Origin: Enterobacteriaceae endosymbiont of Plateumaris rustica
GTDB taxonomy: Bacteria > Pseudomonadota > Gammaproteobacteria > Enterobacterales > Enterobacteriaceae
NCBI RefSeq assembly: GCF_012562965.1
Contig: NZ_CP046228.1
Coordinates: 250,325 to 314,324, forward strand
DNA: 64,000 bases
Reading direction: 5' to 3'
Shown: one piece after another, positions 1-64,000 of the stretch
How the letters are laid out: each line of letters begins with the position of its first letter
Numbering within the stretch: position 1 is the stretch's first letter
The notes under the pieces: model-generated
Seen by the model: only the letters and a program-made list of their open reading frames with translations
Told to the model about the DNA's origin: nothing
Database searches by the model: none
Position numbers and translations under genes: made by a program

Positions 1-159
1 TTTTGAATATATATTAGTAATTTTTTGTAAAATAATATTTTTTATGTTCTTATTCATTTTTTCATTAAAAATATTTGTTGTTTGTATTTCATAATTTTTA
101 AGAATAAAATCACCAATTTGACGAATTATACGTATAGCAATATTTAGCATTGGACGCAT
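1..159 (-). CDS. suhB: SuhB (inositol monophosphatase family), N-terminal part only
   Basis: The minus strand opens with ATG at 159 and reads 53 codons without a stop to the window edge. The start MRPMLNIAIRIIRQIGDF closely matches E. coli SuhB (MHPMLNIAVRAARKAGNL). SuhB hydrolyses inositol monophosphate in vitro and in E. coli also acts with Nus factors in rRNA transcription and ribosome maturation; which role persists here cannot be told. All metal-binding motifs lie beyond the window. It diverges from nfuA across a 187-nt spacer. No clear Shine-Dalgarno is seen before the ATG. Confidence 0.85.
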   Translation of the reverse strand, partial: MRPMLNIAIRIIRQIGDFILKNYEIQTTNIFNEKMNKNIKNIILQKITNIYSK

Positions 160-346
160 ATATATTTTCTCATTAAGTATATAGTATATAGATTAAAAAT
201 ATTTTATAATAAATATTTAAATTTTATTAAAAAATAAAAAAATTAATATTTTTTATATATTAAATAATTTATATACAATATAATTGTAATTTTATTAAAA
301 AATATTATAAAATATTTTTTATTATTAATAAATTTAATCGATCTTT

Positions 347-922
347 ATGTTAAAAATTACTAGCATGGCAGAAAAATATCTTTATTATTTATTATCTTCC
401 AAAAAAAATAAACTAATAAGAATTAGAATTATTAATAATAAAAATAATTCTTTTAAAGGAAATGTTTATTTTTGTGATAAAAAAGAAATAAAAGATACTG
501 ATTTTGAATTTCAGTTAAAAAATTTTTCTATATTTATCGAAAAAAATAATTTTCAATTACTACAAAAATTAAAAATAGATTTAATTAATGATACTTTTAA
601 TAAAAAATTAACATTCACAATAACACAAAAAGATACTAATAAAAATAATAAAAAATTAATTTTTTTAAAAGAAAAAATCAATTTATTTTTAAAAGAGAAA
701 ATTAATCCTAAATTATTAAATCATGGAGGTTATGTAATATTAAAAAAAATTACTCAAGACTATTTATTAATGTTAGAATTTTATGGAGGTTGTAAAGGTT
801 GTTCTATGATTAATAATACTTTTAAATATTGGATTGAAAAAGAATTATTAAATAATTTTACTGAATTAAAGGGAATTTCTGATATTACAAAACATAATGT
901 TAATAAATTTTCTTATTTTTAA
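347..922 (+). CDS. nfuA: Fe/S biogenesis protein NfuA
   Basis: NfuA carries and transfers [4Fe-4S] clusters to apo-enzymes. The protein has the same length as the E. coli one (191 aa). Residues 1 to about 95 form the degenerate A-type scaffold domain and about 105-191 the Nfu domain, with the cluster-binding CxxC visible as GGCKGC (Cys149 and Cys152, the same positions as in E. coli) and a conserved NHGG stretch before it. It is followed by metA on the same strand after 79 nt, and diverges from suhB. Nothing suggests decay. The spacer to metA carries a short AT-only tandem repeat. Confidence 0.96.
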   Translation: MLKITSMAEKYLYYLLSSKKNKLIRIRIINNKNNSFKGNVYFCDKKEIKDTDFEFQLKNFSIFIEKNNFQLLQKLKIDLINDTFNKKLTFTITQKDTNKNNKKLIFLKEKINLFLKEKINPKLLNHGGYVILKKITQDYLLMLEFYGGCKGCSMINNTFKYWIEKELLNNFTELKGISDITKHNVNKFSYF

Positions 923-1001
923 TAAAAAAAATAAAATATTTTAATAAATATTTTAATAAATATTATAAATATAATTTTATGTTATAAAAAAAGGTAGAAA
1001 T

Positions 1002-1889
1002 ATGCCAATAATAGTTCCGGAAGAATTACCTGCTATTAATTTTTTAAAAAAAGAAAATATAATTTTATTAACTAAATCAAAAAATTATAAAAAAATATTT
1101 TGTTCAAAAAAAATTATTATTTTAAATCTTATGTTTAAAAAAATAGATACAGAAAATCAACTTATTAGATTATTATCTAATTCTCCTTTGTTAATAAATT
1201 TATTTTTATTATGTATAAATGATTCTCAATCTAATAATATATCTTCTATAAAACATACAAAAAAATTTTATTTTACTTTAGAAGAAATTTATAATGAATA
1301 TTTTGATGGATTAATTATTACTGGTGCTCCTTTAGGATTAATTAATTTTACTGAAATTAGATATTGGAAAAAATTTGTAAAAATAATTGAATGGGCAAAA
1401 AATCATGTAAATTATGTTTTGTCTATATGTTGGTCAGTACAAGCAATATTAAATATATTATATGATATACCTAAAAAAAATAATAAATTTAAATTATCAG
1501 GAATATTTAAACATAAAACTTTATTTAAAAATAATCTTTTAACAAAAGGTTTTGATGATTATTTTTTTGTTCCACATTCTAGATATGCTAATTTTTCTAT
1601 AGATATAATAAAAAATTATACTGATTTAAATATTTTATCTATTTCTGAAAAAGCAGGAGCTTATTTATTAACTAGTAAAAATAAAAAATATACTTTTATT
1701 ACTGGTCATCCAGAATATGATGCAGAAACTATAGCTAAAGAATATAAATCTGATTTAAATGTTAATTTAAAATCTTTAATTCCATTTAATTATTTTCCTA
1801 ATAACGATATTTCATTAACTCCTAAAGTTAATTGGAGAAGTCATGGTAATTTATTATTTTCTAATTGGTTACATTATTTTATTTGTTAA
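1002..1889 (+). CDS. metA: Homoserine O-succinyltransferase MetA
   Basis: MetA activates homoserine with succinyl-CoA, the first committed step of methionine synthesis. The catalytic cysteine is in LSICWS (Cys143; E. coli Cys142), and the His/Glu pair is in TGHPEYD (His236, Glu238). Gly112 in PLGL matches the residue associated with succinyl rather than acetyl transfer in the family. The length is 295 aa against 309, the shortfall being the C-terminal tail after the conserved WRSHGN stretch. An AGG-containing upstream sequence supports the ATG. No other methionine gene and no MetJ operator-like sequence is visible nearby. Confidence 0.96.
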   Translation: MPIIVPEELPAINFLKKENIILLTKSKNYKKIFCSKKIIILNLMFKKIDTENQLIRLLSNSPLLINLFLLCINDSQSNNISSIKHTKKFYFTLEEIYNEYFDGLIITGAPLGLINFTEIRYWKKFVKIIEWAKNHVNYVLSICWSVQAILNILYDIPKKNNKFKLSGIFKHKTLFKNNLLTKGFDDYFFVPHSRYANFSIDIIKNYTDLNILSISEKAGAYLLTSKNKKYTFITGHPEYDAETIAKEYKSDLNVNLKSLIPFNYFPNNDISLTPKVNWRSHGNLLFSNWLHYFIC

Positions 1890-1960
1890 TATAATACAAT
1901 TTAATTATTTATCAAATATAAAAAATATGTATTTAATTTATTACTAATAGGTTAAAACTA

Positions 1961-3688
1961 ATGTTAGCTAGTAAATATTTATTTTTTACATCTAAAAACA
2001 AAATTCCAACTAATAAAATCAATAGTTATTATTTAATGATAAAATCTGGTATGATTAAACAATTATCTTCAGGAATATATACTTGGTTGCCAACAGGTTT
2101 AAGAATTATTAAAAATTTTAAAAAAATAATACGTAAACAAATGAATAATATAAATTTTATTGAAATTTTAATGCCTATAATACAACCTAGTAATATATGG
2201 GAAGTTAGTGGACGTATTTATGATTACGGAGATGAATTATTTAAAATAATAGATCGTAATAAACGAAATTTTTTTTTAGGACCTACTCATGAAGAAGTTA
2301 TTACTTATCTAATTAATAATGAAATAAAATCATATAAAAATTTACCTTTAAATTTATATCAAATTCAAGTAAAATTTCGTGATGAAATTAGATCTCGTTT
2401 GGGTGTAGTACGTTCTAAAGAATTTTTAATGAAAGATGCGTATTCTTTTCATCTTAATGAAAAATCTCTAAAAAAAACATATAATATTATATTAGATACA
2501 TATAAAAAAATTTTTGATTTAATTAAATTAAAATATTATATTATAAAAGGAGATAATAGTATTATAGGTGGAAAAATTTCTCATGAATTTCATATATTAT
2601 CTAATAATGGAGAAGATTCTATTGCATTATCAAAATCGGGAAATGCATATAATACTAATTTAGTAAAATTTTTTATTTCTAAAAAGAAAATAAATATTAA
2701 TAAAAATTTTTTAATTAAAAAATTAATAAAAATTAACAAATCAGTAAATTTTAAATATATTGCTAAAAAACTTAATTCATCAACTAGTAATATTATTAAA
2801 ACTATTATAGTTAAAACTACGGAAAAAAAATTTTCTTTACTTGCTTTACTAATTAGAAGTGATTATAAAATAAATATTAATAAAATAGAAAAATTAAATG
2901 AAAATATATTAAAACCATTAAGTATTTTATCTGAGAAAGATATTATTAGTCTTTTTAAAGTAAATCAATATTCTTTAGGTCCTATTAATTTAAATATACC
3001 AATAATTGCTGATTATTCTGTAATTAATATGAGTAATTTTATTATAGGTTCAAATATTAACAATAAATATTATATTAATATTAATTGGAAAAGAGATTTA
3101 CCAATTCCAAATAATATTCAAGATATTCGTAAAATATATAATAAAAATTTAACTTGTAATAAAAAAAATTCATTAATTATTAATAAAAGTATTGAAATAG
3201 CTCATATTTTTCAACTTGGTACAAAATATTCTAAATTAATGAATGTTACTATACAAAATATAAAAAAAGAAAAAATTCCTTTATATATGGGATGTTATGG
3301 AATTGGAATTTCTCGTATAATTGCAGCAATTATAGAACAAAATCATGATAATAATGGTATATATTGGCCTTCATCTCTTGCCCCATTTAAAGTCGCAATA
3401 ATACCAATAAATATGTATAAATATAGTGTAATTAAAAAAATTTGTTTTGATATTTATCAAAAATTTATTTCTTTAAAAATAGAAGTAATTTTAGATGATA
3501 GAAAAGAAAGTCCTGGAGTTATGTTTAAAGATATAGATCTTATTGGAATACCTCATATAATTATTATTAATAATAATAATATTATAAATAATAATGTTGA
3601 ATATAAATTTCGAAAAACAGGAGAAAAACAAATAATATCTATAAATAAAATTATTGATTTTATTATAAATAAAGAAAAATTTAATTAA
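1961..3688 (+). CDS. proS: Prolyl-tRNA synthetase
   Basis: Class II synthetase charging tRNA-Pro, of the bacterial type (575 aa against 572 in E. coli). Motif 2 is seen as FRDE at 139-142 followed by RSRLGVVRSKEF, with GPTHEE before it; motif 3 is the GCYGIGISR region near residue 445. The lysine and asparagine rich stretch from about 220 to 400 occupies the place of the inserted editing domain, so that domain is still present but strongly diverged. A C-terminal anticodon-binding domain follows, with DDRKESPGVMFKD. The 3' end overlaps the convergent tilS by 8 nt, so no terminator separates them. Confidence 0.97.
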   Translation: MLASKYLFFTSKNKIPTNKINSYYLMIKSGMIKQLSSGIYTWLPTGLRIIKNFKKIIRKQMNNINFIEILMPIIQPSNIWEVSGRIYDYGDELFKIIDRNKRNFFLGPTHEEVITYLINNEIKSYKNLPLNLYQIQVKFRDEIRSRLGVVRSKEFLMKDAYSFHLNEKSLKKTYNIILDTYKKIFDLIKLKYYIIKGDNSIIGGKISHEFHILSNNGEDSIALSKSGNAYNTNLVKFFISKKKININKNFLIKKLIKINKSVNFKYIAKKLNSSTSNIIKTIIVKTTEKKFSLLALLIRSDYKININKIEKLNENILKPLSILSEKDIISLFKVNQYSLGPINLNIPIIADYSVINMSNFIIGSNINNKYYININWKRDLPIPNNIQDIRKIYNKNLTCNKKNSLIINKSIEIAHIFQLGTKYSKLMNVTIQNIKKEKIPLYMGCYGIGISRIIAAIIEQNHDNNGIYWPSSLAPFKVAIIPINMYKYSVIKKICFDIYQKFISLKIEVILDDRKESPGVMFKDIDLIGIPHIIIINNNNIINNNVEYKFRKTGEKQIISINKIIDFIINKEKFN

Positions 3689-5003
3689 AATTTTTATCCC
3701 AAAAGATAAAATTTTCTTCTTTTTCGTTATTAATTCCTTCTATTGTTACTAAATTATTTTGTAATTCAGCAATAAATATATTATTATAAAATAATAATGG
3801 AATGTTATTTCTTTCCCATATAGGAATATTAAGTTTATTCCATATGTTATGTATTTTGTTTTTTTTTTTAAGATTTAAAAAATAATATTCACCAGTAATA
3901 TAAAATTTTATAAATACTATTTCTTTTTTTTTAGGTTTTCTTATTTGAAGAGTATTTTTTTTATATTTACTTAAAAAGATTAATTTTCCTAAATTATTGG
4001 GTAATATAAACGGGATTAATACATTAATCCATTTATAAATATTATTTTTTAAAGTAAAAAAATTTTTTATACAATATAAACATGAATTGTATTTTCTAAT
4101 TTGATAATTGCTTATTTTTACATATGATTTAAAATTTGATTTCGAACATACAACTTCTTCCCATATTATTGATAATACTTTTCTGGAAGGCATTTGACAT
4201 TTATTATATTCAATCCATTTCCTAATTATAGTATTTCTTTTTATAATACTATATTTATGTAAAGGAATAAAAAATAAACTATTATTATATTGTATTAATT
4301 TTTTCATGACTGAACTTAGTAAATCTGTTATTAATTCTTCTTGTTCACGACAAATAGATGAAGTTTTTAATACAGATTTTTTAAAAAAAGGCCATCTATA
4401 ATGTAGATGTGGTAAAATTATATTACGTAAAAAATTTCGATCATATTTATTATTTAAATTACTTTGATCTTCTATCCAATCTAAATTATTTTTCATAGCA
4501 TAATTTAATAATTCTTTACGACTTATATTTAATAAAGGACGAAATAATCGTAATTTATTTATAATATGTGTTTGAGATATTCCTGATAATCCTTTTGGAC
4601 CACTACCTCTTTTCAAAAATAATAAAATAGTTTCATATTGATCATCTAAATGATGAGCTGTTACTATAATTTCATTATTTTCAATAATATTATTAAATAT
4701 TTTATATCTTTCTATACGTGCTTTTTCTTCAATATTACCTTTCTTATGATTTAAAATTATATTTTTACATATTATTGGTATATTCCATTTTTGACATTTT
4801 AAAAAACATATTTTAGACCATTCTTTTGAATAAAAGTTCAAATTATGATTAATATGAATAGCTCTTAATTTTATATAAGGATATTTTTTACGTAATTTAA
4901 CTAAATTAAATAATAAAACTGTAGAATCTAATCCTCCACTATAAGCTACTAATATTTTTTGTAATTTATGTAAAATAAACTGTATTTTTTTTGTAAATAT
5001 CAT
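3681..5003 (-). CDS. tilS: tRNA(Ile)-lysidine synthase TilS
   Basis: TilS converts the wobble cytidine of tRNA-Ile(CAU) to lysidine so that it reads AUA, the dominant isoleucine codon type in a genome this AT-rich. The ATP-pyrophosphatase loop is SGGLDST (residues 22-28). HHLDDQYET and KRGSGPKGL follow near 115-140, and YDRNFLRN near 190 marks the end of the N-terminal catalytic domain. The length is 440 aa against 432 in E. coli; the C-terminal substrate-binding half is poorly conserved. It is the last gene of the minus-strand block, 21 nt after dnaE; accA and ldcC, which separate them in E. coli, are absent. Confidence 0.95.
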   Translation of the reverse strand: MIFTKKIQFILHKLQKILVAYSGGLDSTVLLFNLVKLRKKYPYIKLRAIHINHNLNFYSKEWSKICFLKCQKWNIPIICKNIILNHKKGNIEEKARIERYKIFNNIIENNEIIVTAHHLDDQYETILLFLKRGSGPKGLSGISQTHIINKLRLFRPLLNISRKELLNYAMKNNLDWIEDQSNLNNKYDRNFLRNIILPHLHYRWPFFKKSVLKTSSICREQEELITDLLSSVMKKLIQYNNSLFFIPLHKYSIIKRNTIIRKWIEYNKCQMPSRKVLSIIWEEVVCSKSNFKSYVKISNYQIRKYNSCLYCIKNFFTLKNNIYKWINVLIPFILPNNLGKLIFLSKYKKNTLQIRKPKKKEIVFIKFYITGEYYFLNLKKKNKIHNIWNKLNIPIWERNNIPLLFYNNIFIAELQNNLVTIEGINNEKEENFIFWDKNFN

Positions 5004-5024
5004 TTTTGTATATTTAATTTTATG

Positions 5025-8000
5025 TTAATTAAAATTAAGTTTTAATTTTAATTTATTTTTTTTTAATATATATTTTAATTGAATTAATAAAATATCATTA
5101 ATTAATATCTTATACACCTTATTATTATATATTTTTATATTTTTATTTTTATAATAAAAATATATAGGTACACCTTTAATGTTATTATTTTTGAAAAAGA
5201 ATTTCTTTAAAATATCAAAGAAATTCTTTTTCAAAAATATTTTTTTTTCTTCAATAATTATTGAAATACTATATATATATTTTTTATAAAATGTATTAAT
5301 ATCTATTAAATTATTTCCTTGTAATTTAAATTTTTTGATAAAATTATCAAAAAATACTAATCCTTTTATAATAAGAATATTTTCTAATTTTATTAAAGAA
5401 TAAAATTTATTAAAAAGATCTAATGTCAAATTTACTTCTATTATTTTTGTATTATCATTAATATCAAAAGCTATTATTTTATCTTTTTTTGTATTAGTAA
5501 TATAATGTATATTACTAATAATTCCTGCTATCCTTAAATTATAAATATTTTTTTTATAAAAAAATTGGATATCTTTTATATAATTAATATTAAAAAAATA
5601 TTTTATATCTTGAAAAAATTCAATAAAATGATAACCAGATAAATAAAATCCTAAAGTATTTTTTTCTTTTAAAAATTTTTCTTTTTTTGACCAAATTAAA
5701 TTTATATTATTTAATATATTATAATTTTGACTGATCAAATTAAACATATCTATTTGACCTGTTTTTTTTATCTTTAAATACTGTTGAGCTATTTGTATAG
5801 TTTCATTTAATTTATTAAATAAAATTCCTCTATTATGTTTAAAACAATCCATTGCACCAGAAGTTATTAATTTTTCTATAACACGTTTATTAATTTTTTT
5901 AAAATTTGTATTTACACATAAATCAATAATTGATTTATATGGACCGTATTTTTTTCTAATATTTAAAATATGTTTTGTTTGATGTTTTCCTATTCCCTTT
6001 ATTGCTCCAAAACCATATACAATATTACCTTCTTGATTTACATGAAATTCATATATACTAGTATTAATATTAGGTGGTAATAAATTTACTTTAATATTCC
6101 AACAATCTTTTACTAAATTAATAATTTTTTCTGTATTATCCATTTCAGATGTTAATACAGCAGCCATAAATTCCGATGGATGATATACTTTTAACCAAAG
6201 TGTTTGATATGATATTAATGCATAACCTACAGAATGAGATTTATTAAAACCATAAGATGCAAAATTTTCTAAAAAATCAAAAATTTTCATTGATAAATTA
6301 TTATCAATATTTAATTTTTTTGATCCTTGTAAGAAATAAAATCTTTGTTTAGACATTTCTTTGTATTGTTTTTTACTAATAACTCTACGTAAAACATCAG
6401 CTTTTCCTAAACTATATCCAGCAAGTACTTGAGCTATTTTCATAACTTGTTCTTGATATAAAATAATACCATATGTAGATTTTAATACTGATCTTAATTT
6501 ATTATGTTGCCATTTAATATTTGGATAAGAAATAATTTCTTTGCCATTTTTTCTATTAATAAAATTTTCAACCATACCAGATTGTAACGGACCAGGACGA
6601 AAAAGAGCTAACAAAGAAATAATATCTTCAAAATTATCTGGTTTTAATTTTTTTATTAAATCTTTTATACCTTTAGATTCTAATTGAAATATTGCAGTTG
6701 TGTTAGCTTTTTTTAAAAATGAATAAATTTTTTTATCATTTAAATTAATAGAATTAATATCAATTAATACTTTATTTTTTTTTTTATTTTGTTTATTAAT
6801 TATTTTTAATGCATGATCAATTACAGTTAATGTTCTTAATCCTAAAAAATCAAATTTTACTAATCCAATATCTTCTATATCATCTTTATCAAATTGAGTA
6901 ACAATATTTTCTCCTTGACTATCACAATATATAGGAGTAAATTTTGTTATTTTACATGGTGATATAACAACACCTCCAGCATGTTTACCAATATTACGAA
7001 TAGTACCTTCTAATTTCAATGAAGCATTTACTAATTCTTTTACATTATTATCTGATTTATATAAATTAGATAATTTTTTATTCATAATAAAAGCTTTTTT
7101 TAAACCTATACCGAGATCTAAAGGAATTAATTTTGAAATACGATTGATAAAATCATAAGGATATCCTAATACTCTTCCAACATCTCTAATTACTGCTTTA
7201 GCTGTCATTGTACCAAATGTTATGATTTGAGATACTTTTTCATGACCATATACATTTTTTACATGTTCAATAACTAAATCTCTTTTTTCCATACAAAAAT
7301 CAATATCAAAATCTGGTAATGAGATTCTTTCTGGATTAAGAAATCTTTCAAAGATTAAATCAAATTTAATTGGATCTATATTAGTAATATTTAAACAATA
7401 TGCAACTAATGATCCAGCACCAGAACCTCTAGCTGGTCCAACAGGTATATTATTATCTCTAGACCATTGAACAAATTCCATAACTATAAGAAAATAACTA
7501 GGAAAATTCATTTTATTAATAACATCTAATTCTTTTAATAATCTTTTTTTATATATATTTTTTTTTAAATTTCTTATTTGTATATCAGGAAATAAATTTT
7601 TTAAACGTTTTTTCAAACCAATTTTTGCTTTTTTAATAAGAAAGTCTTTATTATTTACACTATTATTAAATTTAGGTAAAAAATATTTACCTAATCTTAA
7701 AAAAACATTACATCTTTTTGCTATTTCTATACTATTTTCTAATGCTTCAGGAATATCATGAAATAATTCATTCATTTCTTTAGCACTACGAAAGAATTGC
7801 TCAGAACTATAATTAGATTTTTTTTTAAATTGATTTAAAGTATAACCTTTATTAATAGATACACGAATTTCATGAGTTAAAAAATCTTTTTTATCTAAAA
7901 AACATACTTCATTAGTGGCAACAACGGGTAAATTAAAATCATTAGCTATATTTAAAATTAAATATATGTATTTTTCTTCATAGATACGATTAGTACGAGT

Positions 8001-8516
8001 TAATTCTATATAAAAATTATTTGGAAAATATTTTTTATAAAAATTAATAATTTTTTCAACTAAAAAAATATTTTTACTTAAAATATTTTTTCCAATATCT
8101 CCTTTAACTCCTCCTGATAATATAATTAAACCCTTATTATATTTAACTAACATTTTATATGTTATAAAAGGTCCAATAAAATTATCATAACCACCTTTAT
8201 AAGCATCAGATATTAATAATTTTAAGTTATAGTAACCAATATTATTTTTTGCTAAAATAATTATTTTAGTAAAATAACTATGTAAATTAATACAATTTTT
8301 TATTATAAATTCAGATCCAATAATTGCTTTAATTCCCGAATTATGAGCTTTTTTATAAAATTTTATTAAACCAAATATATTTGTAATATCAGTAATTGCT
8401 ATTGCAGGCATATTAAATTCAGCTGTTCTTTTAATTAAATGATCAATTTTTGCTAATCCATCTTTCATAGAATAATCACTATGAACATGTAAATGAATAA
8501 AATTTTTTTTGTTCAT
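5025..8516 (-). CDS. dnaE: DNA polymerase III alpha subunit DnaE
   Basis: Catalytic subunit of the replicative polymerase, 1163 aa (E. coli 1160). The N-terminal PHP domain opens with HLHVHSDYSMKDG. The palm aspartates are in PDFDIDF (about residues 400 and 402) and in VKFDFLGL (about 555). The internal beta-clamp-binding motif is recognisable as QIDMF near 920 (E. coli QADMF). The last 200 residues, holding the OB fold and tau-binding region, are strongly lysine/isoleucine/asparagine biased and contain a 23-bp perfect inverted repeat in the DNA (5186-5239). The frame is open throughout. It lies 106 nt from bamA, the whole skp-lpxD-fabZ-lpxA-lpxB-rnhB stretch of E. coli being gone. Confidence 0.98.
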   Translation of the reverse strand: MNKKNFIHLHVHSDYSMKDGLAKIDHLIKRTAEFNMPAIAITDITNIFGLIKFYKKAHNSGIKAIIGSEFIIKNCINLHSYFTKIIILAKNNIGYYNLKLLISDAYKGGYDNFIGPFITYKMLVKYNKGLIILSGGVKGDIGKNILSKNIFLVEKIINFYKKYFPNNFYIELTRTNRIYEEKYIYLILNIANDFNLPVVATNEVCFLDKKDFLTHEIRVSINKGYTLNQFKKKSNYSSEQFFRSAKEMNELFHDIPEALENSIEIAKRCNVFLRLGKYFLPKFNNSVNNKDFLIKKAKIGLKKRLKNLFPDIQIRNLKKNIYKKRLLKELDVINKMNFPSYFLIVMEFVQWSRDNNIPVGPARGSGAGSLVAYCLNITNIDPIKFDLIFERFLNPERISLPDFDIDFCMEKRDLVIEHVKNVYGHEKVSQIITFGTMTAKAVIRDVGRVLGYPYDFINRISKLIPLDLGIGLKKAFIMNKKLSNLYKSDNNVKELVNASLKLEGTIRNIGKHAGGVVISPCKITKFTPIYCDSQGENIVTQFDKDDIEDIGLVKFDFLGLRTLTVIDHALKIINKQNKKKNKVLIDINSINLNDKKIYSFLKKANTTAIFQLESKGIKDLIKKLKPDNFEDIISLLALFRPGPLQSGMVENFINRKNGKEIISYPNIKWQHNKLRSVLKSTYGIILYQEQVMKIAQVLAGYSLGKADVLRRVISKKQYKEMSKQRFYFLQGSKKLNIDNNLSMKIFDFLENFASYGFNKSHSVGYALISYQTLWLKVYHPSEFMAAVLTSEMDNTEKIINLVKDCWNIKVNLLPPNINTSIYEFHVNQEGNIVYGFGAIKGIGKHQTKHILNIRKKYGPYKSIIDLCVNTNFKKINKRVIEKLITSGAMDCFKHNRGILFNKLNETIQIAQQYLKIKKTGQIDMFNLISQNYNILNNINLIWSKKEKFLKEKNTLGFYLSGYHFIEFFQDIKYFFNINYIKDIQFFYKKNIYNLRIAGIISNIHYITNTKKDKIIAFDINDNTKIIEVNLTLDLFNKFYSLIKLENILIIKGLVFFDNFIKKFKLQGNNLIDINTFYKKYIYSISIIIEEKKIFLKKNFFDILKKFFFKNNNIKGVPIYFYYKNKNIKIYNNKVYKILINDILLIQLKYILKKNKLKLKLNFN
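5186..5239. repeat. 23-bp perfect inverted repeat inside the dnaE 3' region
   Basis: Arms at 5186-5208 and 5217-5239 are exact reverse complements of 23 nt, separated by an 8-nt loop (5209-5216). The element lies in the part of dnaE encoding about residues 1093-1110, outside the conserved polymerase motifs. It would form a strong hairpin in the dnaE transcript. It is not followed by a T-run on the coding strand that would make it a plain terminator. Confidence 0.85.
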
Positions 8517-8622
8517 TTTATATTAAACTTTTTAACTAATATTATTAATCTATAATTAATACATAAGCACATATTTAATATTAAATATATAAGAAATTTT
8601 ATTATTAAATTTAAAATTTTTA

Positions 8623-11109
8623 TTAAATTTTTCCTATATTAAATTGAAATTGTTCAACTTGATCTTGATCATATTTAATTAAAGGATATGCATAAGAAAA
8701 AATTATTATTCCAAAAGGAGAATGCCATTTAAAAGAAATACCAATAGAAGATCTCATATTAATTAAAATATTTTTTTTAGAAAGTTTATATAGTTTTATT
8801 AAATAATTATCTTCAAGTAAAGTATCCCAAATATTTCCAAAATCTAAAAAAATAGAAGTATTTATATTTTTTTTATATTCTTCTTTTATAAAAGGAATAG
8901 GAAAAATTAATTCAGTACTGAAATTAGCTATTAAATTACCTCCAATATAATCATTAGATGTACAGATCATATGTTTATTTTTACAAAAATATTTTGATGA
9001 ATTATAATAAATTGCTTTTGGACCTACATGACTTATTTTAAAACCACGTAGTGTTTCTTGTCCACCTAAATAAAAATTTTTATTAAAAGGAAAATTTCTA
9101 TTTAAAAAACCGTGTCCATAGCCAATATTACTTTTTAATAAAAAAATAATTTTTGAAAATTTATTTAATTTATGATTTTTTGTAAAAGAATATAAAGGAA
9201 TATATGTAGAATTATTAAAATTTATTTTATAATAATAATCTTTAGATATCGGTAAATTAAAAATTATATTTAAAATACTAAGATTACCTTTTCTGGGTAA
9301 AAATTTATCATTTAAGGTATTTAAAATTAATGAATTATTTAAATTTAAATTATTTATAATATAAGAAGTATTTTTATAATTTAAATTTAATTTATAACCT
9401 AATTTTATTAAATAGTGCCAAATATCTATTTGAGGTTTAGTATTTAAAAAATTATTAATATTATATTCAAGTTTATTTTGTATTTTTAAATTTTTACTAA
9501 TAGGATAAGTTAGTATTCCTGAAATACCTCTACTTTTATTTATAAGATTTGAATCTTTTGTTTTAAAATTATGAAAAAATAATTTTGTTCCTAAACTAAT
9601 ATTATTTTTTAAAAAATAAGAATTCATTAAAGAACATTCTAAATAAGTTTCTAATGAATCTGTATTAACTTTAATATTAATATCATTTCCTGTTCCTAAA
9701 AAATTATCTTCACCTATATCTGATTGTAATGATAAACCATTATTAGTTCCGTAACCAAAATGAATATTAAATGTTCCATTATCTCGTTCATTAACTTTAA
9801 AAATTAAATCTATTGTATTATTTAAGTCATTATTTTTTTTAAAAAACACTTCTATGTTATCAAAATATCCTAATAAATTTAAACGTCTTTTAGTTTTTTT
9901 TATCAAATAACTATCAAACCAAGTATTTTCCATTTGCATAGTTTCATTACGCAAAATCTTATCTTTTGTTAAATAATTTCCTAAATATTCTATTTTTCTT
10001 ACAAAATATTTTTTACCAGTATATATATTATATCTTATTTGAACAGAACTATTATTTATATTAAATTTATTAAAAATTTGAATTTGAGGATATAGATATC
10101 CATATTTTCCTAAAAAATTTATTATTTTATTTTTAGTTTGTATAATTTTCTTATTATTATATAAATCTCCTGATTTAATTTTTATTAAATTTTTTATTTT
10201 ATTTAAAAATTCTTTTTTATTTATAAAATATATAATTTTACTAAATTTAAATTTTTTATTTTCATTAATTTTTAAAGTAATATATATGTCCTTTTTATCA
10301 TATGAAAAATTATGACTAATAAATTCTATTTTAAAAAGAGCAAATCCTTTATTTAAATAAAAATTTTTTAAATTTTCTATATCATTATTAATATATTGTG
10401 TATGATAATTATTATTTAGGAAAAAATCTATAAAAGATCTTCCAGAATTTAATTTTAAATAGAATAATAAATATTCTTTAGTATAAAAATGATTTCCTAA
10501 AATATTTATTTGTTTTATTTTTGATATTTTTCCTTCATGTATTAAAAATTTAATAATAATATTATTATGAGGTTTTTTAATAATTTTAATTATAATTTTA
10601 GAATTAAACATTCCATTATCTAAATAAATATGTTCTATTTCTTTTTTAATAAAAAATAATATTGGATAATCAACAATTATTCCTTTAGTTATTCCAATAT
10701 TTTCAATTATATTTTGTAAAATATTATTTTTAATAAGTTTATTCCCATTAAAAAAAATATTAGAAATAACAGGTTTTTCTAAAAACTTTATTACTATATC
10801 ATTTTTTTCTCTAAATATACTTATGTTTTCAAATATACCAATATTAAATAACATATGTATTATTTTAGTTAAATCTTCATTATTAATATAATCTCCTTTT
10901 TTTATAGGTAAATTTTGTATTATTTTATTTTTATTAAATTTTTCTAATCCAAAAATTATAATTTTATTTATACAAAAAATATTTTTTTGATTAGAATCTA
11001 CAGATGTACAATAAATATTAGTACTTATCATTAAGATAATACATAATATTAAATATTTAATTTGTTTTATCTTAAAAGAAATATTTTTTTTATAATTGTA
11101 AAAAATCAT
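8623..11109 (-). CDS. bamA: Outer-membrane protein assembly factor BamA
   Basis: BamA is the essential Omp85 subunit that folds beta-barrel proteins into the outer membrane. A basic N-terminus plus a hydrophobic stretch (residues about 10-35) forms a signal peptide; five POTRA domains span roughly 45-430 and the 16-strand barrel the rest. The L6 loop motif is LRGF, followed by HVGPKA as in E. coli. Length 828 aa against 810. The C-terminus ends EQFQFNIGKI, whereas E. coli ends GKTW, so the usual terminal aromatic residue is missing. The start overlaps rseP by 20 nt. The neighbouring chaperone gene skp is absent. Confidence 0.97.
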   Translation of the reverse strand: MIFYNYKKNISFKIKQIKYLILCIILMISTNIYCTSVDSNQKNIFCINKIIIFGLEKFNKNKIIQNLPIKKGDYINNEDLTKIIHMLFNIGIFENISIFREKNDIVIKFLEKPVISNIFFNGNKLIKNNILQNIIENIGITKGIIVDYPILFFIKKEIEHIYLDNGMFNSKIIIKIIKKPHNNIIIKFLIHEGKISKIKQINILGNHFYTKEYLLFYLKLNSGRSFIDFFLNNNYHTQYINNDIENLKNFYLNKGFALFKIEFISHNFSYDKKDIYITLKINENKKFKFSKIIYFINKKEFLNKIKNLIKIKSGDLYNNKKIIQTKNKIINFLGKYGYLYPQIQIFNKFNINNSSVQIRYNIYTGKKYFVRKIEYLGNYLTKDKILRNETMQMENTWFDSYLIKKTKRRLNLLGYFDNIEVFFKKNNDLNNTIDLIFKVNERDNGTFNIHFGYGTNNGLSLQSDIGEDNFLGTGNDINIKVNTDSLETYLECSLMNSYFLKNNISLGTKLFFHNFKTKDSNLINKSRGISGILTYPISKNLKIQNKLEYNINNFLNTKPQIDIWHYLIKLGYKLNLNYKNTSYIINNLNLNNSLILNTLNDKFLPRKGNLSILNIIFNLPISKDYYYKINFNNSTYIPLYSFTKNHKLNKFSKIIFLLKSNIGYGHGFLNRNFPFNKNFYLGGQETLRGFKISHVGPKAIYYNSSKYFCKNKHMICTSNDYIGGNLIANFSTELIFPIPFIKEEYKKNINTSIFLDFGNIWDTLLEDNYLIKLYKLSKKNILINMRSSIGISFKWHSPFGIIIFSYAYPLIKYDQDQVEQFQFNIGKI

Positions 11110-12460
11110 TGATTAATGCAATCCCCATTATTAAAAATAAAAATATTAAACTAATATTATATATTAATTCTTGTATTTTTTCTGATAATTTATGACCTGT
11201 AATTTTAGTATATAATAAAAAAGATATTTGACCTCCATCTAATACTGGAATAGGTAATAAATTTATTATACCAAGATTAATACTAATTAAAGCTAAAAAT
11301 ATAAAATAATATAAAAAATTATCACGAGACAATATTCCAGCATTACGTGCAATTGAAATAGGTCCATTAATAGTATGAAAATTTATGTTTCCATGAAATA
11401 AATTAATAATAATTATGAACATTAATTTAATTAATATATAAGTTTTATTTATTGCTTTAATAAAAGATTCGAAAATATTATATTTATATGTAACAATAGG
11501 AGTATTATCTTTGATATGTACTATTTTTGGAATTAACCCTATAAATCCATTTTTTTTATTATTTAAATATTCTTTATTAAGAAAAACAATATTTATATTT
11601 TTTTTATTTCTTTCTATAGTAATAGAAATAGTTTTATTAATATTACTAGCAATAATTTTTTGAAAATTATACCAATTTGTAAAATTATTTCCTTGTATCT
11701 TTAAAATTTTATCTCCTATATTAAATTTTGCTTTTTCTGCAGGTGAATCATGAATAATTTTAATAATAATAGGATTAATTGTAAATCCTTTTGGTAAAAT
11801 ACCTAAACTTAATATTAAATTATCTTTATTATTTTTAATAAAATTTTTTTTAGTAATTATTTTTTTCTTTAGTAAAATATTTGAATTTATATTACTAACA
11901 CCTATATCAATAATATTACTATTTAGATTTTGAATTAATATTGTATTAATGGTATCCCAATCAGGAGTTTTTATTCCATTAACTTCTTTTATTATTGTAT
12001 TAGGAGCTAGACCAGAAATATCCGCTAATGAAGAATAATAAATTTCATTAATAATAGGTTTGTTAATAGGGAACCCTATAAAGAAAATAGTCCAATAAAT
12101 TATTACTGCAAATATTAAATTAGATATAGGACCAGAAAGTATAATTAAAATTTTTTTTAAAAAAATTAAATTATTAAAATATAATAACTTATATTTATTT
12201 ATATATTTTATTTGATTAGTTGTAATATGATGATTATTAGGCATTTTTATGTAGCCACCTAAAGGTATTAATCTAATTACAAAATTAGTTCCATATTTAT
12301 TACGATATTGTAATATTCTTTTTCCAAAACCAATAGAAAAACATTCAACATATACGTTAAAATAACGTGCAACATAAAAATGTCCAAATTCATGTACCAT
12401 TATTAATGTGCTTAAAGTTATAATAAATATTATTATATCCCAAATAACATTAAACAACAT
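11090..12460 (-). CDS. rseP: Site-2 intramembrane zinc protease RseP
   Basis: RseP cleaves membrane-embedded substrates such as RseA and remnant signal peptides. The zinc motif HEFGH is at residues 23-27 in the first membrane helix, and the second metal-ligand motif NLLPIPVLDGG is near residue 408. Two PDZ-like domains occupy about 120-310, and further helices lie after 330 and at the C-terminus. Length 456 aa against 450. It overlaps bamA by 20 nt and follows uppS after 91 nt, so cdsA has been lost from between them. Whether a sigma-E pathway survives cannot be judged from this window. Confidence 0.96.
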   Translation of the reverse strand: MLFNVIWDIIIFIITLSTLIMVHEFGHFYVARYFNVYVECFSIGFGKRILQYRNKYGTNFVIRLIPLGGYIKMPNNHHITTNQIKYINKYKLLYFNNLIFLKKILIILSGPISNLIFAVIIYWTIFFIGFPINKPIINEIYYSSLADISGLAPNTIIKEVNGIKTPDWDTINTILIQNLNSNIIDIGVSNINSNILLKKKIITKKNFIKNNKDNLILSLGILPKGFTINPIIIKIIHDSPAEKAKFNIGDKILKIQGNNFTNWYNFQKIIASNINKTISITIERNKKNINIVFLNKEYLNNKKNGFIGLIPKIVHIKDNTPIVTYKYNIFESFIKAINKTYILIKLMFIIIINLFHGNINFHTINGPISIARNAGILSRDNFLYYFIFLALISINLGIINLLPIPVLDGGQISFLLYTKITGHKLSEKIQELIYNISLIFLFLIMGIALINDFLQL

Positions 12461-12551
12461 ATCAACTCCTCTAAATATTAAAATATAAATAATTATTAAT
12501 TATATAATTTCAATTATATAATTTTTCATAAAATAATATTTTATAATAATT

Positions 12552-13295
12552 TTAATTATCAATATTACCACCAAAACGTCGTTTTCTTTTAGAAAATTCT
12601 TCTAAAGCATTTTTAAAATTTTCTTCATTAAAATCAGGCCATAATATTTTAGTAAAATAAAGCTCTGAATAAGCAATTTGCCAGATTAAAAAATTACTAA
12701 TACGTAATTCTCCTCCAGTTCTTATTACTAAATCTACAGGAATTATATTATTTAAACATAAATATTTAGAAAAAATATATTCATTAATTGAATTAGAATT
12801 TAATAAACCTTTTTGAATTTCTATAATAATTTTTTTTACACCTGAAATAATATCCCAACGACCTCCATAATTAACAGCTATATTTAAAATTAATCCACTA
12901 TTATTCTTAGTAAAATTTTCAGCTTTAATAATAGATTTCTGTAAATTTATATCAAATTTATTAATATTACCAATAATTTTTAAACATATATTTTTTTTTT
13001 TAAAATTTACTACTTCATTATCTAATACTTTAGTAAATAAATTCATTAAAAATTTAATTTCATTAATAGATCTTTTCCAATTTTCACTACTAAAAGCATA
13101 TAATGTTAATACTTTTAATTTAAAATATAATGCTGAATTAATAATTTTTTTTATAGTATTTACTCCTTCTTTATGACCTGAAAATTTCCATGTATTTTTT
13201 TTTTTAGCCCATCTTCTATTACCATCCATAATAATAGCTACATGATTTGGGTAAGATAATTTTTTCATTTTTAAATTTGTTTGATTAATTATCAT
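12552..13295 (-). CDS. uppS: Undecaprenyl diphosphate synthase UppS
   Basis: Cis-prenyltransferase extending farnesyl diphosphate with isopentenyl units to make the C55 carrier for peptidoglycan. The catalytic aspartate is Asp24 in IIMDGNRRWA, followed by the conserved FSGHKEG, LYAFSSENW and, near the C-terminus, VIRTGGE, RISNFL and ELYF segments. Length 247 aa (E. coli 253). The motif reads GNRRWA rather than the GNGRWA of most bacterial enzymes. An 11-nt A/T homopolymer near residue 30 is in frame here. Its isoprenoid supply is in question because the adjacent dxr lacks active-site residues. Confidence 0.96.
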   Translation of the reverse strand: MIINQTNLKMKKLSYPNHVAIIMDGNRRWAKKKNTWKFSGHKEGVNTIKKIINSALYFKLKVLTLYAFSSENWKRSINEIKFLMNLFTKVLDNEVVNFKKKNICLKIIGNINKFDINLQKSIIKAENFTKNNSGLILNIAVNYGGRWDIISGVKKIIIEIQKGLLNSNSINEYIFSKYLCLNNIIPVDLVIRTGGELRISNFLIWQIAYSELYFTKILWPDFNEENFKNALEEFSKRKRRFGGNIDN

Positions 13296-13328
13296 TTTAC
13301 TTTTATTAATAAAATAATATACATTTAG

Positions 13329-14543
13329 TTAATGTTTTTTAAATTTATTTTTTAATATATATTTAGTATATTTACGTACGTAATTATCTATCCATAATAT
13401 ATCATGTATAGATTTAGGATTATTAAAAGATAATGTATTAATTATAGTATGATTTAAAGAAGAAATATCATCAAATGATATTTTTTTTTCTATAAAAGAT
13501 TTTACAGCTATTTCATTTGCTGCATTTAATATTATAGAAGATGAAATATTATTTGCAAAACAAACTTCAATTGCTAATTTTAAACAAGAATATTTTATAA
13601 AATCTGGTTTTAAAAACGTTAAAAATTTTAATTCATGTAAATTAATTTGTTCAACTCCAGAATTTATTTTAATTGGCCAATTTATCATACTAGCAATAAA
13701 AATACGTATATCAGAAATACTTAACTGAGTTGAAATACTACTATCTTTAAATTTTATCATAGCATTAATTTTTGATTCAGGATGAATAATAATTTCCATT
13801 TGATTTTTTTGTGCATTAAATAAATATTTACTAGCTATATATTCTAATCCTATATTCATCATAGTTGCTGAATTAATTATTAATTTTTTTTTCATATTGC
13901 TATATGCACAATTACATACATCTTTTATATTAATATATTTAAATTTTTTTTTTGAAGTATGTAAAAAGGGACCTCCGGAACTAGTAAGAATAATTTTTTG
14001 AATATTATTTTGATTTAAATTACAAAATCCTAACTGTTTTTGAATATTTATAGGCATCATTTGAAAAATAGAACTATGATTTTTATTAAGAGGTAAAATT
14101 TTTGCTTTAAATTTTTTAGCTTCATACATTAAAATATTACCAGAAATAACAATTAATTCTTTATTTGCTAATAAAACATTTTTTCCTGCTCTAATAGCTG
14201 ATAATACCGATAAAAATCCTGCTGTTCCATTTATAGCAGCAATAACTTGATCTACATCATCTAAAGATGCTAATTGTTCTATCTTTTGTTCACCAAATAA
14301 TATTTGTGTTTTTATTTCAGTATTAGATAAATTATTTTTTAATCTTTCAGCTGCATTTTGCTTAAACATAGCTGCATAATCAGGATTAAATAAAATACAT
14401 TGTTTAGTCATTAATTCTACATTACTATGAGAAACTAATACTTTTATTTTAAATAATTCAGGATTTGTTAAAACAACTGATAAAACATTTCTTCCTATAT
14501 ATCCTGTTGAACCTAATATAGTTAAGTATTTCATATTATCCAA
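13329..14543 (-). CDS. dxr: 1-deoxy-D-xylulose 5-phosphate reductoisomerase homologue, active site degraded
   Basis: Homologue of the second MEP-pathway enzyme, collinear with E. coli Dxr (404 aa against 398; constant offset of three residues through the catalytic domain). The NADPH-binding GSTGYIG and the LANKE motif (Lys128) are intact. However, the metal ligands Asp150 and Glu152 of E. coli correspond to Asn153 and Asn155, Ser151 to Lys154, His209 to Cys212, Trp212 to Ser215 and Lys228 to Ile231. Ser225, Asn230 and Glu234 are kept. By established knowledge of the family these changes should abolish or greatly lower activity, yet the frame is full length. Either a gene in early decay or a repurposed pseudoenzyme. 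Confidence 0.93.
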   Translation of the reverse strand: MDNMKYLTILGSTGYIGRNVLSVVLTNPELFKIKVLVSHSNVELMTKQCILFNPDYAAMFKQNAAERLKNNLSNTEIKTQILFGEQKIEQLASLDDVDQVIAAINGTAGFLSVLSAIRAGKNVLLANKELIVISGNILMYEAKKFKAKILPLNKNHSSIFQMMPINIQKQLGFCNLNQNNIQKIILTSSGGPFLHTSKKKFKYINIKDVCNCAYSNMKKKLIINSATMMNIGLEYIASKYLFNAQKNQMEIIIHPESKINAMIKFKDSSISTQLSISDIRIFIASMINWPIKINSGVEQINLHELKFLTFLKPDFIKYSCLKLAIEVCFANNISSSIILNAANEIAVKSFIEKKISFDDISSLNHTIINTLSFNNPKSIHDILWIDNYVRKYTKYILKNKFKKH

Positions 14544-14587
14544 TTAATATATATAATATTAAAAAACGTTTAAATAAAAATTAATTT

Positions 14588-15163
14588 TTATTTAAAATTT
14601 AATAATTCTTCTTTTTTTTTTTCTAAAATATCAGAGATTAATTTTATATAATAAATTGTTTGTTTTTGAATACATTTATATAATTTTTTTTCTTCATTTT
14701 TATCTATTGTTTTTTCTTTTAAATAAAATTTAATTTTATTATTAGTTTCTCTTCTAATATTACGTATATTAATACGATTTTTTTCACTTTCTTTCTTTAT
14801 TATTTTAATCATATTAATTCTTCTAGTTTCTGTAAGCGGAGGTATTATAACATAAATATTCTGTGATGTTATTGATTTAATATTTAAATTTAAATTTGAC
14901 AATAATATAGCTTTTTCAATTTTTTTTAACATTAAAAAATCAAATGGAGTAATTTTTAAAGTATTTGAATTTTCTACTACTATATTAGCTATATATTTTA
15001 TTAATGTAAATTTATTAGAAATTTTAATATTGATATTATCAAATAAACTTGGAGATATTCTATTAATATATATTGAATTAATTTTATTTTTAAAAATATT
15101 TAAACATTTTTTCATATTATCTTCATTATTTTGTAATATATAATTATACATATTATTGTCCAT
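14588..15163 (-). CDS. frr: Ribosome recycling factor
   Basis: RRF splits post-termination ribosomes together with EF-G. The 191-aa protein aligns along all of E. coli RRF (185 aa) with about five extra N-terminal residues; an internal ATG at codon 5 is a possible alternative start. The conserved IIPPLTETRR segment and the RNIRRET stretch carrying the functional arginines of domain I are present. The usual IRTGRASP segment has become INRISP, so this copy is quite diverged. It sits in the conserved rpsB-tsf-pyrH-frr order. Confidence 0.95.
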   Translation of the reverse strand: MDNNMYNYILQNNEDNMKKCLNIFKNKINSIYINRISPSLFDNINIKISNKFTLIKYIANIVVENSNTLKITPFDFLMLKKIEKAILLSNLNLNIKSITSQNIYVIIPPLTETRRINMIKIIKKESEKNRINIRNIRRETNNKIKFYLKEKTIDKNEEKKLYKCIQKQTIYYIKLISDILEKKKEELLNFK

Positions 15164-15185
15164 GTATTTAAATTTAGAAGTAAAA

Positions 15186-15917
15186 TTATAATGATATTAT
15201 GGTACCTTCTTTTTTTCCTGTAAGAACACGATATAATGATCCTGATTTATTGATATTAAATATATGGATTGGAATATTATAATCACGAGCTAAAATAAGA
15301 GCAGTATCATCCATTACTTGTATTTTTTTTTTTAAAACATAATCATATGTTAATTTATTATAAAATTTTGCATCGTAATTTACTACAGGATCTTTAGAAT
15401 ATACTCCATCAACTTTTGTTGCTTTTAATATAGCATCAACTGCTAATTCAATTCCTCTTAAGGAAGCAGTTGTATCAGTTGTAAATAAAGGATTACCAAT
15501 ACCTCCTGATAATATAATAATGTTATGATTAATTAAATCTCTAGCTTTTATTATATTATATTCATTGCAAATACCATTAATTTTTATAGATGACATTAAA
15601 TATATATTTTTTAAATAAAGTTTCATAGAATTATATAATGCTAATCCGTTTATTATAGTTGCTAAAATTCCCATTTGATCAGCAATTATACGATCAAGAT
15701 TATTATTTAATACAATAGATTTTCCTCTAAATAAATTACCTCCTCCTATAATAATACCAATTTGTATTCCTAAAGGTAATATTTTTTTTATTTCTTGAAT
15801 TATATAATTTAATTGATTAATATTTATAGTTAAACTTAAATCATTTTTATCTTGTAAAAATTCACCGCTAATTTTAATAATTACTCTTTTATAAATTAAT
15901 TTATTTTTTGTTTTCAT
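15186..15917 (-). CDS. pyrH: Uridylate kinase PyrH
   Basis: Phosphorylates UMP to UDP, the entry to UTP and CTP pools. It is an amino acid kinase family protein of 243 aa (E. coli 241). The glycine-rich phosphate loop KISGEFL near the N-terminus, IGGGNLFRG around residues 56-64, and the TTDTTASLRGIEL and MDDTALILA segments typical of bacterial UMP kinases are all present. It lies 65 nt downstream of tsf and 22 nt upstream of frr in the collinear minus-strand block, probably co-transcribed from the rpsB side. Confidence 0.97.
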   Translation of the reverse strand: MKTKNKLIYKRVIIKISGEFLQDKNDLSLTININQLNYIIQEIKKILPLGIQIGIIIGGGNLFRGKSIVLNNNLDRIIADQMGILATIINGLALYNSMKLYLKNIYLMSSIKINGICNEYNIIKARDLINHNIIILSGGIGNPLFTTDTTASLRGIELAVDAILKATKVDGVYSKDPVVNYDAKFYNKLTYDYVLKKKIQVMDDTALILARDYNIPIHIFNINKSGSLYRVLTGKKEGTIISL

Positions 15918-15982
15918 AATACTAATTATACATAATTAAAATTTTTATTTATTTTAAAATATACTAAACATAACGATTAATT

Positions 15983-16786
15983 TTAAAGTAATTTTTCACC
16001 TAATTCAAAACGTATAAATTTAGAAATAATAATATGATTTTCATCTAAAAATTGTAGTACTGTTTTATTAGTATCAAATAAAAATTGTTGATTAATTAAA
16101 GTTATATTATTTATAAATTTATTTACACGTCCTTGTACTATTTTTTCTATTATATTAAAAGGTTTTTTAAATTGTTTTGCAATTTCCATTTGTAATGTAT
16201 ATTCATCTTTAATAATTTTTTTAGATATATCTTTTTTACTGATATATTGTGGTTTTAATACAGCTATATGCATAGCTATTTTTTTAATTGCTGCTGGATT
16301 ATCTATATCAGATTGTACTATTACACCAATACGTTTAGTATGATGAAGATATGTTCCTATAAAATTTCCTTTAATTACACCTAAACGACGAATAATAATA
16401 TTTTCTTTCATAATATTAATTAACTGTATTCTTTTTTCTTTAAAAATATTTTTTATTTTAGTTAAATTCGTAATTTTTTTTTCAAAAGAATATTTAATTA
16501 TATTTTTAGCAAAATTATTAAGATTATTATCTTTAGCTACAAAATCAGTTTGACAATTTATTTCTAATAATATTCCATAATCATTATTAATATAATCTAT
16601 AATAAAACCTTCTTTTGTTATAAAACTTGATTTTTTAATAGATTGTATTTTTGAATATTTACGAATATAATCTATAGCTAATTTTATATTTCCTTTTGTT
16701 TCTATCAGTGCTTTTTTACATTCCATAATTCCTATACCAGTAATATTTCTTAATTCTTTTACTTTATTAGCATTAATTTTAATCAT
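15983..16786 (-). CDS. tsf: Elongation factor Ts
   Basis: Nucleotide exchange factor for EF-Tu. The N-terminal UBA-like domain is clear (VKELRNITGIGIMECKKAL), and the EF-Tu-contacting core contains the characteristic TDFVAKD. Length 267 aa against 283 in E. coli, the loss being spread over the C-terminal coiled-coil part. It follows rpsB after 69 nt, the classic rpsB-tsf operon. Confidence 0.96.
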   Translation of the reverse strand: MIKINANKVKELRNITGIGIMECKKALIETKGNIKLAIDYIRKYSKIQSIKKSSFITKEGFIIDYINNDYGILLEINCQTDFVAKDNNLNNFAKNIIKYSFEKKITNLTKIKNIFKEKRIQLINIMKENIIIRRLGVIKGNFIGTYLHHTKRIGVIVQSDIDNPAAIKKIAMHIAVLKPQYISKKDISKKIIKDEYTLQMEIAKQFKKPFNIIEKIVQGRVNKFINNITLINQQFLFDTNKTVLQFLDENHIIISKFIRFELGEKLL

Positions 16787-16855
16787 TAAATTTCTCTTTA
16801 TTTGTAAATAAATCTAATTTTTATTAAATTTTATTTTTTAATTTTAGATTATTAT

Positions 16856-17527
16856 TTAATTTTTTAAAATAGCTTTTTTTACATAATATAAATATAATTT
16901 TATAGCACGTATAGCATCATCATTTCCAGGAATAACAAAATTAATGTTTTCAGGATTTGAATTTGTATCGACAATAGCAAATATTGGAATATTTAATTTA
17001 TTTGCTTCTTTAATTGCAATTTTTTCATAATTAGCATCTACTATAAATAATGCATCAGGTAATCCTCCCATATTTTTTATACCTCCTAAACTTTTTTCTA
17101 GTTTTAATAATTCTTTTGTTCGAATTAACGCTTCTTTTTTTGTTAATTTGATAAATGTACCATCTTTACTTTGAATTTCTAATTCTTTTAATCTTTTAAT
17201 AGATTGTTTTACAGTTTTCCAATTTGTTAACATACCTCCTAACCAACGATGATTAACAAAAAATTGATGACAAGTATCAGCTGTTTCTTTAATTAAATTT
17301 GAAGCTGATTTCTTTGTACCTACAAACAAAATTTTTCCTTTACGAGAACTAATTTTTTTTAATTCTCTTAAAGCAATATTAAACATGGAAATAGTTTTGT
17401 CTAAATTAATGATATGTATTTTATTACGATGATGAAAGATAAATTCTTTCATTTTTGGATTCCAATAACGAGTTTGATGTCCAAAATGTACACCAACATT
17501 AAACATTTTATTTATAGATATATCCAT
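16856..17527 (-). CDS. rpsB: 30S ribosomal protein uS2
   Basis: S2 of the small subunit, 223 aa (E. coli 241; shortened at the C-terminus). The N-terminal [16 protein letters not shown] and the later [12 protein letters not shown] and [10 protein letters not shown] segments are diagnostic. A good AGGAG Shine-Dalgarno precedes the ATG. It heads the rpsB-tsf-pyrH-frr block and is divergent from map, as in E. coli. Its leader contains a 13-bp perfect hairpin (17573-17602). Confidence 0.97.
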
Positions 17528-17572
17528 TATTACACTCCTATTTATTATTTTTTATATTAACGATTTCTATAT

Positions 17573-17602
17573 AATAATAATTTTTATAAAAAAATTATTA
17601 TT
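17573..17602 (-). promoter_or_regulatory. Hairpin in the rpsB 5' leader, candidate S2 autoregulatory site
   Basis: Perfect 13-bp arms at 17573-17585 and 17590-17602 with a 4-nt loop, starting 46 nt upstream of the rpsB ATG. In gammaproteobacteria S2 is known to repress rpsB-tsf through a structured leader. That this AT-only hairpin does so here is inference from position. Confidence 0.35.
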
Positions 17603-17631
17603 TATCAGTTATTTATAATGTAATATTAATT

Positions 17632-17658
17632 ATTATACAATTAATAATTATATGTAAA
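17632..17658 (-). promoter_or_regulatory. Putative rpsB promoter
   Basis: Reading the minus strand, a perfect TATAAT -10 (17632-17637) is preceded by TTTACA (17653-17658) at a 15-bp spacing, shorter than the preferred 17. It would start transcription about 100 nt before rpsB, placing the hairpin in the leader. In DNA this AT-rich chance matches are common. Confidence 0.35.
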
Positions 17659-17663
17659 TATTA

Positions 17664-18446
17664 ATGACTATTTTAATTAAAAATTATGAAGAAATAAAAA
17701 AAATACATAAATCATGTAAATTAGCAGCAGAAGTTCTTGAAATGATTGAAAAATATATAAAACCTGGTATTAATACAGAACAATTAAATAATATATGTCA
17801 TGATTATATTATAAATATTCAAAAGGCTAAACCTGCTGCATTAGGATATAAAGGATATCCAAAATCTGTTTGTATTTCTGTTAATGATGTTGTATGTCAT
17901 GGTATTTCTAGTAAACAAGAATATTTAAAATATGGTGATATTTTAAATATAGATGTAACTATATTAAATAATAATTATTATGGTGATACTTCTAAAATGT
18001 TTGTTGTTGGTGATTACTTATCTAAAAAATCTAAGTCATTATGTTTAACTACGAAAAAAAGTTTATATAAAGCTATTAGTATAATTAAACCTGGTATTCG
18101 TTTAAATTTAATTGGTAAAACTATTCAAAAATATATTGAATCTAAAAAATTTTCTATTGTAAGAGAATATTGTGGTCATGGTATTGGAAAAAAATTTCAT
18201 GAAGAACCACAAATTTTACATTATGATTCTTATGATAATGGAATTATATTAAAATCAGGTATGGTTTTTACTATTGAACCTATGATAAATATAGGAAAAC
18301 ATCATGTTTATTTAAAAAATGATGGATGGACTGTAAAAACACAAGACAAAACTTTATCTGCACAATATGAACATACTATTTTAGTAAATAATAATGGATG
18401 TGAAATATTAACAATACGTAAAGAAGAATATAATCAAATATTATAA
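17664..18446 (+). CDS. map: Type I methionine aminopeptidase
   Basis: Removes the initiator methionine after deformylation by Def (also in this window). The dinuclear metal ligands are all visible: Asp97, Asp108 (GDTSKMF), His172 (YCGHGIG), Glu205 (FTIEPM) and Glu236 (YEHTIL). Length 260 aa against 264. It is divergent from rpsB as in E. coli and converges on rpoD across a palindrome-rich 86-nt spacer. Confidence 0.97.
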   Translation: MTILIKNYEEIKKIHKSCKLAAEVLEMIEKYIKPGINTEQLNNICHDYIINIQKAKPAALGYKGYPKSVCISVNDVVCHGISSKQEYLKYGDILNIDVTILNNNYYGDTSKMFVVGDYLSKKSKSLCLTTKKSLYKAISIIKPGIRLNLIGKTIQKYIESKKFSIVREYCGHGIGKKFHEEPQILHYDSYDNGIILKSGMVFTIEPMINIGKHHVYLKNDGWTVKTQDKTLSAQYEHTILVNNNGCEILTIRKEEYNQIL

Positions 18447-18463
18447 TATTACCATTTAAATTA

Positions 18464-18517
18464 TTTGATATAATCAAAATAATAATTATAAATAATAAAC
18501 TATTTGATTATATCAAA
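18464..18517. terminator. Inverted repeat between convergent map and rpoD
   Basis: Arms of 15 nt at 18464-18478 and 18503-18517 are exact reverse complements with a 24-nt loop. Each arm is itself an interrupted palindrome (TTTGAT-3 nt-ATCAAA), so two small hairpins or one long one can form. Its location between two gene ends suggests a bidirectional terminator. Confidence 0.5.
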
Positions 18518-18532
18518 AATAATTAAATAAAT

Positions 18533-20368
18533 TTAATCATCTAAAAAACTTTTAAGTATTTCTGAACGACTTGGATGACGTAATTTTCTTAATGCTTTAG
18601 CTTCTATTTGACGTATTCTTTCTCTAGTTACATCAAATTGTTTTCCTACTTCTTCTAACGTATGATCAGTATTCATATCTATACCAAATCTCATTCTTAA
18701 TACTTTAGCTTCTCTAGGAGTTAAACTAGATAAAATATTATATGTAGCTAAACGTAAATTTTCTGAAGTAGCTGATTCTAATGGTAACTCTAATGTGTTA
18801 TCTTCAATAAAATCACCTAAATGTGAATCTTCATCATCTCCTATAGGAGTTTCCATTGATATAGGTTCTTTTGCTATTTTCAATACTTTTCTAATTTTAT
18901 CTTCTGGTATCATCATTTTATCTGATAATTCTTCAGGAGTAGGTTCTCTACCAATTTCTTGTAGTATTTGTCTGGAAATACGATTTAATTTATTAATAGT
19001 TTCTATCATATGCACTGGAATTCTTATAGTTCTAGCTTGATCAGCAATGGATCTCGTTATAGCTTGTCTTATCCACCAAGTAGCATAAGTAGAAAATTTA
19101 TAACCTCTTCTATATTCAAATTTATCTACTGCTTTCATTAAACCAATATTACCTTCTTGAATTAAATCAAGAAACTGTAACCCTCTATTAGTATATTTTT
19201 TTGCAATAGAAATAACTAATCTTAAATTAGCTTCAACCATTTCTTTCTTAGCACGTTTAGCTTTAGTCTCTCCTATTAATATTTTTTTATTAATATTTTT
19301 TATTTGATTAATAGTGAGTTCTGTTTCTTTTTCAATTTTTACTAGTTGTATAAAACTATTTTCTATTTTTTGATATAAATCATTTAATTCTAAAAATGAT
19401 AAATTTTTATTTATTTGTAATATTTTTAATTGATTAATAAAATTATTTTTATTAATTTTACTAGAAGTAAATAATAAAATAATTTTTTTTTTAGATATTT
19501 TAAATTTTTCAATACATAATTTCATAATATAACGTTCTTGTATACGAATACGTAACATTATAGAACGCATATTATTAACTAAATAATCAAATTCTTTAGA
19601 TACTAAACGAAATTGTTTAAATATTTCTGCAAGATTTTTAATTTCATTTATAGAATCATTATGATTTCTACCTTTTTCTTTTATTATAAAAGATGTAATA
19701 TGGTATTGATTTCTTAATTCTGAAAATTTTTCTTTAGCTAATTTAGGATCTATAATATTTTCATTATCATCTGATTCATCTTCTTCAGATAATTTTGTTT
19801 TAACATTAATAATTTTATTTAGTATAATTTCTTCATTAATATTTATATTAATAAAACCATTGATTAAATCAGATAAACGAATATTTCCTAACTCTACTTG
19901 ATCATATTTCTTTAATAGATAGATAATAGCTTTTGGATATTCAGCAAAAGTACACTGTATTTGATTAATACCTTCTTCTATTCTTTTAGCTATGTTAATT
20001 TCACCTTTTCTTGTTAATAATTCTACAGTTCCCATCTCTCTCATATACATACGTACTGGATCTGTAGTTCTACCTATTTCCGAATCTATTTTAGTTGATA
20101 ATACTTGTACAACTGCTTCTTCTACAATTTCATTGTTTTCATTATTATTTCGATTTAATATTAAATCATCTTCATCAGGAGCTTCTTCCATTACTTGTAT
20201 TCCCATATCATTGATCATTTGAATAATATCTTGAATTTGATCGGAACCAACAATATCATCCGGAAGATGATCATTAACTTCTGAATAAGTTAAATATCCT
20301 TGTTCTTTACCACGTATAACAAGAAGTTTAAACTGTAATTGTGAGTTATGCTCCATAAAAAATTCCAT
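18533..20368 (-). CDS. rpoD: RNA polymerase primary sigma factor RpoD (sigma 70)
   Basis: Housekeeping sigma factor, 611 aa (E. coli 613). Region 1.1 (residues 1 to about 95), region 1.2 with [11 protein letters not shown], the non-conserved acidic insert (about 190-380), and regions 2 to 4 are all in order. Region 2.3/2.4 has [10 protein letters not shown] with flanking residues, and region 4.2 has the helix-turn-helix [18 protein letters not shown]. The C-terminus SFLDD matches E. coli exactly. It is the last gene of the rpsU-dnaG-rpoD macromolecular synthesis operon, 122 nt after dnaG. An ATG four codons in (MEHNSQ) is closer to the E. coli start and is an alternative. Confidence 0.98.
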
Positions 20369-20412
20369 ATTTCTATTATCATATTCTATAAGATTATAAT
20401 TTTATAAAAATA

Positions 20413-20433
20413 AATAGAATTTATTATTCTATT
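20413..20433 (-). terminator. Small hairpin between dnaG and rpoD
   Basis: Arms 20413-20420 and 20426-20433 (8 bp, perfect; 5-nt loop). On the minus strand the stem is followed within a few bases by a run of five T. It may be a weak terminator or attenuator tuning rpoD against dnaG. Confidence 0.35.
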
Positions 20434-20490
20434 AGGTATAATATTATATTACAATCTAATATTTAATAAAAAATTAAAATTTAATATATT

Positions 20491-22253
20491 TTAAAAAATT
20501 TTTTTAATTTTAGCTAAATCTTTATTTAAAGACCATAATTCTTTTTTTTTTTTAAGATTTAAACCTTCTTTTCTTTCCAAAAAAATTAAATATTCTTGTC
20601 TTTCTTCTATAATATTCATTTTTAATTTATTTATTAAATGAATAAAAAAATTTTCTATCTTCTCATTTGGAACGATATGGTTCCATATTGCTAATGTTTC
20701 AAGAGGTTTTTTAAATTTTGTTCCTCTATATTTTTCTAATATTTGTGCTGTTGTTATTTTTTTTTTATTACAAATTTGAATTAATTCAATAAAAAAATTT
20801 AATCCATTAAGATTAGATGTTTTAAATAATTTTAATTTTGGTATAAACTTTATTAATTTAGGTTTTTGTATTAATAAACTAATTAACATTCTTATTGTTG
20901 TCTTTTTAAAATTATTTAAGTAATTATTATTTGATAATTGTTTTATATTTTTTTTTTGAATCATTAACTGATATATTTGAAAAAAATTTAAAATACCTAT
21001 TTTTTCTCCTATTTTTTTTATTAAATTAATTTGAAAAATATAATCAGGAATATCATGAATTAAAGATAAAGCTTTATTAATAAATTTAGTTTTTTCTTCA
21101 CAATTTTTAAGACTATTTTTTTCTATTAAACTTTTAAAAAAAAAATCTGAAAATGATAAACTATTATTAATGTATTTTTCAAATAAAACTTTTCCTCCTT
21201 TTTTTATCAAACTATCAGGATCTTCTCCATCAGGAAGTAATAAAAAATTTATTTGTTTACCTTGTACCATATGAGATAAACTAATTTTTAATGAATACCA
21301 ATTAGCTCTTCGTCCAGCATTATCACCATCATAACAATAAATAATTTTATTAGTTATTTGAAATAATTTTTTTATATGTTCATTTGTAATTGATATTCCT
21401 AAAATTGCTACTACATATTTTATATTAAATTGAAATAAACTAATAACATCAGTATATCCTTCTACAACTAAAATTTTTTCTAATAAATTAAATTTTTTTT
21501 TTATTTCATATAAACCATATAATTCATTTCTTTTGTGAAAAAAAATATTATCAGGTGAATTTAAATATTTAGGTTCTCTATTATCTAAAGAACGACCACC
21601 AAAACCAATAATTTGACCTTGTATATTTTTAATTGGAAATATTATACGATTATGAAAAATATCATAATAATTATTTGTATTTTTATTATGAACTAACATT
21701 TTTAAATCTTCAATTAAATAATTTTTTTTTTTTTATTATTACATATTAAATAAATCAAATTTTTATTGGAAAAACCAATAGTAAAATAATCTATTATTTC
21801 TTTATTAAATCCACGATTCAATAAATATTGATAAGCTTTTTTTCCTAAATAAGAATTTATTAAAGAGTCTTTGTATAATTTACTAATATCAAATATTAAA
21901 TCATTTATACATTTTTTTTTATCTATATCAGAAATATAATCTTTACTATTATTTTTATAAGGTATTATAAATCCAAAAAAATTTGCTATGTGTTTAATAC
22001 TTTCAATAAAACTAAGATTATCATAATGCATTATAAAATCAATTATATTACCATGAATACCACAACCAAAACAATGATATAATTGTTTTTCTTCACTAAC
22101 AACAAATGAAGGATGTTTTTCTAAATGAAAGGGACAAAATCCAAAAAAATTTTTACCTCTTTTTTTTAATTTTATTCTATTTTGTATTAATAATAAAATA
22201 TTACTTTTATGAAGTAAATTACTTACATATGTACGGGGAATATATGTTCTCAT
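20491..22253 (-). CDS. dnaG: DNA primase DnaG, interrupted by a poly-A frameshift
   Basis: DnaG makes the RNA primers for replication. The first frame (22253-21714) encodes the zinc-binding domain (Cys40, His43, Cys61, Cys64 in CPFH and HCFGCG) and the start of the polymerase core. It runs into a stop just after a 13-nt A tract (minus strand; plus-strand T at 21722-21734). The second frame (21699-20491) begins at MLVHN and carries the rest of the core, with the TOPRIM VVEGYTDV and CYDGDNAGR motifs, and the DnaB-interacting C-terminus. Adding one A joins the frames through NYLIEDLKMLV, which aligns with E. coli QSLIDAGMLV, giving about 587 aa (E. coli 581). An essential gene, so it is probably rescued by slippage on the A tract; a sequencing error is the alternative. 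Confidence 0.92.
21722..21734 (-). other. A13 homopolymer at the dnaG frameshift
   Basis: Thirteen consecutive T on the plus strand (A13 in the dnaG message). It was the longest homopolymer I noticed in the window; other in-frame genes carry runs up to about 11. The frame changes exactly here. Confidence 0.9.
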
Positions 22254-22290
22254 TGATATGATATATTTTTTAAAATTAGTAAATAATTAT

Positions 22291-22315
22291 TTATATTTAT
22301 TTGTTATAAATATAA
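22291..22315 (-). terminator. Hairpin between rpsU and dnaG, candidate attenuator
   Basis: Arms 22291-22300 and 22306-22315 (10 bp, perfect; 5-nt loop). In E. coli a partial terminator lies at this same position of the macromolecular synthesis operon. There is no strong T-run after the stem, so the assignment rests mainly on position. Confidence 0.35.
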
Positions 22316-22320
22316 TCTTA

Positions 22321-22536
22321 TTAATATAAACGAATTTTTTTTAAATTTTCTCTTATTATTTTTTTTGTATGTCTTTTAATTGCTGATGCTTTAGCTCTTT
22401 TTCTTTTTGTTGTAGGTTTTTCATAAAATTCTCTACGTCTAACTTCTGATAAAATACCTGCTTTTTCACAAGAACGCTTAAATCTTCTTAAAACTAAATC
22501 AAATGGTTCATTTTCACGTACTTTAATTACTGGCAT
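22321..22536 (-). CDS. rpsU: 30S ribosomal protein bS21
   Basis: S21, 71 aa, the same length as in E. coli, with the diagnostic [13 protein letters not shown] start, the [11 protein letters not shown] segment and a very basic C-terminal half. First gene of the rpsU-dnaG-rpoD operon, divergent from tsaD as in E. coli. An AGAG Shine-Dalgarno lies upstream of the ATG. Confidence 0.97.
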
Positions 22537-22663
22537 TTTTAAATCTCTATTATTTAGTATTAATTGTAAAAAATAAATTATATCATATATTATATATACT
22601 ATATAAAATATTTTTTATTAATTACATTAATTTGTATTACTTAAATTATTATAAGAGAAAAAA

Positions 22664-23677
22664 ATGTTAATAATGGGAATAGAAACATCATGTGATGATA
22701 CTGCTATATCCATTTATGATAATAAATATGGATTATTATCAAATAATGTTTATAGTCAAAAAATACATATAAAATATGGAGGTATTATTCCTGAATTAGC
22801 TGCAAGACAACATTTAAAAAAAATTATTCCATTAATTAGAAAAACGTTATCTTTTAGTAAAAAAAAAATAAATGATATTGATATAATCGCTTATACTGCA
22901 GGACCAGGATTAATTAACTCACTAATGATAGGTGCTATTACTGCACATACACTAGGATTTTCTTTAAAAATACCAGTTATTCCTATTAATCATATAGAAG
23001 GTCATATATTATCTATTATGTTAGAAAAAAATAAACCAAATTTTCCATTTATTGTTTTAGTTGTATCTGGAGGTCATACACAATTAATTTATGTTTATAA
23101 ATTTGGAAAATATAAAATATTAGGAAATAATATTGATGATGCAGCTGGAGAAGCTTTAGATAAAATTGCAATAATGTTAGGTTTAAAATTTCCAGGAGGA
23201 AAAAATTTATCTAAAATAGCTCAATTTGGTATTTCAAAACGTTTTATTTTTCCTAGACCAATGATAAAAAATAAAAATAATTTAAATTTTAGTTTTTCTG
23301 GATTAAAAACTTTTGCAAAAAATTTTATAAATAAATATGATTTTTTAGATTTTCAGACAAAAGCAGATATTGCATGTGCATTTGAAGATGCTATTATAGA
23401 TACTCTTTTTATAAAAAGTTTATGGGCTTTAAAAAAATATAATATAAAAAAATTTGTTCTTTCAGGTGGAGTAAGTGCTAATAAAAAATTAAGATCATAT
23501 TTAATTAAAAATTTTAAAAAAAATAGAATCAAAATTTTTTATAATATTAATAAATTATGTACTGATAATGCAGCTATGATTGCATATGTTGGTATGAAAA
23601 AATTTCAACAAAAAAACAATAATGAATTACATAATATTATTATTAATTCTAAATTAGAATTACATTCTAATAAATAA
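22664..23677 (+). CDS. tsaD: tRNA N6-threonylcarbamoyladenosine synthase subunit TsaD
   Basis: TsaD transfers the threonylcarbamoyl group to A37 of ANN-decoding tRNAs, using the intermediate made by TsaC (also in this window). Length 337 aa, identical to E. coli. ASKHA-fold motifs are visible: GIETSCDDT at the N-terminus, the metal-binding INHIEGH, VVSGGHTQL and SGGVSANKKLR, and CTDNAAMIA near the end. It is divergent from rpsU and followed by uppP after 53 nt. Confidence 0.97.
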   Translation: MLIMGIETSCDDTAISIYDNKYGLLSNNVYSQKIHIKYGGIIPELAARQHLKKIIPLIRKTLSFSKKKINDIDIIAYTAGPGLINSLMIGAITAHTLGFSLKIPVIPINHIEGHILSIMLEKNKPNFPFIVLVVSGGHTQLIYVYKFGKYKILGNNIDDAAGEALDKIAIMLGLKFPGGKNLSKIAQFGISKRFIFPRPMIKNKNNLNFSFSGLKTFAKNFINKYDFLDFQTKADIACAFEDAIIDTLFIKSLWALKKYNIKKFVLSGGVSANKKLRSYLIKNFKKNRIKIFYNINKLCTDNAAMIAYVGMKKFQQKNNNELHNIIINSKLELHSNK

Positions 23678-23730
23678 TTTTTTAAAAAATTAATGAACAT
23701 AAAAATATTTTTATTAAATAAATTTATATT

Positions 23731-24540
23731 ATGATAAAATTAAAATATTCTACAATTATCATATTAAGCGTAATTGAAGGATTAACTGAATTTTTACCTA
23801 TATCATCTACAGGACATATGATTATATTTAGTAATATATATAATATAATTGAAGATGAAAAAATAAAAATTTTTGAAGTAATAGTTCAGTTAGGAACTAT
23901 AATATCTATTTGTATCATTTTTTGGTCAAGAATAATAAAAATTATTAATAATTCTTTAATATATGAATCTTATCATAAAAAAAAAATAACATTATTACAT
24001 ATAATAATATCTATATTACCAATAATTATTATTGGATCATTATTTTATAATAAAATTAAATTTTTTATGAATATTATTACAGTTATTTATGGTTTAATAT
24101 TTGGAAGTATAATATTATATTTATCTGAAGTATTTAAACCAAAAATAACTAATATTAGTAATATTAATTATTTAACATATAATCAAGTATGGATAATTGG
24201 ATGTTTTCAATGTTTATCTTTATTTCCTGGTATATCTAGATCAGGTTCTATTTTATCAATAAGCTTATTATTAGGAATAAGTCGTATTATATCAATAGAA
24301 TTTTGTTTTATTATAGCAATACCCATAATTTTTGGAGCTAGTTTTTTGGAATTATATAAACATTTTCAAATTTTTTCTATAGAAGATATTAAATTTATTA
24401 TTATAGGTTTAATTTTATCATTTATTATTAGTTTAATTACTATTAAGTTTTCTTTATATATTATAAATAATTTTTCTTTAAAATTATTTGCTATATATCG
24501 TATTTTTATTGCTTTATTATTATATATAAAATTTATTTAA
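23731..24540 (+). CDS. uppP: Undecaprenyl-diphosphate phosphatase UppP
   Basis: Integral membrane phosphatase (BacA family) recycling the C55 lipid carrier of cell wall synthesis. Length 269 aa (E. coli 273). The two family signatures are EGLTEFLPISSTGHM near residue 15 and FPGISRSGS near residue 165, with about eight hydrophobic helices. The last 8 nt overlap the convergent cca. Together with uppS it implies that some peptidoglycan or other C55-linked glycan is still made. Confidence 0.96.
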   Translation: MIKLKYSTIIILSVIEGLTEFLPISSTGHMIIFSNIYNIIEDEKIKIFEVIVQLGTIISICIIFWSRIIKIINNSLIYESYHKKKITLLHIIISILPIIIIGSLFYNKIKFFMNIITVIYGLIFGSIILYLSEVFKPKITNISNINYLTYNQVWIIGCFQCLSLFPGISRSGSILSISLLLGISRIISIEFCFIIAIPIIFGASFLELYKHFQIFSIEDIKFIIIGLILSFIISLITIKFSLYIINNFSLKLFAIYRIFIALLLYIKFI

Positions 24541-25765
24541 ATTTTTTAGAAAAAATATATAATTTTAATAATTTTAATCTTCGTTGATTTATAATTTTAG
24601 TAATATTTGATCCTTTAATACCATCTTTTATTATATCTTTATTATTAATTTTAAATATATGTTGATATATATCAATAAAATATTTTCCCTGTTTATAACA
24701 AATAGAATCTAATGTAGCTCTCCCTCTAGCATCAGATTCACTAATTAATGCAATTTGTTTTACTCTATAAGGTTTTCTCCAAGCATCAATAATATTATAT
24801 ATATTAAGTATAACTTCTGCTTTTTGATTATATATATCATGTATCATATCATGTACTTTAGCAGATAAAATAGCTAAATTACGAATATTATTTGGTATTT
24901 TTAATCTTTTGCATAATTTTTTAATTAAAGGAATACCAGCAATACCATGACCATGATGTCTAGGCCATAATTTTTTAGGAGTTAATCCTTTCCCTACATC
25001 ATGACATAAAGCGGCAAATCTTATTTCTATGCTAGAAGTTAATTTAGAAGCAATAGATAATGTCATCATAGTATGAACCCCTGTATCTATTTCAGGATGC
25101 CATTTAGCTGGAGCTGGAATACCATATAATTTATTAATTTCTGGAAAAAGTACAGATAATGCACCACATTTTTTTAAAATTATAAAAAATATATGTGGAT
25201 TTAAACCTTTAAGAGCATTTTCAGTTTCTTTCCAAATTCTTTCTGGTTTTAAATAAGATAATTCTCCAGAAGCACTCATTATTTTCATTAATTTAAATGT
25301 TTTTTTATCAATTTTAAAATTTAAATTTGATAATTTTGCAGCAAAGCGAGCAACCCTTAATATTCTTAAAGGATCATCTTTAAAAGAATCAGAAACATGT
25401 TTAAGTAATTTATTATGAATATCTTTTATTCCATTATATGGATCATAAAATTTTCCTGATTGGTCCTGCGCAATAGCATTAATAGTAAGATCTCTACGTA
25501 ATAAATCTTCCTGCAATGTAATATTAGGTGATGAATAATAAATAAATCCTTCATATCCATGTCCTGATTTTTTTTCAGTTCTAGCTAAAGCATATTCTTC
25601 ATGTGTTATTGGATGTAAAAACACAGGAAAATCTTTTCCAACCAATTTAAAACCTAATTTAAGCATTAAATTTATATTAGCTCCAACTACTAACCAATCT
25701 CTATCTGAAAATTTTAAATTTAAAAGAATATCTCTAACAGCACCACCAACTAAATAAATTTTCAA
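24533..25765 (-). CDS. cca: CCA-adding enzyme (tRNA nucleotidyltransferase)
   Basis: Adds CCA to tRNA 3' ends. Length 410 aa (E. coli 412) with high identity throughout. The nucleotidyltransferase motif GGAVRD followed by DRDWLVVG is at the N-terminus, RRDLTINAIAQD follows near residue 110, and the C-terminal HD domain has CHDVGKGLTP. All five tRNA genes in this window lack an encoded CCA, so the enzyme should be essential. It converges on uppP with an 8-nt overlap. A good AGGAG lies before the ATG. Confidence 0.97.
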   Translation of the reverse strand: MKIYLVGGAVRDILLNLKFSDRDWLVVGANINLMLKLGFKLVGKDFPVFLHPITHEEYALARTEKKSGHGYEGFIYYSSPNITLQEDLLRRDLTINAIAQDQSGKFYDPYNGIKDIHNKLLKHVSDSFKDDPLRILRVARFAAKLSNLNFKIDKKTFKLMKIMSASGELSYLKPERIWKETENALKGLNPHIFFIILKKCGALSVLFPEINKLYGIPAPAKWHPEIDTGVHTMMTLSIASKLTSSIEIRFAALCHDVGKGLTPKKLWPRHHGHGIAGIPLIKKLCKRLKIPNNIRNLAILSAKVHDMIHDIYNQKAEVILNIYNIIDAWRKPYRVKQIALISESDARGRATLDSICYKQGKYFIDIYQHIFKINNKDIIKDGIKGSNITKIINQRRLKLLKLYIFSKKFK

Positions 25766-25924
25766 TTATTATACTCCTAATTAAATATAATTTATGTTAT
25801 AAATTTGTTAAAATATTAATTTTATATATTAAATATATAATTTATATTAAATTTTTTATAATAAAATTATTTAATATTTTGTTAATATAATTATAAACTA
25901 AGATTATTATAATGGACTATTAAA

Positions 25925-26890
25925 ATGAAATTAATATTATCTGATTTTCATAATACAACAGTTTTAGTAGTAGGTGATGTAATGTTAGATCGTTATTTTC
26001 ATGGATTAATAAATAAAATGTCATCAGAAGCTCCAGTACCAATAATAAAAATTACAAATATAAATTATATACCAGGAGGTGCAGCAAATGTTGCTATGAA
26101 TATATCTTCTATTGGTGCTAATGTGAAATTATTTGGTTTTTTAGGTATAGATGATGAAGCAAATATTATTAAAAAAAAATTAAAAAAAAATAATGTTAAT
26201 TATAATTTTATCCAAAACATTAAGTTTAAAACTATAGTTAAAACACGAGTGCTATCTTTAAATAAACAATTACTACGTTTAGATTTTGAAAAAAAATATA
26301 AAAATATACATAGTAATAATATACTTTTAGAAAATATTAAAAAAATTATATCTAATATTAATATAATTGTTTTTTCTGATTATAATAAAGGAACATTATG
26401 TAATATAAAATCTATGATTGAATTAGCTAATTTATCAAAAATACCTGTTATTATTGATCCTAAAGGTAATAATTATGAAAAATATTCAGGAGCTACATTA
26501 TTAACTCCTAATTTAACTGAATTTGAATCAGTAGTAGGTAAATGTAATTCTGAAGAAGAATTAGTTAATAAAGGTTTAAATTTAATTTTACGTTATAATA
26601 TAAATTCATTATTAGTAACTAGATCAGAAAATGGAATGAGTTTAATTCAAAAAAATAAAAAACCTATTCATTTTAAATCTCAAGCTAAAAAAGTTCATGA
26701 TGTTACTGGAGCTGGTGATACTGTTATTGGAATTTTATCTGCATTTTTAGCTCAAGGAAAAATATCGCTTGAAAATGCATGTTTTTTATCTAATATTGCA
26801 GCAAGTATAGTAGTTAGTAAATTTGGTACCGCTACTGTTAGTTTTAATGAATTAAAAAATTTTTTAAAAAAAAATAATAATAAATATTAA
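25925..26890 (+). CDS. hldE: HldE kinase domain only (D-glycero-beta-D-manno-heptose-7-phosphate kinase)
   Basis: Homologue of the N-terminal ribokinase-like domain of HldE, which makes heptose for the LPS inner core. DVMLDRYFHG, EAPVPI and PGGAANVAMN match E. coli, and the catalytic aspartate is in VTGAGDT near residue 266. The reading frame stops at 321 codons, whereas E. coli HldE continues to 477 with a cytidylyltransferase domain; only 86 nt, holding a terminator-like hairpin, separate it from ribB, so the second domain is absent, not frameshifted. The kinase motifs look intact. Confidence 0.94.
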   Translation: MKLILSDFHNTTVLVVGDVMLDRYFHGLINKMSSEAPVPIIKITNINYIPGGAANVAMNISSIGANVKLFGFLGIDDEANIIKKKLKKNNVNYNFIQNIKFKTIVKTRVLSLNKQLLRLDFEKKYKNIHSNNILLENIKKIISNINIIVFSDYNKGTLCNIKSMIELANLSKIPVIIDPKGNNYEKYSGATLLTPNLTEFESVVGKCNSEEELVNKGLNLILRYNINSLLVTRSENGMSLIQKNKKPIHFKSQAKKVHDVTGAGDTVIGILSAFLAQGKISLENACFLSNIAASIVVSKFGTATVSFNELKNFLKKNNNKY

Positions 26891-26891
26891 T

Positions 26892-26919
26892 AATTAATTT
26901 GATTTTTATCAAATTAATT
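26892..26919 (+). terminator. Terminator-like hairpin after hldE
   Basis: Perfect 12-bp arms 26892-26903 and 26908-26919 with a TTTT loop, immediately after the hldE stop and followed by T-rich sequence (TCAAATTTTTA). Probably a Rho-independent terminator separating hldE from ribB. Confidence 0.6.
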
Positions 26920-26976
26920 TCAAATTTTTATTTATTATTTATAATAATATATAAATTTTATTTAAAGTTATAATAT

Positions 26977-27642
26977 ATGTATAATATAGATAATCATAAT
27001 TTACTTTCTTCTCAATTCGGTGATTCAATTACTAGAGTAAAAAATGCTATTTTATCTCTTAATAACGGAGATGGTGTATTAATATTAGATAATAAAAATC
27101 GTGAAAATGAAAGTGATATTGTTTTTTCTGCAGAAAAAATTACTGTTAAACAAATAGCTTTAACTATTAGATATGGAAGTGGTATTGTTTGTTTATGTAT
27201 TACTGAAAAATTACGTAAAAAATTAAATTTACCTATGATGGTAAAAAACAATACTAATTTTTATAAAACAGGTTTTACAATTACTATTGAAGCTGCTAAA
27301 GGTATTACTACAGGAGTATCTGCACAAGATCGATTTACAACTATTAAAACTGCTATAAATATTAATGCAAAACCTAATGATTTAAATAGTCCAGGACATG
27401 TTTTTCCATTGAGAGCTATTAAAGAAGGAGTTTTAAAAAGGAAAGGACATACAGAAGCTACTATAGATTTATTAAAAATAGCAAAAATGAATCCTACAGG
27501 AATTTTATGTGAATTAACAAATGATAATGGTTCAATGGCTCGTACTGAAGATACTATTTTATTTTCAAAAAAAAATCATATGCCAGTATTAACTGTAGAA
27601 GATATAATTTATTTTAGAATTAAATATAATTTATTTTTTTAA
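26977..27642 (+). CDS. ribB: 3,4-dihydroxy-2-butanone-4-phosphate synthase RibB
   Basis: Converts ribulose 5-phosphate to the four-carbon precursor of riboflavin. Length 221 aa (E. coli 217). Conserved segments [10 protein letters not shown], the TTGVSAQDR and [10 protein letters not shown] substrate-binding stretches, HTEATIDL and ARTEDT are present. The usual acidic-loop motif ENEGD reads ENESD here (Ser46), an unusual substitution next to metal-binding residues. No FMN riboswitch can be recognised in the 86-nt upstream spacer, so regulation through one is unlikely. Confidence 0.95.
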
Positions 27643-27659
27643 ATATAATAATTAATAAT

Positions 27660-27732
27660 CGGCGAGAGAGGATTTGAACCTCTGACCCACTGGTCCCAAA
27701 CCAGTTGCGCTACCAAACTGCGCTACTCGCCG
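27660..27732 (-). tRNA. tRNA-Pro(UGG)
   Basis: A cloverleaf on the minus strand closely matches E. coli proM: acceptor CGGCGAG/CTCGCCG, anticodon loop TTTGGGA (anticodon TGG), T-loop TTCAAAT. 73 nt; the following bases are not CCA. Last gene of a three-tRNA cluster equivalent to argX-hisR-leuT-proM with leuT missing. Confidence 0.97.
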
Positions 27733-27752
27733 TTAATTATTTATTATAAATG

Positions 27753-27826
27753 GGTGGCTAATGGGATTCGAACCCATGACAACCGGAACCACAATCCAGT
27801 GCTCTACCATCTGAGCTATAGCCACC
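27753..27826 (-). tRNA. tRNA-His(GUG)
   Basis: Minus-strand cloverleaf like E. coli hisR: anticodon loop TTGTGGT (GTG), T-loop TTCGAAT, acceptor GTGGCTA/TAGCCAC with the extra 5' G(-1) opposite C73. The CCA is not encoded. Middle gene of the cluster. Confidence 0.97.
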
Positions 27827-27842
27827 ATAAAATTTCTTTATG

Positions 27843-27916
27843 TGCACCCGACAGGAATTGAACCTGAACCCTCTGCTTTCGGAAAACAGCACTCTATCCT
27901 ACTGAGCTACGGGTGC
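27843..27916 (-). tRNA. tRNA-Arg(CCG)
   Basis: Minus-strand cloverleaf like E. coli argX: acceptor GCACCCG/CGGGTGC, anticodon loop TTCCGAA (CCG), discriminator A, no encoded CCA. First gene of the cluster. It is kept although CGG should be a very rare codon in this AT-rich genome. Confidence 0.95.
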
Positions 27917-27936
27917 TTTAAATATTAGTATAATTA

Positions 27937-27965
27937 ATATTACAAACTCACAACTTTAATGTCTA
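27937..27965 (-). promoter_or_regulatory. Putative promoter of the tRNA-Arg/His/Pro operon
   Basis: On the minus strand TAGACA (27960-27965) and TAATAT (27937-27942) are separated by exactly 17 bp and lie about 21 nt upstream of the tRNA-Arg gene. A partly overlapping TATACT lies slightly downstream as an alternative -10. Confidence 0.45.
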
Positions 27966-28050
27966 GTTATTTTAACATAAAATTTTTTAATAAATAAATT
28001 TATTTTATACTAATATTTTATTAATAATAATTATTAATGATATTTTGTAT

Positions 28051-29310
28051 TTACGATCTTTTCATCATATCAAAAAATTCATTATTTGTTTTAGTCATAG
28101 ATAATTTATTAATAAGAAATTCCATAGCATCAATTTCACTCATAGGATGAATGATTTTTCTTAAAATCCACATCTTTTGTAAATCTTCTTGAGTACTTAA
28201 TAATTCTTCTTTTCTAGTACCAGAACGATTATAATCAATAGCAGGAAAAACCCTTTTTTCAGCTATTTTACGTGATAAATGTAATTCCATATTACCTGTA
28301 CCTTTAAATTCTTCATAAATTACATCATCCATTTTAGATCCAGTATCAATTAATGCTGTAGCTATTATGGTTAAACTACCACCTTCTTCAACATTTCTTG
28401 CAGCTCCAAAAAAACGTTTAGGACGATGTAAAGCATTGGAATCTACACCACCTGTTAATACTTTTCCTGAAGCAGGAGCAATTGTATTATAAGCTCTAGC
28501 TAAACGTGTCATTGAATCTAATAGAATTACAACGTCTTTTTTATGTTCAACTAACCTTTTAGCTTTTTCAATGACCATTTCTGATACTTGAACATGTCTA
28601 GATGCAGGTTCATCAAAAGTTGATGCAATAACTTCTCCTTTAACTAATCTTTGCATTTCAGTAACTTCTTCAGGACGTTCATCAATTAATAATACTATTA
28701 ATACACATTCTGAATGATTATAAGCTATACTTTGTGCTATGTTTTGTAATAACATAGTTTTTCCAGCTTTAGGAGGAGCTACAATTAATCCTCTTTGACC
28801 TCTTCCTATAGGTGAAGCTAAATCTAAAACACGAGCTGTTAAATCTTCTGTAGAGCCATTTCCTCTTTCCATACTTAAACGAGAATTAGCATGTAATGGA
28901 GTTAAATTTTCAAAAAGAATTTTACTACGAGCATTTTCAGGTTTATCATAATTAACTTCATTAATTTTTAATAAAGCAAAATATCTTTCTCCTTCTTTTG
29001 GAGGACGTATTTTACCTGAAATTGTGTCTCCTGTACGTAAATTAAAACGTCTAATTTGACTTGGAGATACATAAATATCATCTGGTCCTGCTAAATAAGA
29101 GCTATCAGATGAACGTAAAAAACCAAATCCATCTTGTAATATTTCTAATACTCCATCACCAAAAATATCTTCTCCAATTTTAGAATGTTGTTTTAATATA
29201 GCAAAAATAATATCTTGTTTACGCATTCTAGCTAAATTTTCTAAATTAATACTTTTGCCTAAATTAAGTAAATCCGATATTAGTTTATTTTTTAATCCGG
29301 TAAGATTCAT
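28051..29310 (-). CDS. rho: Transcription termination factor Rho
   Basis: Hexameric RNA helicase terminating untranslated transcripts. 419 aa, the same length as E. coli and near-identical over long stretches. The N-terminal helix bundle has [11 protein letters not shown], the RNA-binding cold-shock fold follows (GFGFLRS near 60), and the ATPase domain has the Walker A APPKAGKT near 180 and the ERPEEVTEM region. It is one of the most conserved proteins in the window. trxA lies upstream as in E. coli. The 250-nt leader includes a small hairpin (29346-29361). Confidence 0.98.
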
Positions 29311-29345
29311 AATGGTGAGGTCTTAATCTTTGAATAAATCTAGTA

Positions 29346-29361
29346 CATTTCTTTTGAAATG
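29346..29361 (-). promoter_or_regulatory. Hairpin in the rho leader
   Basis: CATTTC-TTTT-GAAATG, a perfect 6-bp stem with a 4-nt loop, about 36 nt upstream of the rho start. In E. coli the rho leader takes part in autogenous attenuation. A similar role here is only suggested by position. Confidence 0.25.
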
Positions 29362-29560
29362 GTATAGTTAATTAATATATACTATATATATTATATATAT
29401 AATTAATAAAAATTTTAATTAAATTATATATAATTTATACATTATTAATATGAGTTTATAATCAAAAAAAATATTTATAATTAAACATCATAAAAATCCT
29501 CCTAAAATTTATTAAATTTTATTTAATTTAATTATTTCATTATTTATATAATAAAATTTA

Positions 29561-29890
29561 TTATTTTAGATGTTTATCTAAAAATTTTATTAATTGAATT
29601 TTATTAATTGAACCAGTAGTTTGATCTACTATAATACCATTATTAAATAATATGATTGTTGGTATACTACGAATATTATATTTTTGAGCTATATTAGGGT
29701 ATTTATCAATATTTAATTTAGCAAAAATTAATTTTTTATTATATATTTTAAATATTTCATCTAAAACTAAAGAAAACATTTTACATGGATTACACCAATC
29801 AGCCCAAAAATCAACTAAAATAAAACTATTAATATTAATATTTACTTTAAAATTTATATCAGTTAAATAAATAATAGTTGAATTTTTCAT
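29561..29890 (-). CDS. trxA: Thioredoxin TrxA with a CNPC active site
   Basis: General disulfide reductase and electron donor, 109 aa as in E. coli. The fold landmarks are present: the buried Asp in LVDFWA, the active-site helix and the cis-proline in SIPTI. The active site reads WCNPCK (Cys33, Cys36) instead of the almost invariant WCGPC. The residue between the cysteines tunes redox potential in this family, so its behaviour may differ. It lies upstream of rho as in E. coli, but a 250-nt spacer separates the two. Confidence 0.95.
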   Translation of the reverse strand: MKNSTIIYLTDINFKVNININSFILVDFWADWCNPCKMFSLVLDEIFKIYNKKLIFAKLNIDKYPNIAQKYNIRSIPTIILFNNGIIVDQTTGSINKIQLIKFLDKHLK

Positions 29891-30660
29891 GAAATAAATT
29901 AATATCCTTTTATTATATTTATATATAATTAAATATAATTGTTCATTATATAATGAATTTAATAAATATACAAATTAAATTTATATAGTAATTTTAAAAT
30001 TAAATTTTATACATAATTATTTATTAATATTTCTAATATTTTATCTTTAATAATTTTGTTATTTACACTACCTAGATATTCTATTTTTTTATTATTTTAT
30101 TTCTATTATATGATATTTTTTAATTATAAATTTTTTTATTAACTGATAATTTTACATGTATTGTAATATAAAAACATTATTTTATTAAATATAATTTTTA
30201 AAATTACTTTTTTTATTTAAATAGAATATAATTTTTTTAAAAATCATAAAATATGAATTTAATCTAAATGAAATAATATTCTATATTATAAATTTTTTAG
30301 TAATAAAAACAAATATTTTATAAAATTCATCTAATAACATATAATGTAAAAGTAATTCTTTTAGTGAAATATTATTTATACGAAAATAATTTTAATTTAT
30401 TAAAAAAATTAATTTGTATATTCATTAAACTACATTAATTTTTTAAAAATGTAAATTTTTTTTAAATAAACATTTTTTCATTTAACTATATTTTATAAAA
30501 TAACTAAATATAAAAATTATAATTTTCATTCTAATAAATAAATGATGTACTGATCATAAAATATATTCTTAAAATTAAATTATTATATTTAAAATATTTT
30601 TTTAAGAAAAAATATTATGATTAAATAATAATAAAGATAAATATTTTTTATTAAGTTTAA

Positions 30661-30719
30661 AATTATCTATTCGATATGAAATTATCATCCCAAATATATC
30701 TAGAAATTAATAGATAATT
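30661..30719. repeat. Stem-loop with 11-bp arms in the gene-free region
   Basis: Arms 30661-30671 and 30709-30719 are exact reverse complements; the 37-nt loop contains the least AT-rich sequence nearby (TATCATCCC). It lies 25 nt before the 36-bp palindrome. Confidence 0.5.
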
Positions 30720-30744
30720 ATAATATAAATAATAAATTATATAT

Positions 30745-30780
30745 TTTTTTATAAATAAAAATATTTTTATTTATAAAAAA
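30745..30780. repeat. 36-bp perfect palindrome, AT only
   Basis: All 18 base pairs on each side of the centre (between 30762 and 30763) match. Every base is A or T. It is followed on the plus strand by TTTT. It could extrude as a cruciform or act as a terminator hairpin, but no gene lies directly upstream on either strand. Confidence 0.8.
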
Positions 30781-30951
30781 TTTTAGTTGCTAATCTTATA
30801 TTTTAATTATATTATGTTTTTTGTAAAATTAATATGTAGGAAAATAGATTATTTAAAATAAATAAATTAATAAAATAAGTTAAATTATATTAAATATTAA
30901 AAATAACTATATTTTAATAAATTATTAAAATAAAATTAAGTTGAGTTGAAT

Positions 30952-31404
30952 ATGAAAAAAAAAAATAAAATTTTATCTTCTTTAAATATTTTATCTATTG
31001 CAGGAGTTACTCCTTATAAAATAAAATTAAAAGAAGAATATATGAATAAAAAACAATTATTACATTTTAAAACAATATTACAATCTTGGCGTAAACAGTT
31101 AATAAATGAAGGTAATAGTGATATTTCTTATATGCAAAATAAATCATCAAAATTTCCTGATCCAATAGATAGAGCAGTACAAGAAGAAGAATTTAGTTTT
31201 GAATTAAGAAATAGAGATAGAGAAAGAAAATTAATAAAAAAAATTGAAATGACTTTAATAAAAATTAAACAAAATAATTTTGGATATTGTCAATCTTGCG
31301 GAATAGAAATTGGTATAAAAAGATTAGAAGCTCGTCCTACTGCAGATTTATGTATTGATTGTAAAACACTAGCTGAAATTCGTGAAAAACAAATAGCAGG
31401 ATAG
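30952..31404 (+). CDS. dksA: RNA polymerase-binding transcription factor DksA
   Basis: DksA acts with ppGpp through the polymerase secondary channel on rRNA and other promoters. 150 aa from the ATG at 30952 (E. coli 151); a TTG two codons upstream (30946) is possible but less likely. The coiled-coil tip motif FPDPIDRA is intact, as is the four-cysteine zinc finger (CQSCG and CIDC) and the C-terminal [20 protein letters not shown] stretch, nearly identical to E. coli. It is isolated between two gene-free stretches, followed by a good terminator and ending in TAG. Confidence 0.96.
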
Positions 31405-31417
31405 ATAAATAAATAGA

Positions 31418-31444
31418 ATTTCTTAATAAAATTTATTAAGAAAT
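31418..31444 (+). terminator. Rho-independent terminator of dksA
   Basis: Perfect 12-bp arms 31418-31429 and 31433-31444 with a 3-nt loop, 14 nt after the dksA stop, followed by ATTTTTTAG. Confidence 0.7.
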
Positions 31445-32391
31445 ATTTTTTAGTATTTTACTGTATAATTAAGATTATAAATATAAAATAATAATATAAA
31501 ATATTAGAATCAAAATAATAAATAAAAAAATATAATGAATAATTAAATAATTATAATAAAATCTAGAAATAATATATTAAATATAATTAATTTTGAATAT
31601 TTTATCTAAAAAAATTAAAACAAAGAAGTATAATAAATAACTATTTCTAATAAATAGTTAAATGAGTTCAATAAATGTAGAAATTAAATTAATATCATCA
31701 AAATTTTAATAAAAATTACATTCAATAAAATAGTTAAATAAAAATAATATAACAATTAAAATAATTATAATTATTACATGTAAAATAAATTAAAGTTATT
31801 ATAAAAGTAATTAATTTACAAAAAAAATAATACTACATACCATATGTTTAGTAAAATAACTAATAATATAAATTTATATATAAATAATTAATAAATTTTT
31901 AATTTTATGTTAAAATTTAAATTTAAAAATAATGAGGTTATATTTAATAAATATTATTATAATAATTTTTGTATAGAAAAAAATTTTATAATTTATTTGT
32001 TCCATAAATTTAATTTTTTAAGATATTTTAAATTTTTAACAAAAAAAATTTTTGTACTCTACAATAACTTGTTTCATTTATTAATATTTATATATTAGTT
32101 TCAAATAAATTAAAATTAAACTCTTAAGGTACTAATTTTATTAATTTTTTTAATACTTATATTTTATTAAATTATAATTAAATCTATAAATATTTTTCTA
32201 AATTTATTTATTAATTAATTAATAATTTTTAAAATAATTATTTTTACTAACTATTATAATCTAATAAAACATAAAATCTTTTTTTTTGAATATCTAAGTT
32301 AAAATTTATTTAAATAAATTTTAAAGAAATTAATAATTTTAATGCATATAATAAAATTATATTTATAATTCTTAATTAAATAAAAAATTAA

Positions 32392-32436
32392 AAACGATAT
32401 GTTTTATTATATTATATATAAATAAACATATCGTTT
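32392..32436 (-). terminator. Terminator downstream of sodA
   Basis: Perfect 13-bp arms 32392-32404 and 32424-32436 with a 19-nt loop, 17 nt past the sodA stop. The minus strand beyond the stem is T-rich (TTTTAATTTTTTAT). Confidence 0.55.
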
Positions 32437-32452
32437 ATAAAAAAATCAAAAA

Positions 32453-33079
32453 TTATATTTCATTTTTTAAAAATAAATTTTGTACTTCATCCCAATTTAA
32501 TATATTCCAAAAAGCTTTAATATATAAAGATCTTTGATTTTGATATTTTAAATAATATGCATGTTCCCATAAATCTAAAGCTATAATAGGATAACCAAAA
32601 AAACCATTAATTTTTTTACCCATTAATGGATGATATTGATTTTTAGTAGTAACTATACTTAAAATATTATTTTTTTTTATTAACCAAATCCATCCTGAAC
32701 CAAAAAAATTTATTGCAATATTTTCAAAATTTTTTTGAAATTTTTTAAAACTACCAAATGATTTTATTATAGCATTTTTTATTATATCATTAGGTTGAGT
32801 ATTTTTTTTTAAAATTTTCCAAAAAAAACTATGATTTGCATGTCCTCCTACATTATTACGTAAAAAATTTCTTTGTAAAGTTGATAATGGTATTATATCT
32901 ATCATAGATAACAATTCATTTATTGAAATATCTTTTAATTTAATTTCATTAAGAACTAAATTAGTATTATTTATATAACTTTGATGATGTTTTGTATGAT
33001 GAATTTCCATTGTTTCTTTATCAAAAAATGGTTCTAATGCAGAATAATTATATGATAAAGATGGTAATTTATAAACCAT
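32453..33079 (-). CDS. sodA: Superoxide dismutase, manganese type
   Basis: Dismutates superoxide. 208 aa (E. coli SodA 206) with a near-identical N-terminus ([15 protein letters not shown]). Metal ligands are His27, His83 ([10 protein letters not shown]), Asp169 and His173 ([10 protein letters not shown]). The active-site glutamine comes from the C-terminal half (Gln148 in [11 protein letters not shown]) with a double glycine at 78-79, the pattern of Mn rather than Fe enzymes. It lies 27 nt downstream of aroE, an arrangement not found in E. coli, so it was brought here by rearrangement or deletion. Confidence 0.96.
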
Positions 33080-33106
33080 ATAAATGATTCCTTTATAAAA
33101 ATTGTT

Positions 33107-33943
33107 TTAAAAAAAATATTTTTTTTTAAATTGTTTTAAAATTAATTCAGTATTAGGCATAACTCCATGCCATAAAAAAAATGAATAAGCTGCTTGTTCT
33201 ATTAACATACCTATACCATCAGATATTTTTTTAGCACCATGATATAAACACCATTCTAAAAATGGTGTTATATTTATACTATAAAATAAATCATAGCAAA
33301 AAATATTAGAATGAATAATTTTAGAAGAAATTTTTGGAACTTCACCTTTAATACTACTAGATGTTGCATTTATAATTAAATCATAATTTATTTTTTTATT
33401 ATTAATAATATTATCAATATCTTCTATTTTAATAATACTAATATTTTTTTTATTATTAAAAAATTTTAGAAGATTATAAGAATTTTTATAAGTACGATTA
33501 ACTATTGTAATTTTACAACCAAAATTAATAATAGAATATATAATTCCTTTAGCAGCACCTCCTGCACCTAATAATAATATATTACTATTTTTATGTATAA
33601 ATTTAATTTTTTGTAAATCTTTTAATAATCCAATTCCATCAGTATTATCTCCTAATATTTTATTATTTTTAATAATTTTTAATGTATTAACTACTCCGCT
33701 TTTAATTCCTCGATCTGTTAAAAAATCACATATATTATATGCTTTTTTTTTAAAAGGAATTGTAATATTAGCACCATAGCCTCCATTTTTAAAAAAATTA
33801 TTAATTATATTATTAAATTTATCAATTGGAACATATATTTTTTTATATTGTTGTATAATATTTAATTGATTAGCAAATAATTTATGTATTATAGGGGATT
33901 TACTATGTTTTATAGGATTTCCAAAAATAGCAAATATTTTCAT
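33107..33943 (-). CDS. aroE: Shikimate dehydrogenase AroE
   Basis: NADPH-dependent reduction of 3-dehydroshikimate, step four of the shikimate pathway; AroA, also in this window, acts two steps later. 278 aa (E. coli 272). The substrate-binding SKSP, the catalytic lysine in NITIPFKK, NTDG, the dinucleotide-binding GAGGAAKG near residue 125 and NATSS are all present. It follows tsaC by 20 nt, as in the E. coli tsaC-aroE pair. Confidence 0.97.
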   Translation of the reverse strand: MKIFAIFGNPIKHSKSPIIHKLFANQLNIIQQYKKIYVPIDKFNNIINNFFKNGGYGANITIPFKKKAYNICDFLTDRGIKSGVVNTLKIIKNNKILGDNTDGIGLLKDLQKIKFIHKNSNILLLGAGGAAKGIIYSIINFGCKITIVNRTYKNSYNLLKFFNNKKNISIIKIEDIDNIINNKKINYDLIINATSSSIKGEVPKISSKIIHSNIFCYDLFYSINITPFLEWCLYHGAKKISDGIGMLIEQAAYSFFLWHGVMPNTELILKQFKKKYFF

Positions 33944-33963
33944 ATTATATTACTTATTCCTTA

Positions 33964-34512
33964 TTATCCTTTACGAATAATTTTATTTGTTATACTATCT
34001 CTAATTTCAGATGGTTTTTTATATCCTGCAATATAATCTTTTAAAATTAATATTTTTTCTTTAAAATAATAATTAATTTCATGAGAATACAAACATGGTT
34101 TATAACCTGTTATATTTGCACTAGTAGAAACAATAGGTTTACCATAAAGACGACATAATTTATTAATAGGATAATAATTAGTTATACGAATAGCTATTGA
34201 ATTAAAATTTCCAATTAACCAATAAGGAGTATTAAGTGATATAGGAATTGTCCATGTCATAAATTTTTGACATGATAAAATCATATTAATATTATTTAAA
34301 GATAATTTTTTTTCATCTATGTAAGATAGTATTTGTTTGTAATTTGCAGCTATTAAAATTAATCCTTTATTAATATCACGTTGTTTCATAGATAATAATT
34401 TATAAACTGCATTTTTATTGTCAGGATCACATCCTAATCCAAATACAGATTCAGTAGGATAAGCAATTATTTTACCTAATTTTAATTCATTAATAAATAT
34501 ATCAAAATTCAT
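33964..34512 (-). CDS. tsaC: L-threonylcarbamoyladenylate synthase TsaC
   Basis: Makes threonylcarbamoyl-AMP for the t6A tRNA modification completed by TsaD. 182 aa (E. coli 190). AYPTESVFGLGCDP, the KQR motif, GLILIAAN and GKPIVSTSANITG are conserved. The family WPGPxT motif is replaced by QKFMT (residues 82-86) with one residue deleted, an unusual loss near the active site. It is the first of the tsaC-aroE-sodA run and divergent from def. Confidence 0.94.
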   Translation of the reverse strand: MNFDIFINELKLGKIIAYPTESVFGLGCDPDNKNAVYKLLSMKQRDINKGLILIAANYKQILSYIDEKKLSLNNINMILSCQKFMTWTIPISLNTPYWLIGNFNSIAIRITNYYPINKLCRLYGKPIVSTSANITGYKPCLYSHEINYYFKEKILILKDYIAGYKKPSEIRDSITNKIIRKG

Positions 34513-34670
34513 AATTTAATTATCATTTATTAATATTAATAATTATTATTGTATTTAATTTTATTTTATCATATAATTATCATTTAATAAAAAATATATT
34601 GATCAATAATATTTAAAATAAATATAAAAATAATAATTTAACAATAAATAATTTTTTATAAAAGATTTTT

Positions 34671-35195
34671 ATGTCAATATTAAAATTATTATATTTTCCA
34701 AATAATAAATTACGAATTATAGCTAAACCTGTAAAAAGAATAGATGATAAAATCAAATTATTAATTGATGATATGATTCAAACCATGTATATAAAAAAAG
34801 GAATAGGTTTAGCAGCAACACAGATAGGAACACATAAGCGTATTATAGTTATAGATATATCAAATAAACAAAATAATCCTTTAATTTTTATTAATCCAAA
34901 ATTAATTATAATAGATAAAACAAAGATTAGTAATGAAGAAGGATGTTTATCAATACCTCTACAAAAACATTTTATTTTTAGGTATAAAACAGTAAAAGTG
35001 CAAGCAAAAAATTTAATTAATAAAAATTTTGAAATAGAAACTAGTAATTTACTATCTTACTGTTTACAACATGAAATAGATCATTTAAATGGAATTTTAT
35101 TTATTGATTATCTATCAAATTTAAAATATCAAAGAATTTATCAAAAAATGGAAAAATTTCATAAAAAAATGAAACGTTGTAAAATAAATAAATAA
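34671..35195 (+). CDS. def: Peptide deformylase
   Basis: Removes the formyl group from nascent proteins. 174 aa (E. coli 169). The three deformylase motifs are intact: GIGLAATQIG, EGCLSIP with the metal cysteine, and QHEIDHLNG with the two histidines and catalytic glutamate. It forms an operon with fmt (17-nt gap), as in E. coli; smf, smg and topA-like genes next to it are absent. Confidence 0.97.
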   Translation: MSILKLLYFPNNKLRIIAKPVKRIDDKIKLLIDDMIQTMYIKKGIGLAATQIGTHKRIIVIDISNKQNNPLIFINPKLIIIDKTKISNEEGCLSIPLQKHFIFRYKTVKVQAKNLINKNFEIETSNLLSYCLQHEIDHLNGILFIDYLSNLKYQRIYQKMEKFHKKMKRCKINK

Positions 35196-35212
35196 TATAA
35201 TATACAATTATA

Positions 35213-36187
35213 ATGAGTAGAAAAAAAATTAAAATTATTTTTATGGGAACATCTAACTTTGCTGTTTTTCATTTAAAAACATTATTAAATTATTATCAGG
35301 TAGTTTGTGTTATTACTAAGGCAGATAGTTATTCTAATAGAGGATATAAATTAACTTTTAGTCCTATTAAAAATTTAGTATTAAAACATAAAATAAAAAT
35401 TTTACAACCTTTATCTTTAAATACTAAAGAATTTTTAAATTCAATATTAAAATATAAATTTGATATGATTATTGTTGTAGATTATGGTTTATTAATACCT
35501 CAATCTATTTTAAAAATACCACCTTTAGGATGTATTAATGTACATGCGTCATTATTACCAAGATGGAGAGGAGCAGCACCAATACAAAGAGCTTTATATG
35601 AAAATGACGCTAAAACAGGTGTTAGTATTATTAAAATGAATAATTATTTAGATGCCGGAGATATTATATATCAAAAAGAATGTAATATTGACTATAATGA
35701 TACATATGGTACATTGTATAATAAATTATGTATTTTAGGTTTAAAAAGTCTTTTATATGTTTTAAATATCTTTTCTAATGGAAAAGATATTAAATTAAAA
35801 CCTCAAACCAAAAATAATTTTAAGATAACATATGCTAATAAAATTTTAAAAAAAGAAAGTAAAATAAATTGGTTTTTTCCAACTAAAAAAATAGAATGTA
35901 TAATTCGTGCATTTAATCCATATCCAGGAACATATTTTTTATTAAAAAATGAAAGATTTAAAATATGGAATGTAGAAATAATAAATAATAATATTGATAA
36001 AAACATATTAGTTCCAGGTAAAATATTATCTATAGATAATAAAAATAGTATTGATATAAGCACAATTGATGGAATTTTAAAAATAAAGATAATTCAACCT
36101 AGTGGTAAAATTCCAATGAATGTTAAAGATTTTTTAAATAATAAAAAATATAAAAAACTTTTTTCTAAAGGTAAAATTTTAAAATAA
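35213..36187 (+). CDS. fmt: Methionyl-tRNA formyltransferase
   Basis: Formylates initiator Met-tRNA. 324 aa (E. coli 315). The formyltransferase core has FMGTSNFAV at the N-terminus, the catalytic Asn/His in INVHASLLPRWRGAAPIQ near 105-120, and the third catalytic residue in YLDAGD; a C-terminal OB-like domain follows. The gene stops 9 nt from the convergent end of rplQ; rsmB, trkA, mscL and zntR of E. coli have been lost from this junction. Confidence 0.97.
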   Translation: MSRKKIKIIFMGTSNFAVFHLKTLLNYYQVVCVITKADSYSNRGYKLTFSPIKNLVLKHKIKILQPLSLNTKEFLNSILKYKFDMIIVVDYGLLIPQSILKIPPLGCINVHASLLPRWRGAAPIQRALYENDAKTGVSIIKMNNYLDAGDIIYQKECNIDYNDTYGTLYNKLCILGLKSLLYVLNIFSNGKDIKLKPQTKNNFKITYANKILKKESKINWFFPTKKIECIIRAFNPYPGTYFLLKNERFKIWNVEIINNNIDKNILVPGKILSIDNKNSIDISTIDGILKIKIIQPSGKIPMNVKDFLNNKKYKKLFSKGKILK

Positions 36188-36196
36188 TTTAAATAT

Positions 36197-36571
36197 TTAT
36201 TTATTTTTAACCATTTTTCGATCTAATAATTCTATATATGACATTGGTGCTTTATCACCACTACGAAATCCACATTTTATTATACGTGTATATCCACCTA
36301 ATCTATGTTTAAATCTTGGTGCTATAAAATTAAATAATTTAATTAAATTATTTTTATTATTTATACGAGAACGAATCAATCTTTTATTAGATATATTATT
36401 CTTTTTTGCAATTGTTATTAATGGTTCTATTGTTCTTTTTAATTCTTTAGCTTTTACAGTTGTTGTTTTAATAATTTCATATTTTATTAAAGAATTAGCC
36501 ATATTTTTTAACATAGATTTACGATGACTACTAGTTCTATTTAAATGACGACCTATTTTACGATGACGCAT
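36197..36571 (-). CDS. rplQ: 50S ribosomal protein bL17
   Basis: L17, near the peptide exit tunnel. 124 aa (E. coli 127), starting [20 protein letters not shown] as the family does. Last gene of the alpha operon, 34 nt after rpoA. A GGTAATAT-type upstream sequence gives only a modest Shine-Dalgarno. Confidence 0.97.
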
Positions 36572-36605
36572 ATAATATTACCTTATATTATTAAAAATAA
36601 AAATA

Positions 36606-37598
36606 TTATTTATTTATTAAAATTGGGGGCCAATTTTCTAAACGCATTCCTAATGATAAACCTTTAGAAGCTAATACATCTTTAATTTCTGTTAAAGATT
36701 TTTTTCCTAAATTTGGAGTTTTAAGTAATTCAACTTCAGTACGTTGTACTAAATCACCTATAAATTGTATTGATTCTGTTTTAAGACAATTAGCTGATCT
36801 TACAGTTAATTCTAAATCGTCTACTGGACGTAATAAAATGGGATCAAACTCAGGTTTTTCTTCTTTAATTTCTTGTGGAGGAATATCACGTAAATAAACA
36901 AAAGTTTCTAATTGCTCTGAAAGAATTGTAGCAGCTTTTCTTATTGCTTCTTCTGGATCAATAGTTCCATTAGTTTCCATTTCTATTATTAATTTATCTA
37001 AATCTGTTCTTTGTCCTACTCTTGCAGCTTTAACATTATAAATTATTCTTTCAATTGGACTATAACATGCATCAACTAATAATCTACCAATTGGGAAATT
37101 ATCACATTTTTGAGAATGAATTTTAGTATATGCAGCAATATATCCTCTTCCTAATTCAACTTTAATCTTCATATTTATTGAAGTATTTTTATCAGTTAAA
37201 TTACAAATAAGATAATTTGGATTTACAAATTCAATATCATTTCCATGTTCTAAATCAGCTGCTATAACTGGACCAATACCTGATTTATTTAAAGTTAAAA
37301 AAAATTCTGTTTTATTACTTTTTACTTTAATAGCTAATTTTTTTAAATTTAATAAAATTTCAATAACATCTTCTTGGACTCCTTCTTTAGTACTGTATTC
37401 ATGTAATATTCCATTAATTTCTACTTCAGTAACTGCATATCCTGGCATAGAAGATAATAAAATACGTCTTAATGCATTACCTAATGTATGTCCAAATCCT
37501 CTTTCTAAAGGTTCAAGAGTAACACTAACAGTAGTTTTATTAATTTTTTTAATATTAACTAAACGAGGTTTTAAAAATTCAGTTACAGAATTATTCAT
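36606..37598 (-). CDS. rpoA: RNA polymerase alpha subunit
   Basis: 330 aa (E. coli 329). The N-terminal dimerisation domain has [20 protein letters not shown] near 30-50 and the C-terminal domain begins near 250, with the UP-element and activator-contacting RSANCLK (Arg near 266) and the helix-hairpin-helix [11 protein letters not shown]. Full conservation of the C-terminal domain suggests that UP-element or activator recognition is still used. It follows rpsD by 24 nt. Confidence 0.98.
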
Positions 37599-37622
37599 TT
37601 ATAATATCTCAATTTTATAAAA

Positions 37623-38243
37623 TTATTTTGAATATAATTCAATTATTAAATGTTCATTAATATCTGATGATAAATCAGAACGTTCCGGAATATGTTTAAA
37701 TATTCCTTCCATTTTATCGATATTTATTTCTAACCAATTTGATTTTTCAAATTGACTAGAAAGATCTATAGCAGCTTTTATTCTTATTTGTTTTTTTGAT
37801 TTTTCACATATTTCTATTTTATCATTAATATTTAATTGATAAGAAGGTATATTTACAATACGATTATTAATTTTGACAGATTTATGAGATATAAGTTGTC
37901 TAGCTTCTGATCTAGTTACACTAAATCCCATTCGATATAGAATATTATCAAATCTTCTTTCTAATAAACACAATAAATTAAATCCTGTATTTCCTTTTAA
38001 TCTTAATGCTTTTTTATAATAATTATGAAATTGTTTTTCTAAAATACCATATATACGACGTACTTTTTGTTTTTCTCTTAATTGTATGCCATAATCAGAC
38101 AACCTAGATTTTTTCATACCATGTTGTCCAGGGAATTGTTCTAATTTACACTTTGAATCAATGTTACGAACATTAGATTTTAAAAACAAATCTGTACCTT
38201 CTCTTCTACTTAATCTTAATTTAGGTCCTAAATATTTTGCCAT
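37623..38243 (-). CDS. rpsD: 30S ribosomal protein uS4
   Basis: S4, a primary 16S-binding and assembly protein, 206 aa as in E. coli. I start at the ATG at 38243 ([16 protein letters not shown]), which matches the family; the same frame is open 40 codons further upstream into rpsK, but that extension has no homology and overlaps the rpsK end. The S4 RNA-binding domain ([25 protein letters not shown]) is in place. In E. coli S4 represses the alpha operon. Confidence 0.97.
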
Positions 38244-38277
38244 TTTTATTCTCTTTAATATTATAAATAATAATTTA

Positions 38278-38670
38278 TTATACTCGTCTTTTTTTTGGAG
38301 GACGACAACCATTATGAGGTATTGGTGTAATATCAGTAATATTTGTAATACGAAAACCTGCATTATTTAATGCTCTAATTGTTGATTCTCTTCCTGGACC
38401 TGGTCCTTTTACCATAACTTCAAGATTTTTTATACCATATTCTCTTACAAATTCAGCACAACGTTCTGCTGCTACTTGAGCAGCAAATGGTGTTGATTTA
38501 CGAGAACCTCTAAAACCAGAACCTCCTGCTGTGGCACATCCTAATGCATTTCCTTGTCTATCTGTAATAGTAACAATAGTATTATTAAAAGAAGCATGTA
38601 TATGTGCAATACCATCTGTAATTTGTTTTTTAATATTTTTTTTTAATTTAGAAATTTGTTTTTTTTTCAT
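38278..38670 (-). CDS. rpsK: 30S ribosomal protein uS11
   Basis: S11 of the small-subunit platform, 130 aa (E. coli 129). [33 protein letters not shown] and the C-terminal [15 protein letters not shown] are almost identical to E. coli. It lies 21 nt after rpsM in the alpha operon. Confidence 0.98.
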
Positions 38671-38691
38671 ATTAATATCTCAATAAAATTA

Positions 38692-39048
38692 TTATTTTTT
38701 AAAAATTTTACGAAATTTTTTTCTAGTATGTGCATTAGTTTTAGTACGTTGTCCTCTTACTGGTAAACCTTTACGATGTCTTAACCCACGATAACATCCT
38801 AAATCAATTAATCTTTTAATATTTAAATTAATTTCTCTTCTTAAATCTCCTTCTACTTTAAATTTAAATACTTGTTCTCTTAATAAATCTACTTGTTTTT
38901 CTGATAATGAACTTACTTTAGTGTATTGATTAATATTAATAATTTTGCAAATATGCATAGAATGAGAATTACCAATACCATAAATATATTGTAATGCTAT
39001 TTTAATATGTTTATTATCAGGAATATTAATTCCTGCTATACGAGCCAT
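38692..39048 (-). CDS. rpsM: 30S ribosomal protein uS13
   Basis: S13, 118 aa as in E. coli, contacting the head and P-site t[24 protein letters not shown] and the basic C-terminus [20 protein letters not shown] are diagnostic. A strong AAAGGAG precedes the ATG. First gene of the alpha operon; the 52-nt gap to rpmJ is where E. coli has the S4-binding pseudoknot leader, and I cannot see whether that fold is kept. Confidence 0.98.
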
Positions 39049-39100
39049 AATTACTCCTTTATAAAATATAATAAATAATATAAATAATTATTAATTTTAG

Positions 39101-39217
39101 TTAACCTTGACGTTGTTTATGTTTAGGATCTTTTTTACATAAAACACGAATTACTCTATTACGACGAATAATTTTACAATCACGACATAATTTTTTAACA
39201 GAAGCACGTACTTTCAT
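39101..39217 (-). CDS. rpmJ: 50S ribosomal protein bL36
   Basis: A 38-codon gene too short for routine ORF calling. The product starts [15 protein letters not shown] and ends KHKQRQG, with the zinc ligands Cys11, Cys14, Cys27 and His33 of the C+ type of L36. It occupies the conserved position between secY and rpsM. Confidence 0.96.
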
Positions 39218-39276
39218 AGTATAATATATATTCCTTTATAAAAATATTTTTTAAATAAATATTTAATTTTTTAAAT

Positions 39277-40602
39277 TTATGATTTTAAATTAATTTTTTT
39301 CAATATAGATTCATATTGAGTAGACATTATTAATGTTTGTATTTGAGTTATAAAATCCATAATAACTACTACTACTATTAATAATGATGTTCCTCCGAAA
39401 TAAAAAGGGACATTTATTAAATTACGTAAAAATTCAGGAATTAAACAAATAAAACTAATATATATTGCTCCTGTTAATGTTAATCGTAAAATAATTTTTT
39501 TAATATATTTAGCTGTTTGTTCTCCAGGACGTATTCCTGGAATATAAGCACCTGATTTTTTTAGATTATCTGCTGTTTCTTTAGGATTGAATACTAAAAT
39601 AGTATAAAAAAAACAAAAAAACATAATTAATGATACATATAATATCATATAAAATATTTGTTTAGGTTGTAAAATAATAGCAATATTTTTTAGCCATTCC
39701 CATCCTGTACTACCTCCAAACCAAGATGCTATTGTTACAAAAAATAAAATAATACTAGAAGCAAATATTGCAGGTATTACTCCTGACATATTAATTTTTA
39801 ATGGTAAATGAGTATTTTGTTGTCTATATAAATTTCTTCCATTATATCTTTTAGCATAATTAACTATTATTTTTCTTTGCCCTCTTTCTATAAAGACAAC
39901 AAAAAAAGTAATAGTAAATATTATTACTAATAATATTAATAATATAAAAAAATTTAAATCACCTTCATTAATTTGTTCTATTGTATTTCCAATAGCAACA
40001 GGTAAATTTGAAACAATACCTACAACTATAATCATTGAAATACCATTACCAATTCCTCTATTTGTAATTTGTTCTCCCAACCACATTAAGAATATAGTTC
40101 CTGTTACTAAACTTAATACAGAAATACAAAAAAAACAAATTCCAGGATTTAAAACTAAATTTTGCATACCTGACATTTTGGGTAAACCAGTTGTAATACC
40201 TATAGATTGTATAATAGATAAAAATAATGTAGTATATTTAGTATATTTATTAATTTTACGTCTGCCAACTTCTCCTTCTTTTTTTAAAGCAATTAATTTA
40301 GGATGTAGTACACTTAATAATTGTAAAATAATTGATGCTGAAATATATGGCATAATTCCTAAAGCTAAAATAGAAGCTCTACTTAAAGCACCACCAGAAA
40401 ACATATTAAACATATCAATAATAGTACCATGTTGATTTTGAATTAATTTATTTAATATATTTAAATTTATACCTGGTATAGGTATAAAAGATCCTATCCG
40501 AAAAATAATTAAAGCACTAATTAAAAATATGAATCTTTGTTTTAATTCACTAAAACCTTTTTTAGTACTTTGAAATTCTAATTTAGAAAATGGTTTTATC
40601 AT
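39277..40602 (-). CDS. secY: Protein translocase subunit SecY
   Basis: Channel subunit of the Sec translocon, 441 aa (E. coli 443), with ten predicted membrane helices. [11 protein letters not shown] near the N-terminus, [26 protein letters not shown] in the plug and second-helix region, and [13 protein letters not shown] in cytoplasmic loop 5 are typical. Needed for export of the porin and BamA seen here. It lies 7 nt after rplO. Confidence 0.98.
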
Positions 40603-40609
40603 TGATTTT

Positions 40610-41044
40610 TTATTCCTCTACTTTTCCACCTAATTTTTCAATAGAAAGTTTTGCATTTTTTGTACAACTTAATTTAAAAATTTTTACAGGTATAAAAATT
40701 TTTCCAGTATTTATAATTTTAACATATTTAGTTTTTTTATTAATAATTTTAAATAATTTTAAAGTATTTAAATCAATTATATTACTTTTTATTTTATTTA
40801 AATCACTTAATTTAACTTCTTTATAAAACATTTTTTTACGTGATCTAAAACCAAATTTTGGTAATCTTCTATGTAAAGGAGTTTGTCCTCCTTCAAAAGA
40901 TTTATTTATTTTATAACCAGAACGAGATTTTTGTCCTTTATGACCTCTACCACTAGTTTTTCCTAATCCTGAACCAATACCACGTCCTAAACGCTTTTTA
41001 TAATGTCTAGATCCCAAAGAAGGAGATAAGGTATTTAAATACAT
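40610..41044 (-). CDS. rplO: 50S ribosomal protein uL15
   Basis: L15, 144 aa as in E. coli. The N-terminal [21 protein letters not shown] and [13 protein letters not shown] are diagnostic; the C-terminal half is more divergent and lysine-rich. It is preceded by rpmD with a 1-nt gap and followed by secY after 7 nt. Confidence 0.97.
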
Positions 41045-41045
41045 T

Positions 41046-41225
41046 TTAATTTCCTATTTTTATCATATAAAAAATTTTTTTAATCATACCTAAAATTATA
41101 GGAGTTTTCTTTTTAATTACTGTATGTCCAATATGTTTTAATCCTAAACAACTTAAAATTGCCTTATGTTTTGGTAATCTTCCTATAGAACTTTTAATTT
41201 GTGTAATTTTAATATTTTTTAACAT
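41046..41225 (-). CDS. rpmD: 50S ribosomal protein uL30
   Basis: Short gene of 59 codons read from the sequence: it begins [20 protein letters not shown] and continues with [10 protein letters not shown], aligning over the full 59-aa E. coli L30. Its start lies 17 nt inside the 3' end of rpsE, so translation is probably coupled. Only the second residue (Leu for Ala) departs from the usual start. Confidence 0.94.
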
Positions 41226-41739
41226 TTTTCATATTCCTTTCTATTTCTTCTATAGATTTATCTCTTTTAGCAGCAATCATTCTTAATGATTTCATACTAG
41301 ATAAACTTCTTATGGTAGCTTTAACTATATTAATAGGATTAGTTGAACCATAAGATTTTGCTAAAACATTATAAATTCCAGTAACTTCTAAAACAGCTCT
41401 CATAGCACCTCCAGCTATAATTCCTGTTCCTTCATGTGCTGGTTTCATAAATATATAAGAACTTGTATAATTTCCTTTAATAGGATATTGTAACGTATTA
41501 TTATTTAATACAATATTAATCATATTTTTTCTTGCTTTTTCCATAGCTTTTTGTATTGCACTAGGAACTTCTCTAGATTTTCCATAACCAAAACCAACAC
41601 GTCCTTTACCATTGCCAACAACAGTTAATGCTGTAAATGAAAATATTCGACCCCCTTTAACAGTTTTAGATACTCTATTTACAGAAATAAGTTTTTCTTT
41701 TAATTCATTATTTTGATTTTTATTATCATAAATAGGCAT
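41209..41739 (-). CDS. rpsE: 30S ribosomal protein uS5
   Basis: S5, a ribosomal accuracy and helicase-site protein. 176 aa against 167 in E. coli: the family end KSVEEIL is followed by a divergent tail ([10 protein letters not shown]) that overlaps the start of rpmD. The double-stranded RNA-binding fold ([29 protein letters not shown]) and the C-terminal GTGIIAGG region are intact. Confidence 0.97.
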
Positions 41740-41764
41740 TAAATTATTCCTTAAAATTTAATAA

Positions 41765-42118
41765 TTAAAATTGTAAACCTGAATTACGAGCAGCATTTGC
41801 TAATGCTTTAATACGTCCGTGATATTTAAATCCTGAACGATCAAATGAAATAGTAATGATATTTTTATTAATTGCTCTTTTTGCAATTTTTTTTCCTATT
41901 ATAATGGCAGCTTCTATATTACCAGTATATGATAATTTTTTATGAATATTTTTTTCTAAAGTAGAAGCAGTTACTAAAACTTTATTTTTATAGGATATAA
42001 TTTGAGCATAAATATGACGTGAAGTACGATGTATGACTAAACGTGTAGTTTTTAATTTATAAATTTTTTTTCGTAATTTAGTTATTCTTTTAATACGAAT
42101 AATTTTTTTTTTATTCAT
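41765..42118 (-). CDS. rplR: 50S ribosomal protein uL18
   Basis: L18, the 5S rRNA-binding protein, 117 aa as in E. coli. [14 protein letters not shown] and the C-terminal [20 protein letters not shown] are diagnostic. It sits between rplF and rpsE with short gaps. Confidence 0.97.
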
Positions 42119-42138
42119 AGTATTTAATTGATTTATCC

Positions 42139-42672
42139 TTATTTTTTCTTTATTTCTTTAATTTTTATTTTTTCATAACTATATCTAATACCTTTTCCTT
42201 TATATGGTTCAGGAGTTCTGTAAGACCTAATATTAGCAGCTACTTGACCTAATAATTGTTTATCTGGTCCTTTTAAAAATATTTCGTTTTGATTTTTACA
42301 ATTTGCTTGAATTCCTTTAGGTAAAGTATAATAAATAGGATGAGAATATCCTAACATTAAATTCAAAATATTATTATTAATGGAAACTTTATATCCTATA
42401 CCAAATAAAATAAGTTTTTTAGAAAAACCTTTAGTTACTCCTATAATCATAGAATTTAATATAGATCTTGATGTTCCAGCATATGACCAAACATTATTAT
42501 TATTTTTTTTAGGTAAAAATAATAATTTTTTATTTTCAATTTTAATTTTTATTAAAGGATTAACTATACTTTTTAATATACCATTTTTTCCTTGAACAGT
42601 TATTTTTTGTTTATTTATAATAATGTTAACATTATCAGGAATAAAAATAGGATTTTTGGCTATTCTAGACAT
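42139..42672 (-). CDS. rplF: 50S ribosomal protein uL6
   Basis: L6, 177 aa as in E. coli. MSRIAKNPI at the N-terminus and the C-terminal [14 protein letters not shown] loop near the factor-binding site are characteristic. The middle (residues 40-80) is strongly AT-driven (Lys/Asn/Ile). 20 nt from rpsH. Confidence 0.97.
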
Positions 42673-42692
42673 TTTAATACCTTATTAGTTAA

Positions 42693-43085
42693 TTATAAAA
42701 TATGACAAATTATTTCGCCACCTATTCCATAATTACGTGCAGTATAATCAGTCATTATTCCTTTTGATGTAGAAATAATGGCAATACCTAATCCTTCCAT
42801 AACTTTAGGTAAATTATTTTTTTTTTTATAAATTCTTAATCCAGGACGACTTATATATTTTATTTGTTCTATTACAGCTTTACCTTTAAAATATTTTAAA
42901 TATATTTCTAATATAGAAATATTATTTTTAATAATTTTATAATCTTTTATATATCCTTCGTTTTTTAAAATAATTGCAATTGATTTTTTAATTTTTGAAT
43001 ATTGTATTATAACTTTTATTTTTTTTGATAATTGACCATTGCGGATTCTTGTTAACATATCAGCAATAGGATTTTGTATCCCCAT
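42693..43085 (-). CDS. rpsH: 30S ribosomal protein uS8
   Basis: S8, 130 aa as in E. coli; binds helix 21 of 16S rRNA and represses the spc operon in E. coli. [13 protein letters not shown] at the N-terminus and [23 protein letters not shown] at the C-terminus are typical segments. Confidence 0.97.
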
Positions 43086-43116
43086 ATTTTTTATATCCTA
43101 TAATATATTTATATAG

Positions 43117-43422
43117 TTACCAACTAGCCTTTTTTAATCCAGGAATTTCTCCTTTCATTGCAGATTCACGTACTTTAATTCTACTTAAACCAAATTTTCT
43201 TAAAAAAGCATGAGGTCTTCCTGTTTGTTTACATCTATTTCTTTGTCTAGAAAGACTAGAATCTCTTGGGAGAGATTGTAATTTAAAAATTGCATCCCAA
43301 CGAATTTTATCTGATACATTTAAATCAGATATTATCTTTTTTAATTTTTTTCTTTTTATAAAAAATTTTTTTGCCAATTTTATTCTTTTAATTTCACGAG
43401 CTTTTATAGATTCTTTAGCCAT
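43117..43422 (-). CDS. rpsN: 30S ribosomal protein uS14
   Basis: S14 of the long, zinc-free type, 101 aa as in E. coli. The C-terminal half ([37 protein letters not shown]) is near-identical to E. coli. It lies 10 nt after rplE. Confidence 0.97.
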
Positions 43423-43432
43423 AATATAATCC

Positions 43433-43972
43433 TTAATTACGAAATGGAAAATTTAATTCAGAAAGTAAAGCATAACCTTCTTTATTAGAATTAGCTGTAG
43501 TAGATATAGAAATATCTAAACCACGAATATAATCTATTTTATCAAAATTAATTTCAGGAAAAATTATTTGTTCTTTAATTCCTATATTATAATTACCATA
43601 CCCATCAAATGATTTTTTAGATAATCCTCTAAAATCTCTTATTCTAGGTATTGCAATAAATAATAAACGTTCAAAAAAATACCACATTCTTTTTCCACGT
43701 AAAGTAACTTTACATCCTATAGGATATCCTTGTCTTATTTTAAATCCTGCTATTGATTTACGAACCTTAGTAATTAAAGGTTTTTGTCCACTAATTAAAG
43801 TTAAATCATTTATCGCGTTATTTAAATGTTTTTTGTCAGAAATAATCTTTCCTACACCCATATTTAAAGTTATTTTATTTATACGAGGAACCTGCATAAT
43901 AGAGCGGTATTTAAAACTATATATTAATTTTTTTACTATTTTAGTCTTATAGTAATTATATAATTCTGACAT
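43433..43972 (-). CDS. rplE: 50S ribosomal protein uL5
   Basis: L5, a 5S rRNA and P-site tRNA contact protein, 179 aa as in E. coli. [31 protein letters not shown] and [18 protein letters not shown] are diagnostic. 17 nt from rplX. Confidence 0.97.
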
Positions 43973-43989
43973 AATATATTACCTATTTA

Positions 43990-44304
43990 TTAAATAATTT
44001 GATTATTAGATTTTAAAAAACGTAATTTTTTACCTTTTATTATTTTAAAACCTATACGATCAGGTTTACCTGTTTTATTATTAAATACAGCTATATTAGA
44101 TATGTGAATAAAATTTTCTTTTTCTATTATTCCACCTACTGATTCAGAATTAGAAGGATTAGGTTTAATATGTTTTTTTATTATATTTATTCCTTCTATA
44201 ATTACTAATGTAGAATTAAAAAAATATTTTATTTTTCCTTTTTTACCCTTATCTTTACCTGTTAAAATAATAACTTCATCATTACAACGTATTTTAGATG
44301 TCAT
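43990..44304 (-). CDS. rplX: 50S ribosomal protein uL24
   Basis: L24, an early 50S assembly initiator, 104 aa as in E. coli. The KOW motif [17 protein letters not shown] is at the N-terminus. 19 nt after rplN. Confidence 0.97.
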
Positions 44305-44323
44305 AATTTTTTTATTATCCTAT

Positions 44324-44695
44324 TTAAATTACTTCTGGAGCTAATGAAATAATTTTCATAAATTTTTCATTACGTAATTCTCTAGTAACAGGACCAAAAA
44401 CTCTTGTTCCTACTAGTTGTTCATTAGTATCATTTAATAATACACATGCATTATGATCAAAACGAATAACTGAACCATCAAAACGACGTATTCCTTTTTT
44501 AGTTCGTACTATAACAGCTTTTAATACATCACCTTTTTTTACTTTACCTTTTGAGATAGCCTCTTTTATAGTTATTTTAATAATATCTCCAATATTAGCA
44601 TAACGACGACGTGAACCTCCTAATACTTTAATACACATTACACTTCGAGCTCCTGAATTATCTGCAACATTTAATATAGTATGTTCTTGTATCAT
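44324..44695 (-). CDS. rplN: 50S ribosomal protein uL14
   Basis: L14, 123 aa as in E. coli, at the subunit interface. [20 protein letters not shown] and the C-terminal [16 protein letters not shown] are near-identical. It begins the spc operon, and a strong AAGGAG precedes its ATG. The 79-nt gap from rpsQ is where a separate spc promoter would lie, but I see no convincing one. Confidence 0.98.
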
Positions 44696-44774
44696 AATTA
44701 CTCCTTATTAATATAATAAATAATCTCTATAAAGTTTTAATAATTATTAATTAAAATTTATAAAAAAATATATT

Positions 44775-45029
44775 TTAAACTATTACTTTTTTAATAATAT
44801 TTACCAAAATCCAAGATTTAGTTTTTGATAATGGTCTACATTCTTTTATTTCAACTAAATCTCCTATATTACATTTATTTTTCTCATCATGAACATGTAA
44901 TTTTGTTGTTTTTTTTATAAATTTTCCATAAATTGGATGTTTTATAAATCTATTAACATAAACTACAATTGATTTATTCATTTTATTACTTATTACTTTT
45001 CCTTTTAAATTTTTTTTTTTATTTTGCAT
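44775..45029 (-). CDS. rpsQ: 30S ribosomal protein uS17
   Basis: S17, 84 aa as in E. coli. [19 protein letters not shown] and HPIYGKFI are family segments, and the C-terminus ends [14 protein letters not shown]. It carries an 11-nt A tract near codon 4 that remains in frame. Last gene of the S10 operon. Confidence 0.97.
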
Positions 45030-45032
45030 TAT

Positions 45033-45224
45033 TTATAATCTCTTTTTTTGTGATAAAATAGTCTTAATTATTGCTATATTTTTTTTAGATTTTTTTAATA
45101 AATGAGTTTGTTTAAGATTTCCTGATTTTAATTGTATTTTTAAATTAAATTGTTCTCTAAGTAAACTTAGTAATTCTTTATTTAATTCTTGATAATTTTT
45201 TTTAATTAATTTATTTACATTCAT
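45033..45224 (-). CDS. rpmC: 50S ribosomal protein uL29
   Basis: L29, 63 aa as in E. coli, near the exit tunnel. [18 protein letters not shown] and the [10 protein letters not shown] helix match the family. It overlaps rplP by 4 nt (ATGA), so translation is coupled, and leaves a 3-nt gap to rpsQ. Confidence 0.96.
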
Positions 45225-45643
45225 AATATTTTTATTATATTTTTTTTATTTAAAAAAATAGTTTTTATTGGTAATTTTGCTGATCCTAATTTAAATGCTT
45301 TTTGTGCTAATTCTTCTGATATACCATCTATTTCATATAAAATTCTTCCAGGTTGTACTAATGCTACCCAATATTCAACATTTCCTTTACCCTTACCCAT
45401 ACGAACTTCTAATGGTTTTTTTGTTATAGGTTTATCAGGAAAAATTCTGATCCATATTTTTCCTTGTCTTTTCATAGTTCTACTAATAGCTCTTCTTGCA
45501 GATTCTATTTGTCTTGCAGTAATTCTACCTCTATTAACTGCTTTTAATGCATAAGAACCAAAATCAATATTCATTCCTACAACAATTCCTCTATTTCTTC
45601 CTTTATGCATTTTCCTAAATTTTGTACGTTTTGGTTGTAACAT
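45221..45643 (-). CDS. rplP: 50S ribosomal protein uL16
   Basis: L16, 140 aa (E. coli 136, a slightly longer C-terminus here), close to the A-site t[22 protein letters not shown] and [14 protein letters not shown] are diagnostic. Overlaps rpmC by 4 nt and follows rpsC by 14 nt. Confidence 0.97.
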
Positions 45644-45657
45644 ATAAAAATCCTCTT

Positions 45658-46362
45658 TTATTTTCTTCCTTTATTACGTTGTTTTTTAGGATGTAAAATT
45701 AATTTATCTAATTTTTTATTTTGAATATTAATATTACCTAATATTTCTCCTTTAAAAATCCAAACTTTAATCCCAATAACTCCATAAGTTGTATTAGCTT
45801 CAGCTAAACTAAAATCTATATCAGCTCGTAAAGTATGTAATGGTACACGACCTTCTCTATACCATTCTGTACGAGCTATTTCAGTTCCTCCTAAACGACC
45901 ACTAACTTCTATCTTAACTCCCAATGCTCCTAACCTCATTGAATTTTGTACAGCTCTTTTTATAGCTCTTCTAAACATAACCCTTTTTTCTAACTGTGTT
46001 GAAATATTATCAGCAACTAATTTAGCTTCTAATTCTGGTTTACGAATTTCAGTAATATTAACTTGTGTAGGAACACCAGCTATTTTAGAAATAATTTTTC
46101 TAATTTTTTCTACATCTTCACCTTTCTTTCCTATTACTATTCCAGGTCTAGCTGTATGTATTGTTACTCTAATACTTTTAGAAGGTCTTTCAATTGTAAT
46201 ACGAGAAATTGATGCTTTTATTAATTTTTTATTTAAAAATTTTCTTACTTTAAAATCACTATATAAATTATTAGCAAAATCCTTTTTATTAGCAAACCAA
46301 GTAGAGTTCCATGTATGAATAATACCTAATCTTAAACCATTAGGATGTGTTTTTTGACCCAT
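45658..46362 (-). CDS. rpsC: 30S ribosomal protein uS3
   Basis: S3, at the mRNA entry tunnel, 234 aa (E. coli 233). [14 protein letters not shown], the KH-domain [15 protein letters not shown] and the C-terminal [20 protein letters not shown] are typical. 13 nt from rplV. Confidence 0.98.
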
Positions 46363-46375
46363 TATTTATATTTCC

Positions 46376-46711
46376 TTAGTTATTATCAGATAAAATTATA
46401 GTAATATGACTTGTATATTTTAAAATACGATCTGAACGTCCTTTAGCACGAGGCATAATACGTTTCATATTAGATCCTACATCTATAAAAATTCTTGATA
46501 TTTTTAAATAATCAATATCAATACCATTATTATTTTCTGCGTTAGATACAGCAGAATTTAATACTTTTTTAATAAGAAGAGATGCTTTTTTATTAGAGAA
46601 ATTTAAAATATCTAAAGCTTTTGATATTTTTTTTCCTCGTATAAGGTTAGCAACTAATCTTAATTTTTGAGCAGAAGATCGTGAATATAGATGTTTTGCT
46701 AAAACTTCCAT
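46376..46711 (-). CDS. rplV: 50S ribosomal protein uL22
   Basis: L22, lining the exit tunnel, 111 aa (E. coli 110). [21 protein letters not shown] and the tunnel beta-hairpin region [15 protein letters not shown] are conserved. 23 nt after rpsS. Confidence 0.97.
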
Positions 46712-46734
46712 TTTTATCCTTTAGTAAAAAATAT

Positions 46735-47022
46735 TTATTTTTTTATTGTTTTTTTAATTTTTTTATCAGCACTATGTCCTCTATAAGTACGAGTAGGAGA
46801 AAATTCACCTAATTTATGTCCTACCATTTCATCTGAAATAAAAATAGGAATGTGTTGACGTCCATTATGAACAGCTATTGTTAAACCAATCATATTAGGA
46901 AATATAGTAGATCTCCTAGACCAAGTTTTTAACGGTTTTTTATTATTTTTTTTTATTGCTTTTTCTACTTTTTTTAACAAATGATAATCAATATAAGGAC
47001 CTTTTTTTAAAGAACGGGACAT
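46735..47022 (-). CDS. rpsS: 30S ribosomal protein uS19
   Basis: S19 in the 30S head, 95 aa (E. coli 92). [19 protein letters not shown], the [11 protein letters not shown] segment and [15 protein letters not shown] are diagnostic. Sits between rplB and rplV. Confidence 0.98.
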
Positions 47023-47045
47023 ATTTAAATTACCTTTTTAATTAT

Positions 47046-47867
47046 TTACTTATGACGATGATGAATAATATATTTATCTGTTCTTTTATTATGTCTAGTT
47101 TTTTTACCTTTAGTTTGTATTCCCCACGGAGTAACTGGATGTTTACCAAAATTTTTTCCTTCTCCACCACCATGTGGATGATCTATAGGATTCATTGCAG
47201 TACCTCTTACAGTAGGTCTAATTCCTATCCATCTTTTAGCTCCAGCTTTACCTAAAGATTTTAACATATGTTCATTATTTCCAATTTCTCCTAATGTTGC
47301 TCTACAATTAGATTGAATTTTTCTTATTTCTCCAGATCTTAACCGTAAAGTAACATAAAAACCTTCTTTAGCTATTAATTGTACATATGTTCCAGCAGCT
47401 CGAGATATTTGTCCTCCTTTTCCTGCTTTCATTTCTATATTATGAATAATTGATCCTATAGGAATATTACTCATTGGTAATGAATTACCTATTTTTATAT
47501 CAACGTTAATTCCTGATTGAATAATATCACCTATTTTTAAATTTTTAGGTGCTAATATATAACGTTTTTCTCCATCTTTATATTTAACTAATGCAATATT
47601 TGCAGAACGATTAGGATCATATTCAATACGTTCAATAGTTCCAGGAATAGAATCTTTATTTCTCTTAAAATCTATAATACGATATAATTTTTTATGTCCA
47701 CCCCCAATATGTCTAGTTGTTATATGTCCATGATTATTACGTCCACCAGATTTATTTTTTTTTTCAATTTTTGATTTAAGTGGTTTTCCTTTATATAAAA
47801 AAGAATTTACTACTTTAATCATATGTCTTCTACCAGGAGATGTTGGTTTACACTTAATAATTGTCAT
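47046..47867 (-). CDS. rplB: 50S ribosomal protein uL2
   Basis: L2, needed for subunit association and the peptidyl transferase centre, 273 aa as in E. coli. [12 protein letters not shown] at the start and the hallmark [17 protein letters not shown] near 221-237 are present. 21 nt after rplW. Confidence 0.98.
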
Positions 47868-47887
47868 ATTTATACTTTTTATTTTTA

Positions 47888-48190
47888 TTAGTTTTTATTT
47901 GTATTAAAATCTATATTTTGACCTTTTTCTAAAGAAATATATGCTTTTTTCCAATTACTACGATGATATATATGTTTTTTATTTTTTTTTGTTTTTCCTT
48001 TTACTATTAAAGTATTTATATTTTTAATTTTTACATTAAAAATTTTTTGAATAGCTATTTTTATATCTTTTTTAGTTGCTTTTTTTAATACTTTAATAGT
48101 AAAAGTATTTGTTTTTTCTATTGCTAAAGAAGATTTTTCAGATATATGAGGAGATTGTAAAATTTTAAAAAAAAATCCTGTTAAAATCAT
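47888..48190 (-). CDS. rplW: 50S ribosomal protein uL23
   Basis: L23, the docking site for trigger factor and SRP at the exit tunnel, 100 aa as in E. coli. [15 protein letters not shown] and the [18 protein letters not shown] segment identify it. Its start overlaps the rplD stop by 4 nt. Confidence 0.97.
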
Positions 48191-48792
48191 TTTAATATTT
48201 CCTCTATATGTTTAATTGCATTTATAGTTATAATAATTTTATCACTATTAATTAAACTAATTGGATTAATATTCATTGAATTTTTTATTTCTATATTATG
48301 TAAATTACGAGATGCTAAAAATAAATTTTTTTCTATTGATATAGAAATAATAATTATTTTTTTAAAACTAAAATTTTTTAGTTTATTTATTAAAATTTTA
48401 GTTTTAGGTTTTTTTATAATAAAATCACTTAATAAAATTATTCTATTTTTTCTAAAAAGTTCTGAAAAAATACTCTTTAATGCATTACGATACATTTTTT
48501 TATTAACTTTTTTGTAATATATTTTATTTTTAGATGCAAAAGTAACTCCTCCAGAGCGCCAAATAGGACTTTGTAATGAACCAGCTCTAGCTTTACCTGT
48601 ACCCTTTTGTCTCCATGGTTTTTTTCCAGATCCTTTAACTTCACCTCTCGTTTTTTGTGCTTTACTTCCTTGTCTACTAACTGTTCTATAAGATTCTACT
48701 ACTTGATGTATTAAAGATTTATTATAATGTCTATTAAAAACTTTATCTGATAATATAACTTTATTTTTGGTATCTTTTGTTATAATTTCCAT
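48187..48792 (-). CDS. rplD: 50S ribosomal protein uL4
   Basis: L4, 201 aa as in E. coli; also the autogenous repressor of the S10 operon in enterics. The tunnel extension RQGSKAQKTRGEVKGSGKKP and WRQKGTGKARAGS is intact; the C-terminal Rossmann-like half has drifted. 38 nt after rplC and overlapping rplW. Confidence 0.97.
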   Translation of the reverse strand: MEIITKDTKNKVILSDKVFNRHYNKSLIHQVVESYRTVSRQGSKAQKTRGEVKGSGKKPWRQKGTGKARAGSLQSPIWRSGGVTFASKNKIYYKKVNKKMYRNALKSIFSELFRKNRIILLSDFIIKKPKTKILINKLKNFSFKKIIIISISIEKNLFLASRNLHNIEIKNSMNINPISLINSDKIIITINAIKHIEEILK

Positions 48793-48829
48793 TTTTTATT
48801 CCTGAATAAAAGTTTAATTTTTTCAATTT

Positions 48830-49471
48830 TTAATTTAAATTTTTAATAGCAGGTTTAACAATAACATTACTTCCAATAAATCCAGGAATAGCACCTTTAA
48901 TTAATAATAATCTTTTTTTTATATTTAATTTAATAATATTCAAATTTTGAATAGTAATTTTTTTATTTCCTAATTGACCTGCCATTTTTTTACCTTTAAA
49001 AACTTTTCCTGGAGTTTGATTTTGACCAATAGATCCAGGAACTCTATGAGATAATGAATTTCCATGACTAGCATCTTGAGTTTTAAAATTCCATCTTTTA
49101 ACAGTACCTGAAAAACCTTTTCCCTTTGAAATTCCAGTTATATCAACTTTTTTTATTTTACTAAAAATTTCAATAGTTATATTTTGACCTATATAAAATT
49201 TATTTTCATTATTAGAAATTAAACGATGTTCCCATAATATATAACCAGCTGGAGTTTTTGCTTTAGCAAAATGTCCTGCTTCAGCTTTATTTATACGACT
49301 AACTTTTTTTGTACCTGTTGTCATTTGAATAGCACTATAACCATCATTTATAACAGTTTTTATTTGAGTAATACTAATAGATTCAAATTTTATTACTGTT
49401 ATAGGAATAGACATTCCATCTTCAGTAAAAATACGAGTCATTCCTAATTTTTTACCGATTAAACTAATCAT
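48830..49471 (-). CDS. rplC: 50S ribosomal protein uL3
   Basis: L3, a primary 23S-binding protein, 213 aa (E. coli 209). [19 protein letters not shown] and the peptidyl-transferase-reaching loop [20 protein letters not shown], including the glutamine methylated in E. coli, are kept. 39 nt from rpsJ. Confidence 0.98.
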
Positions 49472-49510
49472 GATTATATAACCTCACAAAATATTAAAAA
49501 AATATTTTTA

Positions 49511-49843
<333 letters not shown>

Positions 49844-49942
49844 TTAAAAAAAATAAAATAACCTTCTACAAACTTTAAAATAGCTTTGAGAGGACCTATG
49901 TGATATTATAATATTTATAAAATTATTATGATATAATCTTCT

Positions 49943-49972
49943 ATTATGACTTATAAAATATATAGAAAGCAA
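49943..49972 (-). promoter_or_regulatory. Putative promoter of the S10-spc-alpha operon
   Basis: On the minus strand TTGCTT (49967-49972) and CATAAT (49943-49948) are 18 bp apart, about 120 nt upstream of rpsJ. This leaves a leader long enough for an L4-type attenuation structure, but I could not recognise the enteric S10 leader fold in it. Confidence 0.3.
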
Positions 49973-50109
49973 TATATTTAATCTATAAAATTTAAAAAAA
50001 CAATATATAAAATGTAATCAAAATTTTTTTGAACAATATATTATTATTAATAATATTAAAAAAATATTTTTTATAAAAAATAATAATAAAAATTAAAAAT
50101 TATTATAAT

Positions 50110-50565
50110 ATGTTTCTAAATAAAAAAAATATAACTTTATTAGCTTTTGATTATGGAACTAAAAATATAGGTGTAGCAGTTGGGCAAACTATCATCGGAA
50201 TAGCCCATTCATTAAAAAAAATAAAAAATAATAAAAAAGGAAAACCTGACTGGAATGAATTTAAAAAAATAATAAAATATTGGAAACCAAATAAAATAAT
50301 AATAGGTTTACCATTAAATATGAATGGTAGTGAACAAAATATTACAATATTAACTAAAAAATTTGCATATCTTATAAAAACTAAATTTAATGTAAATGTA
50401 GAATTACATGATGAACGTTTAAGTACTATTGAAGCTAAAAATATTTTATTTACAAATGGAGGATGGAAAATGTTAAAAAAAAATGATGTAAATTCATTAT
50501 CAGCATCAGTTATTCTTCAAAGTTGGTTTGAAAATAATAAATTCTATTTGAAAATAAAAAAATAA
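50110..50565 (+). CDS. ruvX: Putative pre-16S rRNA nuclease / YqgF-type RNase H-like protein
   Basis: YqgF family protein implicated in 16S rRNA 5'-end maturation. 151 aa (E. coli 138), the extra residues being at both ends. FDYGTKNIGVAVGQ near the N-terminus carries the catalytic aspartate; IIGLPLNMNGSEQ and LHDERLSTIEA follow. It starts a plus-strand run ruvX-yggT-hemW that in E. coli also contains yggS, proC-like, yggU and rdgB genes, all missing here. Confidence 0.95.
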   Translation: MFLNKKNITLLAFDYGTKNIGVAVGQTIIGIAHSLKKIKNNKKGKPDWNEFKKIIKYWKPNKIIIGLPLNMNGSEQNITILTKKFAYLIKTKFNVNVELHDERLSTIEAKNILFTNGGWKMLKKNDVNSLSASVILQSWFENNKFYLKIKK

Positions 50566-50652
50566 AATTATTTGATTAAATATAAAAAAATATCTTTTTA
50601 GTAAATTATTGAATCAAATATAAAAATTTATTATTATAAGTATGAGGTAACG

Positions 50653-51216
50653 ATGTTGACATTAACATTTTTAGGTAGAAGTATATTTGAAATTACCATA
50701 ATGACTTTATTAATGAGAATTTGGATTAATTTATTTATGAATGATATCTATAATTCTTTTTCTCAATTTATTATATTAGTAACACAACCTTTTATAACAC
50801 CAATAAAATTTTTTATACCTAATATAAAAAATTTTGAGATATCATCATTTATACTATTAAGTATTATTTGTATAATGAAATATCCAATATTAACTTATTT
50901 AGAAGTAACTTTCGTACCTTATATTCTTTCTTTAACAACATATATTTTTATAGGTTTTTTTTCATTAGTAAAAGGTATAGGATATTTAATATTTTGGTTA
51001 ATAACTATACGTTCTATATTTAGTTGGTTTAATAGAAATTATAATGATTTTGATATAGTATTAAATAAATTAACAGATCAAATTTTAAATTTTACAAGAA
51101 AATATATTTCTCCTATTTATAATGTAGATATGTCTGCATTCATAATTACTATGAGTTTATATTTTTTAAATTTTTTAGGTTATGATTTATTTCCTGGTTT
51201 TTGGTCAATAATTTAA
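50653..51216 (+). CDS. yggT: YggT family membrane protein
   Basis: 187 aa (E. coli 188), two tandem YGGT domains each with a pair of hydrophobic segments (RIWINLF...QPFITPIKFFIP in the first; RSIFSW...RKYISPIY in the second). The molecular function is not well established; links to osmotic tolerance and to cell-division or envelope functions have been proposed for the family. A GAGGTAACG upstream gives a good Shine-Dalgarno. 10 nt before hemW. Confidence 0.92.
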   Translation: MLTLTFLGRSIFEITIMTLLMRIWINLFMNDIYNSFSQFIILVTQPFITPIKFFIPNIKNFEISSFILLSIICIMKYPILTYLEVTFVPYILSLTTYIFIGFFSLVKGIGYLIFWLITIRSIFSWFNRNYNDFDIVLNKLTDQILNFTRKYISPIYNVDMSAFIITMSLYFLNFLGYDLFPGFWSII

Positions 51217-51226
51217 CTTATAAAAT

Positions 51227-52378
51227 ATGCAAAAAAAATATTATAGTTTATATATTCATATACCTTGGTGTTTAAAAAAGTGTCCTTATTGTGATTTTTA
51301 TTCTTTAGTTACTTCTGATATTAATTTTAATAAAAATATAAAACAGAGATATATTAATAATTTATTACTTGATTTAGAAAATGACTTATTTTTTTTAAAA
51401 AAAAATAAAATTTATATTAAAAGTATTTTTTTTGGTGGAGGAACACCTAGTTTAATAAATGGAAAATTAATTTCTTATTTATTAAATGAAATAAATAAAA
51501 AAGTATATATAAAAAAATCAGCTGAAATTACTATTGAAACAAATCCTTCATCTATTAATAAAAAAAATATTTTAGAATATAAAAAAAGTGGAATTAATCG
51601 TATTTCTATAGGAATCCAAAGTTTTAATGATATTAGTTTAAAATTATTAGGTAGAATTCATTCTGCTAAAGATGCTATTAATGCTATTCACACAGTAATT
51701 GATAATGGTTTTACAAATTTTAATATAGATTTAATGTATGGTATTCCTAAACAATCATTAAAAGAAGCAAAAAATGATTTATATCAAACATTATTATTTA
51801 ATCCTAAACACATATCATGGTATCAACTAACAATAGAACCTAACACAATTTTTGGTAAATATAAACCAAAAAATTTACCAAAAAATGATATTTTATGGAA
51901 AATTTTTAAAGAAGGAAAAAAAATTTTAAAAAAATATGGATATATTAATTATGAAATATCTTCTTTTGTAAAAGAAAATATTTTTAAATGTAAACATAAT
52001 TTAAATTATTGGAACTTTGGAGATTATATTGGTATAGGATGTGCTGCTCATGGTAAATTTACTATGAATAATAAAAATATTATTCGTACTGTTAAAAACA
52101 GTAATATAACAAAATATATTAATGGTAATTATTTATTTTCTAGTACAAAAATCAAAGATTCTGATAAGATGATAGAATTTTTTTTAAATAGATTACGCAT
52201 ATTTAAAAAAATTTCTAAAAAAGAATTTACTTTAAATACAGGAATAAAAATTAGTTCTATTACTGAATATATAGCAAAATCAGAAAAATTAGGATATATT
52301 AAAAATAATAAAGATTATTTAATAGTTACTAAAAAAGGTTATTTATTTTTAAACGATTTATTAGAAATATTTGTTTAA
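51227..52378 (+). CDS. hemW: Heme chaperone HemW (radical SAM, HemN-like)
   Basis: 383 aa (E. coli 378), nearly collinear with E. coli YggW. The radical-SAM cluster motif is Cys15-Cys19-Cys22 in HIPWCLKKCPYCDF; GGGTPSL, NRISIGIQSF, MYGIPKQS and HNLNYWNFGDYIGIGCAAHGK follow. The family inserts heme into respiratory proteins and, unlike HemN, has no proven coproporphyrinogen oxidase activity. It converges on trmB with a single-base gap. Confidence 0.95.
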   Translation: MQKKYYSLYIHIPWCLKKCPYCDFYSLVTSDINFNKNIKQRYINNLLLDLENDLFFLKKNKIYIKSIFFGGGTPSLINGKLISYLLNEINKKVYIKKSAEITIETNPSSINKKNILEYKKSGINRISIGIQSFNDISLKLLGRIHSAKDAINAIHTVIDNGFTNFNIDLMYGIPKQSLKEAKNDLYQTLLFNPKHISWYQLTIEPNTIFGKYKPKNLPKNDILWKIFKEGKKILKKYGYINYEISSFVKENIFKCKHNLNYWNFGDYIGIGCAAHGKFTMNNKNIIRTVKNSNITKYINGNYLFSSTKIKDSDKMIEFFLNRLRIFKKISKKEFTLNTGIKISSITEYIAKSEKLGYIKNNKDYLIVTKKGYLFLNDLLEIFV

Positions 52379-52379
52379 A

Positions 52380-53072
52380 TTAATTAATACTATTAATTTT
52401 TGTATATTCTAAAACCCATATTTGTTTATTTTTTTTTTTAGCTTTATTAAAAAATTTTGTTGATGGTAATTTATAAAAATTTTTATATATTTTTTTAAAT
52501 GTGTTTGATGAAATAATATTATTATTATAATTAATATTATTAATATTAGATATTATATTATCTTTATATTGGATATCGTCTGTATTAATATATAAAATTC
52601 CTTTATTTTGTAATACTAAAAAAATTTGTTTCAAAAAATTATTATTTAATAATCTTCTTTTCTTATGTTTTATTTTTGGCCAAGGATCAGGAAAATATAT
52701 TTGAATTAATTTTATATGATTATAAGGAATCATTTTTTGTAAAACATCTATAACATTATAATTAATTAATTTTAAATTATTTATTTTATTTATATTAATA
52801 TTTTTTAAACAATTAATTATTCCTGGTATATATACTTCAATACCAATAAAATTATATTGAGGATTATTAATAGCAATATCAATAAGTAATTCTCCTGTTC
52901 CAAAACCAATATCAATTATTATTGGAAAATTCTTATGAAATATCAAATTAAAATCTATAGGAGTCATTTGAAATTTAATATTAAATTTATATGAATATTT
53001 TTCTAATATTTTTTTTTGTAATTGACTTAATTTTCTATAACGACAAGTAAAACTTTTAATATTATTTTTCAT
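52380..53072 (-). CDS. trmB: tRNA (guanine-N7)-methyltransferase TrmB
   Basis: Forms m7G46 in tRNA variable loops. 230 aa (E. coli 239). The SAM-binding motif IDIGFGTGELL near 70, GIEVYIPG, and the characteristic YFPDPWPKIKHKKRRL segment near 150 are present, with the C-terminal TKFF. In E. coli mutY and yggX follow on the opposite strand; here mutY is absent and yggX starts 69 nt away. Confidence 0.95.
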   Translation of the reverse strand: MKNNIKSFTCRYRKLSQLQKKILEKYSYKFNIKFQMTPIDFNLIFHKNFPIIIDIGFGTGELLIDIAINNPQYNFIGIEVYIPGIINCLKNININKINNLKLINYNVIDVLQKMIPYNHIKLIQIYFPDPWPKIKHKKRRLLNNNFLKQIFLVLQNKGILYINTDDIQYKDNIISNINNINYNNNIISSNTFKKIYKNFYKLPSTKFFNKAKKKNKQIWVLEYTKINSIN

Positions 53073-53141
53073 TTTTATTATTATTTATAATATTTTATTA
53101 TATAATTTTAATTAAAAATATTTTTTGGAATATTTTTTATT

Positions 53142-53378
53142 ATGACTAGAAAAATTTTTTGCATATTTTATCAATGTAAAATGACAGGACTAAATTATTA
53201 TATATATCCAGGATATATAGGTGAAATTATTTTCAATCAAATATCAAAAAAAGCATGGAATAAATGGTTAATTAAACAAACTAAATTAATAAATGAAAAT
53301 AATTTAAATTTGATAAATAAAAAACATTCTAATTATTTAAAAAATAATATGATTAATTTTCTTTTTATTAAAAATTAA
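53142..53378 (+). CDS. yggX: Fe(2+)-trafficking protein YggX
   Basis: Small protein linked to iron and Fe-S cluster protection under oxidative stress. 78 aa against 91 in E. coli: it ends at NFLFIKN, lacking the last dozen or so residues after the conserved NFLF. The N-terminal MTRKIFCIFYQ keeps Cys7, and YPGYIGEIIFNQISKKAWNKW matches well. Confidence 0.93.
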   Translation: MTRKIFCIFYQCKMTGLNYYIYPGYIGEIIFNQISKKAWNKWLIKQTKLINENNLNLINKKHSNYLKNNMINFLFIKN

Positions 53379-53413
53379 TTTATTATTTTGAATAAATAAT
53401 ATAATTATATTGT

Positions 53414-53486
53414 TGGAGCTAAGCGGGATCGAACCGCTGACCCTCTGCGTGCAAAGCAGATGCTCTACCATCTGAGCTATAGCCCC
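53414..53486 (-). tRNA. tRNA-Ala(UGC)
   Basis: Minus-strand cloverleaf like the E. coli rrn spacer tRNA-Ala: acceptor GGGGCTA/TAGCTCC, anticodon loop TTTGCAC (TGC), T-loop TTCGATC. 73 nt, no encoded CCA (next bases ACA). Downstream of tRNA-Ile in the same transcript. Confidence 0.97.
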
Positions 53487-53494
53487 AATTATTT

Positions 53495-53568
53495 TAGGCT
53501 TGAGTGGACTTGAACCACCGACCTCACCCTTATCAGGGGTGTGCTCTAACCAACTGAGCTACAAGCCT
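53495..53568 (-). tRNA. tRNA-Ile(GAU)
   Basis: Minus-strand cloverleaf: acceptor AGGCTTG/CAAGCCT, anticodon loop CTGATAA (GAT), T-loop TTCAAGT. 74 nt, no encoded CCA. The Ile-Ala order is that of the 16S-23S spacer in enterics, but no rRNA gene flanks the pair here. Confidence 0.97.
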
Positions 53569-53582
53569 ATTAATTATTAAAT

Positions 53583-53612
53583 AATTTATTCATATTTATT
53601 ATTAAAAGTCAA
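53583..53612 (-). promoter_or_regulatory. Putative promoter of the tRNA-Ile/Ala pair
   Basis: On the minus strand TTGACT (53607-53612) lies 17-18 bp before an AT-rich -10 candidate (ATAAAT or TAAATT within 53583-53589), about 15 nt upstream of tRNA-Ile. TTGACT is a clear -35 match; the -10 is weak. Confidence 0.4.
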
Positions 53613-53695
53613 ATAAAATTTTTTAATTATTTTAAAAAATAATTTATTTCGTTTAATATAAAATTATTCTTTTTATTATATAAAATAAAAATTTT

Positions 53696-55129
53696 ATGAT
53701 ATATTATAATATATTTATATTTTTAGAGTTAATAATCATTTTTTTTCTTATTTTTTTATATAAAAAAAAATTTGATCAATTAAATAAATTAAACTTAATA
53801 AATAAAATTACTGAAAAAATTTTAGAAGAAAAAATAAAAAAGAATAATAAATTAAGTTATAAATTAAAAGAATTTATAAGTTTAAAAGATAATTTAAATA
53901 ATAATTTAAAAAAATTAGAAATTGAATTAGTTGTTATACAAGAAAAAAATAATAATTTAAAATTTTTAAAAATAGAAAATAACGATTTAAAAATAAAAAT
54001 ATTAAATCAATTAGAAATTATTTCAGATTTAAAATCTAAAATAAGTAAAATTGATACTCAATTAAAAGATTCAATTATTTTTTTTGAAAAAAAACAAATA
54101 TTAATAACAGATAATAAAAATTATTTAAATTCAGAATTTATAAATTTAGCTAATAAAATTTTTGAAAATAATGAAAAACGTATTAATGAAAATAATAATA
54201 AAAATATAAAAAATATAATTAATCCATTGAAAGAACAGTTAAATGATTTTAGAAATCAACTTCAAAATAATTTAAATAAAGAATCTTCTGAAAGAAATAT
54301 ATTAACTTATGAATTACGTAATTTACAAAAATTAAATAATCATCTTTCTAAAGAAGCAATTAATTTAACAAATGCTTTAAAAGGTAATAATAAAATTCAA
54401 GGAAATTGGGGTGAATTAATTTTAAATAAAATATTAGAATCATCAGGATTAAGAAAGGGATATGAATATGAAATTCAAAAAACTATTAAATTAAAAGATA
54501 AACAAAAAAAAATTCAACCTGATATAATAATCAAATTACCTCATAATAAAAATATAATAATTGATTCTAAAATGACTTTAGTTGCTTATGAACGTTATTT
54601 TAATTCTGATGATAGTAAAATTAAAAATAAAGCTTTAGATGAACATATACTTGCTATTAAAAATCATTTACGTTTATTAAGTAGTAAAAATTATCAAAAT
54701 TTACCTAATATGAAATCATTAGATTATATTATTATGTTTATTCCTATAGAACCAGCTTTTTTAATAGCTATAGGTTATAAACCTTCATTATTAAATGAAG
54801 CATTAAAACAAAATATTATGTTAGTTAGCCCCACAACATTAATGGTTACCCTTAGAACTATTAGTAATTTATGGCGTTTTGATAAACAAAATAAAAACTC
54901 TTTAATTATAGCTAATAAAGCTACAAAATTATATGATAAAATTAGACTTTTTGTAGAAGATATATATAATATTGAAAAAAGTTTAAATAAATTACAAGAT
55001 AATTATAATTCAGTAAAAAAAAGATTATTTACAGGTAAAGGTAATATTATTTCACAAGCAGAAAGTTTTAGAAATTTAGGTATTAAAGTAGTTAATAAAA
55101 TAAATACAAAAAATATAGATAATGATTAA
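53696..55129 (+). CDS. rmuC: RmuC family DNA recombination protein
   Basis: 477 aa (E. coli 475). A single N-terminal membrane helix (about residues 5-22) is followed by a long lysine/asparagine-rich coiled coil (25 to about 225) and the restriction-endonuclease-like RmuC domain: GNWGELILNKILESSGL, QPDIIIKLP, IIDSKMTLVAYERY and VSPTTLMVTLRTI. In E. coli loss of RmuC raises inversion at short inverted repeats; the biochemical activity is uncertain. It is kept although many recombination genes are usually lost in such genomes. Confidence 0.94.
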   Translation: MIYYNIFIFLELIIIFFLIFLYKKKFDQLNKLNLINKITEKILEEKIKKNNKLSYKLKEFISLKDNLNNNLKKLEIELVVIQEKNNNLKFLKIENNDLKIKILNQLEIISDLKSKISKIDTQLKDSIIFFEKKQILITDNKNYLNSEFINLANKIFENNEKRINENNNKNIKNIINPLKEQLNDFRNQLQNNLNKESSERNILTYELRNLQKLNNHLSKEAINLTNALKGNNKIQGNWGELILNKILESSGLRKGYEYEIQKTIKLKDKQKKIQPDIIIKLPHNKNIIIDSKMTLVAYERYFNSDDSKIKNKALDEHILAIKNHLRLLSSKNYQNLPNMKSLDYIIMFIPIEPAFLIAIGYKPSLLNEALKQNIMLVSPTTLMVTLRTISNLWRFDKQNKNSLIIANKATKLYDKIRLFVEDIYNIEKSLNKLQDNYNSVKKRLFTGKGNIISQAESFRNLGIKVVNKINTKNIDND

Positions 55130-55171
55130 TATCATGTTAAAATATTTATTTTATAATAAAGATATTAAATA

Positions 55172-55963
55172 ATGTTTGATATTAGTGTTAATTTAACAAA
55201 TATACAATTTGATAAAGATCGTAATTTAGTTATTGATAGATCAATAAAAAAAGGAATAAAAGGTATGTTAATTATTGGATCTAATATTACTGATAGTTAT
55301 CATGCATATAAAATTGTTAAAAAATACAATAATTATTGTTGGTCTACTGTAGGAATTCATCCTCATTATGCTAATTTATGGAAAAAAGATACAATAGATA
55401 ATATTTGTTATATTTTATCTAAAAAAAGAGTAGTAGCTATAGGAGAATGTGGATTAGATTTTTATAGAAATAAATCTTCTAAAAAAGAACAATTATTTGT
55501 TTTCAATGCACAATTAGAATTAGCATCAAGTTTATTTAAACCTGTATTTTTACATTGTCGCAATGCTTTTAATATTTTTATTAAAGAACTATCTCCTTGG
55601 ATTAATAAAATTCCTCAATCTATAATACATTGTTTTTCTGGTAGTAAATATGAATTAGAACAATGTCTGTCTATGAATTTATCTATAGGAATATCTGGAT
55701 TATTTTTTAATAAAAAATATAGATCTGAATCTATAAATGATATTAAATTAATTCCAAAAGAATTTTTATTAACAGAAACAGATTCTCCTTATTTATCATT
55801 TAAAAAAATAAAAGATAGCAATTATTATAATATAATAAAAAATAGAAATGAACCACTATTTTTATATTATCTTTTGAAACATATTTCATATATAAGAAAT
55901 GAAAGTTTTTCATTATTACAAATTCAGACAGAAAAAAATGCTCGTAATATTTTAAAAATTTAA
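55172..55963 (+). CDS. tatD: TatD family metal-dependent deoxyribonuclease
   Basis: 263 aa (E. coli TatD 260), aligning best with TatD itself: it starts MFDISVNLT where other family members have an HxH motif. Metal ligands are in GECGLDFYRN, LHCRNAF, IHCFSGS and TETDSPYL. A 3'-exonuclease implicated in DNA repair and apoptosis-like DNA degradation in other organisms. 42 nt after rmuC; 53 nt before asnS. Confidence 0.95.
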   Translation: MFDISVNLTNIQFDKDRNLVIDRSIKKGIKGMLIIGSNITDSYHAYKIVKKYNNYCWSTVGIHPHYANLWKKDTIDNICYILSKKRVVAIGECGLDFYRNKSSKKEQLFVFNAQLELASSLFKPVFLHCRNAFNIFIKELSPWINKIPQSIIHCFSGSKYELEQCLSMNLSIGISGLFFNKKYRSESINDIKLIPKEFLLTETDSPYLSFKKIKDSNYYNIIKNRNEPLFLYYLLKHISYIRNESFSLLQIQTEKNARNILKI

Positions 55964-56016
55964 TTTTTATAAATTTTAACTCTATAAAAATCAAGTTTAA
56001 ATAAAGAGAAAACATT

Positions 56017-57420
56017 ATGATTTTACTTTCTAGTATATCTCAATTAATAAAAGATAAAATTAAAATTAATAGTGAAATAACTATAGGTGGGTGGGTGCGT
56101 ACAAAAAGACATTCGAAAATAGGAATAACTTTTATTATTTTATATGATGGTTCATGTATTCATGATATTCAAGTAATAGCTTACGAATCATTAAATAATT
56201 ATAAAAAAGATATTTTATCAATTACTAGTGGTTGTTCTTTAATGATAACTGGAAAATTAGTAAAATCTCCTAAAAAATTACAGAAATATGAAATACATGC
56301 TTCAAAAATAAAAGTTTTAGGATGGGTTAAAAATCCTGAAAAATATCCTATCTCTCCTAAAAAACATAGTTTAGAATATTTAAGAAAAGTATCTCATTTA
56401 CGTTCACGTACTAAGTTAATTAGTTGTATTACTAGAATAAAACATAATATAATTATATATATTCATAATTTTTTTCATAAAAAAAATTTTTTTTGTATAA
56501 ATACTCCATTAATTACTACTTTAGATACTGAAGGTTCAGGTAAAATGTTTAGAGTTTCAACTATCGATCTTAAAAATTTATTTTTTGATTCTTATAAAAA
56601 AATAAATTTTAAAAAAGATTTTTTCGGTAAAGAATCTTTTTTAACTGTATCTGGACAATTAAATTTAGAATCATATGCATGTTCTATGTCTAAAGTATAC
56701 ACCTTTGGACCTACTTTTAGAGCTGAAAATTCTAATACTAATCGTCATCTAGCTGAATTTTGGATGTTAGAAATAGAAATGTCATTTGCAAATTTAAAAA
56801 ATATTATGTATTTAGCAGAAAAATTATTAAAATATTTATGTAAAAAAATTTTAAATAATCATATAGATGAAATTAATTTTTTATCAAAAAAAAATAATAT
56901 TAATTTATTTAATAAAATTAATAAAATTATTACAAATAAATTTATAATTATTGATTATACTAATGCTATTAATATTTTAATAAAAAACAAAAAAAAATTT
57001 AATAATCAAATTTTATGGGGAAAAGATTTATCTATAGAACACGAAAAATATTTAACTAATAATTATTTTAATGGACCAGTAATTATATATAATTACCCTA
57101 AAGAAATAAAAGCTTTTTATATGTATCTTAATAAAGATAAAAAAACAGTTTCTTCTATGGATGTTTTATTACCAGACATAGGAGAAATTATAGGTGGTTC
57201 TCAACGAGAACACAGAATTGATATATTAGATCAAAGAATTAAAGAATTAAAATTAAATAAAAAAGATTATTGGTGGTATCGTGATTTAAGAAAATACGGT
57301 ACTGTAATACATTCTGGATTTGGTTTAGGATTTGAAAGATTTATAACATATATTACTGGATTATGTAACGTTAGAGAAGCTATTCCATTTCCAAGAACAC
57401 CATATAATGCTAAATTTTAA
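56017..57420 (+). CDS. asnS: Asparaginyl-tRNA synthetase
   Basis: Class IIb synthetase charging tRNA-Asn, 467 aa (E. coli 466). The N-terminal OB-fold anticodon-binding domain (GGWVRTKRHSK) is followed by the class II core: TVSGQLNLE, the motif 2 FGPTFRAENSNT, and the motif 3 GLGFERFITYITG near the C-terminus, with GEIIGGSQREHR. Demand for this enzyme is high given the asparagine-rich proteome. The porin gene follows after 112 nt, preserving the E. coli asnS-ompF order. Confidence 0.98.
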   Translation: MILLSSISQLIKDKIKINSEITIGGWVRTKRHSKIGITFIILYDGSCIHDIQVIAYESLNNYKKDILSITSGCSLMITGKLVKSPKKLQKYEIHASKIKVLGWVKNPEKYPISPKKHSLEYLRKVSHLRSRTKLISCITRIKHNIIIYIHNFFHKKNFFCINTPLITTLDTEGSGKMFRVSTIDLKNLFFDSYKKINFKKDFFGKESFLTVSGQLNLESYACSMSKVYTFGPTFRAENSNTNRHLAEFWMLEIEMSFANLKNIMYLAEKLLKYLCKKILNNHIDEINFLSKKNNINLFNKINKIITNKFIIIDYTNAINILIKNKKKFNNQILWGKDLSIEHEKYLTNNYFNGPVIIYNYPKEIKAFYMYLNKDKKTVSSMDVLLPDIGEIIGGSQREHRIDILDQRIKELKLNKKDYWWYRDLRKYGTVIHSGFGLGFERFITYITGLCNVREAIPFPRTPYNAKF

Positions 57421-57532
57421 TTTAAAAAATGTAAATAATTTTAAATATTAGTTTTCTGAAATAAAAAAATAAAGTAATATTATTATAATATAATTAAAAA
57501 ATATTATAAGTAATGTATTATAGAGGATAATT

Positions 57533-58672
57533 ATGAAATTTAATATATTGAAAATATTAATACCATTTTTATTATTATTTAATATTGTATATGCAAATGA
57601 AATTTATAATAAAAATAATCAAACATTAGATTTATATGGTAATCTAAATGTTAATAATATTTTTTTTAAAAAAAATGTTAAATCAATAAAAAATGACGAA
57701 AAATATAATTTTGATTTAGGATTGAAAGGTACAACAATAATTAATAATTATTTAAAAGCATTTGGACAATTTGAATATACTATACAAATAAATAAACCTG
57801 AATCTAATCCTCATTATCCTATAATACATTTAGGTTTTTTAGGATTACAATTTTATGATATGTCTATAAGTTACGGTAGAAATTATGGTATTTTATATGA
57901 TACTATTTCATATATAGATAAATTTCCTATCTTAAATGAAGGAATATATTATTTTAATGATAATTTTATGTTTGGTAGAGCAAATAATTTAACAACTTAC
58001 CGAAATAAAAATTTTTTTGGTTTAATAGATGGATTAAATATTGCCTTACAATATCAAGGAAATAATAATTTTTCTAAAATTGAACAAAATGGTGAAGGTT
58101 GGGGATCTTCAATTGAATATAATTTAGGTTGTGGAATTAATATTATTGGATCCTATTTTTCTTCTTACAGTAATCCTAATCCTAATAAATTATTATTTCA
58201 TAATTCTTTTTTTAGTAAAAAAAATAAACAAGAAAAAAAGAAATCTAACAATAAAAAAATGTCTAATGCTTATGCATTAGGTATAAAATATAATAAAAAA
58301 AATATTTATTTATCAACAGTTTTTAGTGAAACTAATAATTCAATAAGATATGTTGCTAATGACGATCTATTATTAGCTAATAAAACTAAAAGTTTAGAAA
58401 TTTTAGGTCAATATACTTTTAATAATAATATAAAAGCGTCAATATCATATTTACAATCACAAGGATATAATATACCTCCTGGTGATGATTATCCTTCTGG
58501 AAGAATTGACTTAGCTAAATATCTAAATATTGGTACTTCATATTCTTTTGGTAAAAATCTTTTAGCTTATTTAGGATATAAAATTAATTTATTAAATAAT
58601 ACAGATTATGTAGTAAGTGCTTATATACCAAATAATAATATGATAGGTTGTGGTTTAACATACTATTTTTAA
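57533..58672 (+). CDS. OmpF/OmpC-type outer membrane porin
   Basis: General diffusion porin of 379 aa (E. coli OmpF 362). A signal peptide spans residues 1-21 with probable cleavage YA|NEIYNK, matching the mature OmpF start AEIYNK. It is a 16-strand barrel with C-terminal Tyr-Tyr-Phe (TYYF), the signal recognised by BamA. Arginines of the pore constriction (YGRNYG, TYRNKN) are kept, but the constriction-loop motif PEFGG reads PILNEG, so the loop glutamate is missing. GAGGA before the ATG. Likely highly expressed and exposed to the host; ompF by synteny, although ompC-like function is equally possible. Confidence 0.94.
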   Translation: MKFNILKILIPFLLLFNIVYANEIYNKNNQTLDLYGNLNVNNIFFKKNVKSIKNDEKYNFDLGLKGTTIINNYLKAFGQFEYTIQINKPESNPHYPIIHLGFLGLQFYDMSISYGRNYGILYDTISYIDKFPILNEGIYYFNDNFMFGRANNLTTYRNKNFFGLIDGLNIALQYQGNNNFSKIEQNGEGWGSSIEYNLGCGINIIGSYFSSYSNPNPNKLLFHNSFFSKKNKQEKKKSNNKKMSNAYALGIKYNKKNIYLSTVFSETNNSIRYVANDDLLLANKTKSLEILGQYTFNNNIKASISYLQSQGYNIPPGDDYPSGRIDLAKYLNIGTSYSFGKNLLAYLGYKINLLNNTDYVVSAYIPNNNMIGCGLTYYF

Positions 58673-58705
58673 TTAAAATAAAAAAATATTATTTTAATAA
58701 TTACA

Positions 58706-58757
58706 AATACTAATTAACTATCTAATATTCTTTTATAAATAGTTAGTTAGTATTTTT
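58706..58757. terminator. Bidirectional terminator between the porin and gloC
   Basis: Arms 58706-58721 and 58739-58754 pair over 16 bp with a single G-T type mismatch; loop 17 nt; followed by TTTTTT on the plus strand. It lies between two converging genes and touches the gloC stop. Confidence 0.65.
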
Positions 58758-59380
58758 TATAAAAAAGGATTATTTAATTTTTCAAAACCTATAGTAGTTA
58801 CAGGTCCATGTCCTGGAACAACAGTAATATTATTACCTAATGGAAATATTATATTTTTTATAGAATCAATTAAATCTTTATAATTACTTAATGGTAAATC
58901 AGTTCTACCAATATTTTGTTTAAAAATTATATCTCCTGAAAATAAAATACTACTTAATTTATTAAAGAAAATTATATGTCCAGGAGTATGACCTGGACAA
59001 TGGTATACTTTTAATAAGATATTACCTATTATTATTTGATCATTATTTTTTAACCATTGATTTTTTTTAAAAATACAATTAGGTATTTGAAAAATATTTT
59101 TTTGAAAGTTAGTATTTTTTGTCCAAAAAATATCTTTTTTATGAGGTCCTAAAATAGGTATTTTATATATATTAGATAATATATATGCAGAACCAATATG
59201 ATCTAAATGACCATGAGTTATCAATATTTTTTTTACAAATAATTTATATTTAGATATATTATTTATAATTTTTTGATGTTCTCCACCTGGATCAATTATT
59301 GCTGCATGTAAAGTAACAGGACACCATATTATACAACAATTTTGGTGAAAATCTGTCACTTGTATAATTATATAATTCAT
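58757..59380 (-). CDS. gloC: Hydroxyacylglutathione hydrolase GloC (YcbL)
   Basis: Metallo-beta-lactamase fold glyoxalase II, hydrolysing lactoylglutathione. 207 aa (E. coli YcbL 215). The zinc motif THGHLDHIGSA, the later HCPGHTPGH, SGDIIF with the bridging aspartate, and PGHGPVTT are intact, and FEKLNNPFL matches the E. coli C-terminal region. It lies 26 nt after ihfB, a junction not present in E. coli. Confidence 0.94.
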   Translation of the reverse strand: MNYIIIQVTDFHQNCCIIWCPVTLHAAIIDPGGEHQKIINNISKYKLFVKKILITHGHLDHIGSAYILSNIYKIPILGPHKKDIFWTKNTNFQKNIFQIPNCIFKKNQWLKNNDQIIIGNILLKVYHCPGHTPGHIIFFNKLSSILFSGDIIFKQNIGRTDLPLSNYKDLIDSIKNIIFPLGNNITVVPGHGPVTTIGFEKLNNPFL

Positions 59381-59406
59381 TTTTATAATAAATACTATTA
59401 AATATT

Positions 59407-59691
59407 TTAAATATTTATTTTTTCTCTAAATTTTTTTCCTAATTTAAAATATGTAATATATTGAGATTTTAATCTTAATATATTACCAGTTTTAGGATGA
59501 AGATATATTCTTGCAGATCTATAATATAAAGAAAAAACACCAAATCCTCTAATTTCTATTCTATGACCTTGAGAAATATTTAAAGTCATACAATATAATA
59601 TTTCTTTTACTGTATTTTTAATAATATTTACTGAAATTTTATTATTTTTATTTTCTAATATTAAATTATTAATTAATTCAGACTTATTCAT
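59407..59691 (-). CDS. ihfB: Integration host factor beta subunit
   Basis: DNA-bending nucleoid protein of the HU/IHF family, 94 aa as in E. coli. MNKSELINNL, the IEIRGFGVFSL strand and the HPKTG tip with the intercalating proline identify it. The beta-arm (SARIYL before HPKTG) differs from E. coli PRTGRN, so specificity may have shifted. It follows rpsA by 63 nt, as in E. coli; the partner ihfA is not in the window. Confidence 0.95.
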   Translation of the reverse strand: MNKSELINNLILENKNNKISVNIIKNTVKEILYCMTLNISQGHRIEIRGFGVFSLYYRSARIYLHPKTGNILRLKSQYITYFKLGKKFREKINI

Positions 59692-59754
59692 TAATGAATA
59701 CCATTTTATATGAAAATTACTAATATATTTTTTTATTTTTATTAAAAATTAAAT

Positions 59755-61413
59755 TTATTCACATTTTGCAGCTTTAAAAGCTTCAGTCATAACATTATCA
59801 AAAGATAATTTATCTTTATTTTTTTTCGAAATATTATTTTTTACTTTTTTAATTTTTATAGAAAGATTAACTAATCTATTTTTTCTATCAATAGCTATTA
59901 TTTTACCTTCAACATTATTTCCTATTTTAAAATATTTAATAAAATCTTCAATTTTACAATTTATTTGATCAGATAATTTTATATTTCCTAAAATTCCATC
60001 AGAAAATTTTATAGATATAATTTTAGTATCAACATTAATAATATTAGCAATAACATTATTACCTTTTTTTTGTGCAATAATATAATTGTTTAATGGATCA
60101 TTACTTAATTGTTTAATTCCTAAAGATATTCTTTCTCTTTCAGAATCCACTTGAAGAACTATAGCTATAATTTCATCTCCTTTTTTATAATTACGTACTT
60201 CTTCCTCACCATTATTAACCCAAGACAAATCAGATAAATGAACTAATCCATCTATACCTCCACTGAGACCAATAAAAATACCAAAATCTGTTATAGATTT
60301 TATTTTACCTTTTACTTTATCTCCTTTATTATGATTTTTAGCAAATTCTAACCATGGATTGATAGTACATTGTTTTAATCCTAATGAGATTCTTCTTCTT
60401 TCTTCATCAATATCTAATACCATAACTTCTACTCTATCATTAATATTAACTACTTTTGAAGGATGAATATTTTTATTAGTCCAATCCATTTCAGATATAT
60501 GTACTAATCCTTCCACTCCTTCTTCTATTTCAACAAAACATCCATAATCTGTTAAATTAGTTACTCTTCCCATTACTTTTTTATCTTCAGGATAACGTTC
60601 AGAAATAGATATCCATGGATCTTCTCCTAATTGTTTTAATCCTAATGAAACTCTAGTTTTTTCTCTATCAAATTTTAATACTTTTACAAAAATTTCTTCT
60701 CCTATATTAACAATTTCACTAGGATGTTTTACTCGCTTCCATGCCATATCAGTAATATGTAATAATCCATCAACTCCTCCTAAATCTACAAATGCACCAT
60801 AATCAGTAAGATTTTTAACTAATCCTTTAATTTTTATTCCTTCATGTAAATTATCTAATAATTGATTTCTTTCTGCACTATTTTCAGATTCTATTACTGC
60901 TTTTCTAGATACAACTACATTATTACGTTTTTGATCTAATTTGATAACTTTAAAATCTAATTCTTTTCCTTCTAAATGAAAAGTATCTCTTATTGGTCTG
61001 ATATCTACTAAAGAACCAGGTAAAAAAGCTCTAATACCATTTAAATCTACAGTAAAACCTCCTTTAACTTTACCAGTAATAATTCCAGTAATATTACTAA
61101 TATTAGTATATGATTTTTCTAAAATTAACCATGATTCATGTCTTTTAGCTTTTTCTCTAGATAATATAGTTTCTCCAAATCCATTTTCTATAGCATCTAA
61201 TGCAACTTCTATTTTATCTCCTATTTTAATTTCAATATTACCTTGAGAATTTTTAAATTGTTCTATAGGAATAGAAGATTCTGATTTTAATCCAGCATCT
61301 ACTAATACTATATCTTTTTCAATAGAAATTACCATTCCAGTAATTATAGAACCTATATTAATAGTATGATTTTTTGAAAATTTTTCAAATATTTGAGCAA
61401 AACATTCAGTCAT
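59755..61413 (-). CDS. rpsA: 30S ribosomal protein bS1
   Basis: S1 recruits mRNAs, especially those with weak Shine-Dalgarno sequences, to the 30S subunit. 552 aa (E. coli 557), with six S1 (OB-fold) repeats; the central ones show the repeated [42 protein letters not shown] and [21 protein letters not shown] type segments around residues 205, 290 and 375. It starts [10 protein letters not shown]. As in E. coli the leader has no obvious Shine-Dalgarno. cmk, normally between aroA and rpsA, is absent. Confidence 0.98.
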
Positions 61414-61666
61414 ATTAATAACTTTAAATATATAAAATAATATTCACTTGTATCCTATTAAGTATTATTTTTTTTTAAAAAACTCATATATCCGTATTAT
61501 GAGAAGTTAATTAAAATTATAAAAAATTTATAAAATATATTTCTATTATTTCATTATATAATTTAATATTTATATAAATTTAACATTAATAATATTTAAC
61601 TGCAACTATACATATAATGATTAATTTATAAAAAAATTATTTAATAAATAATATTTATATCGTTGT

Positions 61667-62956
61667 TTAATAGTGACTAATTTTTTTAAATTCTTTAAAA
61701 TAATTAGGATATGTTTTTTTAGTACAATTAGGATTAATAATACTTACTGATTTATTAGATAAAGATAATAATGAAAAACACATTGCCATTCTATGATCAT
61801 TATAAGTTTCAATAATAGTACTTTTTATATCTTTAGGTGGAATAATAGTAATATAATCTTTACCTTCTATTATAGTTGCACCAGTTTTACGTAATTCAGT
61901 AACCATAGCAGTTATACGATCAGTTTCTTTAACACGCCAATTATAAATATTTTTAATAGTAGTTATACCTTTGGCAAATAAACTAGTTACTGCTATAGTC
62001 ATAGCAGTATCAGGAATATGATTCATATCCATATTAATAGAATTTAATTTATTACGAGTACAAGAAATATAATTTTCTCCATTATATATTTTGGCTCCCA
62101 TATCACTTAATACATTAGTAAATTTAATATCACCTTGAATACTATTTTTATTAATATTAATTAATTTAATTTTTCCTCCTTTAATAGCAGCCGCAGCTAA
62201 AAAATAAGAAGCAGATGATGCATCACCTTCGATAATATATTTTCCAGGAGAGAAATATTCTTGATTTCCTTGAATAATAAAATTATAATAATTATTATTA
62301 TATATAGTTATACCAAAAATTTTCATTAATTTGATTGTTATATCAATATACGGTTTTGAAACTAAATTATTTTTTATAAAAATTGAAGTATTTGTTTTTA
62401 ATAATGGACAAATTATTAATAATGAAGTTAAAAATTGACTAGATATTGATCCATCTATTTCAATATTATTTATACCAGTAAAACCTCCTTTTAAATGTAT
62501 AGGAGGATAATTTTTGTTATTTAAATATTCGATTTTTGCCCCCCCCATACGTAAAGATTCTACAAGATGACCAATAGGTCTTTCTTGCATACGTGATTCG
62601 CCAGTTAATATAATATTACAATTTTTGTTTAATGATAAAAGTGCAGTTAATGGTCTTATTACTGTTCCAGCATTACCTAAAAAAAATGTTAATTTTTTAT
62701 TGCATTTAAAAAAATTATTATTTCCTATAATGTTACAAACAGTATTATTACTAGATAAATTATATGTAATACCTAATAATTTTAATGCATTAAGCATATG
62801 ATGAACATCATCACTATCTAATAAATTAATTAATTTAGTTTTTCCTTTTGATAAAGCGGATAGTAATAATACTCTATTAGAAATACTTTTTGATCCTGGT
62901 AATTTAATAGAACCATTAATTCTATTAATAGGTTTTAAAGTTAAAATATTTTTCAT
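61667..62956 (-). CDS. aroA: 5-enolpyruvylshikimate-3-phosphate synthase AroA
   Basis: Sixth step of the shikimate pathway, joining PEP to shikimate 3-phosphate. 429 aa (E. coli 427). [28 protein letters not shown] near residue 95, the VKETDRI segment and the C-terminal [10 protein letters not shown] carry the binding and catalytic residues. Residues Met-Gly-Gly-Ala are encoded by ATG GGG GGG GCA, giving a G8 run (62539-62546) in an otherwise GGA/GGT-using genome. It lies 45 nt after serC, the conserved serC-aroA pair. Confidence 0.97.
62539..62546 (-). other. G8 homopolymer in aroA
   Basis: Eight consecutive C on the plus strand, G8 in the coding strand, spanning the Met-Gly-Gly-Ala codons. 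Frame is maintained on both sides by homology to E. coli RLGGAKI. Confidence 0.9.
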
Positions 62957-63001
62957 AATAAATTATTCTTTTATAGAAAATAATATTAATAATAATATTA
63001 T

Positions 63002-64000
63002 TTATATATGTAATTTTTCAAAATTATTCATAAATTTTACTAAAGCTTGTACACCTTCTATAGGCATAGCATTATATATTGAAGCTCTAATACCTCCTAA
63101 AATACTATGTCCTTTAAGAAAATATAGTCCTTTATTTTCTGCTTCTTTTAAAAATATATTTTCTATATTTTTTTCATTAATTTTAAAAACTATGTTTGTT
63201 ATAGATCTATTTTTAATAGATATATTATTTACATAAAGTTTACTATTATCTATAGTAGAATATAATAATTTTGCTTTTTTTTGGTTTATTTTATTAATAT
63301 ATTTTATTCCTCCTTTTTTCTTTAACCATTTTAAAACTAAACTAGATAAATATAATGAAAATGTAGATGGTGTATTAAACATTGAATTATTATCAGAAAT
63401 AATTTTATAATTTAAAACAGATGGTAATTCCTTACGATAATTTTTTTTAATAATTAAATCATCTCTGATTATTACAATAGTTAAACCAGATGGACCAACA
63501 TTTTTTTGAGTACTAGCATATATTATTCCATATTTTGATACGTTAATTTCTTTTGTAAGTATAGTAGAAGATAAATCTACCACAACAATTTTATTTTTAA
63601 AATTAGGATCTTCATGTATAGCTATACCTTCTATAGTTTCATTAGAACAATAATGAATATATATTGATTTATTATTTAATAACCATTCATCCATTGGTTT
63701 TATATATAAAATATTATTAATTATTTTTCTAGTATAAATAATATTAGGTATACAATATTTTTTTGCTTCTTCCATAGCTTTATAAGACCAATAACCAATA
63801 TTTGCATAATCAGCATTTTGATTATAATTAAGTAGGTTCATTGGTATAGCAGCAAATTGTGTTCTTGCACCACCTTGAAAAAACAATATTTTATATGTAG
63901 TAGGTATATTCATTAATATACGTAAATTATTTTCAAATTCTTCAACTAAATTTATAAAATATTTGCTACGATGACTAATTTCCATTACTGAAACATTTAA
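63002..64000 (-). CDS. serC: Phosphoserine aminotransferase SerC, 5' end outside the window
   Basis: PLP-dependent transaminase serving serine and pyridoxal phosphate synthesis. The frame is open from the right window edge (LNVSV before MEISHRSK), so the gene continues beyond; 332 residues are visible and about 30 N-terminal ones are missing against E. coli (362). The PLP-binding lysine is in ASTQKNVGPSGLT; GGARTQFAA, HYCSNETIEGIAI and ASIYNAMPIEGVQAL match E. coli closely. Neighbour aroA follows. Confidence 0.97.
   Translation of the reverse strand, partial: LNVSVMEISHRSKYFINLVEEFENNLRILMNIPTTYKILFFQGGARTQFAAIPMNLLNYNQNADYANIGYWSYKAMEEAKKYCIPNIIYTRKIINNILYIKPMDEWLLNNKSIYIHYCSNETIEGIAIHEDPNFKNKIVVVDLSSTILTKEINVSKYGIIYASTQKNVGPSGLTIVIIRDDLIIKKNYRKELPSVLNYKIISDNNSMFNTPSTFSLYLSSLVLKWLKKKGGIKYINKINQKKAKLLYSTIDNSKLYVNNISIKNRSITNIVFKINEKNIENIFLKEAENKGLYFLKGHSILGGIRASIYNAMPIEGVQALVKFMNNFEKLHI

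Follow-up and report, generated by a model that had tools for sequence, protein, structure and literature searches.

A shared frameshift at a poly(A) tract in the primase gene of Plateumaris symbionts and its probable rescue by slippage

How does the Enterobacteriaceae endosymbiont of Plateumaris rustica make its primase if the gene, dnaG, is divided between two reading frames? The locus lies in a window of 64,000 nucleotides, the whole stretch of DNA analysed here, from a chromosome of 498,937 bases. Thirteen T residues at positions 21722–21734 of the plus strand form an A13 tract in the coding strand. A preliminary description placed the two halves of the gene in adjacent frames with the switch on this tract, and the sequence, the open reading frames and the Pfam matches all confirm that arrangement. 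The features of the locus are as follows.

21714..22253, minus strand: 5' part of dnaG in the zero frame, from ATG to TAA, 179 aa in the list of open reading frames; covers the zinc-binding domain and the first portion of the catalytic core, which the 3' part continues
21722..21734, minus strand: A13 tract read from the sequence, the presumed slippery site
21717..21732, minus strand: 16-nt region open in both frames, the sole site at which a -1 shift connects the two, from frame analysis
21714..21716, minus strand: zero-frame stop, TAA in four Plateumaris symbiont genomes and TGA in that of P. braccata
20491..21732, minus strand: 3' part of dnaG in the -1 frame, 413 codons plus stop, from frames, Pfam, PDB and motifs
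21697..21699, minus strand: ATG in the downstream frame, the start codon if the gene were split; unconserved, being ATA in the symbionts of P. consimilis and P. braccata
22321..22536, minus strand: upstream neighbour, rpsU, identified by reading the sequence
18533..20368, minus strand: downstream neighbour, rpoD, identified by reading the sequence

The names rpsU and rpoD are presumed for these neighbours from the gene order rpsU-dnaG-rpoD. Counted from its own ATG, the 3' part of dnaG encodes 402 aa (21699–20491); from stop to stop it spans 413 codons.

All features of the DnaG class were found across the two parts: zinc ribbon, DNAG_N, Toprim and DnaB-binding domains, and the catalytic motifs. 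The N part matches the Pfam family Zn_ribbon_DnaG (1.9e-33) and the beginning of DNAG_N (2.6e-5, slightly below the cut-off), and the C part matches the remainder of DNAG_N (6.3e-25) together with the Toprim and DnaB-binding domains. PDB matches divide in the same way, 1d0q (primase zinc-binding domain) to the N part and 1dd9 (primase) to the C part, with the alignment to 1dd9 beginning at the LV after the E. coli string QSLIDAGMLV, which the preliminary description compared with the junction. The TOPRIM motifs VVEGYTD, which holds the catalytic glutamate, and YDGDNAG are present in the 3' part. A profile search found no second PF08275 match elsewhere in the genome.

The 16-nt overlap is flanked upstream by a stop in the -1 frame and downstream by the zero-frame stop, so that a shift is possible only on the tract or in the two codons after it. 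The halves are joined by a -1 shift; a single additional RNA base, as in the earlier proposal of one added A, would have the same effect. In the -1 reading, a residue count from FTIGFS to YYDIF gives 39 residues across the junction, the same as in the intact relative G012.

Distribution of the break and reliability of the sequence

Twenty-four genomes of the genus were compared, comprising five Plateumaris symbionts (G000 to G004, from P. rustica, P. sericea, P. pusilla, P. consimilis and P. braccata respectively) and 19 others. A dnaG match was found in every one. The break is identical in place and phase in all five Plateumaris symbionts, each with a downstream frame of 413 codons, and all 19 non-Plateumaris genomes have an open dnaG frame of 580–629 codons (that of G014 includes a stretch of N away from the break site). 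The tract is A13 in four Plateumaris symbionts and A11-G-A in that of P. pusilla, equal in length with one substitution, and in each of the five the region open in both frames measures 16 nt. Their C parts have diverged from that of the window by 14–18% of residues, yet segment length and phase are the same in all of them. Since Plateumaris is the sister group of the remaining reed beetles, according to passages of the reed-beetle genome paper (PMC7289800), the simplest history is a single fixation of the break that preceded the separation of the five lineages.

Compared with the Donacia-type symbiont G008 over about 64–68 kb, in which 62–65 of 69 genes were matched per genome, dnaG was the only split gene; conversely, none of the 65 matched window genes (of 68) was split in the G008 stretch. 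No relative was found in the genome-contig collection, and the plasmid collection contained no dnaG copies except ones below 60% identity. Two adjacent genes of G008 (G008:C1, about 259672–261374) by eye encode an ABC-2 type permease and its ATPase; the pair is matched in G001 and G002, is matched only in fragments in G000, and was not found in G003 or G004.

A homopolymer miscall or assembly error, with the real tract in frame, was the main alternative named in the preliminary description. Long A runs are prone to error, and one Plateumaris symbiont has a second gene broken at an A13. Passages of the genome paper state that the reed-beetle symbiont genomes other than that of Macroplea mutica were sequenced with Illumina NextSeq (PMC7289800). 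Five separately sequenced species nevertheless agree in phase, and in one of these the run is interrupted; five dnaG copies wrong in one direction are not credible. The five whole genomes contain 28 distinct A/T runs of at least 13 nt, four of which are the dnaG tract. Among the remaining 24, 21 are in frame inside long open frames, which indicates that long runs are generally read correctly; the three exceptions are a break in truB (G004), a run in G002 that lies where fabD begins, its start codon being ambiguous, and a non-coding plasmid run. This agreement and the in-frame runs strongly disfavour a miscall, which we rate as very unlikely, and the dnaG frameshift is confirmed as real. The truB gene of the P. 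braccata symbiont, named by reading the sequence, is broken by -1 at its A13 (G004:C1:344089-344101) and is one open frame in each of G000 to G003.

Constraint on both halves of dnaG

Substitution rates were estimated by NG86 for all 10 pairs of Plateumaris symbionts with the tract codons excluded. Every pair shows purifying selection on each half, with dN/dS of 0.10–0.48 in the N half and 0.23–0.48 in the C half. By rate the N half belongs with the fast-evolving genes (rank 56 of 57 for divergence within the clade, 50 of 57 for its ratio to the outgroup), and the C half is ordinary in rate (ranks 40 and 33 of 57). The C frame is open over exactly 413 codons in all five genomes. Neutral simulations of the window's C half at 5–12% divergence (2000 per setting) gave means of 6.0–13.3 stops, with 0–0.35% of copies free of stops. 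The zinc, VVEGYTD, YDGD.AG and PDGEDPDS motifs are retained in 5/5.

A decaying pseudogene, with primase supplied from another source, might be expected in a reduced genome that is still losing genes. Both dN/dS ranges, however, are far below 1, and the lack of stops, the constant length of the C frame and the conserved motifs across the clade point the other way, as does a genome with no other DnaG match. We give this reading almost no weight. A stable split gene, the halves being translated separately and cooperating as two polypeptides, fares somewhat better and is still improbable. The zinc-binding and catalytic domains of primases are separable, and an ATG follows the junction in three of the five genomes (G000, G001 and G002), with a TTG in G004. 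The break, however, falls inside the DNAG_N domain and not at a domain boundary, G003 and G004 lack the ATG, and the A tract has been retained although a split gene would have no need of it. We found no conserved start codon for a second part near the junction among the five Plateumaris genomes. In G003 none of ATG, GTG and TTG occurs in the C frame until codon 154, by which point the VVEGYTD motif (about codon 90) has been passed, so that a separately started second half would there lack the catalytic glutamate unless a rarer start codon were used. Purifying selection, a C frame open in 5/5 and the absence of a conserved start thus argue against both readings.

Retention of the tract was also viewed against other A runs in the homologous 64–68 kb of the five genomes. 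Counting every run that reaches 10 in any of them yields 51 entries, duplicates included, and in 40 of these the run is shorter than 9 in one species or more. In length summed over the five genomes the dnaG run comes first (63; 13, 13, 11, 13 and 13), and its minimum of 11 is the highest, a value it shares. One run in G004, an A14 in a gene we take to be uppS, exceeds any individual dnaG copy, and an A11 run at window position 30955, near the start of the open frame 30940–31401, is exactly 11 in all five genomes with no split gene there. Given these two runs, tract retention alone proves nothing. Intergenic A tracts were considered as a neutral clock for tract length and dropped as too few; the first set held eight cases, some probably inside genes absent from the gene list. 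Non-coding pair-counts gave nine uninterrupted cases, three of them changed by a non-multiple of three, and coding-labelled pair-counts gave 19 of 413 so changed, with a crude ORF mask and pairs that are not independent. One-base changes in A runs do occur, and we draw nothing more from these counts.

Probable slippage on A runs in dnaG and fabD

Slippage on the A run, by polymerase or ribosome, very probably restores full-length primase. This explanation, already preferred in the preliminary description, remains the best supported in view of the five-species break, the constrained halves and the disfavoured alternatives. Three features of the slippage-rescue class are present at the locus: a break in an A/T run of at least about 9 nt, an otherwise intact gene constrained on both sides, and retention in 5/5 species.

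We hypothesize that the frameshift originated on the A tract, that it predates the diversification of the Plateumaris symbionts, and that they tolerate it because slippage there supplies a fraction of full-length DnaG. RNA polymerase would be the main agent, slipping backward and adding one A, and we lean toward this route with some reserve. The mRNA pool would then be mixed: messages with one extra A would be read through to full length, and the others would yield a fragment of 178–179 aa. The same protein would come from the ribosome slipping by -1 on A_AAA_AAA (A_AAA_AAG in G002), which may add to the polymerase route or replace it. Because the same protein is predicted either way, the two kinds of slippage are indistinguishable from sequence.

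The direction of polymerase slippage known from a related setting fits dnaG, which needs one extra base. Passages of a Buchnera study place 151 of 157 transcription insertions inside homopolymers, versus 16 of 57 deletions, and describe polymerase slippage in A/T runs as mostly single-base insertion (PMC5574713). The runs in that study reached 11 nt, and its passages report no case of a restored frame (PMC5574713). In earlier symbiont cases, corrected transcripts made up 12–50%, as given in part of a review (PMC5009743).

Mainly ribosomal -1 frameshifting on in-phase heptamers, of the dnaX type, is a variant of slippage rescue that we consider possible and distinctly less likely than the polymerase route. 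Such heptamers are present in all five Plateumaris copies (A_AAA_AAA in four, A_AAA_AAG in G002), and the sole tRNA-Lys among the 30 of 32 tRNA loci inspected is UUU. A -1 shift, the one direction that ribosomal slippage of this type can take, is required by each of the 11 broken dnaG copies examined and by each of the 19 broken fabD copies described below, and fabD of G020 retains only A9-G followed immediately by UAG. The search for stimulators speaks against this variant. There is no downstream RNA structure at dnaG (z from -1.60 to +0.50, five copies) or at fabD (z from -1.86 to +1.47, 19 copies, 40 approximate shuffles each), and no Shine-Dalgarno-like element was obvious by eye upstream of the dnaG tract in the five copies. 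A bare A run is explained by polymerase slippage alone.

Broken dnaG copies also occur outside the genus. Among 98 small genomes hand-picked from the family sample, 80 were searched; 79 had a dnaG match and five were frame-split (G072, G075, G204, G282 and G404), with several further rows of this survey showing a single stop. As a control, proS showed no clear frame split among the matches listed, and we claim no rate. In G072 the split is -1 at an A12 immediately before the TOPRIM domain. In another small-genome genus dnaG is split ahead of the DnaB-binding domain in five of six genomes, always by -1, and the main A runs at those five splits measure 11–22 nt and differ among genomes. The 11 broken copies come from only about three lineages, so that the shared direction is not statistically strong, and A runs prone to deletion in DNA would produce an equal excess of -1. 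A change of another kind was seen in dnaG of G138, an in-frame TGA (bases 1993–1995 on the reverse strand of the extracted locus) where many reed-beetle symbiont copies have tryptophan, which would represent either a nonsense change or UGA read-through.

A second site was found in fabD, which is split at one A run in all 19 non-Plateumaris genomes (for example G008:C1:78335-79284) and open, with 321–327 codons, in each of the five Plateumaris genomes. Seven of the 19 have A13 at the break, ten have A10, G009 has A10-C-A-A and G020 has A9-G. Between genomes the tract changes in steps of three nucleotides or by base substitution, and every one of the 19 copies requires a -1 shift. The frames overlap by 43–49 nt (five genomes), wider than in dnaG, so that the shift, likely on the A run, could also lie elsewhere in the overlap. 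In 20-kb stretches from 15 non-Plateumaris genomes, with 9–12 of 16 genes matched, fabD was the only split gene. An alignment of 13 of the 19 split copies with two intact ones shows two catalytic motifs in all 15 rows, G-[HY]-S-L-G-E ahead of the break and P-x-H-C beyond it. A regular expression for the FabD active site had matched 3 of 19 and its histidine motif 0 of 19; judged by the alignment the pattern is too narrow, and it was rejected. In ten chosen pairs dN/dS was 0.13–0.41 for the N half and 0.20–0.75 for the C half, the upper value implying weaker constraint than in the C half of dnaG. In 16 of 19 copies the fabD C frame contains no ATG, GTG or TTG among its first 28 codons. The fabD site is an independent parallel that supports slippage rescue. 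The intact Plateumaris gene has a peculiarity of its own: four of five genomes have no in-frame ATG, GTG or TTG before the FPGQG motif, and an A run lies right at the start.

If slippage rescue is correct, an essential replication enzyme has persisted across an entire group of related species although its gene is out of frame, and dnaG and the fabD of the sister branch would be two fixed, reciprocal recoding sites in one genus with syntenic genomes. The fabD tract stays at about 10–13 nt, with substitutions, and is never off -1 though one base would restore the frame. From this one may go further and suppose that selection keeps the -1 phase, with A-run recoding a fixed expression step for essential genes of the genus; we think this unlikely. 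If true, dnaG would be recoded in one deep branch (5/5) and fabD in the other (19/19), and the short product or a lowered dose of full protein would matter to the cell.

The fabD site is carried by G021, the symbiont of Macroplea mutica, whose genome was sequenced with PacBio plus Illumina according to passages of the genome paper (PMC7289800). Symbiont RNA-seq is public for three Donacia species and for Macroplea, M. mutica included (PRJEB73718), so whether transcripts carry an extra base can be asked of existing data. The terms frameshift, slippage, dnaG and fabD are absent from the main texts of the reed-beetle genome paper (PMC7289800) and of the symbiont expression paper, and the word Plateumaris is absent from the main text of the latter. 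Automatic annotation may label slippage-dependent genes as pseudogenes.

Comparison with known systems

Slippage at an A run has been shown experimentally for tssM of Citrobacter rodentium, where, according to passages of the report, polymerase adds adenosines at an A11 with about 20–25% efficiency (PMC4256274). The likeness to dnaG lies in the A run and, in those passages, in short plus full-length products; tssM, however, is a secretion-system gene of a cultivable bacterium, whereas dnaG is an essential gene of a reduced symbiont.

In dnaX of E. coli, programmed -1 frameshifting makes a shorter product. Heptamers of its A_AAA_AAG type occur in dnaG of G002 and fabD of G020, but no stimulatory structure was found at dnaG or fabD, and the shift in dnaG gives the longer product, unlike that in E. 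coli dnaX.

Closer in setting are Buchnera and Blochmannia, in which poly(A) frameshifts are reportedly rescued by transcriptional slippage, as described by Tamas in 2008 and Wernegreen in 2010. These cases resemble the present one in the AT-rich insect symbiont, the break at a single A run, the otherwise intact gene and the occurrence across species. The Plateumaris case differs in that it concerns an essential replication gene and extends to all five species of a clade.

The nearest precedent concerns the same gene. Passages of the report on Blochmannia vafer describe a homopolymer frameshift in dnaG for which the authors proposed slippage, present in one of three species and, in their view, possibly recent (PMC3017870). 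As far as those passages go, gene and kind of break are shared with Plateumaris, but the Plateumaris break is common to five species. The kind of event is thus already known, even for dnaG, and the Plateumaris gene adds to it an unusual depth of conservation.
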